NCBI GenBank assembly: GCA_903877645.1
Contig: CAIRES010000076.1
Coordinates: 1 to 62,742 of the forward strand
DNA from: an uncultured Bacteroidota bacterium
GTDB taxonomy: Bacteria; Bacteroidota; Bacteroidia; Chitinophagales; Chitinophagaceae
Direction of reading: 5' to 3'
Length of the DNA stretch: 62,742 bases
Shown: positions 1 through 62,742 of the stretch, piece after piece
How the letters are laid out: every line of letters starts with the position of its first letter
Position numbering within the stretch: position 1 is the first letter of the stretch
The notes under the pieces: model-generated
Seen by the model: the letters and a program-made list of their open reading frames with translations, nothing else
Database searches by the model: none
Told to the model about the DNA's origin: nothing
Made by a program: the position numbers and the translations under genes

Positions 1-221
1 ACCTAAAGAATACAAAATGAGTTTTTTTAGCCATAAAACTTACCAGTAATAAAAAAGGAGCCGAAGCTCACTTTACTGTTTAAGATCAATTCTATTGCTG
101 GCAGGTTGCTCTCCAGCAGAGCCTACTTCCTCTTCAAATTGACAATCGAATATTATGAATAATTGCTGAGAAAACCACCAACTATTTTTGACCACATTAC
201 CATTTTATACAATCAAGCAGT

Positions 222-3107
222 TTACGCTTCCATGTAAGACTCGGTTGGCTCACAAGTACAGATCAGGTTGCGGTCGCCGTAAGTGTTGTTCACACGGGCT
301 ACGCTTGGCCAGAATTTGTTGTGCTTCACCCATGGCAGCGGGAAGGCTGCGTGCTGGCGGCTGTAAGCATGGTTCCATTCATCAGCTGTGATCACAAACT
401 GGGTGTGTGGTGCATTCTTTAGCGCATTGTCCACCTTGTCGGCCTTGCCTTCTTCTATCGCCCTGATCTCTGCACGTATGCCCAGCAGTGCGTCGCAGAA
501 ACGGTCCAGCTCAGCTTTATCTTCGCTTTCTGTTGGCTCTATCATGATAGTGCCTGCTACAGGGAAGCTCATCGTTGGCGCGTGGAAGCCGTAATCGATC
601 AGGCGCTTGGCCACATCTTCAGCTTCTACCTCTGCGGTCTTTTTGAAGGGGCGAAGGTCCACAATGAATTCATGTGCGCAGGTGCCGCCGTGGCCGGTGT
701 ATAATATTTCAAAATCGTTCTTCAGGCGGGCGCGCATATAGTTGGCGTTCAGTATCGCATACTCAGTGGCTTTACGCACTCCTGTATTGCCCAGCATGCG
801 GATGTAGCCGTAAGAGATGAGTAATATGCTTGCCGAGCCGTAAGGCGCTGCGGAGACTGCATTTATTGCATGGCCCGTACTCTTGCCATCGGCAAAGATA
901 ACGTGGCCCGGCAGGAATGGCGCCAGGTGCTGCTTCACGCAGATAGGCCCCATGCCCGGTCCGCCGCCACCATGTGGTATAGCGAACGTCTTGTGCAGGT
1001 TCAGGTGACAAACGTCCGCGCCTATCAGGCCCGGTGCCGTAAGGCCCACCTGTGCGTTCATGTTGGCGCCATCCATATATACCTGTCCACCATGCTGATG
1101 CACGATGTTGGTTATTTCTTTTACCGACTCTTCAAATATGCCGTAGGTAGACGGGTAGGTGATCATGATACCTGCAAGGTTAGCTGAGTGCTGTTCAGCT
1201 TTTAATTTCAGGTCTTCTACATCTATATATCCGTTCTCCAGTGCTTTTACTACCACCACCTTGTAGCCCGCCATTACCGCGCTGGCAGGGTTGGTGCCGT
1301 GTGCCGATATAGGTATCAGTATCACATCACGGTGTCCGTCGTTGCGGCTTTCGTGGTAGCTGCGTATAGCCAGCAGGCCGGCATACTCGCCTTGCGCGCC
1401 ACTGTTGGGCTGCAGGCTGCAGGCATCAAATGCGGTGATCTCGCACAGGTAAGCAGAGAGGTCTTTTACTATTTGCAGGTAGCCTTCGCACTGGTCCATT
1501 GGTACAAAGGGGTGCATCTTGCTCCAGTGTACCCAGCTCAGTGGCATCATTTCAGATGCGGCATTCAACTTCATGGTGCAACTGCCCAGCGATATCATGC
1601 TGGTGTTCAGGCTCAGGTCTTTATTTTCCAGCATCTTCAGGTAGCGCATCATCTGCGTTTCGCTGTGGTGGCTGTTAAACACCTGCTGTGCCAGGAATTC
1701 GCTGGTGCGGGTGAGAGCGGTAGGGATGTGCGTCAGTGCTGCGTTATCATCAATACCAAATGAAGAAGTGTCATTGCTTCCGGTAAATACGCTGATGATA
1801 TTTAACAGGTCGCTTGGCGTAGTTGTTTCGTCTAATGAAATAGTGATGTCGCCATCGGTATGGTAGAAGAAGTTGATGCCCGCTGCGGTTGATGCTTTAC
1901 GGATGCTGTCTGCCGGTGCGCCGGTAACACTGATGGTGTCAAAATAATTTTTGTTGTGCACTTTCACGCCGCGCTCTGCCAGTGCATCGCTCAGCGACTG
2001 CGCCAGTGTGGCTACGCGCTTAGCAATGTTGATCAGCCCGCTTGGCCCGTGGTATACAGCATACATAGCCGATATGTTGGCCAGCAGCGCCTGCGCTGTG
2101 CATATATTTGAAGTTGCTTTTTCTCTTTTGATGTGCTGCTCGCGGGTACCCAGCGCCATACGCAGTGCGCGGTTGCCGTGTGCGTCTATGCTCACGCCTA
2201 TGATGCGGCCCGGCATCATGCGTTTGAAATCTTCCTTGGTAGAGAAGAAGGCTGCGTGCGGCCCGCCAAAACCCATCGGTACGCCAAAGCGCTGTGCGCT
2301 GCCTATAGCCGCATCTGCGCCCAGCTCGCCAGGAGGGGTAAGGAGCGTAAGTGCCAGCAGGTCGGTAGCCATTACTACATAGCCACCCGCTTCATGCACA
2401 GTAGCTATAAAGCCGCGGTAGTCTTCTACACTGCCCTTGCTGTCCGGGTATTGCACCAGTGCGCCGAAGTAACTAGTATCTATATCTGCCACGCGGAAGT
2501 CGCCAAACACTACCTCTATGCCTAGTGGTAATGCTCGGGTCACCACCACATCCTTTGTTTGTGCAAACACACCATGGTCTACAAAAAATTTAGGGCGCTC
2601 CAGGTTGTCGTGGTTTTTATTCAGCGTATGAAAGAACATGCTCATCGCCTCTGCGGCCGATGTCGCTTCATCAAGCAACGATGCGTTGGAAAGCGGCAGG
2701 CCCGTGAGGTCGGTCACCATGGTCTGGTAGTTCAGCAGGCTCTCTAACCTTCCCTGGCTGATCTCGGCCTGGTAAGGCGTGTACTGTGTGTACCAGCCCG
2801 GGTTTTCAAATATATTGCGCAGTATCACGCTGGGGGTATGTGTGTCGTAGTAGCCCTGGCCTATATAGTTCTTGTACACCTTATTTTTCTGCGATACCTC
2901 TTTCAGCTCGTGCAGGTATTGTGCTTCGCTCTGTGGCGTCGGCAGGCGCAGTTGGTGGTCCATACGTATCGACTGTGGCACTGTGCGCGATATCAGTTCT
3001 TCCATATTGGCCACGCCCGTTACGCGCAGCATTTCTTTGGTGTCTTCTGCTCCGGGGCCTATATGCCTGCCGGTAAATTCTTCGTTCTGAATGGAAAATA
3101 AACTCAT
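222..3107 (-). CDS. gcvP: Glycine dehydrogenase (decarboxylating), P-protein
   Basis: This is the P-protein of the glycine cleavage system. It decarboxylates glycine with pyridoxal phosphate and passes the aminomethyl group to the lipoyl arm of GcvH. The 961 residues match the usual single-chain P-protein length. The N-terminal half has FTGRHIGPG near the start and the family block with [23 protein letters not shown]. The C-terminal half has the PLP-lysine motif [17 protein letters not shown] near residue 706. The gene stands alone: no gcvT, gcvH or lpd lies in the window, so the other components must be elsewhere, as is common in Bacteroidota. A TAnnTTTG promoter box lies about 50 bases upstream. 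No terminator was recognised in the 221 bases downstream. Confidence 0.98.
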
Positions 3108-3157
3108 AATAGCTGTATGATAATGTAAAATGAATGATTCCTAAAATAAATGAGGTG

Positions 3158-3165
3158 CAAAGATA
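3158..3165 (-). promoter_or_regulatory. Bacteroidota -7 promoter box for gcvP
   Basis: On the minus strand the sequence TATCTTTG fits the Bacteroidota -7 consensus TAnnTTTG. It ends about 50 bases before the gcvP start codon. No convincing -33 TTG was found at the expected distance. Confidence 0.5.
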
Positions 3166-3221
3166 ATTTAATTGCAGGAAATGGGGAGGAATGAAATATT
3201 GTAATTTATCTCTTATGTTTT

Positions 3222-3464
3222 ATGAATTATGGCTTCTTTCGACGCGCTTTTCATAAATTTATAAAAAAGGACATCGGCATGAATGCTGAAAATCACCATC
3301 GGCGGAAGGGGATTAGCTCAGTGCCCTCATTTTCCTCAGACCAACTCATCATCCTTGATGAACGCAGGGCCGAAATGCTAAGTGGTCAAAATATAGCCAC
3401 AGATTAGCAAACAATGCACAATAATATCAGGAGAAAATACAAAGAAATGAATACAGTCAGGTAG
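3222..3464 (+). pseudogene. Possible decayed antitoxin-like ORF with in-frame stop
   Basis: A 61-codon reading frame ends at a TAG at 3405-3407. The same frame stays open for 18 more codons (QTMHNNIRRKYKEM...) to a second TAG at 3462-3464. The region around LDERRAEMLSGQ, followed by a short basic stretch, loosely resembles the C-terminal LDxRxxxxxSG...W part of small addiction-module antitoxins. One G-to-A change (TGG to TAG) would explain the internal stop. No partner toxin is adjacent. The similarity is from memory and weak; this could simply be noncoding intergenic sequence. Confidence 0.2.
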
Positions 3465-3493
3465 TATATTTATAGAGGTGCTATCCGGGAGGG

Positions 3494-3604
3494 CCACCAC
3501 ATAGGCACATAGGCCACATAGGCGGGAGTAATCAAGCCTATGTGGTCTTTAAACTTGTGAGGGCAGACCACATAGGCTATGTGCGCTATGTGCCTATGTG
3601 GTGG
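3494..3604. repeat. Nested palindromic repeat built on CCACATAGG
   Basis: A perfect 19-bp inverted repeat (CCACCACATAGGCACATAG at 3494-3512, its complement at 3586-3604) encloses further palindromes. CCACATAGGC at 3514-3523 pairs with GCCTATGTGG at 3536-3545. AGCCTATGTGGTCT at 3535-3548 pairs with AGACCACATAGGCT at 3566-3579. The inner arms share sequence, so the structure can fold in alternative ways. It lies in the 750-base gap between gcvP and the first NHL gene. It looks like a REP-type intergenic element or a structured RNA. No ORF uses it. Confidence 0.75.
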
Positions 3605-3857
3605 AAGATCTCGCGCCGATAGACCGATAACTTGGTGCACAATACCATCTGCACTTCAAAAATCGGCATTAAACGTGCCTTTGCGAACTTAAAACACCAT
3701 CTGTGCGAACATCTGTGCGCCCTTTGCGAGAACTTTTCTCGTGACGGAATTTGATATTTAAACAGCATAACACCTCCCTCTCCTTCGGAGAAGGCCGGGG
3801 AGAGGTCGTTATATCCCCAAAATATTATAATTTTATACCCAATTAGCCACACTCTTA
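3605..3857. other. Intergenic repeat-rich stretch without a gene
   Basis: This rest of the gap holds CTTTGCGA and ATCTGTGCG motifs repeated between 3675 and 3730. It also holds an imperfect palindrome at 3773-3805 (CCTTC-GGA-GAAGG at 3782-3794 inside C-rich and G-rich flanks). Such sequences look like the small intergenic repeats common in Bacteroidota genomes. No coding sequence is supported, and no clear TAnnTTTG box was seen just before the gene at 3858. Confidence 0.5.
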
Positions 3858-5222
3858 ATGAAAAGACTATTCCTCCTTACGCTGCTGCTTGTTCCCTGCC
3901 TGCTCCATGCCCAGATCATCACTACCTACGCCGGCACAGGTGCGCCCGGCTTTAGTGGCGACTACGGTGCTGCTACAAATGCCTCATTCCATATGCCGGT
4001 GGCAGTGGTTACCGATGCCTATGGCAACCTGTTCGTTACCGATGTGGTCAATAACCGGGTGAGGAAGATAGATAAATACGGTACCGTTATTCCTTATGCA
4101 GGCAACGGCAACATAGGCGCAGCCGGTGATGGCGGACAGGCAGTTGATGCCGAGTTTTATGGTATCTGTGGCCTGGCCATTGATAATGCAGGCAACCTCT
4201 GCATTGCCGATCAGTTCAACAACAAGATCAGGCGGGTAGATGTGAACACAGGCATCATTACCACTATCGCGGGCAACGGTACCGGCGGTTTTACCGGCGA
4301 TGGCGGCCATGCCACAGCCTCATCGCTACACGGCCCCGGCTGGATCACCTACGACAACAACGGCAACCTCTATATCTCCGACATCGGCAACAGCCGCATC
4401 CGCAGGGTCAATCCCGCTGGCATCATCACCACGGTTGTGGGCAATGGTACTATTGCCTATTATGGCGATGGCCTGCAGGGCACTGCCGCATCGCTCAACC
4501 AGCCTCGTGGCCTCGTCTGCGATCCGTCCGGCAACCTCTATATTGCCGACGAGCAGAACCACCGCATCCGCAAGCTCAATACCACCTCCGGCATCATGAG
4601 CACTGTTGCCGGCAATGGCAGTTATGTATACAATGGCGACAGCCTGGCCGCCACAGCCGCAGGCATGGTGCCCGAGGGGCTGCGCTTTGATGCCGCAGGC
4701 AATTTATACTATGCCGACTCCAGCACCACCGGCAGCGGCAACAGGGTGCGCGCCATCACACCAGGCGGCATGCTCTTTACCATAGCAGGCACAGGCGCCG
4801 CAGGCTATTTTGGCGATAGCCTACATGCCGATACTGCCTGGCTTTCCGGCCCTACTGATATGGATTTTGACCCCTGCGGAGGAATTTTTATTGCCGATGC
4901 CGGTAACAACCGCATCCGCCACATTACTTATATTACTGATTCTGCCTGCTATGCCCTTGGTGTAAACAATGTCGTGGAGAACCAATTCAATATTTATCCG
5001 AACCCCGCAAATGACCTCCTGCACATCGACAATGTTACAGCCACCACACACTATAGCCTCTTCAATATGGTTGGGGTGAGCGTCATACAGGGTACTTTGC
5101 AGCCGGGTACCAACACTATATCACTGGGCCTTATCGCGCAAGGCATCTACACCCTGCAATTCGCAGTAGGGGCCGGGCTTGCCCCTGCCCCCCTCGTGCA
5201 GAGAAAAATAATAAAATTGTAA
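3858..5222 (+). CDS. NHL-repeat secreted protein with T9SS sorting domain
   Basis: A 454-residue exported protein. It has a signal peptide (MKRLFLLTLLLVPCLLHAQ), then about six NHL propeller repeats of the form AGNG..GFxGDGG.A..A.L..P.G...D..GNLYIAD..N.RIRK. From about residue 375 it has a T9SS type A sorting domain with the motif IYPNPANDLLHIDN. The NHL repeats should fold as a beta-propeller, probably for binding at the cell surface; the ligand is unknown. The next gene (5320) is a paralogue in the same direction, so the pair arose by tandem duplication. Oddity: the last ten or so residues before RKIIKL read VGAGLAPAPLVQ, which is a palindromic repeat element inserted in frame (see 5160-5199). 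Confidence 0.9.
   Translation: MKRLFLLTLLLVPCLLHAQIITTYAGTGAPGFSGDYGAATNASFHMPVAVVTDAYGNLFVTDVVNNRVRKIDKYGTVIPYAGNGNIGAAGDGGQAVDAEFYGICGLAIDNAGNLCIADQFNNKIRRVDVNTGIITTIAGNGTGGFTGDGGHATASSLHGPGWITYDNNGNLYISDIGNSRIRRVNPAGIITTVVGNGTIAYYGDGLQGTAASLNQPRGLVCDPSGNLYIADEQNHRIRKLNTTSGIMSTVAGNGSYVYNGDSLAATAAGMVPEGLRFDAAGNLYYADSSTTGSGNRVRAITPGGMLFTIAGTGAAGYFGDSLHADTAWLSGPTDMDFDPCGGIFIADAGNNRIRHITYITDSACYALGVNNVVENQFNIYPNPANDLLHIDNVTATTHYSLFNMVGVSVIQGTLQPGTNTISLGLIAQGIYTLQFAVGAGLAPAPLVQRKIIKL
5160..5199. repeat. 40-bp palindromic repeat element inside the NHL gene
   Basis: This stretch matches two intergenic copies at 36543-36582 and 36613-36652 with about three mismatches in 40 bases. Its core, GGGGCCGGGCTTGCCCC, is palindromic. 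Here it is translated as part of the T9SS sorting domain (VGAGLAPAPL) without breaking the frame. Confidence 0.8.
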
Positions 5223-5319
5223 ACAGGCTTTCCGCCCAACCTTTTGTACAAAAAATGGCGTCTCATCTGTATGTGTAAGTGCCCGATGTGTGCTGACCTC
5301 ACCCCATATATGAACGATC

Positions 5320-6675
5320 ATGAAAAAAACACTACTGCTTGTTTCCATTCTTTTCTTGTTAGCGCTCGGCTATTGCTCCAATGCGCAGATCATCAGCACC
5401 ATAGCCGGAAATGGTACCGTTGGGTATGGCGGGGATGGCGGTATGGCTACTGCGGCTGAGTTCCATTACCCGGTCGGCATAGGCGTTGATGCGGCAAATA
5501 CCCTCTATATTGGAGACTATACGAATGACCGGATCCGCAAAATAACACCGACTGGTATAATCACTACTGTAGCCGGCAATGGTACACATGGGTATAGTGG
5601 AGACGGCGGTTCGGCTACCGCAGCCCAACTGGCGTGGCCATCGCATGTGGCCGTAGACGCAGGCGGGAACTTGTATATAGCAGATAATGCCAACAATCGA
5701 GTTCGCAAAGTAGATCCGGCAGGCATTATCACTACAATAGCCGGTAACAGTGGTATCCATGGGTATAGCGGAGATGGAGGCCCTGCGAGCGCAGCCATGT
5801 TATACATTCCTGACGATGTGGTTTACGATCATTTTACCGGCAACTTGTATATTACTGAAGCAGGCAATCATTGCATTCGGAAGATGACTCCTGGTGGCAT
5901 CATCACTACTGTTGCTGGTAATGGAACGTTTGGATTTAGCGGAGATGGTGGCGCTGCAACATCAGCACAGTTGAATACTCCTTATGGTATCGCGATTGAT
6001 GCTGCCGGCAATATTTTTATCGCTGACTTCAATAATTATCGGATCCGGAAGGTCGATACTGAAGGTAAGATCACGACTGTAGCCGGAACAGGGGTCAATG
6101 CATATAGCGGTGATGGGGGTCCGGCTACTGCGGCAGAGATTAGTGAAGTACAGTGCGTGATCGTTGATGGCGAGGGGAATGTATATTTTGCCGACACAGA
6201 TAATGAGCGCATACGTAAAATAAACACTGCGGGTACTATCAGCACTATTGCTGGTACGGGCACCGCCGGGCACACTGGCGATGGCGGCTTTGCGACTGCC
6301 GCAGAGCTGTACGACCCCACAGGCCTGGTTATTGATGGTCATGGTAATATGGATGTTGTGGAATTGGCAGATTGCTATATCCGTAAAATATCTTCCGTGG
6401 TAACCGGCGTCGGACCCGTTGCGAAAACACAGGCTGCTTTTATGAATGTTTATCCTAATCCGAATGCTGGTATATTCCGGGTTAGCTTATCTTCTCCCGT
6501 TCAGGAGGAGGTTTCGGTCTCTCTTGCAAACGCTTTCGGCGAAAAGGTAAAAGAATGGAATATGGCTACAAATCAGGAGATGGAGGTACAACTAAATATT
6601 CCATCGGGTACGTATTTGATATCTGCAGTTTCTGGTGGGCAAAAAGTCTCAGCAAAAGTCTTTGTTGGGCAATAA
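5320..6675 (+). CDS. NHL-repeat secreted protein with T9SS sorting domain
   Basis: A 451-residue paralogue of the preceding gene. It has a signal peptide (MKKTLLLVSILFLLALGYCSNAQ) and six NHL-type repeats with strongly conserved ITTVAGNGTxGYSGDGGxATAAxL and GNLYIADxxNNRIRKV blocks. From about residue 375 it has a T9SS sorting domain with VYPNPNAGIFRVS and a C-terminal GTYLISAVSGGQKVSAKVFVGQ-like strand. It is predicted to be a surface-displayed or released beta-propeller. The repeats are more alike here than in the neighbour, and this copy lacks the palindromic insertion. The 97-base gap before it has no terminator, so the two may be co-transcribed. Confidence 0.9.
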   Translation: MKKTLLLVSILFLLALGYCSNAQIISTIAGNGTVGYGGDGGMATAAEFHYPVGIGVDAANTLYIGDYTNDRIRKITPTGIITTVAGNGTHGYSGDGGSATAAQLAWPSHVAVDAGGNLYIADNANNRVRKVDPAGIITTIAGNSGIHGYSGDGGPASAAMLYIPDDVVYDHFTGNLYITEAGNHCIRKMTPGGIITTVAGNGTFGFSGDGGAATSAQLNTPYGIAIDAAGNIFIADFNNYRIRKVDTEGKITTVAGTGVNAYSGDGGPATAAEISEVQCVIVDGEGNVYFADTDNERIRKINTAGTISTIAGTGTAGHTGDGGFATAAELYDPTGLVIDGHGNMDVVELADCYIRKISSVVTGVGPVAKTQAAFMNVYPNPNAGIFRVSLSSPVQEEVSVSLANAFGEKVKEWNMATNQEMEVQLNIPSGTYLISAVSGGQKVSAKVFVGQ

Positions 6676-6940
6676 AAAACCTTTCACTTTTGTGCTCCGT
6701 AGCCTCTCCTGCTCCCTTTGTTTGCCCGCCATAGCTATAGCGAAGGAGGGAGGGCAGGGAGACTCCCCGGTTCGCGCAGGACAGGTGACACCAACACTAG
6801 AAAAACGAGTAAATTAATTGATATACTACGTTAATAAACTAACCTGAAGGACATCCATTTTGTTTGCAACAGATAACAAGGCCAGTTTCGTGAATCTAAA
6901 TTATTTTTAGAAATTCTATACTTTATTTAACTTTGTATCA

Positions 6941-7235
6941 ATGGTTATTATCAGTTATGCGGCCATAAGGAACTTTTACCTAAAGCACCCCCGATGCCGA
7001 GGATGCTTTGAATAACTGGTATCATGAGGTCGGATTAGCTGATTGGAGTAATTTTCATGAAGTGAAAAATAGCTTCAATGCTACTGATGCCGTAGGTAAT
7101 GACCGTTATGTATTTAATGTTAGGGGCAATAGGTACAGGATCGTGGCAATAATCAAATTTAAAGCCAGGACCGTGTATATAAGATTTGTGGGTACACATT
7201 CCGCTTACGATAAAATAGATGCTTCAACAATATAA
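6941..7235 (+). pseudogene. higB: HigB-type toxin, frameshifted near the N-terminus
   Basis: The downstream part encodes NNWYHEVGLADWSNFHEVKNSF, then VFNVRGNRYRIVAIIKF and YIRFVGTHSAYDKIDASTI. This is the core of HigB/RelE-fold mRNA interferases. The missing N-terminus is present upstream in another frame: from ATG at 6941 the sequence reads MVIISYAAIRNFYLKHP, and removing one C from the five-C run at 6988-6992 joins it to DAEDALNNWY. The joined protein would have about 97 residues, the normal HigB length. As written, the upstream frame stops soon after the C run. It may be a real inactivating mutation, a sequencing error in a homopolymer, or +1 slippage at CCC-C. The antitoxin follows after 11 bases. 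Confidence 0.85.
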
Positions 7236-7246
7236 ACGGTCAAAAA

Positions 7247-7675
7247 ATGAGTGCCACATTAAAAAGAAACACTGGAACAATACAGCCGCGAATAGCTGAG
7301 ACTACAACTGGCCGGGCTGTAATGAGTCATAATGAGTACACGCAAATAATGGCGAAAATAGACGCCCTTATAGAGATACCGGACAGTAAGCTCACTAAAG
7401 CTCAGGCAAAGGAATTAAATACCTTGGTCTTGGAAGCACAGCAGTACGAGCGATCTGTTTACACCATAAAGCCCCCAACCACTTTTGACGGCATTTTAGA
7501 AATGAAAATGTATGAGCTGAAACTCAATCAGGGCGAAATGGCAAAGAAACTAAAAGTAAGCACCGCAAAATTCTCATTGATACTAAGTGGCAAACAAAAG
7601 CCCGACATCCCGCTTTTAAAAGCAGTCCGTGAAACACTCGGCATTGACGGCAACTACTTGCTGAGTGTTCTGTAG
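7247..7675 (+). CDS. higA: HigA-type antitoxin, XRE-family HTH
   Basis: A 142-residue protein with an XRE/Cro-type helix-turn-helix at about residues 88-140 (MYELKLNQGEMAKKLKVSTAKFSLILSGKQKPDIPLLKAV). The N-terminal half should contact the toxin. Order (toxin first), the 11-base spacing and the toxin family identify it as the antitoxin of a higBA module, which normally neutralises the HigB endoribonuclease and represses its own operon. The antitoxin frame is intact although the toxin is frameshifted; an antitoxin can persist after toxin loss. Confidence 0.85.
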   Translation: MSATLKRNTGTIQPRIAETTTGRAVMSHNEYTQIMAKIDALIEIPDSKLTKAQAKELNTLVLEAQQYERSVYTIKPPTTFDGILEMKMYELKLNQGEMAKKLKVSTAKFSLILSGKQKPDIPLLKAVRETLGIDGNYLLSVL

Positions 7676-8294
7676 CGTAGGGCAAGTAACAATCCCAACT
7701 CATTGAGTTATCAAGCCATCGGGTCATTGAGCAATCATTTATTATATCTATTTTATAAAACCACCCATAACTAAAAGGTGTTGGCTCGTATTACATTCTT
7801 CACGACCTTTATGTCGTAAAAACGGGGGCGTAATCACATTCTATTTATCCTGCAAATTCTGGCCATTCTGATTCAGACAAGTAAACCAAAATCAGGATTA
7901 CCCAATGTCCCATGCACAGAAAATGGGACATCCAATGTGACATTTTCACATGATAAAAACCTCAATAACCCCTTACCCACATATCACACATGCGAATGTA
8001 TTATATGGCGTTATCCACAATTTTTTTTAAAACCAAGTAGGACATAGGGGCATCGTGAGCACCGAAATCCCCCGAACATCAAACTTAATATTTGGCCCCG
8101 AAGGCCATGAGGATGGGATTTGGTCACTGGAATTTGGAATTTAGCACTTGTGATTTGGCCACTGTGATTTGGATTTTGGAATTTAACCCCCGGAATTTGA
8201 AATATAATATACCAATCCGTTAGTATATCAGCCACTCTGCAATCATATTGCCAATTAATATTCGCAAAGGGCTTTTATTTTTTATATTTAATCC
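7676..8294. other. Long intergenic region with small repeats
   Basis: No gene is supported here. It holds a 9-bp inverted repeat (ATGTCCCAT at 7905-7913, ATGGGACAT at 7923-7931) and a perfect DnaA-box sequence TTATCCACA at 8011-8019 followed by a T-run. It also contains the GGAATTTGG repeat block at 8085-8200 and a stretch near 7705-7745 (CATTGAGCAATCATTTATT) that resembles one at 36720-36740. A short ORF on the minus strand here is only translated repeat. Confidence 0.6.
8085..8200. repeat. GGAATTTGG-type intergenic repeat block
   Basis: GATTTGG and GGAATTTGG units recur several times. The left edge, CCCGAAGGCCATGAGGATGG followed by GATTTGG, parallels CCCGATAGCTATCAGGATGG followed by AATTTGG at 38668-38696, so both belong to one dispersed repeat family. 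Confidence 0.65.
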
Positions 8295-8302
8295 TATATT
8301 TG
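8295..8302 (+). promoter_or_regulatory. -7 promoter box for secDF
   Basis: TATATTTG matches the Bacteroidota TAnnTTTG box exactly and is 78 bases before the secDF start codon. The resulting leader contains the hairpin at 8314-8334. Confidence 0.6.
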
Positions 8303-8313
8303 CACCCCCGTTG

Positions 8314-8334
8314 CACGGATATTATATATCCGTG
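8314..8334 (+). promoter_or_regulatory. Hairpin in the secDF leader
   Basis: CACGGATAT and ATATCCGTG form a perfect 9-bp stem with a 3-base loop. A few bases later comes TATTTTTTAATT. The shape is that of a weak terminator or attenuator inside the 5' untranslated region, about 45 bases before the start codon. Its function is unknown. Confidence 0.5.
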
Positions 8335-8379
8335 GTGGGTATTTTTTAATTCTATTACGAAGATAAATTTAACGAACCC

Positions 8380-11300
8380 ATGCAATTAAAAGGTTTGATC
8401 AAGTTTTTTACGGGTGCATTGATACTTATATCCCTGTACCAGTTGTCATTAACATTGATCGTTAGGAACGAAGAAAAGAAAATGCGCGCCACTGCACAGC
8501 GCGCTGCCCTGGCCGATTACCCTGCTGCCACCGGTGATACCCTCGAAAAGCTTACCCAGGCACACTACCAGTCTATTACAGACAGTATGCAAGGCGAAGT
8601 TATCTTCAGCGTGCCTGTACTCAAAAAGTACACGTACCAGGCTGCAAAAGCTGAAGAGCTGAGTTTAGGCCTTGATCTGCAAGGTGGTATGAACGTAACC
8701 CTCGAGGTGAGCCTCGACGACCTCGTTCGTTCTATGTCCAACAATCCGCATGATGCGGCGCTGAATAAAGCCATTGCTGACGCAAATGCGGCTAAAGCCA
8801 ATAGCGAAGCCAGTTTTGTGACGCTCTTCGGCGAGGCGTATGAAAAGAATAATCCCGGTGTCAACCTGGCTTACCTCTTCACCAAGCCATCTGAAAAAGA
8901 CGTAACCCGCAACACTACCAATGCTGAAGTGCTGGCTAAGATCAACAAAGAAGCAAAGGATGCCGTACAGCGTACTTACCACGTGATCAGCACCCGTATC
9001 GATAAATTCGGTGTGGCTAATCCTAATGTGAACCTGGATGAAAAGAAAGGTATTATTACTGTAGAGCTGGCCGGTGTGCACAACCCCGACCGTGTGCGTT
9101 CTTACCTGCAGGCTACTGCAAAACTGCAGTTCTTTGAAGTATATTCAAATTCTGAGATCGGGCCGTCGCTGATGGCTGTTAACGATGCCCTGTACAACTA
9201 CCTTTCAGGTAATACAGATACCGCAACAACTGACTCTGCTAAAAACGCAACTGCTGCTGCAACTGATAGCACCAAGAGCAAATCAGCAACCGATACAGCG
9301 AGCCTCACAGGCCTGATGGCAGGCAGCAAAACAGCTGATAAAGGCACCGGTGGCAAAACAACTGACTCTACAAAACTGAAACAAGACGAGGCAATAAAGA
9401 AGAATCCTTTATTCGCTGTGTTGCACCCCAACCTCGATCAGCAGAATGGTCTCGTTACCGGCCCTGTGGTAGGTTATGTGTCTAAAAAAGATACCGGCAA
9501 GCTGGATAAATACCTGGCGCTTGATGTAGTGAAAAGCAAATTCCCGTCAAACGTGCATTTCTGTTATGGCGCAGAGGATGGCAGCAAGAACCACGACCCG
9601 AATGGCATAGTGCCATTGTATGCTATTAAGATGCCGGCAGGTGGCGCAGCAAGGCTGGAAGGTGATCACATCACTACAGCCCGTGCCGATTACAGCCCCC
9701 TTAATGGCCAGCCCGATGTGAACATGGATATGGACATCAACGGCGCACGCATCTGGAAAGATATGACAGCCCGCCAGGCAGCAGCGCATGGCTACATTGC
9801 TGTGGTACTTGATGACCGTGTTTACTCTTGCCCTCACGTAGAAAATGAGATCGCATCAGGCAGCACCGAAATATCAGGTTCTTTCACTGCCGAGCAGGCA
9901 CAGGATCTGGCCAACATCCTTAAGTCAGGTAAGTTGCCCGCACCCGCGCACATTGTGCAGGAGCAGGTAGTAGGCCCTACACTGGGTGTGGAGAACATCA
10001 ATAAGGGTATGAACTCCCTGGCTATCTCCTTCATCCTCATCTTCGTGCTGATGCTGGTGTATTATAATACCAGCGGTATCATCGCCAATATCTCTCTTAT
10101 CCTCAACCTTATATTTACTGTAGGTGTGCTTTCTGCGCTCCATGCCACGCTCACCATGGCGGGTATAGCCGGCCTCGTACTTACCGTAGGTATGGCGCTG
10201 GATACGAACGTGATCATCTTTGAGCGTATCAAGGAGGAACTCGCCTCCGGGAAAACCTATCCGCAGGCCGTCGCCGATGGGTACAAGCGTTCTTATGCGC
10301 CTGTACTCGATGGTCACATCACCGTATTGATCACCGCTATCATCCTGTTCATATTCGGCCTCGGCCCTGTGCGTGGTTTCGCTACCACACAGATACTCGG
10401 TATCCTGTTGTCTTTGTTCTGCGGTATCCTGGTATCCCGCCTCATCACCGACATCTATACCAAGCGTGAGCGTCACTTCACTTATTTTACCAACCTTTCA
10501 AAAGCTATCTTCCGCAAATCGCACTTCAAATTTGTTGAAGCGCGTAAGTACACTTATGTGATCACAGTTATCGTGTTGCTGATGGGTGCCAGTACTTACT
10601 TCACCGGGTTCAACCAGGGTGTGGAGTTCAAGGGTGGCCGTAGCTATACCATTAAGTTTGGCCAGAAGTTGCAGACAGAAGACGTGCGCGAAAAGCTGAA
10701 GTCTTACTTCCTCGGCGAGCGCCCTACTGTGAAGACCATAGGCACCGATAACCAACTGAACATCACTACCTCTTACCTCATCACCAAACCCGGTGACAAC
10801 GTAGAACAGGAAGTGCAGACACAGCTTTACAACGGCCTGGTGAAAGAACACCTGATACCTGAAGGCACTACTGTTGACCAGTTCAATACGAAGTATGTGC
10901 AGAGCTCAGAAACAGTATTACCTACTATATCTGATGACCTGAGAGATGGCGCTATATGGGCTACTGTACTGTCGCTGATCGCTATCTTCCTGTACATACT
11001 CATGCGTTTCCGCAAATGGCAGTATTCGCTTGGTACATTGCTTTCTTTGCTGCATGACGTTTGCCTTACACTGGCGGTGTTCTCTTACTTCCGCAACAAG
11101 GTGCCGTTTGCACTGGAAATTGACCAGCACTTCATCGCGGCCATCCTTACCGTGATCGGCTTCTCGATGAACGATACCGTTATCGTATTCGACCGTATCC
11201 GTGAGTACTTCCGCAAGTCGCCGAACGAGAGCAAGACCAGCGTTATCAACCGCGCGATCAACGATACCCTGAGCCGTACTATCATGACGTCGCTCACCGT

Positions 11301-11505
11301 ATTCGTTACCTTGCTTATCCTTTTCATCTTTGGTGGTGAGGCTACCCGTGGCTTCTCTTTCGCTATGCTGATCGGTGTATTCACCGGTACTTATTCATCT
11401 ATCTTCGTGGCCGCTCCGGTACTCGTGGATATGGACAAGAAAGACACCCTGAAAGCCGAAGTAGACAGGGAATCACATATCGAAGAGCTGAAGAAACTGG
11501 CTTAA
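8380..11505 (+). CDS. secDF: Fused protein translocase subunit SecDF
   Basis: A 1041-residue fusion of SecD and SecF, the usual form in Bacteroidota. It uses the proton gradient to pull proteins out of the SecYEG channel on the periplasmic side. The SecD part has an N-terminal membrane segment (about residues 5-25), the motif LGLDLQGGMNVTLEV near residue 93, a large periplasmic domain and a membrane block at about 545-705. The SecF part starts near 715 and has FNQGVEFKGGRSYTIKF and a second membrane block with IGFSMNDTVIVFDRIRE. Residues about 278-341 are a low-complexity T/S/A/D/K-rich insert in the periplasmic domain. The gene is single and ends at a strong terminator. Confidence 0.97.
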   Translation: MQLKGLIKFFTGALILISLYQLSLTLIVRNEEKKMRATAQRAALADYPAATGDTLEKLTQAHYQSITDSMQGEVIFSVPVLKKYTYQAAKAEELSLGLDLQGGMNVTLEVSLDDLVRSMSNNPHDAALNKAIADANAAKANSEASFVTLFGEAYEKNNPGVNLAYLFTKPSEKDVTRNTTNAEVLAKINKEAKDAVQRTYHVISTRIDKFGVANPNVNLDEKKGIITVELAGVHNPDRVRSYLQATAKLQFFEVYSNSEIGPSLMAVNDALYNYLSGNTDTATTDSAKNATAAATDSTKSKSATDTASLTGLMAGSKTADKGTGGKTTDSTKLKQDEAIKKNPLFAVLHPNLDQQNGLVTGPVVGYVSKKDTGKLDKYLALDVVKSKFPSNVHFCYGAEDGSKNHDPNGIVPLYAIKMPAGGAARLEGDHITTARADYSPLNGQPDVNMDMDINGARIWKDMTARQAAAHGYIAVVLDDRVYSCPHVENEIASGSTEISGSFTAEQAQDLANILKSGKLPAPAHIVQEQVVGPTLGVENINKGMNSLAISFILIFVLMLVYYNTSGIIANISLILNLIFTVGVLSALHATLTMAGIAGLVLTVGMALDTNVIIFERIKEELASGKTYPQAVADGYKRSYAPVLDGHITVLITAIILFIFGLGPVRGFATTQILGILLSLFCGILVSRLITDIYTKRERHFTYFTNLSKAIFRKSHFKFVEARKYTYVITVIVLLMGASTYFTGFNQGVEFKGGRSYTIKFGQKLQTEDVREKLKSYFLGERPTVKTIGTDNQLNITTSYLITKPGDNVEQEVQTQLYNGLVKEHLIPEGTTVDQFNTKYVQSSETVLPTISDDLRDGAIWATVLSLIAIFLYILMRFRKWQYSLGTLLSLLHDVCLTLAVFSYFRNKVPFALEIDQHFIAAILTVIGFSMNDTVIVFDRIREYFRKSPNESKTSVINRAINDTLSRTIMTSLTVFVTLLILFIFGGEATRGFSFAMLIGVFTGTYSSIFVAAPVLVDMDKKDTLKAEVDRESHIEELKKLA

Positions 11506-11530
11506 TTGATAAAGGCTTTATAAATACAAA

Positions 11531-11559
11531 CCGCCCCGGCAATCCCGGGGCGGTTTTTT
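11531..11559 (+). terminator. Rho-independent terminator after secDF
   Basis: CCGCCCCGG and CCGGGGCGG form a 9-bp GC stem with a 5-base loop followed directly by six T. It ends 26 bases after the secDF stop codon's first downstream bases. Confidence 0.9.
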
Positions 11560-11573
11560 GCCCTGATTTCTCC

Positions 11574-11581
11574 TACATTTG
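11574..11581 (+). promoter_or_regulatory. -7 promoter box for the MlaE permease gene
   Basis: TACATTTG fits TAnnTTTG and ends only 8 bases before the ATG at 11590. Transcription would start at or next to the start codon, giving a nearly leaderless mRNA. The same arrangement is seen before folB (38314-38321). Confidence 0.6.
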
Positions 11582-11589
11582 TACCTCGT

Positions 11590-12330
11590 ATGAAAAGACT
11601 GCTCGAACATTTTGGCAAGATCGTCCTCATGATCAAGGGTGGTTTTACCCGTCCGGAAAACCTGAAGGTATACTGGATCGAGTTTATGGAGCAGTGCAGC
11701 GATATAGGTATACGCTCATTGCCTATTGTGCTTATCATCTCTATATTCCTGGGTATGGTGCTTACCATACAGACATCTTACCAGCTCGTAAGCCCCATCA
11801 TCCCCAAAACCGTAGTAGCAGCCATCGTACGCGATTCTACCATACTTGAGTTATCACCTACCGTTATCTGTATTGTACTGGCAGGTGTGGTGGGCTCCAA
11901 GATAGCCTCTGAGCTCGGCAACATGCGGGTGAGTGAGCAGATAGACGCGCTGGAGATCATGGGCATCAATACCAAGACCTACCTCGTATTGCCCAAGATA
12001 CTCGCAGCCATGATCATGGTGCCTTGCCTTATCATCATCTCTATAGCGGTGAGTATATGGGGTGGTTATCTTGCGGGGCTGTTTTCGCACATCCTCTCCC
12101 GGCAGCAGTTCTTTCTTGGGCTTACTACCGGCTTCCTGCCCTACAACCTTTTCTTTGCCATGATCAAGGCATTTACCTTCTCGCTTATCATCTCCATTAT
12201 TCCATCTTACTACGGCTATTATGTAGAGGGCGGTGCGCTGGAGATAGGCCGGGCCTCTACCACCTCCGTGATCGTGAGTTGCGTACTCATCCTTTGTGCC
12301 GATTACGGCCTCTCCCTCATACTATTATGA
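11590..12330 (+). CDS. mlaE: MlaE-family ABC transporter permease
   Basis: A 246-residue integral membrane protein with about five to six membrane segments. Typical MlaE blocks are visible: FLGMVLTIQTSYQL, VVAAIVRDSTILELSPTVICIVLAGVVGSKIASELGNMRVSEQIDALEIMGI, then LVLPKILAAMIMVPCL. MlaE proteins are permeases of phospholipid transport between the inner and outer membranes and need an MlaF-type ATPase and an MCE-domain protein. Neither is adjacent: the next gene is an unrelated membrane protein behind its own promoter. The ATPase is usually the direct neighbour in this phylum, so its absence is worth noting. The start is supported by the promoter position. Confidence 0.9.
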   Translation: MKRLLEHFGKIVLMIKGGFTRPENLKVYWIEFMEQCSDIGIRSLPIVLIISIFLGMVLTIQTSYQLVSPIIPKTVVAAIVRDSTILELSPTVICIVLAGVVGSKIASELGNMRVSEQIDALEIMGINTKTYLVLPKILAAMIMVPCLIIISIAVSIWGGYLAGLFSHILSRQQFFLGLTTGFLPYNLFFAMIKAFTFSLIISIIPSYYGYYVEGGALEIGRASTTSVIVSCVLILCADYGLSLILL

Positions 12331-12367
12331 TCTCCGTTCCTTCGTCATCGTTCCTTATTGTTATACA

Positions 12368-12427
12368 AGCTATTTATAGAACGGCTATAAATAGCTATTG
12401 CATAAGTGATTAATAATCGTAATTTTA
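12368..12427 (+). promoter_or_regulatory. Promoter with 19-bp shared operator (copy 1)
   Basis: A perfect 12-bp inverted repeat (AGCTATTTATAG at 12368-12379, CTATAAATAGCT at 12385-12396) overlaps the 19-mer GCTATAAATAGCTATTGCA at 12384-12402. That 19-mer recurs exactly at 15964-15982. It contains the -33 TTG (12398-12400). After a 19-base spacer comes TAATTTTA (12420-12427), a near match to TAnnTTTG. The membrane protein gene starts 41 bases later. The palindrome abutting -33 suggests a regulator site. Confidence 0.7.
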
Positions 12428-12468
12428 TGAAATTACTATGTTAGTTTATTCATCAAATCACTTTATTT

Positions 12469-13164
12469 ATGAACAAGTCAGATGCGATCTTTTGGGGGGT
12501 ATTTGCAGTGCTTGCAATTATACTCTGGCTATGCGATAGATACTTTAACCTCCTCAGGGATGTTAGCGACGCGGCAAAGAAGCCATACAGTTATTCGCGT
12601 GTGCAACTGGCTTGGTGGTCGCTGGTGATATTGTCTTCATTCATCGCCATATACTTGCTCACCGGCCAGATACCTACTTTCAATAGCTCTAATCTTATAT
12701 TGCTGGGTATTAGTGGAGGCACCACGGCAGCCGCGTCATTGATCGATTCCTCAGACCAGTCAAAAGGTGTTGTCCTTAGCCAGGACAGTAATGGTAAGAA
12801 CCTCTTCCAGGATATTCTATCGGATCAGAATGGTGTGAGCATGCATCGCCTGCAAACGGTGATCTTTAACCTGGTTATCGGCGTATGGTTCATTGAGCAG
12901 GTGAGCTACGGGATGGCGGGCCTGGCGTTAGGCCTGGTCAAATGCGCTTGTAAAGCTGATGCCATAGCGCTTTGCAAAACAGACCTGTTCAATAATATAA
13001 TGCCTATAGTGACACAAAATAACCTCATATTACTTGGCGTAAGCGCAGGCACGTACGCAGCATTAAAAACCAATGAGAACAAGCCGGGTATGAAATCTGC
13101 ACCCAACCAGATACCGGAAGTGGTGAAGGATGAGCACACTGGGACTAACGACGCAAAAGGTTAA
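12469..13164 (+). CDS. Membrane protein of unknown function
   Basis: I do not recognise a named family. The 231-residue protein has membrane segments at about residues 7-23 (IFWGVFAVLAIILWLCD), 46-66, 78-90, 124-150 and 182-196. The block YSYSRVQLAWWSLVILSSFIAIYLL is distinctive. There is a possible internal duplication: SSNLILLGISGGTTAAASLID near residue 74 and QNNLILLGVSAGTYAALKT near residue 183. The C-terminal tail (about 200-231) is hydrophilic. It is the first gene of the locus, starts 41 bases behind a promoter with the shared operator, and is separated from the amidase by only 9 bases, so the two are almost certainly co-expressed. Confidence 0.75.
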   Translation: MNKSDAIFWGVFAVLAIILWLCDRYFNLLRDVSDAAKKPYSYSRVQLAWWSLVILSSFIAIYLLTGQIPTFNSSNLILLGISGGTTAAASLIDSSDQSKGVVLSQDSNGKNLFQDILSDQNGVSMHRLQTVIFNLVIGVWFIEQVSYGMAGLALGLVKCACKADAIALCKTDLFNNIMPIVTQNNLILLGVSAGTYAALKTNENKPGMKSAPNQIPEVVKDEHTGTNDAKG

Positions 13165-13173
13165 ACGAGGGCT

Positions 13174-13929
13174 ATGAATATCATACAGGTGCCGAGTCCT
13201 AACTTTACGGAAGGTAGAAAAACGTATCACCCGGAGGCGATCGTGATCCATATCATGGATGGCACACTTGCCGGCACGGATAGCTGGTTTGGCAGCACGA
13301 AATCAAAGGTTTCAGCGCACTACGGCATTGGGCGGGATGGAACAGTACACCAGTTTGTTGATGAGCAAAATACAGCATGGCACGCAGGCCGGGTAAATGC
13401 GCCATCGTGGAGCTTAATAAAGCGGCTCTCTGATGGCTCATACATCAATCCCAATTTTTATACCATTGGCATAGAGCATGAAGGCAAGCCGGATAGCGAC
13501 TGGACAGACCAGATGTACGACTCCAGCAGCTCAATGATAGCGAAGATAGCCACCACGTATGGTATCCCTTTAGACAGGCAGCATATCATTGGACATCATG
13601 AGATATTTTCCATTAAAACATGCCCCGGCACTAAGGTGGATATCAATAAACTTATAGACATGAGCCGGCAAAAGGCAGGCTATGTAGCAGATCCGCAGAT
13701 CATTTACCAGGACGGAACTGTGGTCGTGACAGACAACCTGAATATAAGAAGTGGCACACCATCGAGAGCAGGCGCTATTGTACGCAAGGCTATTGCAAAT
13801 GAAAAGCTCCGGTTCGCGGCATACACAAATAACGGGGAGGCCATTGATGGCATTGCAAAGTGGTATCAAACGTCTGACAGGCTTTGGTTTTGGAGTGGAG
13901 CGGTAAAGCATGTTGACGTATTAGGATAG
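13174..13929 (+). CDS. N-acetylmuramoyl-L-alanine amidase (Amidase_2/PGRP fold) with SH3-like tail
   Basis: A 251-residue predicted zinc amidase that cuts the bond between N-acetylmuramic acid and the stem peptide. Visible motifs are AIVIHIMDG (first zinc His), VSAHYGIGRDGTVHQFV (second conserved His region), TAWHAG, IGIEHEG, and HHEIF...TCPGTKVDI at the end of the catalytic domain near residue 160. Residues about 185-250 form an SH3-like module (TDNLNIRSGTPSRAGAIVRK...KWYQ...LWFWSGAVKHV) that may bind cell wall. No signal peptide is visible, so it acts after lysis, through another export route, or in the cytoplasm. It sits inside the operator-bounded locus behind a membrane protein. Confidence 0.9.
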   Translation: MNIIQVPSPNFTEGRKTYHPEAIVIHIMDGTLAGTDSWFGSTKSKVSAHYGIGRDGTVHQFVDEQNTAWHAGRVNAPSWSLIKRLSDGSYINPNFYTIGIEHEGKPDSDWTDQMYDSSSSMIAKIATTYGIPLDRQHIIGHHEIFSIKTCPGTKVDINKLIDMSRQKAGYVADPQIIYQDGTVVVTDNLNIRSGTPSRAGAIVRKAIANEKLRFAAYTNNGEAIDGIAKWYQTSDRLWFWSGAVKHVDVLG

Positions 13930-13962
13930 CAATATAGTTAGGGCAAAAAGCAAAACAGTATT

Positions 13963-14274
13963 ATGGCACGGATAGACAGGGATACGGTAAAGCAAATAGT
14001 GGTGGATACGCTAAAGGCCATTGCTGATCTGCCGCAGGGGAATGTGGAGACGGCCTCATTGGCTATGCTGAATGATGATCAAAAGCAGATATTTTTATCG
14101 TCGCTGAAAAGCAATGTAAACGCATACCCGTATCATTTATCTGACGGTACGATAAACCCGGCATTGGCGTATTATGATGTGGATCTTACCATAGATACAT
14201 TCACTGTGTGGAAGACAGTCGGCGATTGTATTGATTGGGTTACGGCAAATCATTCTATTGTAAGCAAAAACTAA
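13963..14274 (+). CDS. Small protein, possibly acyl-carrier-like
   Basis: A 103-residue protein of no recognised family. It starts with a predicted helix (DRDTVKQIVVDTLKAIADL), has LNDDQKQIFLSSLKSNV in the middle and ends with TVWKTVGDCIDWVTANH. The first and last helices resemble those of acyl carrier proteins, whose last helix often reads TVGDxVDYV. The usual phosphopantetheine-carrying DSL serine is not present at the expected place (NDDQ instead). If the fold is right, it would be a carrier-like protein that is not modified. It lies 33 bases after the amidase and 7 bases before the next gene, so it belongs to the same operon. Confidence 0.6.
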   Translation: MARIDRDTVKQIVVDTLKAIADLPQGNVETASLAMLNDDQKQIFLSSLKSNVNAYPYHLSDGTINPALAYYDVDLTIDTFTVWKTVGDCIDWVTANHSIVSKN

Positions 14275-14281
14275 CCTTCAT

Positions 14282-15613
14282 ATGAAGTTCAGGATATTTC
14301 TTTGCGTGCTTTTCGGGCTGCCTGTGTGCTTTGATGCAAAAGCACAGAGTGATACCAGTATTTTAAAATTGACCAATGTATACCTTGTCGAAAATACGGT
14401 CAATGGATTCTCATTAAAGCTCGAATTTAAAACGGGGCTGGACAGCCTGCTGATAGATGATGAATACATGCTGCTGAATGATGCGAGCAAGCCCGGCTTT
14501 CATGTTACTTACCAGGGTGTGGCATCGAAGGGTAGCTGTATAGAGGCGCATACAACGATTGGTCATAGCGACTTTGGGGTGAAGGTGGAGAAATTTACGG
14601 ACAAACAAATACGACTGTTCTTAGCAAAGGATGTGCAGATAGGGGTGCAATGCGATAAAGATTTTATGGTGCGCTATCATTTGGCAAACGCAAAAAAGCC
14701 GGAAACCGGCTATCATTACTTCATTGTAAGGGCAGACAACCTGAATGCCCTGATCACCAACAGCCTCACTATCTCTGACAGCGACAGGAGTTCGTATGTT
14801 ACTGCTATCAACAACTACTACTATTTTGAAAATAAAGTAGACGTGGGCGTAGCGCCTTCAACACCCGGTGCCGCCACCTCTTATGTGCTGTCGGCGACAA
14901 TACGCAATAAGTACATACCATCAAAAATGATGTCGTGCAATGCAGGCGATGGCGTCAGCACCTCAAAACCACAGCTATTCTGGAGCCTTGCAACAAGGCT
15001 GAGTACCAACCAGGCTGATTCATTGAATTATATCAGCTTTAGCCCAATTAACCTGGCCTGGTACTCCCGCAATTTTGCCCGCCAGCTCAATATTAAACTG
15101 AGCAATGAATCTGACGAGACTTTTACCAACAAGCGCGCTGCGCTGGATGGCTCTTTCCAAACGATCATCCCCAACTTTGTGAATTTCACTACGCCGCAAG
15201 ACGACCGGCTACGCCTGAAACCGATAGTGAACATTGGGGCAAAGGGCTACTACGATTATTCTAACGGCATAGATGCTTTTGCATCAGGCCAAGGGTATGC
15301 CAAACTCTATTATTACATACCGGTGTATAACCATTACTCATTCATCATTAATGGTACTGCCTTTTATGATCTGAGCACACAGCGCAATCCCGGCCACAGG
15401 CTCAGTACCAATTATTCGGTGACAGTGGCGTCAGAGCTGCCTGTTACAGGCTTTAAAGCTATACTGAAGTACGAGAATGGCAAGTCGGACTATGATTCTA
15501 AAACAGGGAGTACTGTGATCATCGGCTTAATGATGGACTTCCTCAAAGACCATAAAGGACTGGCCGATGATGCCGCCAAAGTGCAGAACAAACTGAGCAA
15601 CCTGAAAGGGTAG
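14282..15613 (+). CDS. Secreted protein of unknown function, beta-rich C-terminal half
   Basis: A 443-residue protein with a signal peptide (MKFRIFLCVLFGLPVCFDAKAQ). The N-terminal part (about 25-165) looks like a beta-sandwich. The C-terminal half has many alternating hydrophobic strands (RLRLKPIVNIGAKGYYDYSNG, YAKLYYYIPVYNHYSFIINGTAFYDL, GSTVIIGLMMDFL), which fits an outer-membrane barrel, although the chain ends in a hydrophilic tail rather than an aromatic. No T9SS sorting motif is seen. It starts 7 bases after the preceding gene. Function unknown. Confidence 0.7.
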   Translation: MKFRIFLCVLFGLPVCFDAKAQSDTSILKLTNVYLVENTVNGFSLKLEFKTGLDSLLIDDEYMLLNDASKPGFHVTYQGVASKGSCIEAHTTIGHSDFGVKVEKFTDKQIRLFLAKDVQIGVQCDKDFMVRYHLANAKKPETGYHYFIVRADNLNALITNSLTISDSDRSSYVTAINNYYYFENKVDVGVAPSTPGAATSYVLSATIRNKYIPSKMMSCNAGDGVSTSKPQLFWSLATRLSTNQADSLNYISFSPINLAWYSRNFARQLNIKLSNESDETFTNKRAALDGSFQTIIPNFVNFTTPQDDRLRLKPIVNIGAKGYYDYSNGIDAFASGQGYAKLYYYIPVYNHYSFIINGTAFYDLSTQRNPGHRLSTNYSVTVASELPVTGFKAILKYENGKSDYDSKTGSTVIIGLMMDFLKDHKGLADDAAKVQNKLSNLKG

Positions 15614-15732
15614 TCTCCACATACTATTATAGCCACATACGGGGAAAACACCCTTTTTATTTCCTGAATAACACCGGCTAAGGCCGCTGCTTTGCGCTGC
15701 AATTTTACAGCACATTCTAAAAGCAGCTAAAA

Positions 15733-15957
15733 ATGAACACCACCACACCACACACATCTTTGGGCGTAGGCCTCACTCCCCGCGAGCGGGAGGTACTCCA
15801 CTGCATTGCCGAGGGCCTGAGTACCAAACAGATTGCCGGCAAGCTCTTCATCAGCCACTACACGGTAGCCAACCACCGCAAAAACATGCTGGCCAAACTC
15901 GGTGCCAAAAGCAGCGCCCAGCTTGTAAGACAAATGTATTCCTACGCTCTCGGCTAG
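15733..15957 (+). CDS. Stand-alone LuxR-type HTH regulator
   Basis: A 74-residue protein made of little more than a LuxR/NarL helix-turn-helix. It runs from LTPREREVLHCIAEGLSTKQIAGKLFISHYTVANHRKNMLAKLGAKSSAQLVRQ with the canonical fingerprint residues. There is no receiver, PAS or autoinducer domain. Such single-domain proteins dimerise on palindromic DNA. Its position between two promoters that share a palindromic 19-mer makes it the likely binder of that site (inference). A CAATTTTA box at 15700-15707 suggests its own promoter, but no TTG lies at the -33 distance. Confidence 0.85.
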   Translation: MNTTTPHTSLGVGLTPREREVLHCIAEGLSTKQIAGKLFISHYTVANHRKNMLAKLGAKSSAQLVRQMYSYALG

Positions 15958-15959
15958 AA

Positions 15960-16008
15960 AATAGCTATAAATAGCTATTGCAGCCGCAGCGGTCATTTTT
16001 CAATTTTA
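15960..16008 (+). promoter_or_regulatory. Promoter with 19-bp shared operator (copy 2)
   Basis: The 19-mer GCTATAAATAGCTATTGCA recurs at 15964-15982, exactly as at 12384-12402. Here it is part of a 9-bp inverted repeat (AATAGCTAT at 15960-15968, ATAGCTATT at 15971-15979). It includes the -33 TTG (15978-15980). After a 20-base spacer comes CAATTTTA (16001-16008), in the place of the -7 box. The site begins only two bases after the LuxR-type gene and serves the gene at 16065. Confidence 0.7.
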
Positions 16009-16064
16009 CACACAAACCGGGAAGCCGAAAACGGGATTATAGAGTAGGCAGGAAATTTTATTTT

Positions 16065-16316
16065 ATGCAAAACGTAACTATTACAGCAGTATCCGATTCA
16101 GGATGGATAAAAATTTATGTAGATGGTAATGAAGTATTAGGTGCACCAGGTAGCACCACAATTAGTTTAGGTACGGGTACTCACGACCTTGATTATTATG
16201 TTCAAGGATCGAAAGGAGATACTTACAGAGTAAGTACTTCTGAGCCGTGGGATTCCGGCCTGATAATTATGTCTGGCAGGCATTCTGGAGGTGGACATGA
16301 AATAATTATTCCGTAA
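16065..16316 (+). CDS. Small protein of unknown function
   Basis: An 83-residue protein (MQNVTITAVSDSGWIKIYVDG...). The frame is open further upstream, but ATG at 16065 was chosen because the promoter box at 16001-16008 places the transcript start after the more distant ATG. It is rich in glycine, serine and threonine with alternating hydrophobic residues, so probably an all-beta domain. No signal peptide or membrane segment is visible. It is 19 bases before the next gene and likely shares its transcript. It and the next gene are AT-richer than most of the window. Confidence 0.6.
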   Translation: MQNVTITAVSDSGWIKIYVDGNEVLGAPGSTTISLGTGTHDLDYYVQGSKGDTYRVSTSEPWDSGLIIMSGRHSGGGHEIIIP

Positions 16317-16335
16317 ACATAAAAATTATTTTTCC

Positions 16336-17370
16336 ATGAAAAAAATATTTTACTTTTTCCCGCTTATAATTATAGCAGGTGCTGCTACCGGACAAGATGC
16401 TGATTATGCGAAAGCAAAAAAGCTTGAGTTAACTACAAGCTCATCCATTGGATCAAATTTTTTGTCTGCATTTTCTTTTACACAATTAACTGCAACTAAT
16501 GATGGTACAAATGCTGAGGCGGCTGTAAGAATACGGATGAACCGAGGATATAATTTGGGTTTGGATGTTTCTACGCCAGTTTCTGGTAGTGGCCAGGTAA
16601 AGCCATTAACTCAAAATGGGTTATCAAATAATAGCAGTGCTACAATCAGTCTTCAAAAAGTATTTTGGGGCTTGGGTTTTAAACCAAATATTAAAACTCG
16701 AGATAGTGTAGTTGCTAATTTGAAAAAAGAGGGTAAAATAAAAGGAGCAGATTGGAATTATGAATCACTAGATGACGCGTCAAAGTCACGCATTGACGCT
16801 AGTACAGATTGGGGGACTGCCCTTTTTGTTGGAGCCAAAATTAAGTTTGATCAAATTGGATTCACCTATTTTGCTGACACTGGTTCAGGCACTGTTAAAG
16901 ACGAATCAAAGTTAGGAATAAATATAACCGGCACTTTTGGGATGTTATTTAACAAAGGGAATAATCTCTCAGTATCATACACTTATATAAACTCTTATTC
17001 TGGTACAGATCCTTTAACTTATTCTATACCAGTAAATAGTAGTGGCATTTCAGTTCAACAATCTATTAGCCCAACACCTCCAAGCCAAAACATTGACAGT
17101 AAATTCAAGCTTGAATACGTTTCTGCACCCATAAATTCATCTTTTATGCTTGACCCGAGTATTAGTGCTACAATGAGCCAAAAAGTATTATCTGCCAACC
17201 TGCCAATTTATTTTTTATCCAATGTTGATAAGGATAATAAAAAGACTGGATTAAATGGTGGTATATACATTAGCTACCTAACCGATAAAGATTGGAAGTT
17301 CAATTTTAATAAAGCTAACTACGGCTTTGGTGTATTTATTGGTGCTAACATAAAAGATCTTTTCAACTAA
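16336..17370 (+). CDS. Secreted beta-rich protein, possible outer-membrane barrel
   Basis: A 344-residue protein with a signal peptide (MKKIFYFFPLIIIAGAATGQ). The rest shows repeated amphipathic strands such as VRIRMNRGYNLGLDVSTPV, TALFVGAKIKFDQIGFTYFAD, LGINITGTFGMLF, NLSVSYTYINSY and a last strand YGFGVFIGANIKDLFN that ends near an aromatic. This suggests a porin-like or OmpA-like barrel. No named family was recognised. Base composition is clearly more AT-rich than the genes on either side, which may indicate acquisition by transfer. It ends at a two-way terminator shared with atpA. Confidence 0.7.
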   Translation: MKKIFYFFPLIIIAGAATGQDADYAKAKKLELTTSSSIGSNFLSAFSFTQLTATNDGTNAEAAVRIRMNRGYNLGLDVSTPVSGSGQVKPLTQNGLSNNSSATISLQKVFWGLGFKPNIKTRDSVVANLKKEGKIKGADWNYESLDDASKSRIDASTDWGTALFVGAKIKFDQIGFTYFADTGSGTVKDESKLGINITGTFGMLFNKGNNLSVSYTYINSYSGTDPLTYSIPVNSSGISVQQSISPTPPSQNIDSKFKLEYVSAPINSSFMLDPSISATMSQKVLSANLPIYFLSNVDKDNKKTGLNGGIYISYLTDKDWKFNFNKANYGFGVFIGANIKDLFN

Positions 17371-17397
17371 TATTATATCCAATTTTAGTGCCACAAA

Positions 17398-17427
17398 AAA
17401 AGCCCCCGAAAACATCCGGGGGCTTTT
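17398..17427. terminator. Bidirectional terminator between the 16336 gene and atpA
   Basis: AAAAGCCCCCG and CGGGGGCTTTT form an 11-bp stem with an 8-base loop. It has T-rich ends on both strands and lies between two convergent genes. Confidence 0.9.
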
Positions 17428-17448
17428 GCTATTAGTGTGTTGAGAAAA

Positions 17449-19029
17449 TTAATTCATGAACTGTGGTATCAGCTCTTCAGCCAGCTTTTCCAGCTTTTTG
17501 AGGCCGTCTTCAGGTAAAGCACCTTTCTTGAATTCTTTCAGTACATCAGGCAGCTTTAATTCCATCTGCTGTATAAAGGTTTCTTCGAAGGCTTTTACGT
17601 TCTTTACCGGCACCCTGCGGATAAAGTTGTTGGTACCAAGGTAGATGATGGCCACCTGTTTTTCCACGCTGTAAGGGCTGTACTGTGCTTGTTTCAGTAT
17701 CTCCACGTTACGGCTGCCTTTGTCAATGATATTTTTGGTTGCGGCATCAAGGTCACCACCAAATTTAGAGAAGGCTTCCATCTCTCGGTATAGTGCCTGG
17801 TCCAGTTTCAGCGTACCTGCCACCTTCTTCATTGATTTGATCTGCGCGTTACCACCCACACGGCTCACGGAGATACCTACGTTGATCGCAGGGCGGATAC
17901 CGGAGTTGAACAGGTTGGACTCCAGGAATATCTGTCCGTCGATGATCGAGATCACGTTAGTAGGGATATAAGCGGATACGTCGCCTGCCTGTGTTTCGAT
18001 GATCGGTAATGCGGTAAGCGAACCACCACCTTTCACCATATGCCTGATGCTCTCAGGAAGGTCATTCATTTTCTTAGCTACGTCGTCGTTGTTGATGACT
18101 TTGGCAGCACGCTCCAGCAAGCGGCTATGCAGGTAGAATACATCACCAGGGTATGCTTCACGGCCCGGAGGACGGCGAAGCAGCAGTGATACCTCACGGT
18201 AAGCCACAGCCTGCTTGGAAAGGTCATCATAGATCACCAGTGCCGGACGGCCTGTATCGCGGAAGAACTCGCCTATCGCAGCGCCCGCAAACGGAGCGTA
18301 GAACTGCAAAGGTGCAGGCTCAGAAGCTGATGCCGCTACGATGGTAGTGTATGGCATAGCGCCGTTATCTTCCAGCGTCTTCATCACCTGTGCAACAGTT
18401 GATGCCTTCTGTCCGATAGCTACGTATATGCAATATACAGGCTTGCCTGCCGCATAAAATTCTTTCTGGTTGATGATGGTATCTATACAGATAGCGGTCT
18501 TACCGGTCTGGCGGTCGCCAATAACCAGCTCACGCTGTCCGCGGCCGATAGGGATCATCGCGTCTATCGCTTTGATACCTGTCTGCAGGGGTTCTTTTAC
18601 CGGCTCACGAAATATAACACCGGGGGCTTTACGCTCCAGGGGCATTTCATACAGGTCGCCTTTCAGCGGGCCTTTGCCGTCGATTGGCTCGCCAAGTGTG
18701 TTCACCACGCGGCCTACCATGCCTTCGCCTACTTTGATAGAAGCGATCTGGTTGGTACGGCGTACACGGTCGCCCTCGCGGATCTCCATGTAGTCACCCA
18801 TCAGTACCACACCTACGTTATCTTCTTCAAGGTTCAGCGCTATCGCTTTTACGCCGTTGTCGAACTCCACAAGCTCGCCCTGGCGAACGCTTGTAAGGCC
18901 ATATACGCGGGCAATACCATCACCTATCTGGAGTACAGTACCTACTTCTTCCAGGTTTGCAGCACCATTTGTGTTGCTCAGCTGCTGGCGCAATATCGCC
19001 GAGATCTCGTCTGGTTTAATATCAACCAT
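17449..19029 (-). CDS. atpA: ATP synthase F1 subunit alpha
   Basis: The 526-residue alpha subunit of the F1 head. It has the Walker A motif [15 protein letters not shown], the block [46 protein letters not shown] and the family N-terminus with [18 protein letters not shown]. It is the last gene of the minus-strand atpBEFHA group, 59 bases after atpH. In many bacteria atpG follows; here there is a terminator instead, so atpG, atpD and atpC must be encoded elsewhere. Confidence 0.98.
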
Positions 19030-19088
19030 ATGTCTGTTTATTTAAAAAATCCTGCCCTGCGGCAGAGGTTAAAATTTATGATCGTTCC

Positions 19089-19649
19089 TTATAGTTTATT
19101 CACATAGCTCGTATCAGTGATACGGGTCCTTAAATCGTTCAGGCTCTTCCTCACGCTGGCATCGTACTGTTTATTTTCAAACTCCAGTACAAATCCGCCT
19201 ATCAGTTCTTCGTTCACTTCTGTTTTCAGGTCTATCGTTCCCTTAGGCAGGTAGCTCGCTACTTTTCCCTGTATAGAATCTGCAACGGCCGGGGTCATAG
19301 CTGAAGCGGTAGTGATCTTTACTGTCCTTATGTTTTTCAGCTCGTTATATTGCTCTGTAAAGGCAATTGCGATCTCAGGGAGGTTCAGCTCACGGCCTTT
19401 GCTCACAATGAGGTTAAGAAAAAGAGAGGTAAAGTTATTGATATGGGCTTTCAGTATCTGGTTAATGATACTGAGTTTTTTATCGCCGCTGATCACCGGG
19501 CTGCGCAGCATAGAAGTAAAATCAGGGCTCTTGGTGCAGATGTTATCTATCAGCTGCATATCGGCAAGCACCGCATCGAGGCAGTTCTTTTCAACAGCAA
19601 GGTCCAGCAATGATTTCGCGTAGCGATGAGCAAGACGGGGGTTAAGCAT
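19089..19649 (-). CDS. atpH: ATP synthase F1 subunit delta
   Basis: The delta subunit, part of the peripheral stalk that joins F1 to the b subunits. The start was placed at the internal ATG (MLNPRLAHRYAKSLLDLAVE), giving 186 residues. This is the normal length and the usual N-terminal sequence; a longer reading to 19694 adds 15 unconserved residues that reach back to the atpF stop. The C-terminal VNEELIGGFVLEFENKQYDASVRKSLNDLR is the family hallmark. Confidence 0.95.
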   Translation of the reverse strand: MLNPRLAHRYAKSLLDLAVEKNCLDAVLADMQLIDNICTKSPDFTSMLRSPVISGDKKLSIINQILKAHINNFTSLFLNLIVSKGRELNLPEIAIAFTEQYNELKNIRTVKITTASAMTPAVADSIQGKVASYLPKGTIDLKTEVNEELIGGFVLEFENKQYDASVRKSLNDLRTRITDTSYVNKL

Positions 19650-19704
19650 AGTTTCTTTTAATTTGGCAATTTGGTGATCCGGCAATGGGTACAAACCCGG
19701 TAGC

Positions 19705-20199
19705 CTAATTCAGTTTAATGTCTTCAGCAAGCATCTTCATGTATGTTTCCTGTCCTTCGGCAGCGCTCAGTTGCTTGCGGATGATCTTTTCGGCAACGGA
19801 TACAGCAAGAAGGCCTATTTCATTCTTCACTTCAGTGAGTGCAGCATTCTTCTGCTGTATGATCTGCTGCTGTGCGTCAATGATAATTTTGTTCGCTTCG
19901 GTCTTGGCCTGCTCCTTGGCTTCGCCAATGATGCGGTCCTTCATTTCTTTAGCTTCACGCAGCATGAGTGTGCGCTCTTCACGTGCCTGAACGAGTAATT
20001 TCTCGTTTTCAGACTGCAATTGGCTCATTTCGCTCTTTACACGCTCAGCAGTTGCTATTGAATCAGCAATGCCCTTTTCACGATCGCCCAAAGAGCTGAG
20101 TATAGGCTGCCATGCAAACTTGCGCAGGATAAAGAATACCGCGAGGAATGCGATCAGTGTCCAAAAGAATAAACCGAGTTCCGGGGTCAGCAGATCCAT
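19705..20199 (-). CDS. atpF: ATP synthase Fo subunit b
   Basis: A 164-residue b subunit with one N-terminal membrane helix (LGLFFWTLIAFLAVFFILRKFAW, about residues 8-30). A long, charged coiled coil (about 35-150) forms the peripheral stalk. It lies between atpE and atpH in the usual order. Confidence 0.96.
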   Translation of the reverse strand: MDLLTPELGLFFWTLIAFLAVFFILRKFAWQPILSSLGDREKGIADSIATAERVKSEMSQLQSENEKLLVQAREERTLMLREAKEMKDRIIGEAKEQAKTEANKIIIDAQQQIIQQKNAALTEVKNEIGLLAVSVAEKIIRKQLSAAEGQETYMKMLAEDIKLN

Positions 20200-20304
20200 A
20201 TTTGACTTAGTTAAAAGGTTAAAAAGTTAATTAGTTGAAATGTTTAAAAAATAACTGCATCCTCTGCCCTCTGCGTTGGATGCAGTTATTGGTTTCTTTG
20301 GCTA

Positions 20305-21730
<1,426 letters not shown>

Positions 21731-21867
21731 TACTGCCTCGAAATTTTGCGCGAAGATATGAGTTTTCTCCTCAAAAACATTCTTTTTTGGTAGAAAAAAT
21801 GCGGCATTTATCTAAAATGCGGCGGAAACTGAGGTATACGGTTGAAGTGAAATAAATTATATAAAGC

Positions 21868-22584
21868 CTACTTGACAAACATATTATACTTTACAATGCA
21901 GTAAAGTGCCCTGAACCCATCTCGCCAGCCTATTTTCTTGCCTTCTTCGTAAGTGCGGCCATAATAAGAGATACCTACTTCGTAAATACGCACCTTGGGT
22001 ACGCGCGATATTTTGGCGGTTACTTCGGGCTCAAATCCGAAACGCTTTTCTTTTAGGTTTATCGCCTGTATGGTTTCTCGTTTGAAAACCTTGTAGCAGG
22101 TTTCCATATCGGTGAGGTTCAGGTTGGTGAGCATGTTGGATGCCTTGGTGAGCCACCTGTTGCCTATTGAGTGCCAATAGAATAAGATACGGTGCGGGTT
22201 GCCACCTATAAAGCGGGAACCATAAACCACATCGGCAAAGCCATCCAGCAAGGGTTTCAGTAGAATGTTGTATTCTTCCGGGTCGTACTCCAGGTCGGCA
22301 TCCTGTATGATCACATAATCGCCTGTAGCTTTTTTAATGCCCGTATGCAGCGCAGCGCCCTTGCCCATATTCACTTCATGCTTGTAATACGTGATCGGAA
22401 GGTCGGGGTTGGCGGCTTTGTAGGCCAGTATAGATTCTTCGGTCTTGTCTTTGGAGCAGTCATTAACAATGATCAGTTCCTTCTGCATACCCGCCACCAG
22501 CCGCACAGCCTTTACCTTATCCAATATCCTGTGAATAGTAGGGCCTTCGTTATAAGCAGGGATCACAATAGACAATGTGGGCAT
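21868..22584 (-). CDS. Glycosyltransferase family 2 (polyprenyl-phosphate type)
   Basis: A 238-residue GT-A fold enzyme without membrane segments, similar in layout to dolichyl/undecaprenyl-phosphate mannosyltransferases (DPM1-like). Motifs: [14 protein letters not shown] at the N-terminus, [12 protein letters not shown], and the metal-binding [11 protein letters not shown] near residue 97, followed by [10 protein letters not shown] and [13 protein letters not shown]. It likely transfers a sugar from a nucleotide donor to a lipid carrier. That would suit the two TMTC-like membrane enzymes in this window, which need lipid-linked sugar (inference). It lies upstream of atpB on the same strand with 137 bases between. 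Confidence 0.9.
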
Positions 22585-22657
22585 CAGGAGAATAATTTGA
22601 CTGCAAAATACAATTTCATTGGCGTATAAAACGCATAAAATTTCACATAATCCTCAT

Positions 22658-23086
22658 TTACCGGCTCCCTTTACAACTATCGTTCTCCCACACATAATCG
22701 GGTATTACTGAAATGTCCGGGGTGTGGTTCAGTTCCAGTTGGCCATCAAGGTCTATGATAATGTGCGTTCTTATGGTATCTGCAATAGCGCATTTAGGAT
22801 AGGGGTAGGTGACCTCGTACCAAACCTTTACACCCGCAAAATTGCCGGTGGTATAGGTACTGTCTTCCCAAGGCAGCATGGTGTATTTCAGCTTTCCTTT
22901 TCGGTTGGTGTAAGTGTAGATCGAGTTTACCCCGGTTCCCGTTACCCACTTGCTGTGCTGTAGTATATCGTGTCGGGTATATGCCAGCAGAAAACTATCT
23001 GCGCGGTGCCGGATGGTGGCACGGGTGTATTGCTGCGCAAATGCGAATGATGGAAGCAACAGGAGCAGTGCAAGAAATTTTTTCAC
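22658..23086 (-). CDS. Small secreted protein of unknown function
   Basis: A 142-residue protein with a clear signal peptide (MKKFLALLLLLPSFAFAQQ). The mature part is a single small domain with WYEVTYPYPKCAIADTIRTHIIIDLDGQLELN. It has two cysteines (in PKCAIA and NDSCKG), which could form a disulphide. No family was recognised. It lies between pnp and the glycosyltransferase gene and is preceded by the pnp terminator. Confidence 0.7.
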   Translation of the reverse strand: MKKFLALLLLLPSFAFAQQYTRATIRHRADSFLLAYTRHDILQHSKWVTGTGVNSIYTYTNRKGKLKYTMLPWEDSTYTTGNFAGVKVWYEVTYPYPKCAIADTIRTHIIIDLDGQLELNHTPDISVIPDYVWENDSCKGSR

Positions 23087-23120
23087 GCAGCGGTGGTTTG
23101 GCTGATCAAATATAAAACAA

Positions 23121-23148
23121 AACGGCCCATCTTTTCAGACGGGCCGTT
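23121..23148 (-). terminator. Terminator after pnp
   Basis: AACGGCCC and GGGCCGTT (extended by ATCT/AGAC with one wobble) form a 12-bp stem with a 4-base loop. On the minus strand the stem is followed by TTGTTTTATATTT. Confidence 0.85.
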
Positions 23149-23169
23149 CATTGTTATATAAAGCTATGC

Positions 23170-25470
23170 TTAGAGTGCCATATCGGCATCATCGCTCGCG
23201 CTTACCTGTGGGGCAGCTTCGTTGCTGGCTTCTGCTTTATTATCATTGTTGCGTGGGCCACGGTCGTTGCCACCGCTACGGCGATCTCCACGGTCACCAC
23301 CACTGCGGCGGTCATCGCCACCTTCGCGGCGCTCGCGTGGTGCCGGTTCCACATAGCCATCGGGCTTTGGCATCAGCACTTTGCGGCTCAGGCGCAGCTT
23401 GCCCGTTTTAGGGTCTGTACCTGTCAGTTGTATCTTGATCACGTCACCTTCTTTCAGCACACCATCGAGGTTTTCGAGGCGCTTCCAGCTTACTTCAGAG
23501 ATGTGCAGTAAACCTTGCTTGCCCGGCATGAATTCTACGAATGCGCCGAAAGGCATGATGCTCTTTACAGTGCCTTCATAGGTAGCGCCGATCTCAGGTA
23601 TAGCTACTATATTGCGGATGCGGGTAAGGGCTGCATCAATGCTCGCCTTGTTGGCAGAGAATATTTTGATGATGCCTTGTTCGCCTACTTCTTCGATATT
23701 TATTTTAGCGCCTGTTTCACGCTGCATTTCCTGTATGATCTTGCCGCCGGGGCCTATGATAGCGCCTATGAACTCACGGTCTATCGACAGTTGCTCTATG
23801 CGTGGTGCCTGCGGTTTCAGTTCTGCGCGTGGTGCCGGTACACACTGGTACATTGCATCCAGTATGTGTAAGCGGCCGCGTTTAGCCTGCTCCAGTGCCT
23901 GCATCATTACTTCCATGCTCAGTCCGTCGCACTTGATGTCCATCTGTATACCACAGATGCCATCACGGGTACCGGTTACTTTAAAGTCCATATCACCCAG
24001 GTGATCTTCATCGCCAAGTATGTCTGTAAGTACTGCAAATTTGCCGCCTTCAGCTATCAGGCCCATCGCCACACCACTTACGTGCTTGGTGAAAGGAACG
24101 CCTGCATCCATCAGTGCCATAGAGCCTGCGCATACAGTAGCCATTGACGAAGAACCATTTGACTCAAGGATATCAGATACCACACGTACAGTGTATGGAT
24201 AATCAGCAGGCATCATCTGCTTCAGCGAGCGGTTGGCAAGTGCGCCGTGGCCCACTTCCCTGCGGCTCTGGCCGCGCATCATCTTCACCTCGCCTGTAGA
24301 GAAGGGAGGGAAGTTGTAATGCAGTATGAATTTCTGGTAATCAGATGTTGCGGCAGTTTCCAGCAGCAATTCATCATCAGTAGTGCCGAGGGTAACTGTA
24401 GTGAGTGACTGTGTTTCGCCACGTGTGAACAGTGCGCTGCCGTGTGGAGAAGGCAACAGGTCTGTTTCGAGTGTCAGCGGGCGCACCACTTCAAGTGTAC
24501 GGCCATCGAGGCGCACCTTTTCGTTGATCATCATCTCGCGGATCACTTTCTTTTCAAGGTCGTGGAAGTACATGCTGATCAGCGCTGCATCTTCCGGCTT
24601 CATTTCCTCTTCAGCTATGCTCAGTTTGAAGTCTTCTTTTACTTTCTTGAATGCATCACCACGCTCGTGTTTGCCGAGTGCGCCCTTGGCTACATTGTAT
24701 ATAGCTGTAGTGCCATAAGCAGCTATGCGTGCTTCCAGCTCAGGGTTAGTGTATGGCTTGGTGTATTCACGTTTTGCAGTTACGCCTACTTTTTCACGCA
24801 GGTCGTGTTGCAGCTTCACTTGTTCTTTGATGGCGGCATGTCCTGTTTCTATTGCTTTCAGCAGGCCTGCTTCGTCGCACTCCTTGCCTTCGCCTTCCAC
24901 CATCATTATGTTAGTGGCAGTTGCTGCTACTATTATATTGATGTCGGCATCAGCCAACTCTGTGCGGGTAGGGTTTACTTTATATGCGCCATTGATGCGG
25001 GCTACACGTACTTCAGAGATCACTTCCTGGATCGGAATGTCCGATACAGCCAGCGCTGCTGATGCTGCGAGGCAAGCCAGCGCATCAGGCATCACGTCTT
25101 CATCCGAAGAGATCAGTGATACCAGCACCTGCACTTCGCACAGGTAATCATCAGGGAACAAAGGGCGCAATGCGCGGTCTATAAGGCGTGAGGTGAGTAT
25201 TTCGTAATCGTTAAGGCGTGCCTCACGTTTGAAGAAAGAACCGGGGATGCGGCCTGCAGATGCAAACTTCTCCTGGTAATCAACGCTTAATGGAAAAAAT
25301 GACTGGCCGGGTTTCGGCTCTTTGGAGGCTACTACTGTAGCCAGTATCATACATTTGCCCTGGCGCACTACTACGGCGCCATCGGCCTGGCGGGCCATTT
25401 TGCCCGTCTCAATGGATATTTCGCGACCGTCGCTCGATTTGAACGATACGGAAATCGGATTTGGTGTCAT
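23170..25470 (-). CDS. pnp: Polyribonucleotide nucleotidyltransferase (PNPase)
   Basis: A 766-residue 3'-5' phosphorolytic exoribonuclease. It has two RNase PH cores, the second with GFxxxD-type LTDILGDEDHLGDMDFKVTGT. A KH domain follows near 565-625 (FIGAIIGPGGKIIQEMQRETGAKINIEE) and then an S1 domain (YEGTVKSIMPFGAFVEFMPGKQGLLHISE). After residue about 715 the tail is rich in Arg, Gly and Asp (RERREGGDDRRSGGDRGDRR), an RGG-like extension that may add RNA binding. It is downstream of rpsO on the same strand, the conserved bacterial rpsO-pnp order. Confidence 0.98.
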   Translation of the reverse strand: MTPNPISVSFKSSDGREISIETGKMARQADGAVVVRQGKCMILATVVASKEPKPGQSFFPLSVDYQEKFASAGRIPGSFFKREARLNDYEILTSRLIDRALRPLFPDDYLCEVQVLVSLISSDEDVMPDALACLAASAALAVSDIPIQEVISEVRVARINGAYKVNPTRTELADADINIIVAATATNIMMVEGEGKECDEAGLLKAIETGHAAIKEQVKLQHDLREKVGVTAKREYTKPYTNPELEARIAAYGTTAIYNVAKGALGKHERGDAFKKVKEDFKLSIAEEEMKPEDAALISMYFHDLEKKVIREMMINEKVRLDGRTLEVVRPLTLETDLLPSPHGSALFTRGETQSLTTVTLGTTDDELLLETAATSDYQKFILHYNFPPFSTGEVKMMRGQSRREVGHGALANRSLKQMMPADYPYTVRVVSDILESNGSSSMATVCAGSMALMDAGVPFTKHVSGVAMGLIAEGGKFAVLTDILGDEDHLGDMDFKVTGTRDGICGIQMDIKCDGLSMEVMMQALEQAKRGRLHILDAMYQCVPAPRAELKPQAPRIEQLSIDREFIGAIIGPGGKIIQEMQRETGAKINIEEVGEQGIIKIFSANKASIDAALTRIRNIVAIPEIGATYEGTVKSIMPFGAFVEFMPGKQGLLHISEVSWKRLENLDGVLKEGDVIKIQLTGTDPKTGKLRLSRKVLMPKPDGYVEPAPRERREGGDDRRSGGDRGDRRSGGNDRGPRNNDNKAEASNEAAPQVSASDDADMAL

Positions 25471-25565
25471 ACATCAAATAATTTAAGTCGGATGAAACTA
25501 AAATTAAGACAACCCATAGCACACACGTATGTAATGCAAGGGGATGCCTTATCTTTTTTAAATAA

Positions 25566-25592
25566 CAATTCCCAACCAATAGTTGGGAATTG
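25566..25592 (-). terminator. Hairpin between rpsO and pnp
   Basis: CAATTCCCAAC and GTTGGGAATTG make an 11-bp stem with a 5-base loop, 15 bases after the rpsO stop on the minus strand. The T-run after it is broken (TTATTT), so it may terminate only partly or act as a processing site. Confidence 0.6.
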
Positions 25593-25606
25593 CTTAATAG
25601 CGTTGC

Positions 25607-25879
25607 TTATTTACGTAAGCCAAGCTTTTCCAGCAGGCCACGATAAGACGTGAGGTTGTTATGGCTCAGATATATTAATAACCTTTTGCGGCGTCCTACC
25701 ATCTGCATCAGTCCACGGTTGCTTGAAAAGTCTTTTTTATTAGTCTTCAAGTGGTTGGAGATGTGGTTGATACGCTCTGTGAGCATAGCGATCTGCGCTT
25801 CGATAGATCCCGTATTGGTTTCTGCTCCACCGAAGGTTTTGAAAATGTTTGCCTTTTTTTCAGCTGTAAAATGAGACAT
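25607..25879 (-). CDS. rpsO: 30S ribosomal protein S15
   Basis: A 90-residue primary 16S rRNA-binding protein of the small subunit. The family block GSIEAQIAMLTERINHISNHLKTNKKDFSSNRGLMQMVGRRKRLLIYL is complete. The length is normal, and it lies upstream of pnp as in most bacteria. Confidence 0.98.
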   Translation of the reverse strand: MSHFTAEKKANIFKTFGGAETNTGSIEAQIAMLTERINHISNHLKTNKKDFSSNRGLMQMVGRRKRLLIYLSHNNLTSYRGLLEKLGLRK

Positions 25880-26045
25880 TGTGCATCAAAATTTTAAAAT
25901 AAAAATATATTTGGAGGGCAAAAATAGGGAAAAAATGTGAATAATCAGGATTTTTTGATCACCCCATCTTATAAGAATGATAATTTATTAACGACAGCCA
26001 TACATTTGTAGGTCTTATTATATATATACGGCAAAATATTAGGGA

Positions 26046-28085
26046 TCAAAGGCCGAAATCCTTCCCGTCCTTCATCGCTTGGTGATAATTAGGGTTGATC
26101 TGCGTAAATCCTAAACTAATAGCTTTTTCAATGTCCTGCAATGCGTGCGTATGGTCATGTTTTTGCGCGTAAGCCATAGAGCGTGCATAATATACTTCAC
26201 CCATATTCGGGTTCAGGGCCAGGCAATGCTCAAAATCCTGCATCGCCTCATCTGTGCGGTGCAGTCGCACCAGCAGGCGGCCCCTGTTGAGATAAGGAGG
26301 TATCATATCTGCATTCTGGGCTATGGCTATCGCATAATGCGCCAACGCAGAATCTGATTGGTGCATCATATCATACAGGTTGCCCAGGTTGCTGTGTGCC
26401 TCGGGGAAGTAGGGCTTCAGCCTCAGCGCCGTGCGGAAGCAATAGGCCGATGAATCGAAATTGTGCGATATGGCCGATATAATGGCCAGTCCAAGGTAGG
26501 CGCTGGCATCCATATCACTTTCCTTCAGCGACAGGGCTTTGTAATAATTCCGTTTGGCATCAGCAAATTTGTTCACACTTCTTTCCAGTTCGCCAAGGGA
26601 TACATATGGGTTCGCAAAATCAGGCTGTAGTTTTATCGCCTCTGTCAGCATTTGGTATGATGAGTCATAGAAAACCTGTCGCTCCTTAGGGTCTACAGAT
26701 TCATTGAATTTATTAAAATAATTGAACCCGAGATTGTTATAGGCATTCGGCGCGCGCGATGGTTCCTTCTCTATCTCGTCTGTCCATAGGGTAGTAGCAT
26801 CGTACCATGCCCCGCAGCGCTGGTTGCTCATGTAACCGAGGGCAAGGATGTATACAAGCGTTCCGATAAGAATAGTATTTCCTGTTTTGTGGTCGCCCCA
26901 CGGCTCGAAATATCCCGATACAAACCACCCTGCTAAAAAGAACAAACCAAAATAAGGGATGTAGCTATACCTGTCGGCAATGATAGCCCCGCCTACAGGT
27001 ATGAATTGCAGCAGCAGTATTATATTGACGAGGAAAAATAAGCTGCCGAAAACCACGACCTTGTTTTTACGTCCGAAAAACCAGACTCCCGCTATTATAG
27101 CGGCAATAACAAACGGGAATGCATAATACACTACATGCAGCGGCTTATCAGGGTAGGGATAAAAGTTGCAGAGATGCACAGGCACGATGGCCTTCCACAG
27201 GTATGTGAAGAATGCATAGCAGCCAAGCGCTATCCGTTCTGTAAAATTAAAGGTCACATTCAGCGTGTTCAGCGATCCGAATTGTTGCTGATCCAGGATA
27301 GATCTGTAGCCGGCCGCGATAGACAATGCAAAGTGCGGTAGCTTCTCTAAAATGAGCTTTATATTCAACGGCCTTTTTTCAAAATAGTCTATGAGCAGCA
27401 ATGTCAGGGGCAGCACTACTGCCACGGGCTTAGAGAGCAGTGATAAGAGATACAGCAGGATGGTACAGGTATACCACAAAACTTTTTTATGTTCACTGCG
27501 GATATAGTAAATGTGGGTAATGCATGCACCAATATAAAACGCGCCATACAGCACATCCTTCCTTCCGGCCAGCCATGCTAGCGACTCCACATGCATAGGG
27601 TGCAGCCCGAAGAGTAATGCCACAACTACTGCGGCTACCTGCCTGCGCGTGAGCAGCATGGTAAAATGGTACACCAGCAGGGTGGTGAGTATATGCAGCA
27701 GCAGGCTATCCAGGTGATACAGGTAGGGCTGCAATTGCACATAGCTGTACTCTATACCATAGCTGAGAATAGTAAGCGGGTGATAGTTACCCATTATCGG
27801 GTTCGAAAAAATATTCTTCAATCCTTCTGCCGAAACATCCTTGATCAGCGGATTGTCTCTTATATAGCCGGGGTCGTCCCAGTTGGTGAACAGATCATTG
27901 GTGCATGCCTTCAAAAAAAGCCACGTGATAATAGCAATGCCCGTCGGTACAAGTATGTGCTTATATTTTGCTAAAAAGCCGTTACCTGAAGGCGTTGCAG
28001 GTTTTTGCTGCTTCGCTTGCGGCATAGCAGGACGCGCCGCAGGTGTGCCTGTGTTATTCTGTGGTCTGTTCTTTTTATTCGCCAT
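26046..28085 (-). CDS. TMTC-like membrane glycosyltransferase with TPR domain
   Basis: A 679-residue protein. A Pro/Gln/Ala-rich cytoplasmic N-terminus is followed by about ten to eleven membrane segments (about residues 42-425) and then a C-terminal block of TPR repeats (about 440-670). The first external loop has the acidic pair D70-D71 in TNWDDPGYIRDNPL, and the next loop reads GLHPMHVESLAWLAGRKDVLY. This layout is shared with the TMTC family of GT-C O-mannosyltransferases. By analogy it would move a lipid-linked sugar onto Ser/Thr of exported proteins. A paralogue lies at 40998-42719. The next genes upstream on this strand encode two Ser/Thr-rich Ig-like surface proteins, possible substrates (inference). 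Confidence 0.8.
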   Translation of the reverse strand: MANKKNRPQNNTGTPAARPAMPQAKQQKPATPSGNGFLAKYKHILVPTGIAIITWLFLKACTNDLFTNWDDPGYIRDNPLIKDVSAEGLKNIFSNPIMGNYHPLTILSYGIEYSYVQLQPYLYHLDSLLLHILTTLLVYHFTMLLTRRQVAAVVVALLFGLHPMHVESLAWLAGRKDVLYGAFYIGACITHIYYIRSEHKKVLWYTCTILLYLLSLLSKPVAVVLPLTLLLIDYFEKRPLNIKLILEKLPHFALSIAAGYRSILDQQQFGSLNTLNVTFNFTERIALGCYAFFTYLWKAIVPVHLCNFYPYPDKPLHVVYYAFPFVIAAIIAGVWFFGRKNKVVVFGSLFFLVNIILLLQFIPVGGAIIADRYSYIPYFGLFFLAGWFVSGYFEPWGDHKTGNTILIGTLVYILALGYMSNQRCGAWYDATTLWTDEIEKEPSRAPNAYNNLGFNYFNKFNESVDPKERQVFYDSSYQMLTEAIKLQPDFANPYVSLGELERSVNKFADAKRNYYKALSLKESDMDASAYLGLAIISAISHNFDSSAYCFRTALRLKPYFPEAHSNLGNLYDMMHQSDSALAHYAIAIAQNADMIPPYLNRGRLLVRLHRTDEAMQDFEHCLALNPNMGEVYYARSMAYAQKHDHTHALQDIEKAISLGFTQINPNYHQAMKDGKDFGL

Positions 28086-28127
28086 ACAGCATAAATATAC
28101 TTTCTTGTTCTTAGCTCACAAAAAAAG

Positions 28128-28157
28128 AGCTGCCGTTTTTGCGGCAGCTCTCAAAGA
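28128..28157 (-). terminator. Terminator after the first Ig-like gene
   Basis: GAGCTGCCG and CGGCAGCTC (28128-28150) form a 9-bp stem with a 5-base loop. On the minus strand a run of seven T follows. The sequence is nearly the same as the terminator after the paralogous gene (30994-31023). Confidence 0.9.
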
Positions 28158-28171
28158 GTATTAATTAGGTA

Positions 28172-30772
28172 CTATTGTTTCGTGATCTTGCGCACGGCTA
28201 TTGTGTTGCCGCTATTGTCATATAACGTTATGAAGTACAAGCCATTGGCCAGTTTGGCTATATTCACTTCTTTAGCATCTGCGATATCTATTTCTTTCTT
28301 GCCTTCTATGCTGGTGATCACCGCACGAACCTTTACAGGTGCGTCGATATACAATACGCCTGTAGTAGGGTTCGGATAGATGTTCACTGCCGGGCTGTTA
28401 GTTACATTGTTTACACCTTCCATAGAAGAATTGAAATGATACAGTGCAGATGTGCCTTTACAGCCATTACTGTCTGTAACTACCACATAATAATATTCAT
28501 CATTGGCTGCGGCAATACTTGGCGATGTAGCCCCTGTGATAAGGCCTGCAAGGCTATCATACCACTGGTAGCTGCTGTAAATATTGTCCACATACAATGC
28601 GCCTGTATAATAGGTCACTATAGGTGCGGGCGCTACATCAACGGTTACGTAAGCAACACGGGCACAGCCGGTAGGCAATGTATAGCTGATCACAGCAATG
28701 CCGCCGGTTATACCTGTTAAGATGCCGGTATCAGAAGTGGCTACAGTTGGCGTAATACTGCTCCACAAGCCCCCACGTGTGGCATCATGTAAGGTATCTG
28801 TAGTGCCGGGGCACATTACAGAATTGCCTGTGATTGGTGCCGGCAGTGGATTGATCGTTACTCTTGTTTTTACAGCACATCCGGGGTTGGTGGTATACAT
28901 AACATCAACGGTATCCACATTCACCCCGGTAAGCACTCCCGACGTTGGAACGATGGTAGCTACAGATGGGTCTGACGATGTCCATACACCTCCGCCGGTT
29001 GCATCATGCAATGTAGTGCTGGAGTTGGGGCAGGCACGCGTTGTGCCGGTAATAGCAGCCGGATAACCGACAACATTAAACACCACTGTGGTCATACACC
29101 CGGTTACCGGCAATGTATAACTGATCGTAGTAGTACCTATTGAGCGGCCGGTTACTTTTCCTGAATCTGCAACTACCGATGCAATCAGCGGGAATGTGGT
29201 TGTCCATGTACCACCGCCTACAATATCTGTGAGATTCCTTACTGAGCCTACACATACGCTATCCCTGCCGGCAATGAGCGCCAGCGGGTTCACGGTCACT
29301 AACCAGGATGCGATGCAGCCTGTGCCGAGTGTGTATGATATATTTACTGCCCCGGTGCCTATGCCTGTTACAATTCCGGATGTGCCTACAGTGGCGATAG
29401 CAGTATTGCCGCTGCTCCAGGTGCCTAATGGACTGGTAGCAGATAAATAAATAGAATCGGTAGCACACACACTGTTAGGCCCTGTGATGCCTACCACATT
29501 CACTATTGCAGTAGCGGCACAGCCATTTGAAGGGTCTGTGTAAGAGATCGTCGTAGCGCCTATAGTACGGCCAACAACAATACCGGTAGTAGCATCTATG
29601 GTCGCTACGCCGGGGTACGTGCTGCTCCAGGTATATCCTGCTGATGCATCATATAATGTAATAGTAGAGCCTGTGCATATATTGGTCACTCCGGTTATCG
29701 GTGCAGGAACCGGGTTCACTGTTACAACAAATGATGCGCTCGGACCTGTACAATGCCTGTTGGTAAGCGTTATGGTGGCATTATAAGTGCCTACAGGTAC
29801 TGTAGAAGGTACAAATACTGTGAGAGGGGATGCTGTTATAGCAGCGCCGGTAACATCGGTAAAGCCTGCTGTATGCGCTGCTGCATCATACGCTATGCTG
29901 TATGTAAGAGGTGTGCCGGTAGCAGTATAGGTTAAGCTGCCGAAAGAACTGCCGTAACAAACATGAGGGCCGGTAACAGGTGTGATGGTAGGCAGTGGAA
30001 CAACAGTAATTGTATCTAAAGTAGCTGACGACGTACCTGTAGCATCAGTAACAGTGCAACTGTAAACGCCGCTTGCGGATATGGTAGCAGGGATAGATAT
30101 GTACGCTGTAGTAGCAGTGAACCCTGAAGGCCCGCTCCAGCTATAAGTAGGGCTGAGAACAGAAGTGCTGTGCGCAGTATCCAGTATGGTTTCTCCGGCG
30201 CAATAAACGGAATGACCGGTGATGGTTGGCGCATCAGGGCCTGCCACAAAAGTTACGATCAGTGTCTGGCTTGGAGAACTGCAACTGCTGTTGATGCCTC
30301 CCCAGTTTGAGTTATTGATGGCCGGCCTCACGGTGTAGGTACCGGTACCGGCGCAGGTACAAGTGGTTGCGTCAATAATAAGTTCAATGACCCTGCCGCC
30401 ACCGCCACCACATCCGCTGCCGCATCCCGGACTTACTATTACGGTATGCGGGGTAGTACCTACAGTGAAAGAACCGGAATAATATACGCCGGTCCTTAAG
30501 GCATTAGCCACTGCTAAAGTCACTACGGGATTCGTACAGGTAATACCTGTAGGGTTAACGCTGCCGCTCACTTTAAAGCTCAGATAAGAATACGTACCAA
30601 GCAAAGTGGAACAGAAGGTTGTCCATGCAGTACATTGAGTTGTAGGAGTTGCGCCTGATATGAAACTCTGGTTATACACAAGTGTTTGTGCGGGAGCTGT
30701 AAAGCCAAATGCAAATAATACCAGCAGGGACGCAGTTAGGGATTTGTAAATTTTTCTCATTTTTTTGATCAT
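28172..30772 (-). CDS. Ig-like repeat surface protein with T9SS sorting domain
   Basis: An 866-residue exported protein with signal peptide (ATG at 30772, or four codons later at 30760). The middle holds five tandem units of about 70 residues in Big_2 style: ITGxxxxCxGxxxxLxDAxxGGxWxSxxPxVATI...GxVTGxxxGTxxISYTxxxGC. Each has one Cys near the start and one near the end, so a disulphide per domain is likely. An additional Ig-like domain lies before them. The C-terminus is a T9SS sorting domain (VNIYPNPTTGVLYIDAP ... GLYFITLYDNSGNTIAVRKITKQ). Such proteins act as adhesins or surface scaffolds; the specific role is unknown. The 31047 gene is a paralogue. Confidence 0.88.
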   Translation of the reverse strand: MIKKMRKIYKSLTASLLVLFAFGFTAPAQTLVYNQSFISGATPTTQCTAWTTFCSTLLGTYSYLSFKVSGSVNPTGITCTNPVVTLAVANALRTGVYYSGSFTVGTTPHTVIVSPGCGSGCGGGGGRVIELIIDATTCTCAGTGTYTVRPAINNSNWGGINSSCSSPSQTLIVTFVAGPDAPTITGHSVYCAGETILDTAHSTSVLSPTYSWSGPSGFTATTAYISIPATISASGVYSCTVTDATGTSSATLDTITVVPLPTITPVTGPHVCYGSSFGSLTYTATGTPLTYSIAYDAAAHTAGFTDVTGAAITASPLTVFVPSTVPVGTYNATITLTNRHCTGPSASFVVTVNPVPAPITGVTNICTGSTITLYDASAGYTWSSTYPGVATIDATTGIVVGRTIGATTISYTDPSNGCAATAIVNVVGITGPNSVCATDSIYLSATSPLGTWSSGNTAIATVGTSGIVTGIGTGAVNISYTLGTGCIASWLVTVNPLALIAGRDSVCVGSVRNLTDIVGGGTWTTTFPLIASVVADSGKVTGRSIGTTTISYTLPVTGCMTTVVFNVVGYPAAITGTTRACPNSSTTLHDATGGGVWTSSDPSVATIVPTSGVLTGVNVDTVDVMYTTNPGCAVKTRVTINPLPAPITGNSVMCPGTTDTLHDATRGGLWSSITPTVATSDTGILTGITGGIAVISYTLPTGCARVAYVTVDVAPAPIVTYYTGALYVDNIYSSYQWYDSLAGLITGATSPSIAAANDEYYYVVVTDSNGCKGTSALYHFNSSMEGVNNVTNSPAVNIYPNPTTGVLYIDAPVKVRAVITSIEGKKEIDIADAKEVNIAKLANGLYFITLYDNSGNTIAVRKITKQ

Positions 30773-30993
30773 TTAATATAAACAAAAGTATCAATAAGCA
30801 CTTATGTGTTAAAGTCAGTTCGGCCGAATGCAAAAATTCGGTCTGAAATATCAGATTGAAATTAAGCAATATTTATGAGTTGCAAAAATAACTCAACAAA
30901 ATATTTTTTTTATTTTTTGTTTTACACTCACATCTGTTAATATATGCATTTATTTTATGCTTTTTCAGTTAATAAAACGGGATGAACAGGTAC

Positions 30994-31023
30994 AAAAAAA
31001 GAGCTGCCACGGCAGCTCTTTTT
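30994..31023 (-). terminator. Terminator after the second Ig-like gene
   Basis: GAGCTGCC and GGCAGCTC (31001-31018) form a stem with a tiny loop. Runs of A and T on both sides let it work in either direction. It shares ACAAAAAAAGAGCTGCC with the terminator at 28128. Confidence 0.85.
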
Positions 31024-31046
31024 GCATCAGTAATGTTATTAAAGAT

Positions 31047-33968
31047 CTATTCTTTGATCAGTTTATCAACCAGTACGCGGTTGCCATGCTCATCATACAG
31101 AGCTACCAGGTACACACCACCGGACAGGCGGTGTATATCTATCTCTTTTGCATTTTGCTGGTCTATAATGACCTTGCCATCCATGCTGCTGATGACGGCA
31201 CGCACAGTAGCAGGTGCATCTATGTGCAGCACTTCTGTAGCAGGGTTAGGGTATAAGGATATATCTGCCTTATTTATTTGGGCAACGCCTACATTGTCTA
31301 CAAGGAATGCTGTTGAAAAGCCTACACAGCCATTTGCGTCGGTTACTTCCACACGGTAGCTGCCCGTACTGTGTGGTATATAGGTTCGCCCGTTAGCTCC
31401 GGGTATGGTTACAGTGTTCAGGAACCACTGATAACCGGAATAGGGCGATAAAGTAGAGAGTGCGCTGGAGGATGAAGTGATCGTGGGAGTAGGTATAGGG
31501 TTCACTGTTACTGTCACAGAGGTGGCCGTAGTGGCAGTGCAAATGCCGGAACCGCCGGAGATGCTTACATTACAAGTATAGATGCCCGGAGTAGTGGCGG
31601 CATAATTATCTCCTGCGGCGCCGGGTATATCAACACCGTTGCGCTGCCATTGGTACAATATAGTACCCGATGCGGTGCCTGTACTTATATCCAGCACAAT
31701 ATAATTGCCAATACAGAAAGAAGGGGATGTGCTGTAGACGATCACCGGGTTAATACCTGCCGTAACAGGTGTAGCCGCAGATGTGCCTACGCAGCCATTG
31801 CCATCTGTTACATCAACCGTGAAATTGTCTGTTGTTGTGGCAGTATAAGAAATGTTCGTCGCTCCGGTAATGGGGACCCCTGCTTCATCCCATTGATAAG
31901 ATAACCCTGCACCGGCACTGCCGGTAAGCACCACATTGCCTCCCACGCAGAATGTGGTAGGGCCCCCGGCGGTGATGACCGATACCGGTAAAGGATTTAC
32001 CGTTATGTCGAGAGTGGTGGCGCATACATAAGAATTGAGATAAACAATAGTGCCCGGGCCAGCGGTTAATGCCGTTACTTCACCGGTAGTAGCATTTACC
32101 GTTGTAGTGGTCGGAGTATAGGTAAGCCACGAGCCGCCAAGGTCGGGGTCTGTATATATGGCTGTACTATTTTCACACATTTTAGCAGGGCCTACTATAG
32201 CCGCAGGCGCGGGATCTATGGTTACAGTCGTTGTTACAGCACAGCTATATGCAGCAGGAACAGTGTAGTTAACGGTATAAGTGAACGTCTGAACGCCTGC
32301 AAGTGTACCGGTTTCAAGGCCCGATCCGGGTACTATTGTTGCATACGTACCTGTTGCCGGCCCGAACGTTCCTCCTGAGGTCGCATCGCTCAACGAGCCG
32401 GTAGCACCTACGCATACACGGCCTGAACTTACGATAGGAGCCGGTGCGCTGTATACAAATACTCCCTCAGTGTACTTACATCCTGTAGGCAATATATAAT
32501 CAATGTTGGCAAATCCGGCTGATTCACCTGTTACAAGACCGTCGGTACCAACAAGCGCTGTAGATGAGCTGCTGCTCCACCAGGTGCCACCGGTGGTGGT
32601 TTCGCCAAGCAGGGTTGTGGTGTTGGTGCACAATAAAGCTGATCCCGTAAAATTCGCAGGTACCGGGTCAATGGTTATCGTATAATTCACAGCAGGGCAT
32701 CCAGCCATAGTATAGGTGACATTTGCAGTGCCTAAAGTAGCACCTCCTATGGATGTTACAACACCGGTAGAGCTATTGATGCTGGTGCCTGCAGGCCCGC
32801 TGATCGTCCAGGTGCCACCTGTAATGCCATCGGAAAGGCCAATGGATGTGCCTTGGCAGATGAGGTCACTTGCAGGCCCGCTGATCGCTGTCGGAGCATC
32901 ATTATCCGTAACTGTAGTAGTGATGAAACAACCTGTAGATAATTGATAGCTGATCGTTGCTGTACCCGCAGAAGCACCGGTAATAACACCGCTGGAGAAT
33001 CCTATTGGAACCGCAGTGGGGTTGTCGCTCAGCCAGTTACCGCTGAATGTGGGGTCAGTGAATGTAAATGCGTTGCCTGTACATATATTGCTGATACCAA
33101 CAATAGGATTAGGTATAGGGTTCACAACCACCGATGCTGTAGTAGAGGTCACGGTAGTGCTGAAAGTGCCACAGGCGTTTATTGCGGTCAGTGTATACAC
33201 GCCTGCTGAGGCGAGGGTAGTGGTCAGTGTTGCGGCGGCAGTAGTGCCGGTAACAAAATAGCCACCGGGGCCATTCCACTCATAATTTGATGCGTCTGTT
33301 GCAGATCCGCTCAGCGACAGCATATCGCCCGCACAAAGTGTAGTAGGTGATGCCGAAGCGGTAGCCACGCTTGGTGTTTTGCAATAGCTGATCTGCAGGT
33401 AGGGAGCGTGGCCAACTGTACTAATTGAGGTAGTATTGCCCGTTTCGCCCACCATTGTGAGTACGCGGCTTGCGCCACCACTTACAGACACAGATACTTT
33501 ACCGCCGATATTGGCCTGTACAAAAGCTACCGATGCGGGAGTAGAGGTGATGACATTTAATCCCACGCCTGCGGTATAGGCTGCTGAACTCAGCAACGTG
33601 CTACCGCCTGCGGTAGAGGTCATATCGCTATACAATGTGCCGGCAAGTGTCACAGCCGACAGGTCGCCGGGGTATCCATACGTATTGCAGCCCGTTGGGG
33701 CGCCTGAACCGGTATAGGCCGATGTATAAAACCCGGGGGTCACTGCCTGTATCACGCAACCCGCAGGTATAGAACTCAGATCAAATACGGCATACCCTGC
33801 CGAAGAACTGCTACTCACTATATTGCCATCTGTGCGGGTAGTAGTTGTAGAACTGCCCGTTGTATACGAGCCGGTCGAGCCGGTTGCATAGATCGTCACT
33901 ACAGTAGATTGCGCAAACAACGCAGTGCCAAGCAAGCAAAATAATGCTAAAAGATAGATTTTTTTCAT
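31047..33968 (-). CDS. Ig-like repeat surface protein with T9SS sorting domain
   Basis: A 973-residue paralogue of the 28172 gene. A signal peptide (MKKIYLLALFCLLGTALFAQ) is followed by an N-terminal domain of about 170 residues that ends in a strand APYLQISYC. Next come Ig-like domains, including five units with the pattern xxGxxxxCxxxxxxxxD...GGxW...GxVT...GxxxxxYxxxxGC. Two more Ig-like domains with YQWxxNGVxIPGA motifs follow. The T9SS sorting domain is ADISLYPNPATEVLHIDAP with a C-terminal GGVYLVALYDEHGNRVLVDKLIKE-like strand. The sorting domains of the two paralogues are very similar. Predicted to be displayed on the cell surface. Confidence 0.88.
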   Translation of the reverse strand: MKKIYLLALFCLLGTALFAQSTVVTIYATGSTGSYTTGSSTTTTRTDGNIVSSSSSAGYAVFDLSSIPAGCVIQAVTPGFYTSAYTGSGAPTGCNTYGYPGDLSAVTLAGTLYSDMTSTAGGSTLLSSAAYTAGVGLNVITSTPASVAFVQANIGGKVSVSVSGGASRVLTMVGETGNTTSISTVGHAPYLQISYCKTPSVATASASPTTLCAGDMLSLSGSATDASNYEWNGPGGYFVTGTTAAATLTTTLASAGVYTLTAINACGTFSTTVTSTTASVVVNPIPNPIVGISNICTGNAFTFTDPTFSGNWLSDNPTAVPIGFSSGVITGASAGTATISYQLSTGCFITTTVTDNDAPTAISGPASDLICQGTSIGLSDGITGGTWTISGPAGTSINSSTGVVTSIGGATLGTANVTYTMAGCPAVNYTITIDPVPANFTGSALLCTNTTTLLGETTTGGTWWSSSSSTALVGTDGLVTGESAGFANIDYILPTGCKYTEGVFVYSAPAPIVSSGRVCVGATGSLSDATSGGTFGPATGTYATIVPGSGLETGTLAGVQTFTYTVNYTVPAAYSCAVTTTVTIDPAPAAIVGPAKMCENSTAIYTDPDLGGSWLTYTPTTTTVNATTGEVTALTAGPGTIVYLNSYVCATTLDITVNPLPVSVITAGGPTTFCVGGNVVLTGSAGAGLSYQWDEAGVPITGATNISYTATTTDNFTVDVTDGNGCVGTSAATPVTAGINPVIVYSTSPSFCIGNYIVLDISTGTASGTILYQWQRNGVDIPGAAGDNYAATTPGIYTCNVSISGGSGICTATTATSVTVTVNPIPTPTITSSSSALSTLSPYSGYQWFLNTVTIPGANGRTYIPHSTGSYRVEVTDANGCVGFSTAFLVDNVGVAQINKADISLYPNPATEVLHIDAPATVRAVISSMDGKVIIDQQNAKEIDIHRLSGGVYLVALYDEHGNRVLVDKLIKE

Positions 33969-34146
33969 ACAGTTTTATTGAACAATTATTAAATGCCCCG
34001 CAGCGGCGAATGCCTATTCACCACCCGAAGGATAGAGCTTGTTAAAAAAAGCACAAATACTCAATTGGAAAATTAAGATTATTAATCGAAAAAACAAACT
34101 ATATCCTGAAAAACCAATTAACTGGTAGAAAGTTAGTAATACTTAA

Positions 34147-35025
34147 TTAATTTCTCTTATCTATGCCCCAGTACAATTTATGGCGCAGCGTTTTCAGGAA
34201 ATTATGTTCATCAGGCCGTACCAGAGATACCTGGAAACTCTCTCTCTTTACTGCAAGTTGCACATTACTGCGGATGGTTTCGGTACGGGCATCGAGGGTA
34301 CAAAGGAACTGCTCCGTTCGGCCTTCTATCTCAAAGGAGATCACATTGTCATCGGGCACGACTATAGGCCGGGTATTCAGGTTGTGTGGCGCTACCGGCG
34401 TAATAACAAAGCTCGATGTTTGCGGGAATACCACAGGCCCGCCGCAACTCAGTGAATAGCCCGTAGATCCCGTTGGGGTAGCCACTATAAGGCCATCGGC
34501 CCAATAGGTATTCAAAAACTCACCGTTCAGGTAGGTATGTATCTTGATCATCGACGAGGTATCCTGCCGGTGTATTGTAAATTCATTGAGTGCGAATGGC
34601 GCGCCATCAAACAGCGGTATATTCGAATCGAGGTGCAGCAGGCTTCTTTTCTCTAAGGTATAGGAGCCCTTCACCAGGGATAATATGGCGCCCTCCACCT
34701 CTTCTTCCAGTATGGCTGCCAAAAAGCCCAGCCTGCCCAGGTTCACCCCTATCAGCGGGATATTGGTATTGCCCACAAAGCATACCGCGTCCAGCATAGT
34801 GCCATCGCCACCCAAGCTGAAGAGCATATCCGTATGTGGTGGCAGGTCTTTTTTGCCGGTGAAGATTCGGGGAGTGCAGGCAAACTGCATATAGGGTTGC
34901 AGCCGCTCATAAAACTCTTTATAGAAGACCATCTGCAGCTTATTCTGCTCCAGCAGTTGCAGTATGCGCAGCAGTGTAGGCGCATCTTCGGGGTTGAATG
35001 TTCTGTTATAAAGTGCTACAAGCAT
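34147..35025 (-). CDS. nadK: NAD kinase
   Basis: A 292-residue ATP-dependent NAD kinase that makes NADP. Visible family motifs are FSLGGDGTMLDAV (the GGDG phosphate-binding site), GVNLGRLGFLA, LNEFTIHR, ATPTGSTGYSLSCGGPVV and ITPVAPHNLNTRPIVVPD. Length is normal. The start lies 27 bases after the stop of the upstream Omp85-like gene on the same strand, so the two likely form an operon. Confidence 0.97.
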   Translation of the reverse strand: MLVALYNRTFNPEDAPTLLRILQLLEQNKLQMVFYKEFYERLQPYMQFACTPRIFTGKKDLPPHTDMLFSLGGDGTMLDAVCFVGNTNIPLIGVNLGRLGFLAAILEEEVEGAILSLVKGSYTLEKRSLLHLDSNIPLFDGAPFALNEFTIHRQDTSSMIKIHTYLNGEFLNTYWADGLIVATPTGSTGYSLSCGGPVVFPQTSSFVITPVAPHNLNTRPIVVPDDNVISFEIEGRTEQFLCTLDARTETIRSNVQLAVKRESFQVSLVRPDEHNFLKTLRHKLYWGIDKRN

Positions 35026-35052
35026 AGTGTCAGTGCCAATATACCGATGGCT

Positions 35053-36441
35053 TTATTCGCTATTGAAATGTAAATATAATCCATTTTGTCCCAAATGGTT
35101 AAAGGCATACTCAAAACGCAGCTTTATATCGTACAGTGTCACCACATCTATACCTACACCTGCGCTGTATTGCAGCTTATTGCTCAAAAAACTGTTGCCG
35201 GGCCGAGGGCTGTCTATATACCCGGCATCAAAAAACACTTTCGGGTATATCCGCACCGGGATTGCTGTAAAGTACCGCACCGGTATAGCATAGGTGTTAT
35301 TAAATACCTCACGCTTCAGGTCCAGCCGCACCACCCCATAGTTGCTGCCATCGATCACATAATATTCATATCCCCGCACATAGTCCGTCTGTGTGCCCAG
35401 TCCGCCTCTTAAATAATAGGGCTGCTGCTGCGGGTACATCAGCCGGCCCCTGAAGATCACCGAGGTGTACCATTTCGGCAGCGGGTTCTTAAACCAGCCG
35501 GCTTCCACATTGGCATAGCTTTGAAAATGAATACCCTCCAGCCCTTGCCGCACTACTGCCTGCGTCACTAACTTATACCCGGTCAGTGAGTAGTTCCAGT
35601 TATCCACCCCGTTATATTCATAGCGGTAATAGAACTCGAAGAAGCGCGCGCGGGTACTGTTGTTGGCGAAGTATTCAGGGTTCAGTTTCAATATTGTATC
35701 GCTCACACTATAGTCTTTATAGTTCAGTTGAAAGAGATGCTTGGATGCATAGGCAGGCCGGTACAAATAGCTGATACCCCCCTCCAGTTGCTTCAGTATC
35801 ACCGGGCCCGAATAAGTGCCTGCATACACTAACTTATTGGAATCGGTATTGAAATACGTTTGCCGGCTTTGTGCATAGCTTAGCGAAAATCCGAAACCAT
35901 TGGTCTGCCCTCTGTTCACATAGGGCCGCATATAATTGATGCCCAGCTTTTGCGTATAGCCGTCTTCCGCAGTCACAGCTAGTGTTTCCAGGTTGCCCCT
36001 GAAGTTCTTATCAGTGAGCGTCAGGCCGCCGCTCACCCTGCGCAGGTCGTGGTGTTCAGACACCCACCAGGTATTAAAATTCCGGTCAGCAAACTGCACG
36101 ATCACTGATGGTATCACAGGCCAGCGCTCTTTTACAGCTATGTACCAGTCTAATTCACTACCAATGTGTTCTATATGCTGGTCCACCTCATTAAATAGCT
36201 GCAAGTTGAAGAGCCGTAGCTTGTTCTCCGTGTTCAGGCTATCAGTTGCATTAGCAAAGATCGTATCGCCCTCATGTATGCCCAGTTCCCGCAGTATCAC
36301 AGAGCGCCTCGTGATCGTATTGCCGGTGATGATTATTTTCCTGATCGTTACCTGCTGGCCCGTATTTGCAGCACCACCACCTCCCTGGCTATACGCACAG
36401 GTACAAACGAACAGCAACGGGAGCAGCAAAAGGTATCTCAT
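35053..36441 (-). CDS. Omp85/BamA-like outer-membrane protein
   Basis: A 462-residue protein when started at ATG 36441, which gives a clean signal peptide (MRYLLLLPLLFVCTCAYSQ). The open frame extends 34 codons further upstream, but that part reads through the repeat region and is not credible. After the signal there is one POTRA-like domain (TIRKIIITGNTITRRSVILRELGIHEGD, about 30-105), then a beta-barrel with the conserved VRGYEYYVIDG motif near residue 370. It ends in LYLHFNSE rather than a terminal aromatic. A single POTRA makes it smaller than true BamA, so it is perhaps a TamA-like or specialised assembly factor. Confidence 0.85.
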   Translation of the reverse strand: MRYLLLLPLLFVCTCAYSQGGGGAANTGQQVTIRKIIITGNTITRRSVILRELGIHEGDTIFANATDSLNTENKLRLFNLQLFNEVDQHIEHIGSELDWYIAVKERWPVIPSVIVQFADRNFNTWWVSEHHDLRRVSGGLTLTDKNFRGNLETLAVTAEDGYTQKLGINYMRPYVNRGQTNGFGFSLSYAQSRQTYFNTDSNKLVYAGTYSGPVILKQLEGGISYLYRPAYASKHLFQLNYKDYSVSDTILKLNPEYFANNSTRARFFEFYYRYEYNGVDNWNYSLTGYKLVTQAVVRQGLEGIHFQSYANVEAGWFKNPLPKWYTSVIFRGRLMYPQQQPYYLRGGLGTQTDYVRGYEYYVIDGSNYGVVRLDLKREVFNNTYAIPVRYFTAIPVRIYPKVFFDAGYIDSPRPGNSFLSNKLQYSAGVGIDVVTLYDIKLRFEYAFNHLGQNGLYLHFNSE

Positions 36442-36779
36442 ATAAAAACCTTTGCAAGATACTATACATAGCAGGATAAGGAAATGACGGACAAATAAAC
36501 CCAGCACTAAACAAACCCAATCCCCCCCCCCTCCAAACCCCATTCGCGGTAGGGGCCGGGCTTGCCCCTGCCCACCTCGCGCCGGTCACCAATCCCCCCC
36601 CTCCAAACCCCATTCGCGGTAGGGGCCGGGCTTGCCCCTGCCCACCTCGCGCCGGTCACTTTGGGCCGGTCACTTGGCGCTCATCGCCCCGGCCAAATAT
36701 AGTCGTAAACGGGGCATTGGGCTATTGAGCAATTATTTCCCATAAAAATCATTAATTTCATAGTTCAAACGAACTACCC
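36442..36779. other. Intergenic region with C-rich tandem repeat
   Basis: This gap between two divergent genes contains the tandem repeat at 36518-36659, a partial third unit (GGGCCGGTCACTTGG around 36662-36677) and a stretch near 36720-36740 (GCTATTGAGCAATTATTT) that resembles one at 7705-7745. No gene or clear promoter box was recognised. Confidence 0.6.
36518..36659. repeat. 70-bp tandem direct repeat, two copies
   Basis: Two nearly identical units stand head to tail (about 36518-36589 and 36590-36659). They differ mainly in the length of a C-run: ten C after the T at 36521, eight after the T at 36593. Each unit includes the 40-bp palindromic element (36543-36582 and 36613-36652) that also occurs inside the NHL gene at 5160-5199. 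Confidence 0.9.
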
Positions 36780-38294
36780 ATGCGGCGCGCCATATTATAT
36801 ATATCATTCCTGGTAGTCACTGCACTCGTGTTCATCAGCGCCTGCACACACAAGCCGCAAGTGCAGCCAGCCGTACTTGCCGATGGCGGTTTCCCTGATT
36901 CTGTGGCAAATATCCTCATCACCCAGTGCGCTACTGCAGGTTGTCACAACCAGGCCAGCTATCAATTGGCTGCCGGCCTGCTGCTCGATAATTATGCCCA
37001 CCTGCTTGCCGGTAGCAATTTCGGCGCCGAGGTGGTGGCCTACAGCACACAATTCAGCGACCTGCTGCCCTACATGAATGCCTACGACTCATCGGATGCA
37101 ATGGCAAATGATCCCGGCCATATTGCCGTGTACCCTACCCGCCAGCAATACCTCACTATAAAGAACTGGATCGCACATGGCGCACCCGATAAAAACGGCA
37201 ACATACCCTTTGCCTCGAACCCCGATACCCGCCAAAAAATATATGTAGCCATATCTTCGGGGTGCAACCAGATCGCCGTCATTGATGCGCAATCTCACCT
37301 GGTGATGCGCTACATTACGGTTGGGGGCCCCAATAATTACAATCCGCACGACGTGAAGGTATCAAGTGATGGGGCGTTTGCCTATGTATCGCTATACACG
37401 GGTACAGAGGTGCAGAAGATAGATACCCGGACTGATAGCGTTATCGCCAGCACCGATCTCAGCGCCATTACAGGTGGCAGCATCGGTTACTGGAGCATTA
37501 TCAATCTCTCGCCAATGGATACAGCTATTATGGTGAGCGGGTGGACATCTCCCGGCTTCATCGCTTCCATAAACACAGCCAATATGACCGTGAATACAAA
37601 AATGTCCGTGGATATTTTTACCGGTGGCACATCCAGTTTCCCGCTCCCGCATGGGATCGCCAGCAACGCGGCCTATGATACTTTTTTTGCGGCACTGCAG
37701 GATGGCAATGTCGTCAATAGGTTTTCTTTCAGCCCTACTATCATAAAGCAAGTATTGGTAAAAGGATCAGTACCTATTCTTGCAGGGCTCACCGGAGCTA
37801 ATCAGACGCCTGATCCGCACCAGTTACAGATGCTGCCGGATTACTCCAAATATTTTGTGACGTGTCAGGGTACAAACGAAGTGCGGGTAATGGACGCTCA
37901 TACCGGTAAATTACTGGATTCTATCCCGGTGGGTTCTTATCCGCAGGACATGGATATCTCCCCCTCAAAAGGATATATTTTCGTTGCTTGTTATAAGGAT
38001 GCCGCCAACCCCAATGGGTATGGCTCGGTCTATGTTATTGACTATAATACGGATAAGGTAGTAGACATTTTATATGGCGATTTCTTTGCCCCGCACGAAA
38101 TGGCCGTTGATGAGCAGGACGGCTTGTTGTTTATATGCAGCACCAACCTGGGTGGCAATGCCCATCATGCCGGCCTTTGTGGCGGGCCTGATGGCTGGTA
38201 TAGCGTGTACGACCTCAACACACTAAAGCCTGTTGATACTAAAAGGTATGAGGTGCCTCAAAATCCCTACACAGTTTCTGTAAGGTTCAAATGA
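36780..38294 (+). CDS. Beta-propeller lipoprotein with haem-like CX4CH motif
   Basis: A 504-residue exported lipoprotein. The lipobox ISAC places the lipidated cysteine at residue 22. A region near residue 50 reads ILITQCATAGCHNQ, a C-X4-C-H arrangement found in some unusual c-type haem sites. The rest (about 140-490) has YVTN/lactonase-like propeller repeats such as VAISSGCNQIAVIDAQSHLVMRYITVGG, VRVMDAHTGKLLDSIPVGSYPQDMDISP and VYVIDYNTDKVVDILYG. It probably sits at the outer membrane and may carry electrons or sense ligands; substrate unknown. If haem is not bound, the cysteines may simply form a disulphide. Confidence 0.8.
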   Translation: MRRAILYISFLVVTALVFISACTHKPQVQPAVLADGGFPDSVANILITQCATAGCHNQASYQLAAGLLLDNYAHLLAGSNFGAEVVAYSTQFSDLLPYMNAYDSSDAMANDPGHIAVYPTRQQYLTIKNWIAHGAPDKNGNIPFASNPDTRQKIYVAISSGCNQIAVIDAQSHLVMRYITVGGPNNYNPHDVKVSSDGAFAYVSLYTGTEVQKIDTRTDSVIASTDLSAITGGSIGYWSIINLSPMDTAIMVSGWTSPGFIASINTANMTVNTKMSVDIFTGGTSSFPLPHGIASNAAYDTFFAALQDGNVVNRFSFSPTIIKQVLVKGSVPILAGLTGANQTPDPHQLQMLPDYSKYFVTCQGTNEVRVMDAHTGKLLDSIPVGSYPQDMDISPSKGYIFVACYKDAANPNGYGSVYVIDYNTDKVVDILYGDFFAPHEMAVDEQDGLLFICSTNLGGNAHHAGLCGGPDGWYSVYDLNTLKPVDTKRYEVPQNPYTVSVRFK

Positions 38295-38313
38295 TCGCCA
38301 GCGTTTCTTTACC

Positions 38314-38321
38314 TACTTTTG
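38314..38321 (+). promoter_or_regulatory. -7 promoter box for folB
   Basis: TACTTTTG fits TAnnTTTG and ends 7 bases before the folB ATG. The transcript would be close to leaderless, as for the gene at 11590. Confidence 0.6.
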
Positions 38322-38328
38322 TACCTAT

Positions 38329-38661
38329 ATGCTTACAGTGTCACTGCACGGAATCAAGATACACGCACCTCACGGACTTTACCCCGAGGAGCATATCCTC
38401 GGTAATGTCTTTGAGATAGATGTAGACCTCTGGTTGCCCGATACCCTGCCCTGGCCATTTGCCGATTATACTATCATCAACAAAGTGGTCAGCGATACTT
38501 TTCAAATGCCTGGCCAATTACTGGAAACCTTTGTCGCCAATATCTACAATAGCCTCAAAGAACAATTCCCAATAGCAGAGAAGATACGTGTATGCATAAA
38601 AAAACTACATCCCCCTATGGCGGGAGATGTAGCGTATGCAAAAGTATGTTACGAAGCCTGA
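38329..38661 (+). CDS. folB: Dihydroneopterin aldolase
   Basis: A 110-residue FolB-type protein that splits dihydroneopterin in folate synthesis. The sequence starts with LTVSLHGIKIHAPHGLYPEEHILGNVFEIDVDLW, with the catalytic-region YPEE near residue 17. It continues with QLLETFVANIYNSLKEQFPIAEKIRVCIKKLHPPM, as in the family. Promoter placement supports the start. No other folate gene is adjacent. Downstream is a dispersed repeat and then purL in convergent orientation. Confidence 0.92.
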   Translation: MLTVSLHGIKIHAPHGLYPEEHILGNVFEIDVDLWLPDTLPWPFADYTIINKVVSDTFQMPGQLLETFVANIYNSLKEQFPIAEKIRVCIKKLHPPMAGDVAYAKVCYEA

Positions 38662-38718
38662 TTTGGTCCCGATAGCTATCAGGATGGAATTTGGAATTTG
38701 TTTTTTGGGATTTGGATT
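38662..38718. repeat. Dispersed repeat with GATAGCTATC palindrome
   Basis: TCCCGATAGCTATCAGGA is an imperfect palindrome, followed by GGAATTTGGAATTTG, a T-run and GGGATTTGGATT. It belongs to the same family as the block at 8085-8200. Lying between convergent genes, the hairpin and T-run could also end transcription from folB. Confidence 0.7.
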
Positions 38719-40920
38719 CTACGCAAGTAGCTTTTCCAGCGCAGTATCATAAGCTTCTTTCCAATCGCTTATATAGCCCCAGCTTTCATCGTCTATACAG
38801 ATCTCTTTGTTAGCCGTCACCAGTCCTATTTTAGTAAATGGTGTGCCTTTTAATTCCGCTTCGAAGAGTGCCTGTAGTTCAGGGTTGATGCTCACTACTA
38901 CGCGGCTTTGCGCCTCGCCAAACAGCACTGCATCCTTGCGGATCCCCGTCCCGGTGCTTACACTAAAGCCAAGGCCGTTGGTCATGCCGCTTTCCAGCAG
39001 GCAGGCAAAAAGGCCGCCCTCTGAAATGTCGTGTGCTGATTTGATGAGCTTGGAACTGATGAGTCGTGCCACGGTCTGCTGCACTGCAAACTCTTCTTCC
39101 AGCTCAAAGTGTGGGGCAGGACTATGAGAAACACCGCACAAATGGTGCAGGTATTCGCTGCAGTTGATGTCGTTCCTGTTTTCACCGATCAGGTATATGT
39201 TGTCGCCGGCATGCTTAAAGCTCAGCGACATCTTCTGGTCCAGTTTATCCAGTATGCCTACCATACCTATGGTGGGGGTAGGGTATACGGGGCCATCTTC
39301 GCTCTGGTTGTAAAAGCTCACATTACCGCCGGTTACCGGGGTGTCAAACTTCAGGCAGGCCGCGCCCATACCCTTTATGGCATTTACAAACTGGTAGTAC
39401 ACTTCCGGGTTGTAGGGGTTGCCAAAGTTCAGGCAGTTGGTGATGGCTACAGGCAGGCCTCCGCTGCACACTATATTGCGTGATGCCTCGCTCACAGCGA
39501 TCATTGCGCCCTTGTAAGGGTCGGCAAATACATAGCGGCTGTTGCAGTCTGTGGTCATGGCTATGGCTTTCTCTGTGCCATGCACGCGCACTATTGCTGC
39601 ATCACTTGGTTCGTTGGTATGTGTATTGCCGGTGCCTACCATGCTGTCGTACTGCTCGTATATCCAGCGCTTGGAGGCTATGTTCGGCAGTTGTATCAGC
39701 TCATAAGCCATAGCTTTCAAGTCGCCCGGAATAGCTATTGTATCAGGATTGAATTTTTGTATCTCCTTGAGGTATTCAGGTTCTGTGTAAGTGCGCTCAT
39801 ATATAGGAGCGCCGCCACCCAGCACCAGGCTTTCGGCTGGCACATTAGCCACCAGTTCGCCATTCATATAATACTTCAGGTTCAGGTCTTTAGTTACCTC
39901 GCCTATCTGTACACAATGGATGTCCCACTTGTCAAAGATCTTTTGAACTTCGCTTTCGCGGCCTTTCTTCACTACTATGAGCATACGCTCCTGGCTTTCG
40001 CTCAGCAACATTTCCCATGGTTTCATATTGGCCTGTCGTGTGGGTACTTTATCCAGGTGAATGATCATGCCATGCTCGCCCTTGGCGCTCATTTCGCTGG
40101 TGCTGCAGGTAATACCCGCTGCACCCATGTCCTGCATACCGATCAGTGCGCCGGTAGGGATCATCTCGAGGCAGGCTTCCAGCAGCTTCTTTTCTTCAAA
40201 GGGGTCGCCCACTTGCACCGATGGCAGCGACTCAGCGCTGTTCTCATTGATATCGGCTGATGCAAATGAGGCACCGCCTATACCGTCTTTACCGGTAGAT
40301 GCGCCCACGATGAATACGGGGTTGCCAGCACCATGCGATGTGGCAGATACTGTTTGCCCTACCTTCACCACGCCCACGCTCATAGCATTTACGAGGGGAT
40401 TCGTCTGGTAGCAGCTTTCATAATATACTTCACCGGCTACAGTAGGTACGCCAAAGCAGTTGCCGTAATGGCCTATGCCTTTTACAACGCCCTTGATGAG
40501 CCATTTTGTTTTGGGGTTATCCACCTTGCCAAAGCGCAGTGAGTTGAGCGAAGCGATAGGCCGTGCACCCATCGTGAATATATCGCGGTGTATACCGCCC
40601 ACGCCGGTGGCCGCACCCTGGAAGGGTTCAATAGCAGATGGGTGGTTGTGCGACTCTATTTTGAACACGCATCCCCAGCCATCGCCTATATCTACGAGGC
40701 CGGCATTTTCTTCGCCTGCCTTTACAAGCAGCCTTGCGCCGTCACGGGGCAGGGTCTTCAGCCAGGTGATGGAGTTCTTATAGCTGCAATGCTCGCTCCA
40801 CATTACGGAGTACATGGCTACTTCAGTAAAATTGGGCGTACGGCCCAATACCTGCTTTATCTTTTCAAATTCTTCTTCGCGAAGGCCCAGTTTAGTAGCC
40901 TGTTCGAGTGTTGCTAACAT
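38719..40920 (-). CDS. purL: Phosphoribosylformylglycinamidine synthase, PurL subunit
   Basis: A 733-residue small-type PurL, the ATP-dependent synthetase of purine biosynthesis that works with PurQ (glutaminase) and PurS. Diagnostic blocks are SEHCSYKNSITWLKTLP, KIESHNHPSAIEPFQGAATGVGGIHRDIFTMGARPIASLNSLRFG and MQDMGAAGITCSTSEMSAKG. The length separates it from the 1300-residue fused form. No purQ or purS is in the window. Confidence 0.98.
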   Translation of the reverse strand: MLATLEQATKLGLREEEFEKIKQVLGRTPNFTEVAMYSVMWSEHCSYKNSITWLKTLPRDGARLLVKAGEENAGLVDIGDGWGCVFKIESHNHPSAIEPFQGAATGVGGIHRDIFTMGARPIASLNSLRFGKVDNPKTKWLIKGVVKGIGHYGNCFGVPTVAGEVYYESCYQTNPLVNAMSVGVVKVGQTVSATSHGAGNPVFIVGASTGKDGIGGASFASADINENSAESLPSVQVGDPFEEKKLLEACLEMIPTGALIGMQDMGAAGITCSTSEMSAKGEHGMIIHLDKVPTRQANMKPWEMLLSESQERMLIVVKKGRESEVQKIFDKWDIHCVQIGEVTKDLNLKYYMNGELVANVPAESLVLGGGAPIYERTYTEPEYLKEIQKFNPDTIAIPGDLKAMAYELIQLPNIASKRWIYEQYDSMVGTGNTHTNEPSDAAIVRVHGTEKAIAMTTDCNSRYVFADPYKGAMIAVSEASRNIVCSGGLPVAITNCLNFGNPYNPEVYYQFVNAIKGMGAACLKFDTPVTGGNVSFYNQSEDGPVYPTPTIGMVGILDKLDQKMSLSFKHAGDNIYLIGENRNDINCSEYLHHLCGVSHSPAPHFELEEEFAVQQTVARLISSKLIKSAHDISEGGLFACLLESGMTNGLGFSVSTGTGIRKDAVLFGEAQSRVVVSINPELQALFEAELKGTPFTKIGLVTANKEICIDDESWGYISDWKEAYDTALEKLLA

Positions 40921-40997
40921 GCGGTAAAAGTAAGAAAATTTCGGGGAGGTACTAAATGGGTAATAAGTGTTATATAACCCTCGTATTGTCGTTCTTT

Positions 40998-42719
40998 TTA
41001 ATGACAGAACTGCTGCATCAGTTGCGGCGCTGTTTCATTGCCCATATCAGCCGCTTTTTTCCAGTCATTGCAGGCGCCGGATGAATCCTTAAGGCCCAGG
41101 CGCACCATGCCCCGGTCGGTATAAGCGGCGTTATTATCCGGCCTGAATTTGAGGAAGGTATCGTAATCCAGCAGGGCGCCTGCCAGGTCATTCATGCTGG
41201 CCTTGGTGGATGCCCGGTTGTAATAATACTGCGCATGATTAGGGCTCAGGCGCAAGGCCTCATTATAATCGGCAAGTGCCATATCCATATCCTCTCCCTG
41301 GAAGTAGGCTCCACCTCTGTTGGCATAGGCATCAATATAGCCAGGATGTTGTTGTATAGCGGTATCGTAGTCTTCTATGGCTCCGCGCAGGTCATTGTCC
41401 TTCACTTTTACATTGCCACGCAGCCAGTAGAAATAAGAGCAATCGGCCACATCGCTGTTTTTTTCGATCACGTCTGTAAATATGCTCATGCTGTTCTTCC
41501 AGGCATCTATTCGCAGCCACGTTATCATGCCGCAGGCACCTATGAACACCAAGAATACAGCAATGCCCACGGCCTGCCACCTTGGCAAGGCCACACGTAC
41601 CATCCACTGGCCTATGATATAAAAAAGGCCAATGTACGGGATATAACTATACCGCTCAGGGGTAAGTGCAGGCCCTACAGAAATCAGTTGCGGCATTACG
41701 CCAATCGTAACAGCAAAAAAAGCAGCTCCAAACAATAATTCCTTTCTCAGCGCGCCGCGCCTGAACACCAGCCAGCCTATAAATACCATAAAAAGCAGCG
41801 AGGCATAGTACACCCACGGCAGCAGGCCATTGTGCATATCCGGGTAGTAGTGCATAGCCGACAAATGGACCGGTGTAAACAGCTTAGTAATATAAAATGC
41901 AGGTATTGTTGTCAATAAAAATATCCGGTTAATGAAGCCATAAGATGCCGGTGTTATCTGCTCCATACTGCCGTCACCGCCGCGCGACAATATTCCGAGT
42001 ATGAAAATAAATACCGAAAAAGCCAGTAGTGGCAGTTTCTCCCCTATCGCTTTCCCTGCAAGCTTCCTGCCTTGGTATAAATCTATAACTACCAGCAGCA
42101 TGGGCAGTGTTACCGCCTCCGTCTTTGAAAAAACTGCCAGCACAAAACACCCCGCTGTAGCCAGGTAATACTTCGTCTTATATCCTGTATCTGTATAGCA
42201 CAGGTAAAAGAATACAGACAGCAGGTAGAAGAACGCGTACAGCATATCCTTGCGCTCTGATGCCCATGCTACTTCCTCTACGTGCATGGGGTGTATGGCA
42301 AATAATAATGAGACAACTACCGCAGTTATCCTGTTTCTACTCAACCGCTCCGCTATCTTAAAAACAACGAACGTGCTGCACAGGTGCAGGAGAATGTTGA
42401 TGATGTGGGACGGCATAGGATCAAAACCGAACAACTTGTATTCCAGCGCGAAAGAGAGCGTGGTCAGTGGCTGATACTTGCCATCGGCGAATGTGGTAAA
42501 TATTTTAGCGAAGTTCCCATCCTTTACTAACGGGTTGCCCAGTATAAAATTAGCGTCGTCAAATGCAAGGAACTCATTAAATATCACTTTGCTATACAAC
42601 AATGCCGTAAGCAGCAATATCAGATATGGCGCCCATTTTAGCAATTGTCCGGGTATCCCTGCTTTGCTTCTGTTGGCCGGCTCATTGGGTACAGCAATAT
42701 TTTTTTCGTCATTGGCCAT
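40998..42719 (-). CDS. TMTC-like membrane glycosyltransferase with TPR domain
   Basis: A 573-residue protein with about ten membrane segments (about 30-405) and a TPR block near residues 415-560. The first external loop has D54-D55 in LAFDDANFILGNPLV. The second has LFAIHPMHVEEVAWASERKDMLYA, the same signature as the 26046 protein (HPMHVE..AW...RKD). Predicted GT-C fold enzyme that could use a lipid-linked sugar to modify exported proteins. The gene 3' of it on the other side, 42784, is also a polytopic membrane protein of similar style and lies 64 bases upstream on this strand. Confidence 0.8.
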   Translation of the reverse strand: MANDEKNIAVPNEPANRSKAGIPGQLLKWAPYLILLLTALLYSKVIFNEFLAFDDANFILGNPLVKDGNFAKIFTTFADGKYQPLTTLSFALEYKLFGFDPMPSHIINILLHLCSTFVVFKIAERLSRNRITAVVVSLLFAIHPMHVEEVAWASERKDMLYAFFYLLSVFFYLCYTDTGYKTKYYLATAGCFVLAVFSKTEAVTLPMLLVVIDLYQGRKLAGKAIGEKLPLLAFSVFIFILGILSRGGDGSMEQITPASYGFINRIFLLTTIPAFYITKLFTPVHLSAMHYYPDMHNGLLPWVYYASLLFMVFIGWLVFRRGALRKELLFGAAFFAVTIGVMPQLISVGPALTPERYSYIPYIGLFYIIGQWMVRVALPRWQAVGIAVFLVFIGACGMITWLRIDAWKNSMSIFTDVIEKNSDVADCSYFYWLRGNVKVKDNDLRGAIEDYDTAIQQHPGYIDAYANRGGAYFQGEDMDMALADYNEALRLSPNHAQYYYNRASTKASMNDLAGALLDYDTFLKFRPDNNAAYTDRGMVRLGLKDSSGACNDWKKAADMGNETAPQLMQQFCH

Positions 42720-42783
42720 ATTACCTGTAATGCATTGTGTGGCTGTGTTCCGCTCAAAAATAGAGATTTAAACCCAATATCTC

Positions 42784-44247
42784 CTATTGCGGTACAGGTG
42801 TTGTATGTGCCTCTTGTGCTTTTATGAATAAAACAAATGGCATGATGTAGCCCGTAACAAACAGGTAATCTAAAAAGCGCAGATTAACAGCAGATGCAAA
42901 AATGCTGAATGCCATATACCCAAAGAAAAACGATCCCCACACGATGATCAACCCCCACTTGCTACGCGGCACAGAACGCCAGATAGGTATCACGCGCGCC
43001 ACGAAAAACAAAATTGCGGCAATATTCAGTATGTTGAGTAGTAGTGAGAGGGCAGGGTATATAGCAATGACCTTGCTTTGCAAAACAGGGTAGGTGCAAT
43101 CGAGGTATTCGGAGGATATCCCAAACCAATCTATTGCTTCAGGCGTTAGCTTTATATGGCCGTAGTCATAGTTGGCCAGTACCTCCGTGGGGGGATAGAA
43201 ATAATTGGTGCTATTAGGAACAATGAAATGCCGAAAGAACGGCCATGGATAGTGCTTCACAATATACCAGCCATAATCATTAAGTGCAACAGAGGCAGTA
43301 AACCAGCTTGCCAGGTAATCTGTTCCATCACGCCTCATGCAGATCTTGTGGTATTTCTTGAGTGGTGACTTCATATCCCACAGGTACACATAGCCTACAC
43401 CTGTCATTTTGCTTACCGAGTCAATGTTCATCTTTACGCAGTGATCGATGATCTGCATGTCAAAATCAGGTAGTTCCTCACTTTTTATAGATGTATATGG
43501 ATAGCAATACAGCGCATTATTGGCGATCTGCCAGCCGGCAAAACCCGAGAATACATTAGTGTTGGTGTACAATAGGTTTGTTCTTTTTTGCTGCCATACC
43601 GTCAATGATATTACAGAGAGTGTCAGCCCTGCACCAATGAGCTTGTAACTTATTTTGGCTTTACTAACGGCGAAAGCAGCTATGGCCACCAGTGGAAAGA
43701 ACATAGCAGTGTACCGCATCCGGAAGCATAGGTATAAAAACAGCAACTGTGTGATTAACGCCCACCAGCCCGGCTTTTTTACGATCCACAGGCAGGTGGC
43801 CAGCCAAATCACTGTAAGTGAGCAAAACAGGCTGTCGCTCGAGATCAGGTTGGCCTGAAAGAGCAAGATGGGATTGCAAAGAACAATTACAAGGATAGGT
43901 AACTTCAATTTGCTGGGTAGTCCGAACAAATAATCAACGCTGAAAAAGAAGAACAGGCTGCTGAGCACAAACAGCAAATACTGGAGGAACACCGCGCTGC
44001 CGGGCGATGAAAATAGGAAATTAATGCCCTGCATAAACAAAGAATAGCCCAATGGCCGGTAAGTAGCGCTAAAATCATTCTTTGCCCAAAGGATATAATT
44101 CAGGGAATCAACAAAAAAATCGGGTTGCGGATAGCAATATTTCAATAAAGGGTAAAGACCGGCAGATACGCACAACGCAATGATCAGCAAAAGCTTTTGA
44201 CCCTGCAGGTAGTTTAGAAAATTATCTTTTTTGTTGTCAAGGTTCAC
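42784..44247 (-). CDS. Polytopic membrane protein, possibly GT-C glycosyltransferase
   Basis: A 487-residue protein with about eleven membrane segments. The first external loop, DFFVDSLNYILWAKNDFSATYRPLGYSLFMQG, has an acidic residue and a YRPLGYS motif like those of PMT_2/ArnT-type GT-C enzymes. A long external segment lies at about 245-375. No firm family assignment is possible. It is upstream of the TMTC-like gene with 64 bases between and may be co-transcribed. It is divergent from the dcw cluster. Confidence 0.65.
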   Translation of the reverse strand: MNLDNKKDNFLNYLQGQKLLLIIALCVSAGLYPLLKYCYPQPDFFVDSLNYILWAKNDFSATYRPLGYSLFMQGINFLFSSPGSAVFLQYLLFVLSSLFFFFSVDYLFGLPSKLKLPILVIVLCNPILLFQANLISSDSLFCSLTVIWLATCLWIVKKPGWWALITQLLFLYLCFRMRYTAMFFPLVAIAAFAVSKAKISYKLIGAGLTLSVISLTVWQQKRTNLLYTNTNVFSGFAGWQIANNALYCYPYTSIKSEELPDFDMQIIDHCVKMNIDSVSKMTGVGYVYLWDMKSPLKKYHKICMRRDGTDYLASWFTASVALNDYGWYIVKHYPWPFFRHFIVPNSTNYFYPPTEVLANYDYGHIKLTPEAIDWFGISSEYLDCTYPVLQSKVIAIYPALSLLLNILNIAAILFFVARVIPIWRSVPRSKWGLIIVWGSFFFGYMAFSIFASAVNLRFLDYLFVTGYIMPFVLFIKAQEAHTTPVPQ

Positions 44248-44378
44248 TGGGGCTCAAATCTAAGTAATAAATGCAGATGTGATTCGTGCTGAGATATTGG
44301 CCATATTCTTTATTTCTATGTTGTTGGTGCACTCCTTAAAATGATCATTTTGTATGGCAAATTCATCTAATAAACACG

Positions 44379-44490
44379 TTATCCACACTTTCTAACAGGT
44401 TGTCCACATACTATTCAGGCATTTTGGCCTTCTGAATGGCTGAAATGCAATACCATAAAGGTTTTCAAGATATATATAGGGTGTGGATAA
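44379..44490. promoter_or_regulatory. Cluster of three DnaA-box-like sites
   Basis: TTATCCACA at 44379-44387 is a perfect consensus box. TTGTCCACA at 44400-44408 has one difference. TGTGGATAA at 44482-44490 is a perfect box on the other strand. They lie just upstream of the mraZ operator, so DnaA may control the dcw cluster. Confidence 0.5.
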
Positions 44491-44508
44491 ATATGTTTGA
44501 CTCAAAAA

Positions 44509-44548
44509 GTGTTTGGTAGTGGGATTTTGTGTTATTTTGTGGTAATTC
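44509..44548 (+). promoter_or_regulatory. MraZ operator: four 10-bp direct repeats
   Basis: The sequence reads GTGTTTGGTA, GTGGGATTTT, GTGTTATTTT, GTGGTAATTC, four units in exact 10-base register, ending 15 bases before the mraZ start. The known MraZ site in other bacteria is a series of TGGGN repeats every 10 bp, and the arrangement here matches that. Self-repression of mraZ and the cluster is expected. Confidence 0.75.
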
Positions 44549-44563
44549 TGATTCAATACACAC

Positions 44564-45031
44564 ATGGCCAACTTTCTCGGTGAATATGAAGTAGCACTAG
44601 ACGCCAAAGGGCGTTTCCTGTTACCATCGGGCTTCCGCAAGCAACTTGCCGAGGGAGAAGGGGGAAAATTTGTCATTAACCGTGGGTTTGAGAATTGCCT
44701 CACTATATATACCGTCGATGTATGGAATTCGATCAGTGAGAAAATAAATAAGCTCAACGATTTCAAACCGGCCGTAAGGGAATTCAAAAGATTATTTCTG
44801 AATGGAGCTAACATGGTAGAGCCCGATAGCGCCGACAGGCTGCTGGTAGCAAAGCCATTGATGGATTTTGCTGGTATCAAAAAAGATGCTGTGTTGAGTG
44901 CGCAGGGCAATAAGCTGGAGTTGTGGGATAAAGATACTTACTATAACTATCTGCGCCAACACGCAGGTGGCTTTAGTAAGCTGGCAGAAGAAGTGGCAAA
45001 TGATTTCGGAAACCCGTTTGAAAATATATAA
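44564..45031 (+). CDS. mraZ: Transcriptional regulator MraZ
   Basis: A 155-residue DNA-binding protein with two AbrB-like halves. The first has GEYEVALDAKGRFLLPSGFRKQL, the second GANMVEPDSADRLLVAKPLMDFAGIKKDAVLSAQGNKLELWD. In other bacteria it binds repeats before its own gene and represses the dcw cluster; the matching repeats are at 44509-44548. Two bases separate it from rsmH. Confidence 0.96.
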   Translation: MANFLGEYEVALDAKGRFLLPSGFRKQLAEGEGGKFVINRGFENCLTIYTVDVWNSISEKINKLNDFKPAVREFKRLFLNGANMVEPDSADRLLVAKPLMDFAGIKKDAVLSAQGNKLELWDKDTYYNYLRQHAGGFSKLAEEVANDFGNPFENI

Positions 45032-45033
45032 AA

Positions 45034-45942
45034 ATGGGCAACCCCGAATTTTACCACACAACAGTTCTTTTACATGAAGCAGTAGATGGGTTGGCGATAA
45101 AGCCAGACGGCGTATATGTAGATGCCACCTTCGGCGGCGGCGGCCACAGCAGGCTGATACTGGAAAAGCTGGGGCCGAAAGGAAAGCTCATAGCGTTTGA
45201 CCAGGATGCAGATGCGTGGCGCAACAAGCCCGATGACGACAGGCTGATACCGGTGACGGAAAATTTTAAATACATGCGCCGCTTTTTGCGGTTGCACGGA
45301 CATAGTGAGGTGGATGGGATCTTAGCAGATCTGGGTGTAAGTTCTTTTCAGTTTGATACGGCAGAACGGGGGTTCTCGATCAGGTATGACGGCCCGCTGG
45401 ATATGCGCATGGACAAGCGCAGCGAAGTAACGGCTGCAACCGTGCTGCGCACCTACAGCGAGCAGCAGTTGCACACCATCTTCGAGCAATACGGTGAAGT
45501 GCGCAACTCGAAGCAACTGGCGAAGCACATTGTAGACCAGCGTAAAGGCACAGGGCTGCAGACGATCAGTTCTTTCAAAGCTATGCTTGGGCCGGTGATG
45601 CGCGGCAACCCGAACAAGTACCTGGCGCAGGTATTCCAGGCGCTGCGGATCGAGGTGAATGACGAGCTGGGTGCGCTGAAGGAATTGCTGCAGCAGTCGG
45701 CGTTAAGCCTGAAGCCCGGTGGGCGCTTATCGGTCATCTCCTTCCACTCGCTGGAAGACAGGCTGGTGAAGCACTACATCAAGCGCGGCAGGTGGGATGA
45801 GGCAGGCGAATATGAAGAACCGGTAAAGCCATTGATGAGGCCGATAACCGCAAAGCCCATAGAGCCGGCAGAGGAAGAACAAAAAAATAATCCCCGCTCC
45901 CGCAGTGCGAGATTAAGAGTGGGGGAGCGGATAGCAGAGTAA
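45034..45942 (+). CDS. rsmH: 16S rRNA (cytosine-1402-N4)-methyltransferase
   Basis: A 302-residue SAM-dependent enzyme that methylates C1402 of 16S rRNA. Motifs are YVDATFGGGGHSRLILEKLGPKGKLIAFDQD (SAM binding) and ILADLGVSSFQFDTAERGFSIRYDGPLDMRMD. The C-terminal VISFHSLEDRLVKHYIKRG is also diagnostic. Its place right after mraZ is the conserved order. Confidence 0.98.
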   Translation: MGNPEFYHTTVLLHEAVDGLAIKPDGVYVDATFGGGGHSRLILEKLGPKGKLIAFDQDADAWRNKPDDDRLIPVTENFKYMRRFLRLHGHSEVDGILADLGVSSFQFDTAERGFSIRYDGPLDMRMDKRSEVTAATVLRTYSEQQLHTIFEQYGEVRNSKQLAKHIVDQRKGTGLQTISSFKAMLGPVMRGNPNKYLAQVFQALRIEVNDELGALKELLQQSALSLKPGGRLSVISFHSLEDRLVKHYIKRGRWDEAGEYEEPVKPLMRPITAKPIEPAEEEQKNNPRSRSARLRVGERIAE

Positions 45943-45979
45943 AAAATATTTCCGAAAGGAAGTCTATATAAAAGAAGTA

Positions 45980-46333
45980 ATGAGCAGCGAGGAGCAGAGT
46001 ATGCAACAAGAGGTGATGACCCCGGCTCAAAGGGTTAGGAACGACTGGCGGTCGTTAGTGGAGAAAGTATCTTATAAAGCGATAGTCAATAACATCCCAT
46101 ATCTCACATTCGTTGTTTTCCTGGGTGTGCTGTACATCAGCAATAGCCACCGTGCCATAGAGATGCAACGGGAGCTGAATGCCCAGAACAAAGCACTGAA
46201 AGAGCTGCACTGGAAGTATATGGATGTGAAGTCGCAACTGATGTATGTGAAGACAGAAACACAGGTGTTGAAGAAAGCCGAAGGCATTGGATTGAAACCA
46301 TCACTGCTGCCGGCATACAAGATCAGTAAATAA
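45980..46333 (+). CDS. ftsL: FtsL-like cell-division protein
   Basis: A 117-residue single-pass membrane protein. A cytoplasmic N-terminus of about 35 residues precedes one membrane helix (IPYLTFVVFLGVLYISNSH, about 38-56). A periplasmic coiled coil follows (AIEMQRELNAQNKALKELHWKYMDVKSQLMYV). Sequence identity in this family is low; the call rests on topology and on position between rsmH and the division transpeptidase. FtsL normally links FtsB, FtsQ and the FtsWI synthase. Confidence 0.85.
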   Translation: MSSEEQSMQQEVMTPAQRVRNDWRSLVEKVSYKAIVNNIPYLTFVVFLGVLYISNSHRAIEMQRELNAQNKALKELHWKYMDVKSQLMYVKTETQVLKKAEGIGLKPSLLPAYKISK

Positions 46334-46364
46334 GAACTTTCAGGATTTTTGAATTTTATATAGA

Positions 46365-48455
46365 GTGAATATAAAGAAGGACATACGGTTTAGAGTGTAC
46401 ATAGCATTTACCTGCATTAGCTTGTTCGGTTGTGCTATCATCATTAAGGCCGCTTTGATCCAGTTCAAAGAAGGGCCGCACCTGCGGGCCCTGGCCAAAG
46501 AGATGCATACCCGCTTTGATACACTGATCGCAGAACGCGGCAATATCTACAACGAAGAAGGTATTCTCCTTAGCTCCACTATTCCCGATTTTGATGTGCA
46601 TATTGATTTTTCGGTAATGGACTCAAATGTGTTCGCAAAGAATATCGATACATTATGCTTGTGTGTTTCCCGCCTGTTCATGGACAAAACACAGGAGCAA
46701 TACAAAGAAGAATTTGTAAGGGCTTATAACGACGGCGACAGGTACTACCTTCTTGGCCGCAACCTGAAGTATTACCAGTACGAAGCGCTGCGCTCATTTC
46801 CTATCTTCAATAAGAGCAAGGGCCGCGGCGGCTTCATAGTCGACTCAAAAGAAAAAAGGGTGACACCTTACAATATGCTGGCCTTCCGCACCATTGGTGT
46901 TTTTCGCGACAGCAATGTTACCGGCCTTGAAGCAAAATACAACAGCTATCTCATTGGCGAGAACGGCCGCCGCGTGGTGCAGAAAAGCACCGGCAATGTA
47001 TGGGTGCCTATTGAAGGCTCGGAAGTAGACCCGCAGAATGGCAAAGATATAGTGACTACGCTCGACATCAATGTGCAGGATGTGGCCGAGCATGCATTGA
47101 TGAGCGCATTGCAGAAGTATGATTGCCAGTACGGCACCTGTATAGTGATGGAGGTGAAGACCGGCAAGATTCGTACCCTCGTTAACCTTGGCAGGCAAAA
47201 GGATGGCAGCTATTGGGAAGACCTCAATTATGCTACCATTCCTACTGAACCGGGTTCTACATTTAAAATTGCAACATTGCTGTCGTTGCTCAATGATAAG
47301 TTGACTAATGTAGATGCTACAGTAGATGCGCAAGGTGGCGCTATCAGGTTTGGTAATGCCACTATGAGAGATTCGCACCTGGGGTTGGGCAAGATGCCCA
47401 TTTGGAAAGCATACGCCGAATCAAGTAATGCTGCTTTTGCTGAGCTGGCCTATACTTATTATAAAGACAATCCGTCGAAGTTCGTCAATCACCTGAAAAG
47501 CCTGAACCTTGATAAACTCACGGGTATAGACCTTTTAGGCGAACGCCGCCCGCATATCATCACCCCCGGAACCAGCGAGTGGAGCAATATATCCCTGCCA
47601 TGGATGGCTGCCGGGTACAATGTACAGATCACACCATTGCATACCTGCATGCTGTACAATGCTGTAGCTAATGGCGGCAAGATGATGAAGCCTTATCTCG
47701 TAAGCGCTATAAAAGAATATGGCAAAGAAGTGAAAACATTTGAACCAACTGAAATAATGCAGATAGGTGACTCAAGCACAATAGCTCAGATACATAAATG
47801 CACAGAAGCAGTGGTGGCAGAAGGAACCGCAAAGGCAATACAATCACCGTACTATACCATAGCCGGCAAAACCGGCACTGCGCAGGTAGCAGATAAAGGT
47901 ATTTCCTACTCAGATGGCGTTTACCAGGGGTCATTTGTAGGATATATGCCTGCTGAAAACCCACAGTATACTATATGTGTGGTGATCAGGACACAGAAGG
48001 GGTCTAAAGCCTATTACGGTGGTGTGATCGCTGCTCCTGTGTTCAGGATGGTGGCCGATAAAATATTTTCGGAGAACATGGGCGCATGGGATGCTCCGCT
48101 GGATAGCATCGCCCGCAATGCGAGTGGCATAGTGCCTGCCAAGGCAGCCACTGCCCGCAACTACCAGGTATTGCTTCGCGCCATAGGAAAGAATACACCT
48201 GTGCACCACGATTACATGAACACCATGATGGAGATGGTTGTTGACTCTGACAAACACGTGACGGTACAGCCAAAGAAAATATTTAAAACAATAGTGCCGG
48301 ATGTAGTGGGAATGGGTTTGAAGGATGCCGTATACATATTGGAAAGCAATGGACTGCAAGTAACGGTGAAGGGAAAAGGGAAAGTACACATACAATCGCT
48401 AGCACCCGGAACAACAATAAGCAAAGGACAAAACATAATACTACAACTGAGCTAA
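46365..48455 (+). CDS. ftsI: Division-specific penicillin-binding protein with PASTA domain
   Basis: A 696-residue class B PBP that cross-links septal peptidoglycan. The start is GTG at 46365. A membrane helix lies near residues 10-30. The transpeptidase motifs are S298-x-x-K (EPGSTFKIA), S353-S354-N355 and K502-T-G-T. The C-terminus (about 640-696) is one PASTA domain (TIVPDVVGMGLKDAVYILESNGLQVTVKGKG), as in many Bacteroidota FtsI proteins. The stop overlaps the murE start by one base (TAATG). Confidence 0.96.
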   Translation: MNIKKDIRFRVYIAFTCISLFGCAIIIKAALIQFKEGPHLRALAKEMHTRFDTLIAERGNIYNEEGILLSSTIPDFDVHIDFSVMDSNVFAKNIDTLCLCVSRLFMDKTQEQYKEEFVRAYNDGDRYYLLGRNLKYYQYEALRSFPIFNKSKGRGGFIVDSKEKRVTPYNMLAFRTIGVFRDSNVTGLEAKYNSYLIGENGRRVVQKSTGNVWVPIEGSEVDPQNGKDIVTTLDINVQDVAEHALMSALQKYDCQYGTCIVMEVKTGKIRTLVNLGRQKDGSYWEDLNYATIPTEPGSTFKIATLLSLLNDKLTNVDATVDAQGGAIRFGNATMRDSHLGLGKMPIWKAYAESSNAAFAELAYTYYKDNPSKFVNHLKSLNLDKLTGIDLLGERRPHIITPGTSEWSNISLPWMAAGYNVQITPLHTCMLYNAVANGGKMMKPYLVSAIKEYGKEVKTFEPTEIMQIGDSSTIAQIHKCTEAVVAEGTAKAIQSPYYTIAGKTGTAQVADKGISYSDGVYQGSFVGYMPAENPQYTICVVIRTQKGSKAYYGGVIAAPVFRMVADKIFSENMGAWDAPLDSIARNASGIVPAKAATARNYQVLLRAIGKNTPVHHDYMNTMMEMVVDSDKHVTVQPKKIFKTIVPDVVGMGLKDAVYILESNGLQVTVKGKGKVHIQSLAPGTTISKGQNIILQLS

Positions 48456-49921
48456 TGCGCATATTGAGCGACATATTGATCAATGTAACACCGGTTTCTA
48501 CACTTGGGGCCACTAACGTGGCTACCGGCAGTCTGTGCATTGATTCGCGCAAGGTGGTTGCAGGTAGTACATTCATTGCGGTGCATGGTACATTATCAGA
48601 CGGACATTCGTTTATTGATAAAGCAATAGAGCAAGGAGCAGTAGCCATTGTGTGCGAGTTATTGCCTGAAGTGAGGAAAGATGACATTACGTATATACAG
48701 GTAAAGAACAGTGCGGAGGCGGCGGGGTTAATGGCTGATGCATTCTATGGCTTCCCGTCCAAACAATTGAAAGTAGTGGGTGTAACCGGAACGAACGGTA
48801 AGACCACTACAGTAACGCTGTTGTACAACCTTTTTGAAAAGCTGGGATATAAATGTGGCTTGCTTTCTACCGTGCAAAACCATATTCATGACAAGATAGA
48901 GGTGTCCACCCATACTACTCCGGACTCCATATCTATACATGAACTGCTGAGCCGTATGGTGGCTGCGGGTTGCACTTATGCGTTCATGGAGGTGAGCTCA
49001 CATGCTATTCATCAACATCGCATAGCGGGTATCCGTTTTGTGGGGGGCATATTCACCAACATCACGCACGACCATCTCGACTATCACAAAACATTTGACG
49101 AATACATAAGAGTAAAGAAAAGTTTCTTTGATGAATTGCCTGCCGATGCGTTTGCTTTAACCAATGCCGATGATAAAAGAGGTATGGTGATGCTGCAAAA
49201 CACAAAGGCCGCGAAAAACACATACAGCCTCAAAGTGCCGGCAAACATCAAAGGCAAAGTGCTGGATAATGACCTTGCCGGCCTGATGATGGTTATAGAC
49301 GGACAGGAAGCGCACTTCAGGATGATCGGCACCTTCAATGCCTACAACCTGCTGGCAGTGTACGGAGCCGCAAAGCTGCTTGGCGAGGATAAGATGACCA
49401 TACTTGCTGTGCTGAGCGGCTTGCAGGGCGCACAGGGACGTTTTGAAACACATATGTCGCCCAGGGATAAAATACTGGGTATAGTTGACTATGCTCATAC
49501 ACCTGATGCACTCATCAATGTATTGGCTACCATCAACCAATTACGTAGGAATGGCCAGCAGTTATTTACAGTAATAGGCTGTGGCGGCGACAGGGATAAA
49601 ACAAAGCGCCCCATAATGGCACAGGTGGCCTGCGAGCACAGCGACAAAGCCATACTCACTGCCGACAACCCCCGCAGCGAAGACCCGGAGACGATACTAA
49701 ATGAAATGGAAGCAGGGCTCACCGGCCCACAAAAAAGGAAAAGCCTGCGCATCACTGATCGCAGGGAGGCCATAAAGGTAGCTGTGACGCTGGCACAACC
49801 GGGCGATGTGGTATTGATAGCAGGAAAAGGACATGAGACTTACCAGGAAATAAAAGGAGTAAAACATCATTTTGATGATAAAGAAGTTTTGGCTGAAGCA
49901 TTTGAAACACTAAATAAATAA
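48455..49921 (+). CDS. murE: UDP-MurNAc-L-Ala-D-Glu:meso-diaminopimelate ligase
   Basis: A 488-residue Mur ligase that adds the third residue of the peptidoglycan stem. The ATP site is VVGVTGTNGKTTTVTLLY. The specificity motif is DNPR (ILTADNPRSEDPETI), the signature for meso-diaminopimelate rather than lysine. The start overlaps the ftsI stop by one base. In Gram-negative dcw clusters murF often comes next; here mraY follows directly, so murF is elsewhere. Confidence 0.97.
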   Translation: MRILSDILINVTPVSTLGATNVATGSLCIDSRKVVAGSTFIAVHGTLSDGHSFIDKAIEQGAVAIVCELLPEVRKDDITYIQVKNSAEAAGLMADAFYGFPSKQLKVVGVTGTNGKTTTVTLLYNLFEKLGYKCGLLSTVQNHIHDKIEVSTHTTPDSISIHELLSRMVAAGCTYAFMEVSSHAIHQHRIAGIRFVGGIFTNITHDHLDYHKTFDEYIRVKKSFFDELPADAFALTNADDKRGMVMLQNTKAAKNTYSLKVPANIKGKVLDNDLAGLMMVIDGQEAHFRMIGTFNAYNLLAVYGAAKLLGEDKMTILAVLSGLQGAQGRFETHMSPRDKILGIVDYAHTPDALINVLATINQLRRNGQQLFTVIGCGGDRDKTKRPIMAQVACEHSDKAILTADNPRSEDPETILNEMEAGLTGPQKRKSLRITDRREAIKVAVTLAQPGDVVLIAGKGHETYQEIKGVKHHFDDKEVLAEAFETLNK

Positions 49922-49930
49922 CAGGCATCC

Positions 49931-51202
49931 ATGCTGTACTATTTGTTCACATATCTGCGCGACACATTCCACCTTTCTGGGGCCGGGGTGTTCAACTATA
50001 TCACCTTCCGTGTGGCTATGGCGATCATCCTGTCGCTGGTGATATCTATGCTGCTCGGCAAGAGGCTGATCGCCTTTTTGCAGCGTAAACAAATAGGGGA
50101 AACTGTACGCGACCTCGGCCTGCAGGGCGAAGCGCAGAAGAAGGGCACGCCTACTATGGGTGGCATTATCATCATTGCGGCTATACTTATCCCTACGATC
50201 TTGTTTGCCCGTGTGATGAATGTGTACATAGTCCTGATGCTGGTATCAACTGTATGGCTTGGACTCATTGGTTTCCTCGATGATTATATTAAAGTGTTTA
50301 AGAAAAATAAGGAAGGACTTGCTGGCAGGTTTAAAATACTTGGTCAGGTAGGACTTGGTATCATCATCGGGCTTACCATGTATTACAATAACCATGTGGT
50401 CATCAGCCGCGATGTAACGGGCGGTAAGAATGGTGTATACAATGCAGCCGAAAAACTGGAGCCGGGGCAGTCAACCCGTAAAGACGAGAATGGTAAACTG
50501 CAGAGCTATGTAAATGTAAGGACGGCTACTACTACTATCCCGTTCGTGAAATCGCACGAATTCAGGTACGAGAAAATAGCGGCCATATTCGGAGAGAAAT
50601 ATGTGGAGTACACCACCCCCATTATCTACATCCTGTTTGTCATCTTCATCATTGTTGCCGTCTCCAATGGTGCCAACATCACTGATGGAATTGATGGGCT
50701 GGCTACCGGCGTGTCGGCGATCATAGGTGTTTGCCTGGGCGTGTTTGCCTATGTATCGGGCAACTATCTCTTTGCGGGCTACCTGAATATCATGGACATT
50801 CCGAATCTTGGTGAGTTGTCTATATTCATCGGGGCGTTTGTAGGAGCTTGCGTTGGTTTCCTCTGGTACAATGCCTATCCCGCACAGGTGTTCATGGGCG
50901 ATACCGGCAGCCTGGCGCTGGGTGGCATCATCGCATCGCTGGCTATCATCGTTCGTAAAGAATTATTAATACCTATTATCTGCGGCATCTTCCTGGTAGA
51001 AAATCTTTCGGTGATCCTACAGGTATGGTACTTCAAGAGAACTAAAAAGAAGTATGGCGAAGGGCGTAGGATATTTCTCATGTCGCCGCTGCATCATCAT
51101 TACCAGAAATTAGGATATCATGAATCAAAAATTGTGGCACGTATGTGGATCATAGGTATCCTGCTGGCTATAATGAGTATAGTAACATTAAAACTGCAAT
51201 AG
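49931..51202 (+). CDS. mraY: Phospho-MurNAc-pentapeptide translocase
   Basis: A 423-residue polytopic enzyme with ten predicted membrane helices that forms lipid I. Motifs: [51 protein letters not shown] and the C-terminal [11 protein letters not shown]. An extra hydrophilic insert (about residues 160-215, with [27 protein letters not shown]) makes it longer than the 360-residue E. coli form, as is usual in Bacteroidota. Confidence 0.97.
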
Positions 51203-52560
51203 TGAATACGAACACACAACCACGGCTGGTGATACTGGGTGCTGCTGAAAGCGGGGTAGGCGCTGCCTTGCTCGGTAAGCAGCAGGGATGGGATGTGTTT
51301 GTAAGTGATGGCGGAAAGATAAAGGACAATTTTAAAGAAGTATTACAGCAGCAGGGTATAGGGTTTGAGGAAGGCGGGCACACCATCGGAAATATACTGA
51401 ATGCAAAATGCATCGTCAAGAGCCCCGGTATCAGTGATAAGGTAGCGGTGATGAAGCAGGTAAGGGGTGCCGGTATAGAGGTGTGCAGCGAGATAGAATT
51501 TGGTTATCGCTACAAAGGCGATAGCAAGATAATAGCCATCACCGGCAGCAATGGCAAGAGCACTACTACCAAGCTCACGCACCATCTGCTCAAAGAAGGT
51601 GGCTATGATGTGGCCATGGTAGGCAATATTGGATACAGCTTTGCAAGGCAGATTGCAGAAAAGCCGTGTGAGTGGTATGTAATGGAGGTGAGCAGTTTTC
51701 AGCTCGATGATATTCATCAGTTCAGGCCGGATGTGGCTGTGCTGCTCAACATCACGCCCGATCATTTAGACAGGTACGATTATAAATTTGAAAAGTATGT
51801 AGCATCAAAATTCAGGATAACCGAAAATCAACACACAACTGATCACTTTATTGTTAACAAAGATGATAAAGTAATTACCCAATACATCTCCACCCATTCT
51901 ATTCACGCTAAAATACTATACTTCACGATGAGCGACAATAACATAGAGAACGAAGGCGGGCACATTCACGACAGTCGTTTGTATATACAATACGACGGCG
52001 AGAATGTGGACATGTCCATTCATGATCTCGCGATTAAAGGAAAACACAATCAATATAACAGTATGGCGGCGGGTATATCAGCAAGAATTGCTGGCTTAAG
52101 GAGCGAGAAGATACGCGAGAGTTTCCTGGGCTTTGAGGGCCTTGAGCATCGCCTGGAATATGTGGCTACCGTGCGTGGTGTCGAATTTATCAACGACAGC
52201 AAGGCTACGAATGTCAATTCGGTATGGTTTGCGTTGGAGAGCATGACGCTGCCCGTTGTGCTGATACTCGGCGGACAGGATAAAGGCAACGATTATAATG
52301 AGATCATGGAGCTGGTGAAAGAAAAAGTGAAAGCCATCATCTGCCTGGGTATCGACAATGAACCGATACATGAAGCATTTAAAACTGCTGTAGAAACAAT
52401 AATTGACACAAACACAGCTAACGATGCTGTACTCGCTGCGTACGCGCTTGCTGAGAAAGGCGATGTGGTATTACTGTCACCGGCCTGTGCCAGTTTCGAC
52501 CTGTTTAAAAATTACGAAGACCGTGGCCGCCAGTTCAAGGACGCAGTGAAGAATCTTTAA
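51202..52560 (+). CDS. murD: UDP-MurNAc-L-alanine:D-glutamate ligase
   Basis: A 452-residue Mur ligase. The start was set at GTG 51202, which overlaps the mraY stop in TAGTG. It leaves a normal N-terminus ([25 protein letters not shown]). A longer reading from 51145 would run 57 bases inside mraY and adds unrelated residues. The ATP site is IIAITGSNGKSTTTKL. The C-terminal part has LILGGQDKGNDYNEI and LLSPACASFDLFKNYEDRGRQF, which are diagnostic of MurD. Confidence 0.95.
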   Translation: MNTNTQPRLVILGAAESGVGAALLGKQQGWDVFVSDGGKIKDNFKEVLQQQGIGFEEGGHTIGNILNAKCIVKSPGISDKVAVMKQVRGAGIEVCSEIEFGYRYKGDSKIIAITGSNGKSTTTKLTHHLLKEGGYDVAMVGNIGYSFARQIAEKPCEWYVMEVSSFQLDDIHQFRPDVAVLLNITPDHLDRYDYKFEKYVASKFRITENQHTTDHFIVNKDDKVITQYISTHSIHAKILYFTMSDNNIENEGGHIHDSRLYIQYDGENVDMSIHDLAIKGKHNQYNSMAAGISARIAGLRSEKIRESFLGFEGLEHRLEYVATVRGVEFINDSKATNVNSVWFALESMTLPVVLILGGQDKGNDYNEIMELVKEKVKAIICLGIDNEPIHEAFKTAVETIIDTNTANDAVLAAYALAEKGDVVLLSPACASFDLFKNYEDRGRQFKDAVKNL

Positions 52561-52588
52561 GTATTAATATTTTGAAGGAACAAAAAAT

Positions 52589-53917
52589 ATGTCGGAAGGG
52601 ATAAAAATGTTACTGAAGAAAACGAAAGGAGACCACGTCATTTGGGGCGTGGTGCTCGTGCTTTCGTTCATCAGTATGCTGGCCGTGTATAGCTCCACGG
52701 GCTCCCTTGCATACCGTATGGAGAAGAACTCCAGCTATTACCTTGTCAAACAGGTAATGGTATTGGGCCTCGGCTTGCTCATCATCTATTGGGTGCACAA
52801 GATCAATTACTCCAAATTCGCAAAAATGGCGGTAATACTCTACTTACTGAGTTTGCCCCTGCTCATATATACTTTGTTCTTTGGTACTACGCTCAACGAG
52901 GGCTCCCGTTGGATAAGGCTCCCGGTCATCAACCTCACTTTCCAGACATCTGACCTTGCTAAGCTGGCTTTGTTTATGTTCCTCGCTCGTATGCTCAGCA
53001 TCAAGCAAGGTGATATAAAGGATATAAGGAAAGGGTTTGTTCCTGTATTGATCCCAGTGTTGCTGACCTGTGCACTTATTGCCCCCGCTAATCTTTCTAC
53101 TGCGCTTATGCTCGGGTTTACTTGTAGCATATTGTTCTACATTGGCCGGGTGCAGGTGAAGCATCTGTTGCTGCTGGGTGTTGTAGGTTTTATAGGCATC
53201 TCTGTTTTATTTACTGTCTCCAAGCTCACGGGTTTCGGGCGCGCCAAAACATGGGAGCAGCGCATTGAGGATTTTGCCGGTGGTAAAAAGAAAGACGGAA
53301 AGACGGAAGATGTATACCAGGTGCAGCAGGCCAAGATAGCTATCGCAAATGGCGGTGTATTGGGCCGTGGGCCTGGCCGTAGCCTGCAAAAGAATTTCTT
53401 ACCTCACCCATATTCCGACTTTATCTTCTCAATTATAATAGAGGAGTATGGTTTGATAGGAGGTGCGGTTGTCGTATTACTTTATCTGCTTTTCCTGTGG
53501 CGCAGTATACTTATTTTCAAACGGTGCCCGTTTGCGTTCGGTGCTTTTTTGGCGGTTGGGCTCAGTATTACACTTGTCTTCCAGGCTATGCTGAACATGG
53601 CCGTGAATGTACACCTCGTTCCGGTTACGGGTCTTACCCTCCCTATGATCAGCATGGGCGGTTCTTCCATATGGTTCACAAGTGTGGCCATTGGTATAGT
53701 GCTTAGTGTCAGCCGCTATGTCGATGAAATGGAGGGGGAACAAAAGAAAAAGGCAAAGAAAGCAGCAAGTCAAGAAGTAGTTGATGAAGCTGAAGAAACT
53801 GAAGAGGTGGAAGAAGTAGAAGAAGCAGAGGTTGAGCCTGTGAAAGAAAAGAAAACAAGGACAAGAACAAAGAAGCAAGACCCATTAATCGACAATGCGC
53901 CTTTCCCGGCAATGTAA
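52589..53917 (+). CDS. ftsW: Septal peptidoglycan glycosyltransferase FtsW
   Basis: A 442-residue SEDS-family polymerase that pairs with FtsI. About ten membrane segments occupy residues 18-378. Family motifs include EGSRWIRLP in the early part, NGGVLGRGPGRSLQKNFLPHPYSDFIFSIIIEEYG and VHLVPVTGLTLPMISMGGSS. After the last helix there is a long charged tail (about 379-442) that is first basic, then very acidic (DEAEETEEVEEVEEAEVE), then basic again. This tail should be cytoplasmic and is longer than in most FtsW proteins. Confidence 0.95.
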   Translation: MSEGIKMLLKKTKGDHVIWGVVLVLSFISMLAVYSSTGSLAYRMEKNSSYYLVKQVMVLGLGLLIIYWVHKINYSKFAKMAVILYLLSLPLLIYTLFFGTTLNEGSRWIRLPVINLTFQTSDLAKLALFMFLARMLSIKQGDIKDIRKGFVPVLIPVLLTCALIAPANLSTALMLGFTCSILFYIGRVQVKHLLLLGVVGFIGISVLFTVSKLTGFGRAKTWEQRIEDFAGGKKKDGKTEDVYQVQQAKIAIANGGVLGRGPGRSLQKNFLPHPYSDFIFSIIIEEYGLIGGAVVVLLYLLFLWRSILIFKRCPFAFGAFLAVGLSITLVFQAMLNMAVNVHLVPVTGLTLPMISMGGSSIWFTSVAIGIVLSVSRYVDEMEGEQKKKAKKAASQEVVDEAEETEEVEEVEEAEVEPVKEKKTRTRTKKQDPLIDNAPFPAM

Positions 53918-53920
53918 ACT

Positions 53921-55024
53921 ATGAGCGGATTAAGAGTAATAATAGCAGGTGGTGGCACAGGCGGGCATATATTCCCGGCGGTAGCAGTAGGGCATGCACT
54001 CAAAAGATTGCAGCCCGATACCGAATTGTTATTTGTAGGGGCTCTGGGTAAAATGGAAATGGAGAAGGTGCCGCAGGAAGGGTTTAAGATAGAAGGGCTG
54101 GATATAGCGGGGTTCAACAGGAGCAATATGTTAAAGAACATAACACTGCCTGTAAAATTATTAAAGAGCAGGATGCATGCGCGGCGTATCATAAAGGAGT
54201 TCAGGCCATCTGCTATAGTGGGTGTGGGTGGTTATGCCAGCTTTCCTATACTGTATGCAGGTCAGGGGATGAACATCCCTACGCTGATTCAGGAACAGAA
54301 CTCCTTTGCAGGCAAAAGCAATAAAATACTCGGCAGGCGCGCAAAAGCAATATGTGTAGCCTATCAGCATATGGAGCAGTTCTTCCCCAAAGATAAAATC
54401 TTCATTACCGGCAACCCGGTACGGAAGAACATATCCGCAATGAACAAAACCGCTGCCGAAGGAAAGGTTTGGTTTGGCTTGTCGGCTGATATCAAGACAG
54501 TGTTGGTAATAGGCGGCAGCCTCGGGGCTAAGTCTATGAACGAAAGTATTGATGCCGGCCTCGATGAGCTGATGAAGCAGGATGTGCAATTGATCTGGCA
54601 AACCGGTAAGCCATACTATGAGCAGGCAAAGCAGCGCGCAGAAAAATATGGCAACAAGGTGAAAGTGTTTGATTTTATACGCGAAGTAGACAATGCTTAT
54701 GCTGCCGCAGATATCGTCGTGTCGAGGGCAGGTGCATTGGCAATAGCAGAGCTGTGTATCGCAGGCAAGCCGGTCATATTTGTGCCCTATCCTCATGCCG
54801 CCGAAGACCACCAGACCAGCAACGCCATGGCTTTGGTGAATAATAATGCGGCATGGCTGGTAACCGACGGCGATGCAGGCGCGGCATTGATAAATAAGAT
54901 AAAAGCATTGTTGCATGATATAGCACAGCAGCACGCAATGTCGGTAAATATTAATAGTATGGCAATTAAAGATGCCGACGAGCGCATCGCCAATAAAGTA
55001 ATAGAAATAGCAAAAGCAGGATAA
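53921..55024 (+). CDS. murG: UDP-GlcNAc transferase MurG
   Basis: A 367-residue GT-B enzyme that converts lipid I to lipid II on the inner face of the membrane. Motifs: IAGGGTGGHIFPAVAVG, VGGYASFP, LIQEQNSFAGKSNK, VIGGSLGAKSMNE, VVSRAGALAIAEL and FVPYPHAAEDHQTSNA. It starts three bases after ftsW, and its TAA overlaps the murC ATG. Confidence 0.98.
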   Translation: MSGLRVIIAGGGTGGHIFPAVAVGHALKRLQPDTELLFVGALGKMEMEKVPQEGFKIEGLDIAGFNRSNMLKNITLPVKLLKSRMHARRIIKEFRPSAIVGVGGYASFPILYAGQGMNIPTLIQEQNSFAGKSNKILGRRAKAICVAYQHMEQFFPKDKIFITGNPVRKNISAMNKTAAEGKVWFGLSADIKTVLVIGGSLGAKSMNESIDAGLDELMKQDVQLIWQTGKPYYEQAKQRAEKYGNKVKVFDFIREVDNAYAAADIVVSRAGALAIAELCIAGKPVIFVPYPHAAEDHQTSNAMALVNNNAAWLVTDGDAGAALINKIKALLHDIAQQHAMSVNINSMAIKDADERIANKVIEIAKAG

Positions 55025-56382
55025 TGAACGTAAGGGAAATAACAAGGGTGTATTTTGTAGGTATCGGCGGCATAGGCATGAGCGCACTGGCACGTTTTTT
55101 TCGTGAGCAGGGTGCCGTGGTAAGTGGCTACGATAAGACGGAAACCGAGCTTACCCGCCATCTCGCAAGTGAGGGTATGGCTGTTCATTATACCGATGAT
55201 ACCCAACTGCTGGACAAAGACACCCAGCTCGTTATCTATACCCCTGCTATCCCTAAAGATCATACTGAGCTCAACTGGTACATCAATAACCATTACCCTG
55301 TTTACAAGCGCAGCGATGTGTTGCAGTGGATCACGCAGGCGATGCATGCCGTTACTGTGGCCGGTACACATGGCAAGACCACTATCTCTACCATGATCGC
55401 ATACCTGCTGCGCGAAACCGGCTATGGCTGTAATGCTTTCCTCGGTGGTATTTCCGTAAACTATGGCAATAACTACTGGAGCAGTAAGAACGATACTGCA
55501 GTAGTGGAAGCTGACGAATACGATAGGAGCTTTCTGAAGCTGCATCCGGATATAGCTGTGCTTACAGCTATCGATCCTGATCACTTGGATATTTACGGCA
55601 CTGTAGAAGACATGGAAGCCGCCTTTATACAATACACAAAGAATATAAAGATAGGCGGTACACTCCTCGTAAAGCACGGCCTGCACAGGGCAAGCGATCT
55701 GAAAGGCCCGCAAACGGTTACTTATAGTTTGCAAAATGATGTCGCCGATGTATATGCGACCGACATCACTCAAAAGGATGGCGGTTACATATTTAATGTT
55801 ACCGGCACCGATTGGCAGATAGAAAAACTGCATCTGCAAGTGGGTGGTATGCATAATGTGGAGAATGCAGTGGCGGCTATCGCTGTTACACAGATGCTGG
55901 GAATCGCTCCTGAAAAAGTAAAGAATGCGCTCGTTTCCTTTAAAGGAGTGAAACGCCGTTTTGAATATCTCTTGAAGAATGACAGGGTGGTGTACATAGA
56001 TGATTACGCGCACCATCCCGAGGAACTGGCCGCATTGATAAAGAGTGCAAAGCATTTATTCCCGGGCCGCAAATGTGTGATATGTTTTCAGCCGCATCTG
56101 TTCAGCCGCACACGCGACCTCGCAGATGGCTTTGCCCATAGCCTGGACATGGCTGACGAAGTGATACTGCTGGATATATACCCTGCGCGTGAGTTGCCCA
56201 TGGAAGGCGTTACCTCACAGATGATCGCCGACAGAATGACAAACCCCGCACATACCATCATGTCGAAAGATGGCTTGCTGGAATATGTGCGCAATGCCCC
56301 ATTGAATATGTTCATCACCGCCGGTGCCGGTGATATAGATAAATTGACTGAACCAATAAAAGAAATACTCGAAAAGAAATAA
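55024..56382 (+). CDS. murC: UDP-N-acetylmuramate:L-alanine ligase
   Basis: A 452-residue Mur ligase that adds the first amino acid of the stem. Motifs: YFVGIGGIGMSALARFF, VTVAGTHGKTTISTMIAYLL (ATP site), VEADEYDRSFL and DDYAHHPEELAALI near residue 325. Coding overlaps by one base at both ends (with murG and ftsQ), so translational coupling is expected. Confidence 0.98.
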   Translation: MNVREITRVYFVGIGGIGMSALARFFREQGAVVSGYDKTETELTRHLASEGMAVHYTDDTQLLDKDTQLVIYTPAIPKDHTELNWYINNHYPVYKRSDVLQWITQAMHAVTVAGTHGKTTISTMIAYLLRETGYGCNAFLGGISVNYGNNYWSSKNDTAVVEADEYDRSFLKLHPDIAVLTAIDPDHLDIYGTVEDMEAAFIQYTKNIKIGGTLLVKHGLHRASDLKGPQTVTYSLQNDVADVYATDITQKDGGYIFNVTGTDWQIEKLHLQVGGMHNVENAVAAIAVTQMLGIAPEKVKNALVSFKGVKRRFEYLLKNDRVVYIDDYAHHPEELAALIKSAKHLFPGRKCVICFQPHLFSRTRDLADGFAHSLDMADEVILLDIYPARELPMEGVTSQMIADRMTNPAHTIMSKDGLLEYVRNAPLNMFITAGAGDIDKLTEPIKEILEKK

Positions 56383-57461
56383 TGGCTAAGAAGCGTACAA
56401 TATCGATCCGTAAAATACTGCAGGTAGCAACCACCATAGTGGTTTCTGTTTGCTGTGTTATTGCTATGGTCAGCGCTTCAAGAATAGAAGATAAGAAGAT
56501 GGTGAAGAGCGTGGCCATACACCTTAAGAACGATAAGAAATACCATTTCATACAGGAGCAGCAGATATTAGATCTGGCTATCACTAACCGCCAGGTGGAT
56601 ATTGAGCATACCCCTGCTTCTATGCTCAATCTACATGGAATGGAGCAGGCTATAAAGGCAGACCCATGGGTGGCCGGCGCTCAGGTATATATTGATAATG
56701 ACGGCATATTGCAGGTATACGTGACACAGCGCATACCTGTGGCCCGCATATTTCAGAAGGATACCAAGAGTTATTACCTTGATACTACATTGAGTATAAT
56801 GCCGCTTTCTGCAAGCAATATATATTATACCACCGTCATCACAAATGTGCCTGAGCTAAAGAATGATAGTGCTGGCTGGGTGCTTCGTAAAAATATCATC
56901 ACTCTGGTGCGTACCCTGCAGGCCGATACCTTCTGGAATGCGCAGGTAGCTGAGGTAGTAGTGGATTCCTTAGGTCAGTTCGATCTGCTCCCTGTTATAG
57001 GTGATCAGAAAATATTGTTGGGTGATGCCACAAACATCAATACTAAGTTGAGCAACCTGTTCTCTTTTTATACAAACATACTTAACCGCATCGGGTGGGA
57101 TAAGTATGATGTGCTGGATGCCCGGTTTGCCGGCCAGGTGGTGGCTACGCCATCACTGCCATACAATGGCCCTATCGACAAAGCAGTCAATAATATGAAC
57201 TGGATCAACAGCATTGTGGAAACAGAAGCTCTGAAAGACTCAAAAGATTCTGTGAAGCAGGAGCACGTTGTCAAAGCGTCACCCGCCAAACCATTACAGA
57301 AGACAGTACTCAAGTCTAAAAAGGAGATAGCTAAGAAGAACGATAAAAAGAAGAACGCAAACGAGCTAAAAAAAGATAAGAATAAAGGAAAGAAGAACAG
57401 TAAAGCAACAGATCAGAAACAAAAGTCACCCAAATACGTTTATCCTAAAAAAGATCATTAA
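56382..57461 (+). CDS. ftsQ: FtsQ-like cell-division protein with lysine-rich tail
   Basis: A 359-residue bitopic protein. A basic cytoplasmic start (MAKKRTISIRKILQ) is followed by a membrane helix (VATTIVVSVCCVIAMVSA, about 15-32) and a periplasmic POTRA/FtsQ domain (GMEQAIKADPWVAGAQVYIDNDGILQVYVTQRIPVARI). FtsQ links FtsL and FtsB to the rest of the divisome. Oddity: residues about 287-359 form a low-complexity tail of Lys, Asn and Ser (KKNDKKKNANELKKDKNKGK). It follows the periplasmic domain and so should lie in the periplasm, where it may bind cell wall or nucleic acid. Identity rests on topology and on position before ftsA. Confidence 0.92.
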   Translation: MAKKRTISIRKILQVATTIVVSVCCVIAMVSASRIEDKKMVKSVAIHLKNDKKYHFIQEQQILDLAITNRQVDIEHTPASMLNLHGMEQAIKADPWVAGAQVYIDNDGILQVYVTQRIPVARIFQKDTKSYYLDTTLSIMPLSASNIYYTTVITNVPELKNDSAGWVLRKNIITLVRTLQADTFWNAQVAEVVVDSLGQFDLLPVIGDQKILLGDATNINTKLSNLFSFYTNILNRIGWDKYDVLDARFAGQVVATPSLPYNGPIDKAVNNMNWINSIVETEALKDSKDSVKQEHVVKASPAKPLQKTVLKSKKEIAKKNDKKKNANELKKDKNKGKKNSKATDQKQKSPKYVYPKKDH

Positions 57462-57483
57462 CAGTTTTTTAAATCTCAGCAAT

Positions 57484-58914
57484 ATGAGCAAAAAGGAACA
57501 ACCCATTATCGTAGGCCTGGACATCGGCACAACAAAGGTGGTAGCCATTGCCGGCAGGAAAAATGAGTTCGGCAAGCTGGAGATCCTCGGTGTGGGCCGG
57601 GCAGACTCTGCGGGTGTCAATCATGGCGTGGTCATGAACATCGAGCAGTGTATCCGCTCCATCGAGCAGGCAATGGAAAGGTGCATCCTTTCTAATCCCA
57701 ACCTCCAGGTCAAAGAGGTGTATGTGGGCATTGCCGGCCAGCACATCAAAAGCCTCCAGACCCGTGGCGACCGCGTGCGGACGAATGTGGAAAGCGAGAT
57801 CAATAAGGCCGATATAGACCTGCTCATCAGGGATCAGTACAAAACGTACATCCCTGCCGGCGATCAAATTATTGACATCGTGCCGCAAGACTTCACGGTA
57901 GATAATACTGCGTATGTGGTCGATCCCATAGGTATGAGTGGTGTCAAAATTGGCGCCAATTTTCATATCATCACCGGCGATCGCAACGCTATCCGCAATA
58001 TCAAGCGTTGTGTGGATAAGTCGAAGCTCATCACCCGCGATCTTGTGTTACAGCCGCTGGCATCTGCCGCTGCGGTAATGAACGACGAAGACCTTGAGGC
58101 TGGGGTGGCTATAGTAGACATCGGAGGTGGCACTACCGATATGGCTGTATTCTACGATGGTATACTCAAGCACACGGCGGTTATACCTTATGCGGGGGTC
58201 AATATCACCAACGACATCCGCAATGGTTTAGGCGTCTTGCGCGCACAGGCCGAACAGATGAAGGTGCAGTTCGGCGATGCGCTGGCAGAAGAAGCCAATG
58301 CTAACGCCTACATCACTATACCCGGCTTGCGTGGCCTCCCGCCAAAGGAAATATCTGTAAAAAATCTGGCGCATATCATCCAGGCCCGTATGCACGAGAT
58401 ACTCGACTACGTTGTGTACCACCTCAAACAGATCGATCTGGATAAACGCCTGTATGGCGGTATCATCCTTACTGGTGGCGGCGCTCAGTTGAAGCACATC
58501 ACGCAGCTCGCCGAATTTGTTACCGGTCTCGGTGCACGTATTGGTTATCCGAACGAGCATCTCGCAGGAGGACATAATGAATCTTTGATGAATCCGATGT
58601 ATTCTACTTGTATTGGCTTAATTTTGCGCGGCTATCACGATTTCGAAAGTGGTAAATTGGCATTTTCAGGCGAGGGTGGAAATTATATTCACATCCCTGC
58701 CGGGCAGATAGAGGAGATCATCAACGAGCTGCCTGTACCCGTACTTCCGGTTGCAGAAGCTGCTAAACAAGATGGGCCAACTGCCGAAGAAATTGCCGAA
58801 ATAAACAAGGAAAAGGCACGCAAACGCAATGAAAAAGTAAAGAATTTATTTGACGGGCTGAAAGGCAAGTTCATGAAAATGTTTGAAGACGTAGAAGACC
58901 AGGAAATAAACTAA
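57484..58914 (+). CDS. ftsA: Cell-division protein FtsA
   Basis: A 476-residue actin-fold protein that tethers FtsZ filaments to the membrane. Motifs: IVGLDIGTTKVVAIAG (phosphate 1), VAIVDIGGGTTDMAVF (phosphate 2) and GIILTGGGAQLKHI (adenosine). The C-terminal helix (KGKFMKMFEDVE) is amphipathic, as needed for membrane binding. It is separated from ftsQ by 22 bases and from ftsZ by 75. Confidence 0.97.
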   Translation: MSKKEQPIIVGLDIGTTKVVAIAGRKNEFGKLEILGVGRADSAGVNHGVVMNIEQCIRSIEQAMERCILSNPNLQVKEVYVGIAGQHIKSLQTRGDRVRTNVESEINKADIDLLIRDQYKTYIPAGDQIIDIVPQDFTVDNTAYVVDPIGMSGVKIGANFHIITGDRNAIRNIKRCVDKSKLITRDLVLQPLASAAAVMNDEDLEAGVAIVDIGGGTTDMAVFYDGILKHTAVIPYAGVNITNDIRNGLGVLRAQAEQMKVQFGDALAEEANANAYITIPGLRGLPPKEISVKNLAHIIQARMHEILDYVVYHLKQIDLDKRLYGGIILTGGGAQLKHITQLAEFVTGLGARIGYPNEHLAGGHNESLMNPMYSTCIGLILRGYHDFESGKLAFSGEGGNYIHIPAGQIEEIINELPVPVLPVAEAAKQDGPTAEEIAEINKEKARKRNEKVKNLFDGLKGKFMKMFEDVEDQEIN

Positions 58915-58989
58915 TTCACAACTACTAATAATAAAAGAAACAACTCACAACTAATCTATTATTCACTAACCCAAACAAACTATTAGCAC

Positions 58990-60627
58990 ATGATACATTT
59001 CGAGATCCCCAAAAATCAATCGTCAATAATCAAAGTGATTGGCGTAGGCGGAGGTGGCGGTAATGCCGTGAATTACATGCATAGCCTTGGTATAGAAGGT
59101 GTGGATTTTGTAGTATGCAATACAGATTCACAGGCGCTGGCATTAAGCCCGGTAGCCAATAAGATCCAGCTCGGGCCGCATCTTACTCAAGGCCTCGGAG
59201 CCGGTGCAAACCCCGAAGTGGGAAAGCAATCCTGCGAAGAAAGCCTCGAAGATGTGGCTAAAATACTTAAAGTGAACACCCGTATGGCATTCATTACCGC
59301 AGGTATGGGTGGTGGTACGGGTACAGGTGGCGCTCCTGTAGTATCTAAGATTTGCCGCGATCTCGGTATCCTTACTGTAGGTATCGTTACTACACCTTTC
59401 ACTTACGAAGGCCGTAAACGTATGAAGCAAGCCCAGGAGGGTATTGATCGTATGCGCGATAATGTGGATACCATCCTCATTATCTCTAATGATAAGCTGC
59501 GCCAGCAATTTGGCAACCTGCCGTTCACACAGGCATTTGCGAAAGCTGATGATATCCTCGCTACTGCCGCAAAATGTATCACTGATGTGATCACTACTAC
59601 CGGCCAGATCAACGTTGACTTTGCCGATGTATGTACTGTTATGAAGAATGGTGGAGTTGCTATTCTCGGTAGTGCTACTGCCAAAGGCGAGAACCGTGCA
59701 TTGCAGGCAGTAGAAGAAGCATTGAACTCTCCTTTGCTGAACGATAGTGATATACGTGGTGCAAAATGGCTGCTCCTCAATATCACATCATCGTCGGGCG
59801 AGTTTGAGCATACTATGGACGAGGCCGAGGCTATACAGGCGTATGTGCAGCAGCAGGCAGGCGATAACTGCGACGTCATTCTCGGTATGGGCCACGATCC
59901 TAACCTGGCTGACAATATATCTGTTACGGTTATTGCTACCGGCTTTAATCATAAGGATATCAAAATGGAATATCCTGCTAAAAACAATGAGCCTGAAAAG
60001 ATCGTTGTTACCCTCGGCAACACGCCAAGCACTTTTGAAAATAAAATGCCGGAAGTGAAAATGGCCGCAAGGGAGCCGGAACAAATGGCCCCGACTTTGG
60101 TGGAAATGCCCGTTGTACACAATGTAGAGCCTGAAGCAAATGTTGATGCATACCTGGCCGAACTCAACGAGGGCTACATGCAGCCTGTTGAAGAGCAGTT
60201 CATAGCGGTTTCTGAAACCAACTCTATGTATGTACAGGAAGCAAAAAAGCCTGAAGAGATACCGATGCAGCTGGTCATCAAAAATGAACAGCCACAGCAG
60301 GAGCCTGTTGTGATGAAGATCGGTGAGCGCATTTTATCTGCCGATGAGATCGAAGAAAAACAGCGTTTTGAGGAGCAGAAAAGGGCGCTTGAAGACCGCG
60401 CTGAACGCCTGCGCCGCATGAGTTTTAATATCAAGGGATCGGAGAGCAATGATGAGATGGAAGCTGTGCCTGCTTATATGCGCAAGAATATGAAGCTCGA
60501 TAATGGCGTTGCTTCTTCCGATTCTTATTACAGCGGTTATTCAGTAGGTATGAATGATAATCCTGACAATCCGCAAGCTGCCATCCAAACGATCAATACT
60601 TTCCTCGACGGCAAGAAGCCTGATTGA
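58990..60627 (+). CDS. ftsZ: Cell-division protein FtsZ
   Basis: A 545-residue tubulin-like GTPase that forms the Z ring. The nucleotide site is GVGGGGGNAVNYM and GMGGGTGTGGAP, and the T7 loop is NVDFADVCTVM. The GTPase part ends near residue 320. The remainder is a long linker and tail with a charged helix (EEKQRFEEQKRALEDRAERLRR) and the block VPAYMRKNMKLDN, which resembles the conserved FtsA-binding peptide of Bacteroidota FtsZ. Unusually, that peptide is not at the very end: about 45 more residues follow. Confidence 0.98.
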   Translation: MIHFEIPKNQSSIIKVIGVGGGGGNAVNYMHSLGIEGVDFVVCNTDSQALALSPVANKIQLGPHLTQGLGAGANPEVGKQSCEESLEDVAKILKVNTRMAFITAGMGGGTGTGGAPVVSKICRDLGILTVGIVTTPFTYEGRKRMKQAQEGIDRMRDNVDTILIISNDKLRQQFGNLPFTQAFAKADDILATAAKCITDVITTTGQINVDFADVCTVMKNGGVAILGSATAKGENRALQAVEEALNSPLLNDSDIRGAKWLLLNITSSSGEFEHTMDEAEAIQAYVQQQAGDNCDVILGMGHDPNLADNISVTVIATGFNHKDIKMEYPAKNNEPEKIVVTLGNTPSTFENKMPEVKMAAREPEQMAPTLVEMPVVHNVEPEANVDAYLAELNEGYMQPVEEQFIAVSETNSMYVQEAKKPEEIPMQLVIKNEQPQQEPVVMKIGERILSADEIEEKQRFEEQKRALEDRAERLRRMSFNIKGSESNDEMEAVPAYMRKNMKLDNGVASSDSYYSGYSVGMNDNPDNPQAAIQTINTFLDGKKPD

Positions 60628-60663
60628 TACCTAGTTTCTTTTGTTTAATTATATATTGCGTAG

Positions 60664-60690
60664 GCTCCCGTTTTCCAACGGGAGCTTTTT
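60664..60690 (+). terminator. Terminator of the dcw cluster
   Basis: GCTCCCGTT and AACGGGAGC form a 9-bp stem with a 4-base loop, followed by five T, 37 bases after the ftsZ stop. Confidence 0.92.
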
Positions 60691-60766
60691 CGTTTTAACA
60701 ATTCCGAAAAATAGTTTGGCACGTTATGTGAATAGGTATCTGTAACCAAAACAAAAACAAAGGGTT

Positions 60767-60982
60767 ATGAAAAAAATGATCTTCGCGATGACTATCGCAA
60801 CCGGAATGCTTGCAACATCTTTTGCTAACGCACAAAACGCACAAACAAGTGTGAAGAAGACAGCTACCGCTCAGAAGCAGAAGACCGAACAGGCGCAGCC
60901 GGAAAAAACAAAGCAAACTGCTAAGACCACTAAGGTTACGCAGACTTCTGTAAAGAAAACTACAGAAACAAAGACTAAATAA
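60767..60982 (+). CDS. Small secreted Lys/Thr/Gln-rich protein
   Basis: A 71-residue protein with a clear signal peptide (MKKMIFAMTIATGMLATSFANAQ). The mature part of about 48 residues is low complexity: Lys, Thr and Gln with a loosely repeated TSVKKT (residues near 28 and 60). No cysteine and no recognised family. It has its own terminators on both sides and is thus a separate transcript. It may be a small periplasmic polycation. Confidence 0.7.
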   Translation: MKKMIFAMTIATGMLATSFANAQNAQTSVKKTATAQKQKTEQAQPEKTKQTAKTTKVTQTSVKKTTETKTK

Positions 60983-61000
60983 GCAGTAGTACTATTAAAT

Positions 61001-61030
61001 AAGGAAACCCGCTACTGTGCGGGTTTCCTT
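61001..61030. terminator. Bidirectional terminator between convergent genes
   Basis: AAGGAAACCCGC and GCGGGTTTCCTT form a perfect 12-bp stem with a 6-base loop, between the small secreted protein and the M16 peptidase. The U-tract is short. Confidence 0.8.
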
Positions 61031-61048
61031 ACGTTCTTTCATTCTGTA

Positions 61049-62284
61049 TTATTTCTTTTTGTAAAACAGTGTACTGCTGTTCTCTTCCCTGAAAATATTT
61101 TTCGCAGTAGTCAGCAGTATCTCATTAGTGATAGCCTGGTACTTGCTCCATTCTTCGTTGATCATTTGTGCGTTTCCCATCAGTTCATAAAAGGCAATGT
61201 TATTGGCTCTGCTCAGTAAACTCATGTCCTCAAACGAGATCAATGCCTCGATCTTGTTTTTTGATTTTTGCAGTTCCGCATCTGTTACTCCTTCATCCAG
61301 CAGACGCTTGATCTCTTGTTCTACTGCTTCATTGGCCGCCTCTATGGTCTTACCCTCCCGTACTTTGCCTTCTATCACCAATAGCCCCGGGTCCAGGCTG
61401 CCCGTGTGATAGCAGTTTATCGTGCTGAATAACTGTTCTTCTTTTACCAGCCGCTGGTACAGCCTCGACGAAAAACCGCTGCCCATGATCTCTGTGATCA
61501 GGTCGGCGGCATAATAGGGTTGCGTCAGTCGGCCTGCCATATGCCATGCTTTATACAGGGCATCTACCGGCACATCGGCATGTGTTGTTTCAGTGCGTGC
61601 TGCTCCCTGTGCTGGCTCCGCAGTGATATTGCGTACATAAGGAGTTCCGGATGGTATATTTCCGAACCATTTTTCAGACAGTTGTTTTACTTCTTCAACC
61701 GTTACATCTCCTGCCACGCAAAGAACGGCATTCACCGGGCAATAGTGTTTGAAGAAAAATGCTTTTACTTCGTCCAGTTGTGTCTCTTCTATTTGTTGCA
61801 GGTTCTCACCTATAGTTGGCCATTTGTAGGGATGCTTCTTGTAGGCCAGTTTGCGCAGCAGGTGCCAGGCATTGCCGTAGGGCTTATTGAGGTAATGTTC
61901 CTTAAATTCTTCGCACACTACTTTCTTTTGCACATCCAGGCTCTTCTCGCTGAAGGCCAGGGACAGCATCCTGTCGCTCTCCAGCCAGAAAGCTGTTTCC
62001 ATATTTTTCAATGGTAGTTGCAGGTGGTAGTTGGTAATGTCGTTTGTGGTATAGGCGTTGTTTTCTCCTCCTGCCATTTGCAATGGTTCGTCATACTCGG
62101 GAATGTTAATGCTACCGCCAAACATCAGGTGCTCAAAAAGGTGTGCAAATCCGGTGCGTGCTTCTTCTTCATCCCTCGCGCCTACATCATACAATATATT
62201 CATAGCCACCATTGGTGTAGCCTTATCTATATGCACTAATACCCGTAATCCGTTTGCTAATTTAAATCGCTCAAAATGAAGCAT
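61049..62284 (-). CDS. M16-family zinc peptidase
   Basis: A 411-residue metallopeptidase of the insulinase/pitrilysin-like M16 family. The inverted zinc motif is H48-L-F-E-H52 (GFAHLFEHLMF). The third ligand is expected in VVCEEFKEH near residue 130. There is no signal peptide, so it is cytoplasmic or exported another way. The length corresponds to one M16 unit of two homologous halves. In Bacteroidota such a subunit often has an inactive M16 partner next to it; none is seen here. A TAACTTTG promoter box lies at 62307-62314. Confidence 0.93.
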   Translation of the reverse strand: MLHFERFKLANGLRVLVHIDKATPMVAMNILYDVGARDEEEARTGFAHLFEHLMFGGSINIPEYDEPLQMAGGENNAYTTNDITNYHLQLPLKNMETAFWLESDRMLSLAFSEKSLDVQKKVVCEEFKEHYLNKPYGNAWHLLRKLAYKKHPYKWPTIGENLQQIEETQLDEVKAFFFKHYCPVNAVLCVAGDVTVEEVKQLSEKWFGNIPSGTPYVRNITAEPAQGAARTETTHADVPVDALYKAWHMAGRLTQPYYAADLITEIMGSGFSSRLYQRLVKEEQLFSTINCYHTGSLDPGLLVIEGKVREGKTIEAANEAVEQEIKRLLDEGVTDAELQKSKNKIEALISFEDMSLLSRANNIAFYELMGNAQMINEEWSKYQAITNEILLTTAKNIFREENSSTLFYKKK

Positions 62285-62306
62285 GTTAATTTGTTGATTG
62301 AGGTGC

Positions 62307-62314
62307 CAAAGTTA
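62307..62314 (-). promoter_or_regulatory. -7 promoter box for the M16 peptidase gene
   Basis: On the minus strand TAACTTTG matches TAnnTTTG exactly, 22 bases before the start codon. Confidence 0.55.
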
Positions 62315-62342
62315 ATGTAATAATGGTTGAATTCGGGCAGCG

Positions 62343-62387
62343 CATACAATGAAATGGCCGGCATTTAGCCGGCCATTTCATTGTATG
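62343..62387. terminator. 20-bp perfect inverted repeat after the T9SS gene
   Basis: Arms at 62343-62362 and 62368-62387 are perfectly complementary, with the loop ATTTA. It lies 12 bases after the stop of the right-edge gene on the minus strand. There is no T-run, so it may stabilise the transcript end rather than terminate by itself. Confidence 0.65.
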
Positions 62388-62399
62388 ATGATGTATTTA

Positions 62400-62742
62400 C
62401 TATTGCTCTATCACGATGTGGAACACCTTATTTTCCTCACCGGATCTTACACTCAGTATGTACATGCCGTTGGCAATGGTATTGGCCAGCTTCACATGCT
62501 CACTGAGCTTGCCGCCCTTGGCATCTGCCATGTTGCGGTATACTACCTGGCCCAGTACATCGGTCAGTTCCAGGGTTACCTGCTGGTCTGCTGCTGATGA
62601 CAGCGAGCCTTTCACTGTGAACTCACCCCTGTTCGGGTTAGGTACTACGGTGAAGTCGCTGTTGCCTGTGCCCACCTGCTGTACACCTACTGTGCTCACG
62701 TCTACAAATACCCACTCGTACCCTGTGATCTTGCACAGGCCG
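62400..62742 (-). CDS. C-terminal part of a T9SS-exported protein (runs off the edge)
   Basis: The frame stays open to the right edge of the window (GLCKITGYEWVFVDVSTVGVQQ...), so the ATG-like start at 62699 is probably not the true start. The visible part is a T9SS type A sorting domain: FTVVPNPNRGEFTVKGSL, a middle VTLELTDVLGQVVYRN and a C-terminal NGMYILSVRSGEENKVFHIVIEQ-like strand. The protein in front of the sorting domain is outside the window, so its function cannot be told. Confidence 0.85.
   Translation of the reverse strand, partial: GLCKITGYEWVFVDVSTVGVQQVGTGNSDFTVVPNPNRGEFTVKGSLSSAADQQVTLELTDVLGQVVYRNMADAKGGKLSEHVKLANTIANGMYILSVRSGEENKVFHIVIEQ

Follow-up and report, generated by a model that had tools for sequence, protein, structure and literature searches.

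The window, the whole stretch of 62,742 nucleotides analysed here, contains a short LuxR-type gene (luxR) between two groups of genes on the same strand, each preceded by a copy of one repeat (Table 1). The open reading frame and a Pfam GerE match of 77.9 bits (gathering threshold 23.5), the only Pfam match above cut-off, confirm the 74-residue LuxR-type protein that had been proposed at this place. With 74 residues and GerE alone, it belongs to the GerE-like class that consists only of a DNA-binding domain. No receiver domain and no ligand or autoinducer-binding domain was found with Pfam, which sets it apart from quorum-sensing LuxR solos, and its score against the curated NCBIfam NarL model (41.3 bits, cut-off 250) shows that it is not NarL proper. 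Its closest PDB match is GerE (42.6 bits). The conserved element upstream of luxR is possibly the site of another regulator. Homologues of the 231-aa protein occur in two other genomes of the genus, G017 and G026, and at the place of the 344-aa gene genome G023 has a protein of 24% identity.

Table 1. Features of the luxR region, in window coordinates
Feature	Position	Strand	Details
Left arm of 12-bp inverted repeat	12368–12379	+	pairs with 12385–12396
Predicted operator 1, 7-2-7 palindrome CGGCTAT-AA-ATAGCTA	12382–12397	+	outer left half imperfect; centre about -42.5
Putative promoter 1	12398–12427	+	TTG (-33) 12398–12400, 19 bases, TAATTTTA (-7) 12420–12427; inferred start about 12432
Predicted target operon 1, gene 1: 231-aa protein	12469–13164	+	segments that look hydrophobic by eye; no named family
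Predicted target operon 1, gene 2: N-acetylmuramoyl-L-alanine amidase	13174–13929	+	Amidase_2, 102.4 bits
Predicted target operon 1, gene 3: 103-aa protein	13963–14274	+	no family above cut-off
Predicted target operon 1, gene 4: 443-aa protein	14282–15613	+	no family above cut-off; start resembles a signal peptide by eye
Conserved element TACGGGGAAAACACCCTTTTTATTTCC upstream of luxR	15638–15664	+	by eye; near-identical in G023, G025 and G004
luxR: LuxR/GerE-type regulator, DNA-binding domain only, 74 aa	15733–15957	+	open reading frame and Pfam GerE
Predicted operator 2, perfect (7/7) 7-2-7 palindrome TAGCTAT-AA-ATAGCTA	15962–15977	+	centre about -43.5
Putative promoter 2	15978–16008	+	TTG (-33) 15978–15980, 20 bases, CAATTTTA (-7) 16001–16008; inferred start about 16013
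DUF805b RNA (RF02914) leader, H-type pseudoknot	16015–16050	+	38.4 bits, gathering 35.6
Predicted target operon 2, gene 1: 83-aa protein	16065–16316	+	Laminin_G_3 below cut-off (20.7 vs 27.6 bits)
Predicted target operon 2, gene 2: 344-aa protein	16336–17370	+	no Pfam family; start resembles a signal peptide by eye

The original prediction started from a repeated 19-mer, and GCTATAAATAGCTATTGCA is indeed present exactly at 12384–12402 and 15964–15982, with no third match at up to 3 mismatches in the whole window and with none of 100 dinucleotide shuffles of the window giving two matches (mean 0.05). The genome that carries the window (G000; 3,838,031 bases in 88 contigs) has no other exact copy; both copies there are promoter-like, and five further matches each have 3 mismatches. 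When 35 genomes of this genus are compared, only G023, whose LuxR is 89% identical, has a further exact copy, so the repeat is not one that lies scattered through these genomes away from promoters. A candidate with 3 mismatches at C12:40478 runs into the end of an opposite-strand gene, is absent from the matches of the composite search described below, and was taken as chance. The inverted repeats are as predicted, with arms of 12 bp at site 1 and of 9 bp at site 2 (15960–15968 and 15971–15979). Site 2, which starts 4 bases 3' of the luxR stop codon, has the complete NarL-type 7-2-7 form of two inverted heptamers with 2 bp between them; site 1 has it imperfectly, with a right half identical to that of site 2.

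Housekeeping promoters of Bacteroidetes carry TTG at -33. Both window promoters have such a TTG, followed at the proposed distances of 19 (site 1) and 20 (site 2) bases by boxes close to the Bacteroidetes -7 consensus TAnnTTTG. In a study on Flavobacterium psychrophilum this box occupies -12 to -5 (PMC9723704), which would place the transcript starts a few bases upstream of the 12435 and 16015 originally given, at the positions listed in Table 1.

Among the relatives, too, palindromes stand 3' of solo luxR genes, and these loci lie in several different parts of the chromosome. By a strict count, one lies just downstream in 9/17 solo luxR loci vs 18/66 full-length LuxR loci, a difference in palindromicity that is weak on its own (Fisher p 0.08) and that leaves out G030, G012 and G031, in which the motif was not found. 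The site in G025 is a half-site, and in G026 and G020 the palindrome lies more than 70 bases from the luxR stop. Allowing one mismatch, TAGCYAT-NN-ATRGCTA has matches in 35/35 genomes, exceeding the reversed control in G000 (6 vs 2), G023 (7 vs 0) and G008 (7 vs 1) and falling below it in G019 (6 vs 13) and G029 (2 vs 9), and so carries no weight either way. Of two patterns that include a downstream box, TAGCTATTTTTT-N17-20-TTTAC had no match in the 35 genomes, its gap range falling a single base short of that at the G008 site, which makes the blank result uninformative, and ATGACTATTTT-N19-22-TTTTRC matched twice in G026 and once each in G020 and G033, with one match of the reversed control, in G017.

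The position of the palindrome directly after the luxR stop, together with the T-runs that follow it in G008, G004, G005, L211, L215 and L224, would suit an intrinsic terminator of luxR and the MlaE operon, behind which the promoter-like bases stand by chance. This reading is improbable. Two exact palindromes in G026 lie between divergently transcribed genes (on C123 and C125), which argues against termination, and both window copies are followed by TTGCA and no T-run, so neither has the hairpin-plus-T-run form. The perfect centre would leave a loop of 2 bases, which seems more natural for a DNA operator, and a terminator leaves unexplained both the identical copies before unrelated genes and the fixed distance to the -7 box.

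This distance was assessed on 18 promoters that had been collected with the -7 box left out of the criteria. Columns 25–31 formed the highest-scoring 7-column block, at 7.87 bits, which 0 of 5000 rotations reached (maximum 4.74), on promoters in which the spacing had already been spotted by eye and with the strand of the intergenic G026 sites chosen by the analyst. The 11 luxR-adjacent promoters alone gave 8.75 bits vs at most 6.22 in rotations, and an earlier run on 23 of 26 regions, with three G023 rows left out and C84 out of register, gave 7.72 bits vs a maximum of 4.76 in 2000 shifts. TT[TA] stands at columns 27–29 in only 13/18 promoters. The fixed distance to the -7 box places the operator near -43.

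Variation in the regulator is accompanied by variation in the palindrome. In the alignment with NarL (1a04_A), position 50 of the recognition helix falls on chain position 191, a residue that contacts bases in NarL. The four genomes with R50 (G017, G020, G026 and G028) have GTCAT operators and none of the 10 K50 operators does (Fisher 0.001, with ancestry ignored and one or two origins sufficient for the R label). Exact TAGTCAT-NN-ATGACTA occurs five times in G026, once in G020, both of which have R-type solos, and in none of the other 33 genomes, and its exact reversed pattern once in G000 and in none of the other 34. With one mismatch, many genomes have at least as many hits of the reversed control as of the pattern (in G026, 5 vs 6 reversed), so only the exact matches are informative. 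No such palindrome accompanies L261 (R50), and none was present in the bases seen around the short Mucilaginibacter R-type gene L225 or the G030 solo. The difference between K50 with TAGCTAT and R50 with TAGTCAT offers a ready test case for a candidate specificity-determining residue.

The same results bear on whether the palindrome could be the operator of another LuxR/NarL-type response regulator, the solo gene being a mere neighbour. G000 has three LuxR-type matches besides the 74-aa gene, and full-length LuxR response regulators adjoin some other DUF805b promoters; this reading is unlikely all the same, as solo luxR genes in several parts of the chromosome have the palindrome behind them and the exact TAGTCAT sites are confined to two genomes that have R-type solos.

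The predicted regulon extends beyond the two operons originally proposed. The composite pattern AGCTATTGCA-N15-20-AATTTT has 4 sites in G000, 3 in G023 and 1 each in 2 of the 33 other genomes, against 0 for the reversed control in all 35. The two further G000 sites lie on contigs C57 and C84, upstream of clusters of NHL-repeat genes. The C57, C84 and G023 sites are not independent support, because the search pattern included the -7 box and the C57 and G023 sites have a leader in common; the C84 site is a half-site.

Comparison with G023, where the order is SecDF-MlaE-LuxR-palindrome and the stretch between the MlaE stop and a point shortly before luxR is absent, indicates that this block was gained or lost. 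The two 19-mers might then be a target-site duplication or recombination repeats around a 3.6-kb insertion. That is extremely improbable, since the 19-mers flank luxR too, yet the block missing from G023 excludes it, the four block proteins have no transposase or integrase match (Pfam, PHROGs, NCBIfam), and sites of this kind are present on other contigs as well. A version of site 2 persists in G023 without the 3.4-kb block, which makes site 2 independent of the block, and the mobile-element reading was rejected on this ground.

The palindromes of relatives, the fixed distance to the -7 box and an operator that differs with the recognition helix together favour the original proposal that the LuxR-type protein binds the repeat, and, as far as sequence can tell, the 74-aa protein and the 7-2-7 palindromes quite probably form a regulator-operator pair. 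The protein would dimerise and bind palindromes of the form TAGCTAT-AA-ATAGCTA, centred about 43 bases 5' of the start beside the -33 region, where it would most likely aid the housekeeping sigma factor in starting transcription. Predicted targets are the 231-aa protein/amidase operon (12469–15613), the 83-aa/344-aa operon (16065–17370), whose mRNA would begin with the DUF805b pseudoknot, and the NHL-repeat clusters on the two other contigs; the G026 homologue of the 231-aa gene likewise lies behind its own operator. Given the pair, activation is likely. The same pair could instead act in repression, with the bound protein occluding the -33 region; the probability of this variant overlaps with that of the pair itself. 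The palindrome abuts the -33 TTG, and NarL also represses from some sites (PMC4549865), but repression is rather unlikely: the centre near -43 matches NarL activation sites, and in 14/18 promoters from genomes other than G000 and G023 the palindrome is flanked by 4 or more consecutive T instead of TTG (by-eye count), as activator-dependent promoters would be expected to show. A tiny DNA-binding protein, present across a group of related uncultured bacteria next to palindromes of one type, probably activates a few genes for surface and secreted proteins, some of them beginning with the orphan DUF805b RNA. This gives the uncultured Bacteroidota group a predicted, directly testable regulator, operator and promoter.

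The DUF805b leader of the window has the P1 pairing CCG/CGG. Of 60 DUF805b loci, counted with no matched control and with L193 missed in ORF picking, 14 have a LuxR-type gene, which in 6 of the 60 lies on the same strand at most 4 kb upstream; the leader of the NHL gene at L109 matches nothing in Rfam at E values up to 1. The solo luxR gene, 7-2-7 operator promoter and DUF805b leader may, tentatively, form a portable two-layer module of DNA switch and RNA switch, behind which unrelated surface, cell-wall-active and secreted cargo was swapped across lineages of one group, DUF805b adding a second signal or boosting translation. No open-access study was found under the names DUF805b or DUF805 RNA, and the only open-access match to RF02914 or the motif names was a machine-learning paper. 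Among the open-access matches listed, none reports DUF805b tied to a solo-LuxR operator promoter, and no title on GerE/LuxR-type solos in Bacteroidetes concerns such a system. This orphan family is now tied to identifiable LuxR-linked promoters, which makes a role of the RNA testable on defined transcripts.

The type of regulator-operator system is already known; it is the combination with DUF805b for which no report was found. LuxR solos are LuxR-type helix-turn-helix proteins without a LuxI partner nearby, and those with an autoinducer-binding domain share the LuxR-type helix-turn-helix with the 74-aa protein, which lacks that domain. GerE controls spore-coat genes. The Bacillus subtilis protein (PDB 1FSE) likewise has 74 residues and only the LuxR-type DNA-binding domain. 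It differs from the window regulator in phylum, operator and targets. NarL recognises the consensus heptamer TACYYMT, unlike the TAGCTAT of the window operators, and has a receiver domain, nitrate input and an E. coli -35/-10 promoter. Its output domain binds 7-2-7 inverted heptamers at the ogt, napF and yeaR promoters, as predicted for the window operators, and the isolated domain is sufficient for full activation of napF, where the site spans -40 to -49 (PMC4549865), and NarL acts from -44.5 at ogt (PMC7419079). PedR (NCBIfam NF052366), photosynthesis-linked by name, is a LuxR-type model of 74 positions against which the 74-aa protein scores 40.1 bits, below the curated cut-off of 120. The DUF805b RNA is itself a known family (RF02914), whose copy in the window lies directly behind the predicted solo-LuxR operator promoter.

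The 19-mer that the original prediction placed at -33 of two promoters, on either side of a 74-aa LuxR-type regulator, was re-examined in the window, and both positions, the TTG, the -7-like boxes and both inverted repeats were found as described. The core of the repeat is TAGCTAT-AA-ATAGCTA, two inverted heptamers with a 2-base gap, of which the right half is perfect and the left half imperfect at site 1. In a whole-genome search of G000, the window genome, the closest matches elsewhere (n=5) carried three mismatches. If the -7 box is placed as in Flavobacterium psychrophilum, where PMC9723704 gives -12 to -5, the palindromes would be centred at about -42.5 (site 1) and -43.5 (site 2).

Coordinates of the putative operator sites and associated features, with genes found near such sites
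Feature	Location	Description
Site 1	window 12384-12402	19-mer copy
Four-gene block	window 12469-15613	candidate target operon behind site 1
Conserved element	window 15638-15664	TACGGGGAAAACACCC..., upstream of solo luxR; near-identical in genomes G023, G025 and G004
Solo luxR	window 15733-15957	short-form LuxR gene
Site 2	window 15964-15982	19-mer copy
NHL-like genes	window 3858-6675	two adjacent genes, without a 19-mer copy at up to 3 mismatches
Tandem palindromes	L214:611-1000	pair of tandem 7-2-7-like palindromes, spaced by about 22 bp, behind solo luxR; TTG and a -7-like box come next
Peptide and ATP-grasp genes	L221:5084-6256	gene for a short cysteine-containing peptide, then one for a RimK-like ATP-grasp enzyme whose MvdD match falls below cut-off; solo luxR nearby
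231-aa protein family		behind or near operator promoters
Amidase		behind or near operator promoters
Papain-like peptidase		behind or near operator promoters
Calcineurin-like phosphoesterases	L214; G026 C123	
Tail-collar protein	L214	
Caspase-domain protein	L224	upstream of luxR

Relatives of the regulator were drawn from 35 genomes of the genus, among the matches listed, and from one scan of named genomes, in the form of the 80 top-ranking loci from a larger, capped set. The open frame around the match spanned at most 125 codons in 13 of these 80 loci; L210 (129 codons), the solo of G025, was also counted as a solo, and the other 66 frames were longer. The short-gene loci come mostly from uncultured Bacteroidetes, one being labelled Flavipsychrobacter. 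L225 (Mucilaginibacter), one of the 13, was excluded from later counts, and no such palindrome was found in the 110 bases seen there. In G023, which encodes a LuxR 89% identical to that of the window, the order is SecDF-MlaE-LuxR-palindrome, one more gene and then AtpA, the four-gene block is absent, and the palindrome (TGGCTAT-AA-ATAGCCA) differs from that of the window by a single symmetric pair of changes. In a strict count over 76 bases per locus, a 7-2-7 repeat with at least six of seven pairs was present at 9/17 solo loci versus 18/66 full-length LuxR loci, and a perfect one at 4/17 versus 3/66. By eye, L221 has a perfect palindrome starting ahead of its stop codon, G028 a variant whose centre has 3 bases and G025 a half-site in its place, and none was seen at the G030 solo locus.

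The distance from palindrome to -7 box was assessed in 26 operator regions aligned on the palindrome end, a spacing noticed by eye ahead of the test, with the strand selected by us where the palindrome lies between genes. Eight regions came from G000 or G023, in which the -7 box had entered the search or the original prediction. The remaining 18 were palindromes found at the loci of luxR relatives, ahead of three genes (two in G026, one in G020) or by a TAGTCAT search in G026 (three exact sites, and the near-exact C122). In these, columns 25-31 held 7.87 bits; 5000 rotations averaged 2.93 and never exceeded 4.74. The 11 luxR-adjacent regions alone gave 8.75 bits (at most 6.22 in rotations), and removal of the G026 sites C122, C123 and C125 gave 8.05 bits (at most 5.58). 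TT followed by T or A occupied columns 27-29 in 13/18 regions, 7/11 luxR-adjacent regions and 10/15 regions without those three sites.

A composite pattern, AGCTATTGCA-N15-20-AATTTT, was found four times in G000 (the two window sites, one on contig C57 and one on C84), three times in G023 and once each in G010 and G026; it was absent from the other 31 genomes, and its reversed control from all 35. Downstream of the C57 site and two G023 sites lie secreted-looking genes that are NHL-like (by eye) or have an NHL-like next gene, while the C84 site is followed by a 116-aa frame and then NHL-like genes, and the stretch behind the third G023 site reaches the contig end. A T9SS sorting domain above its cut-off is present in three proteins, two from C84 and one from G023, whose match to an NHL model falls below the cut-off of that model. 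The C57 and G023 sites are not independent, because they have a leader in common; this long leader occurs in genes behind the operators of C57 (L340), L107, L108 and L109, and the L109 copy matched nothing in Rfam at E up to 1. No function common to all follows from the wider cargo. The L221 gene pair is possibly a graspetide cluster.

Operator sequence may be linked to residue 50 of the recognition helix. R50 solo LuxRs of G017, G020, G026 and G028 accompany GTCAT operators, K-type operators have other heptamers in ten cases, and the further K-type loci G025 and G004 have a half-site or an atypical site; at L261 (R50) the site is absent. For TAGTCAT-NN-ATGACTA, exact copies number five in G026 and one in G020, the remaining 33 genomes having none; its reversed-letter control has one exact copy in G000 and is missing from the other 34. 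When one mismatch is allowed, the control matches as often as the pattern. The tree, which is poorly resolved, calls for one or two changes to account for the R label. The sequence comparison is suggestive of this link, not decisive.

Promoter 2 is directly followed by a DUF805b RNA (38.4 bits, gathering 35.6), a motif reportedly cis-regulatory in Bacteroidetes. Within the genus it matched at E up to 0.01 in 32/35 genomes and above cut-off in 19/35, with 36 matches in G020; 2/14 control genomes had a match and 0/14 one above cut-off. Among 96 distinct RNAs picked by conserved loops and the P1 hairpin, disregarding the second helix, that second (pseudoknot) helix paired exactly in 75; over 2000 shuffles the mean was 20.2 and the highest count 34. 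By eye, a DUF805b-like leader lies within about 1 kb downstream at 9/16 solo-luxR loci, a count that omits L225, L261, G030, G012 and G031; in G012 a match lies 34 bases after a LuxR match. DUF805b-like RNAs also form tandem pairs 31-34 bases apart (L143, L145, L162, L166, L172) and arrays before successive genes (L190, L191, L199). In L144, L145 and L162, DUF805b promoters whose boxes resemble TAnnTTTG have their -33 overlapped by palindrome-like stretches such as ACCATAAATGGTTATTG; a full-length LuxR response regulator adjoins the promoter in the latter two.

The conserved element upstream of solo luxR is possibly the site of a second regulator acting on luxR. Its counterparts in G020 and G028 resemble TACCGT repeats about 22 bp apart, which we take to be reminiscent of LytTR-type direct repeats.

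The original prediction holds in substance, sequence comparison supporting the LuxR-type protein as the candidate to bind the repeat, and the likeliest mechanism, as judged from sequence, is that a predicted GerE-like dimer bound at about -43 would activate transcription. The only Pfam-recognised part of the protein is its LuxR-type DNA-binding domain (GerE, 77.9 bits). Its top solved relative is GerE, which at 74 aa has the same length, followed by 3clo (a 258-residue transcriptional regulator) and NarL, and the 7-2-7 arrangement of the window repeat core is the form of NarL sites (PMC4549865, PMC7419079).
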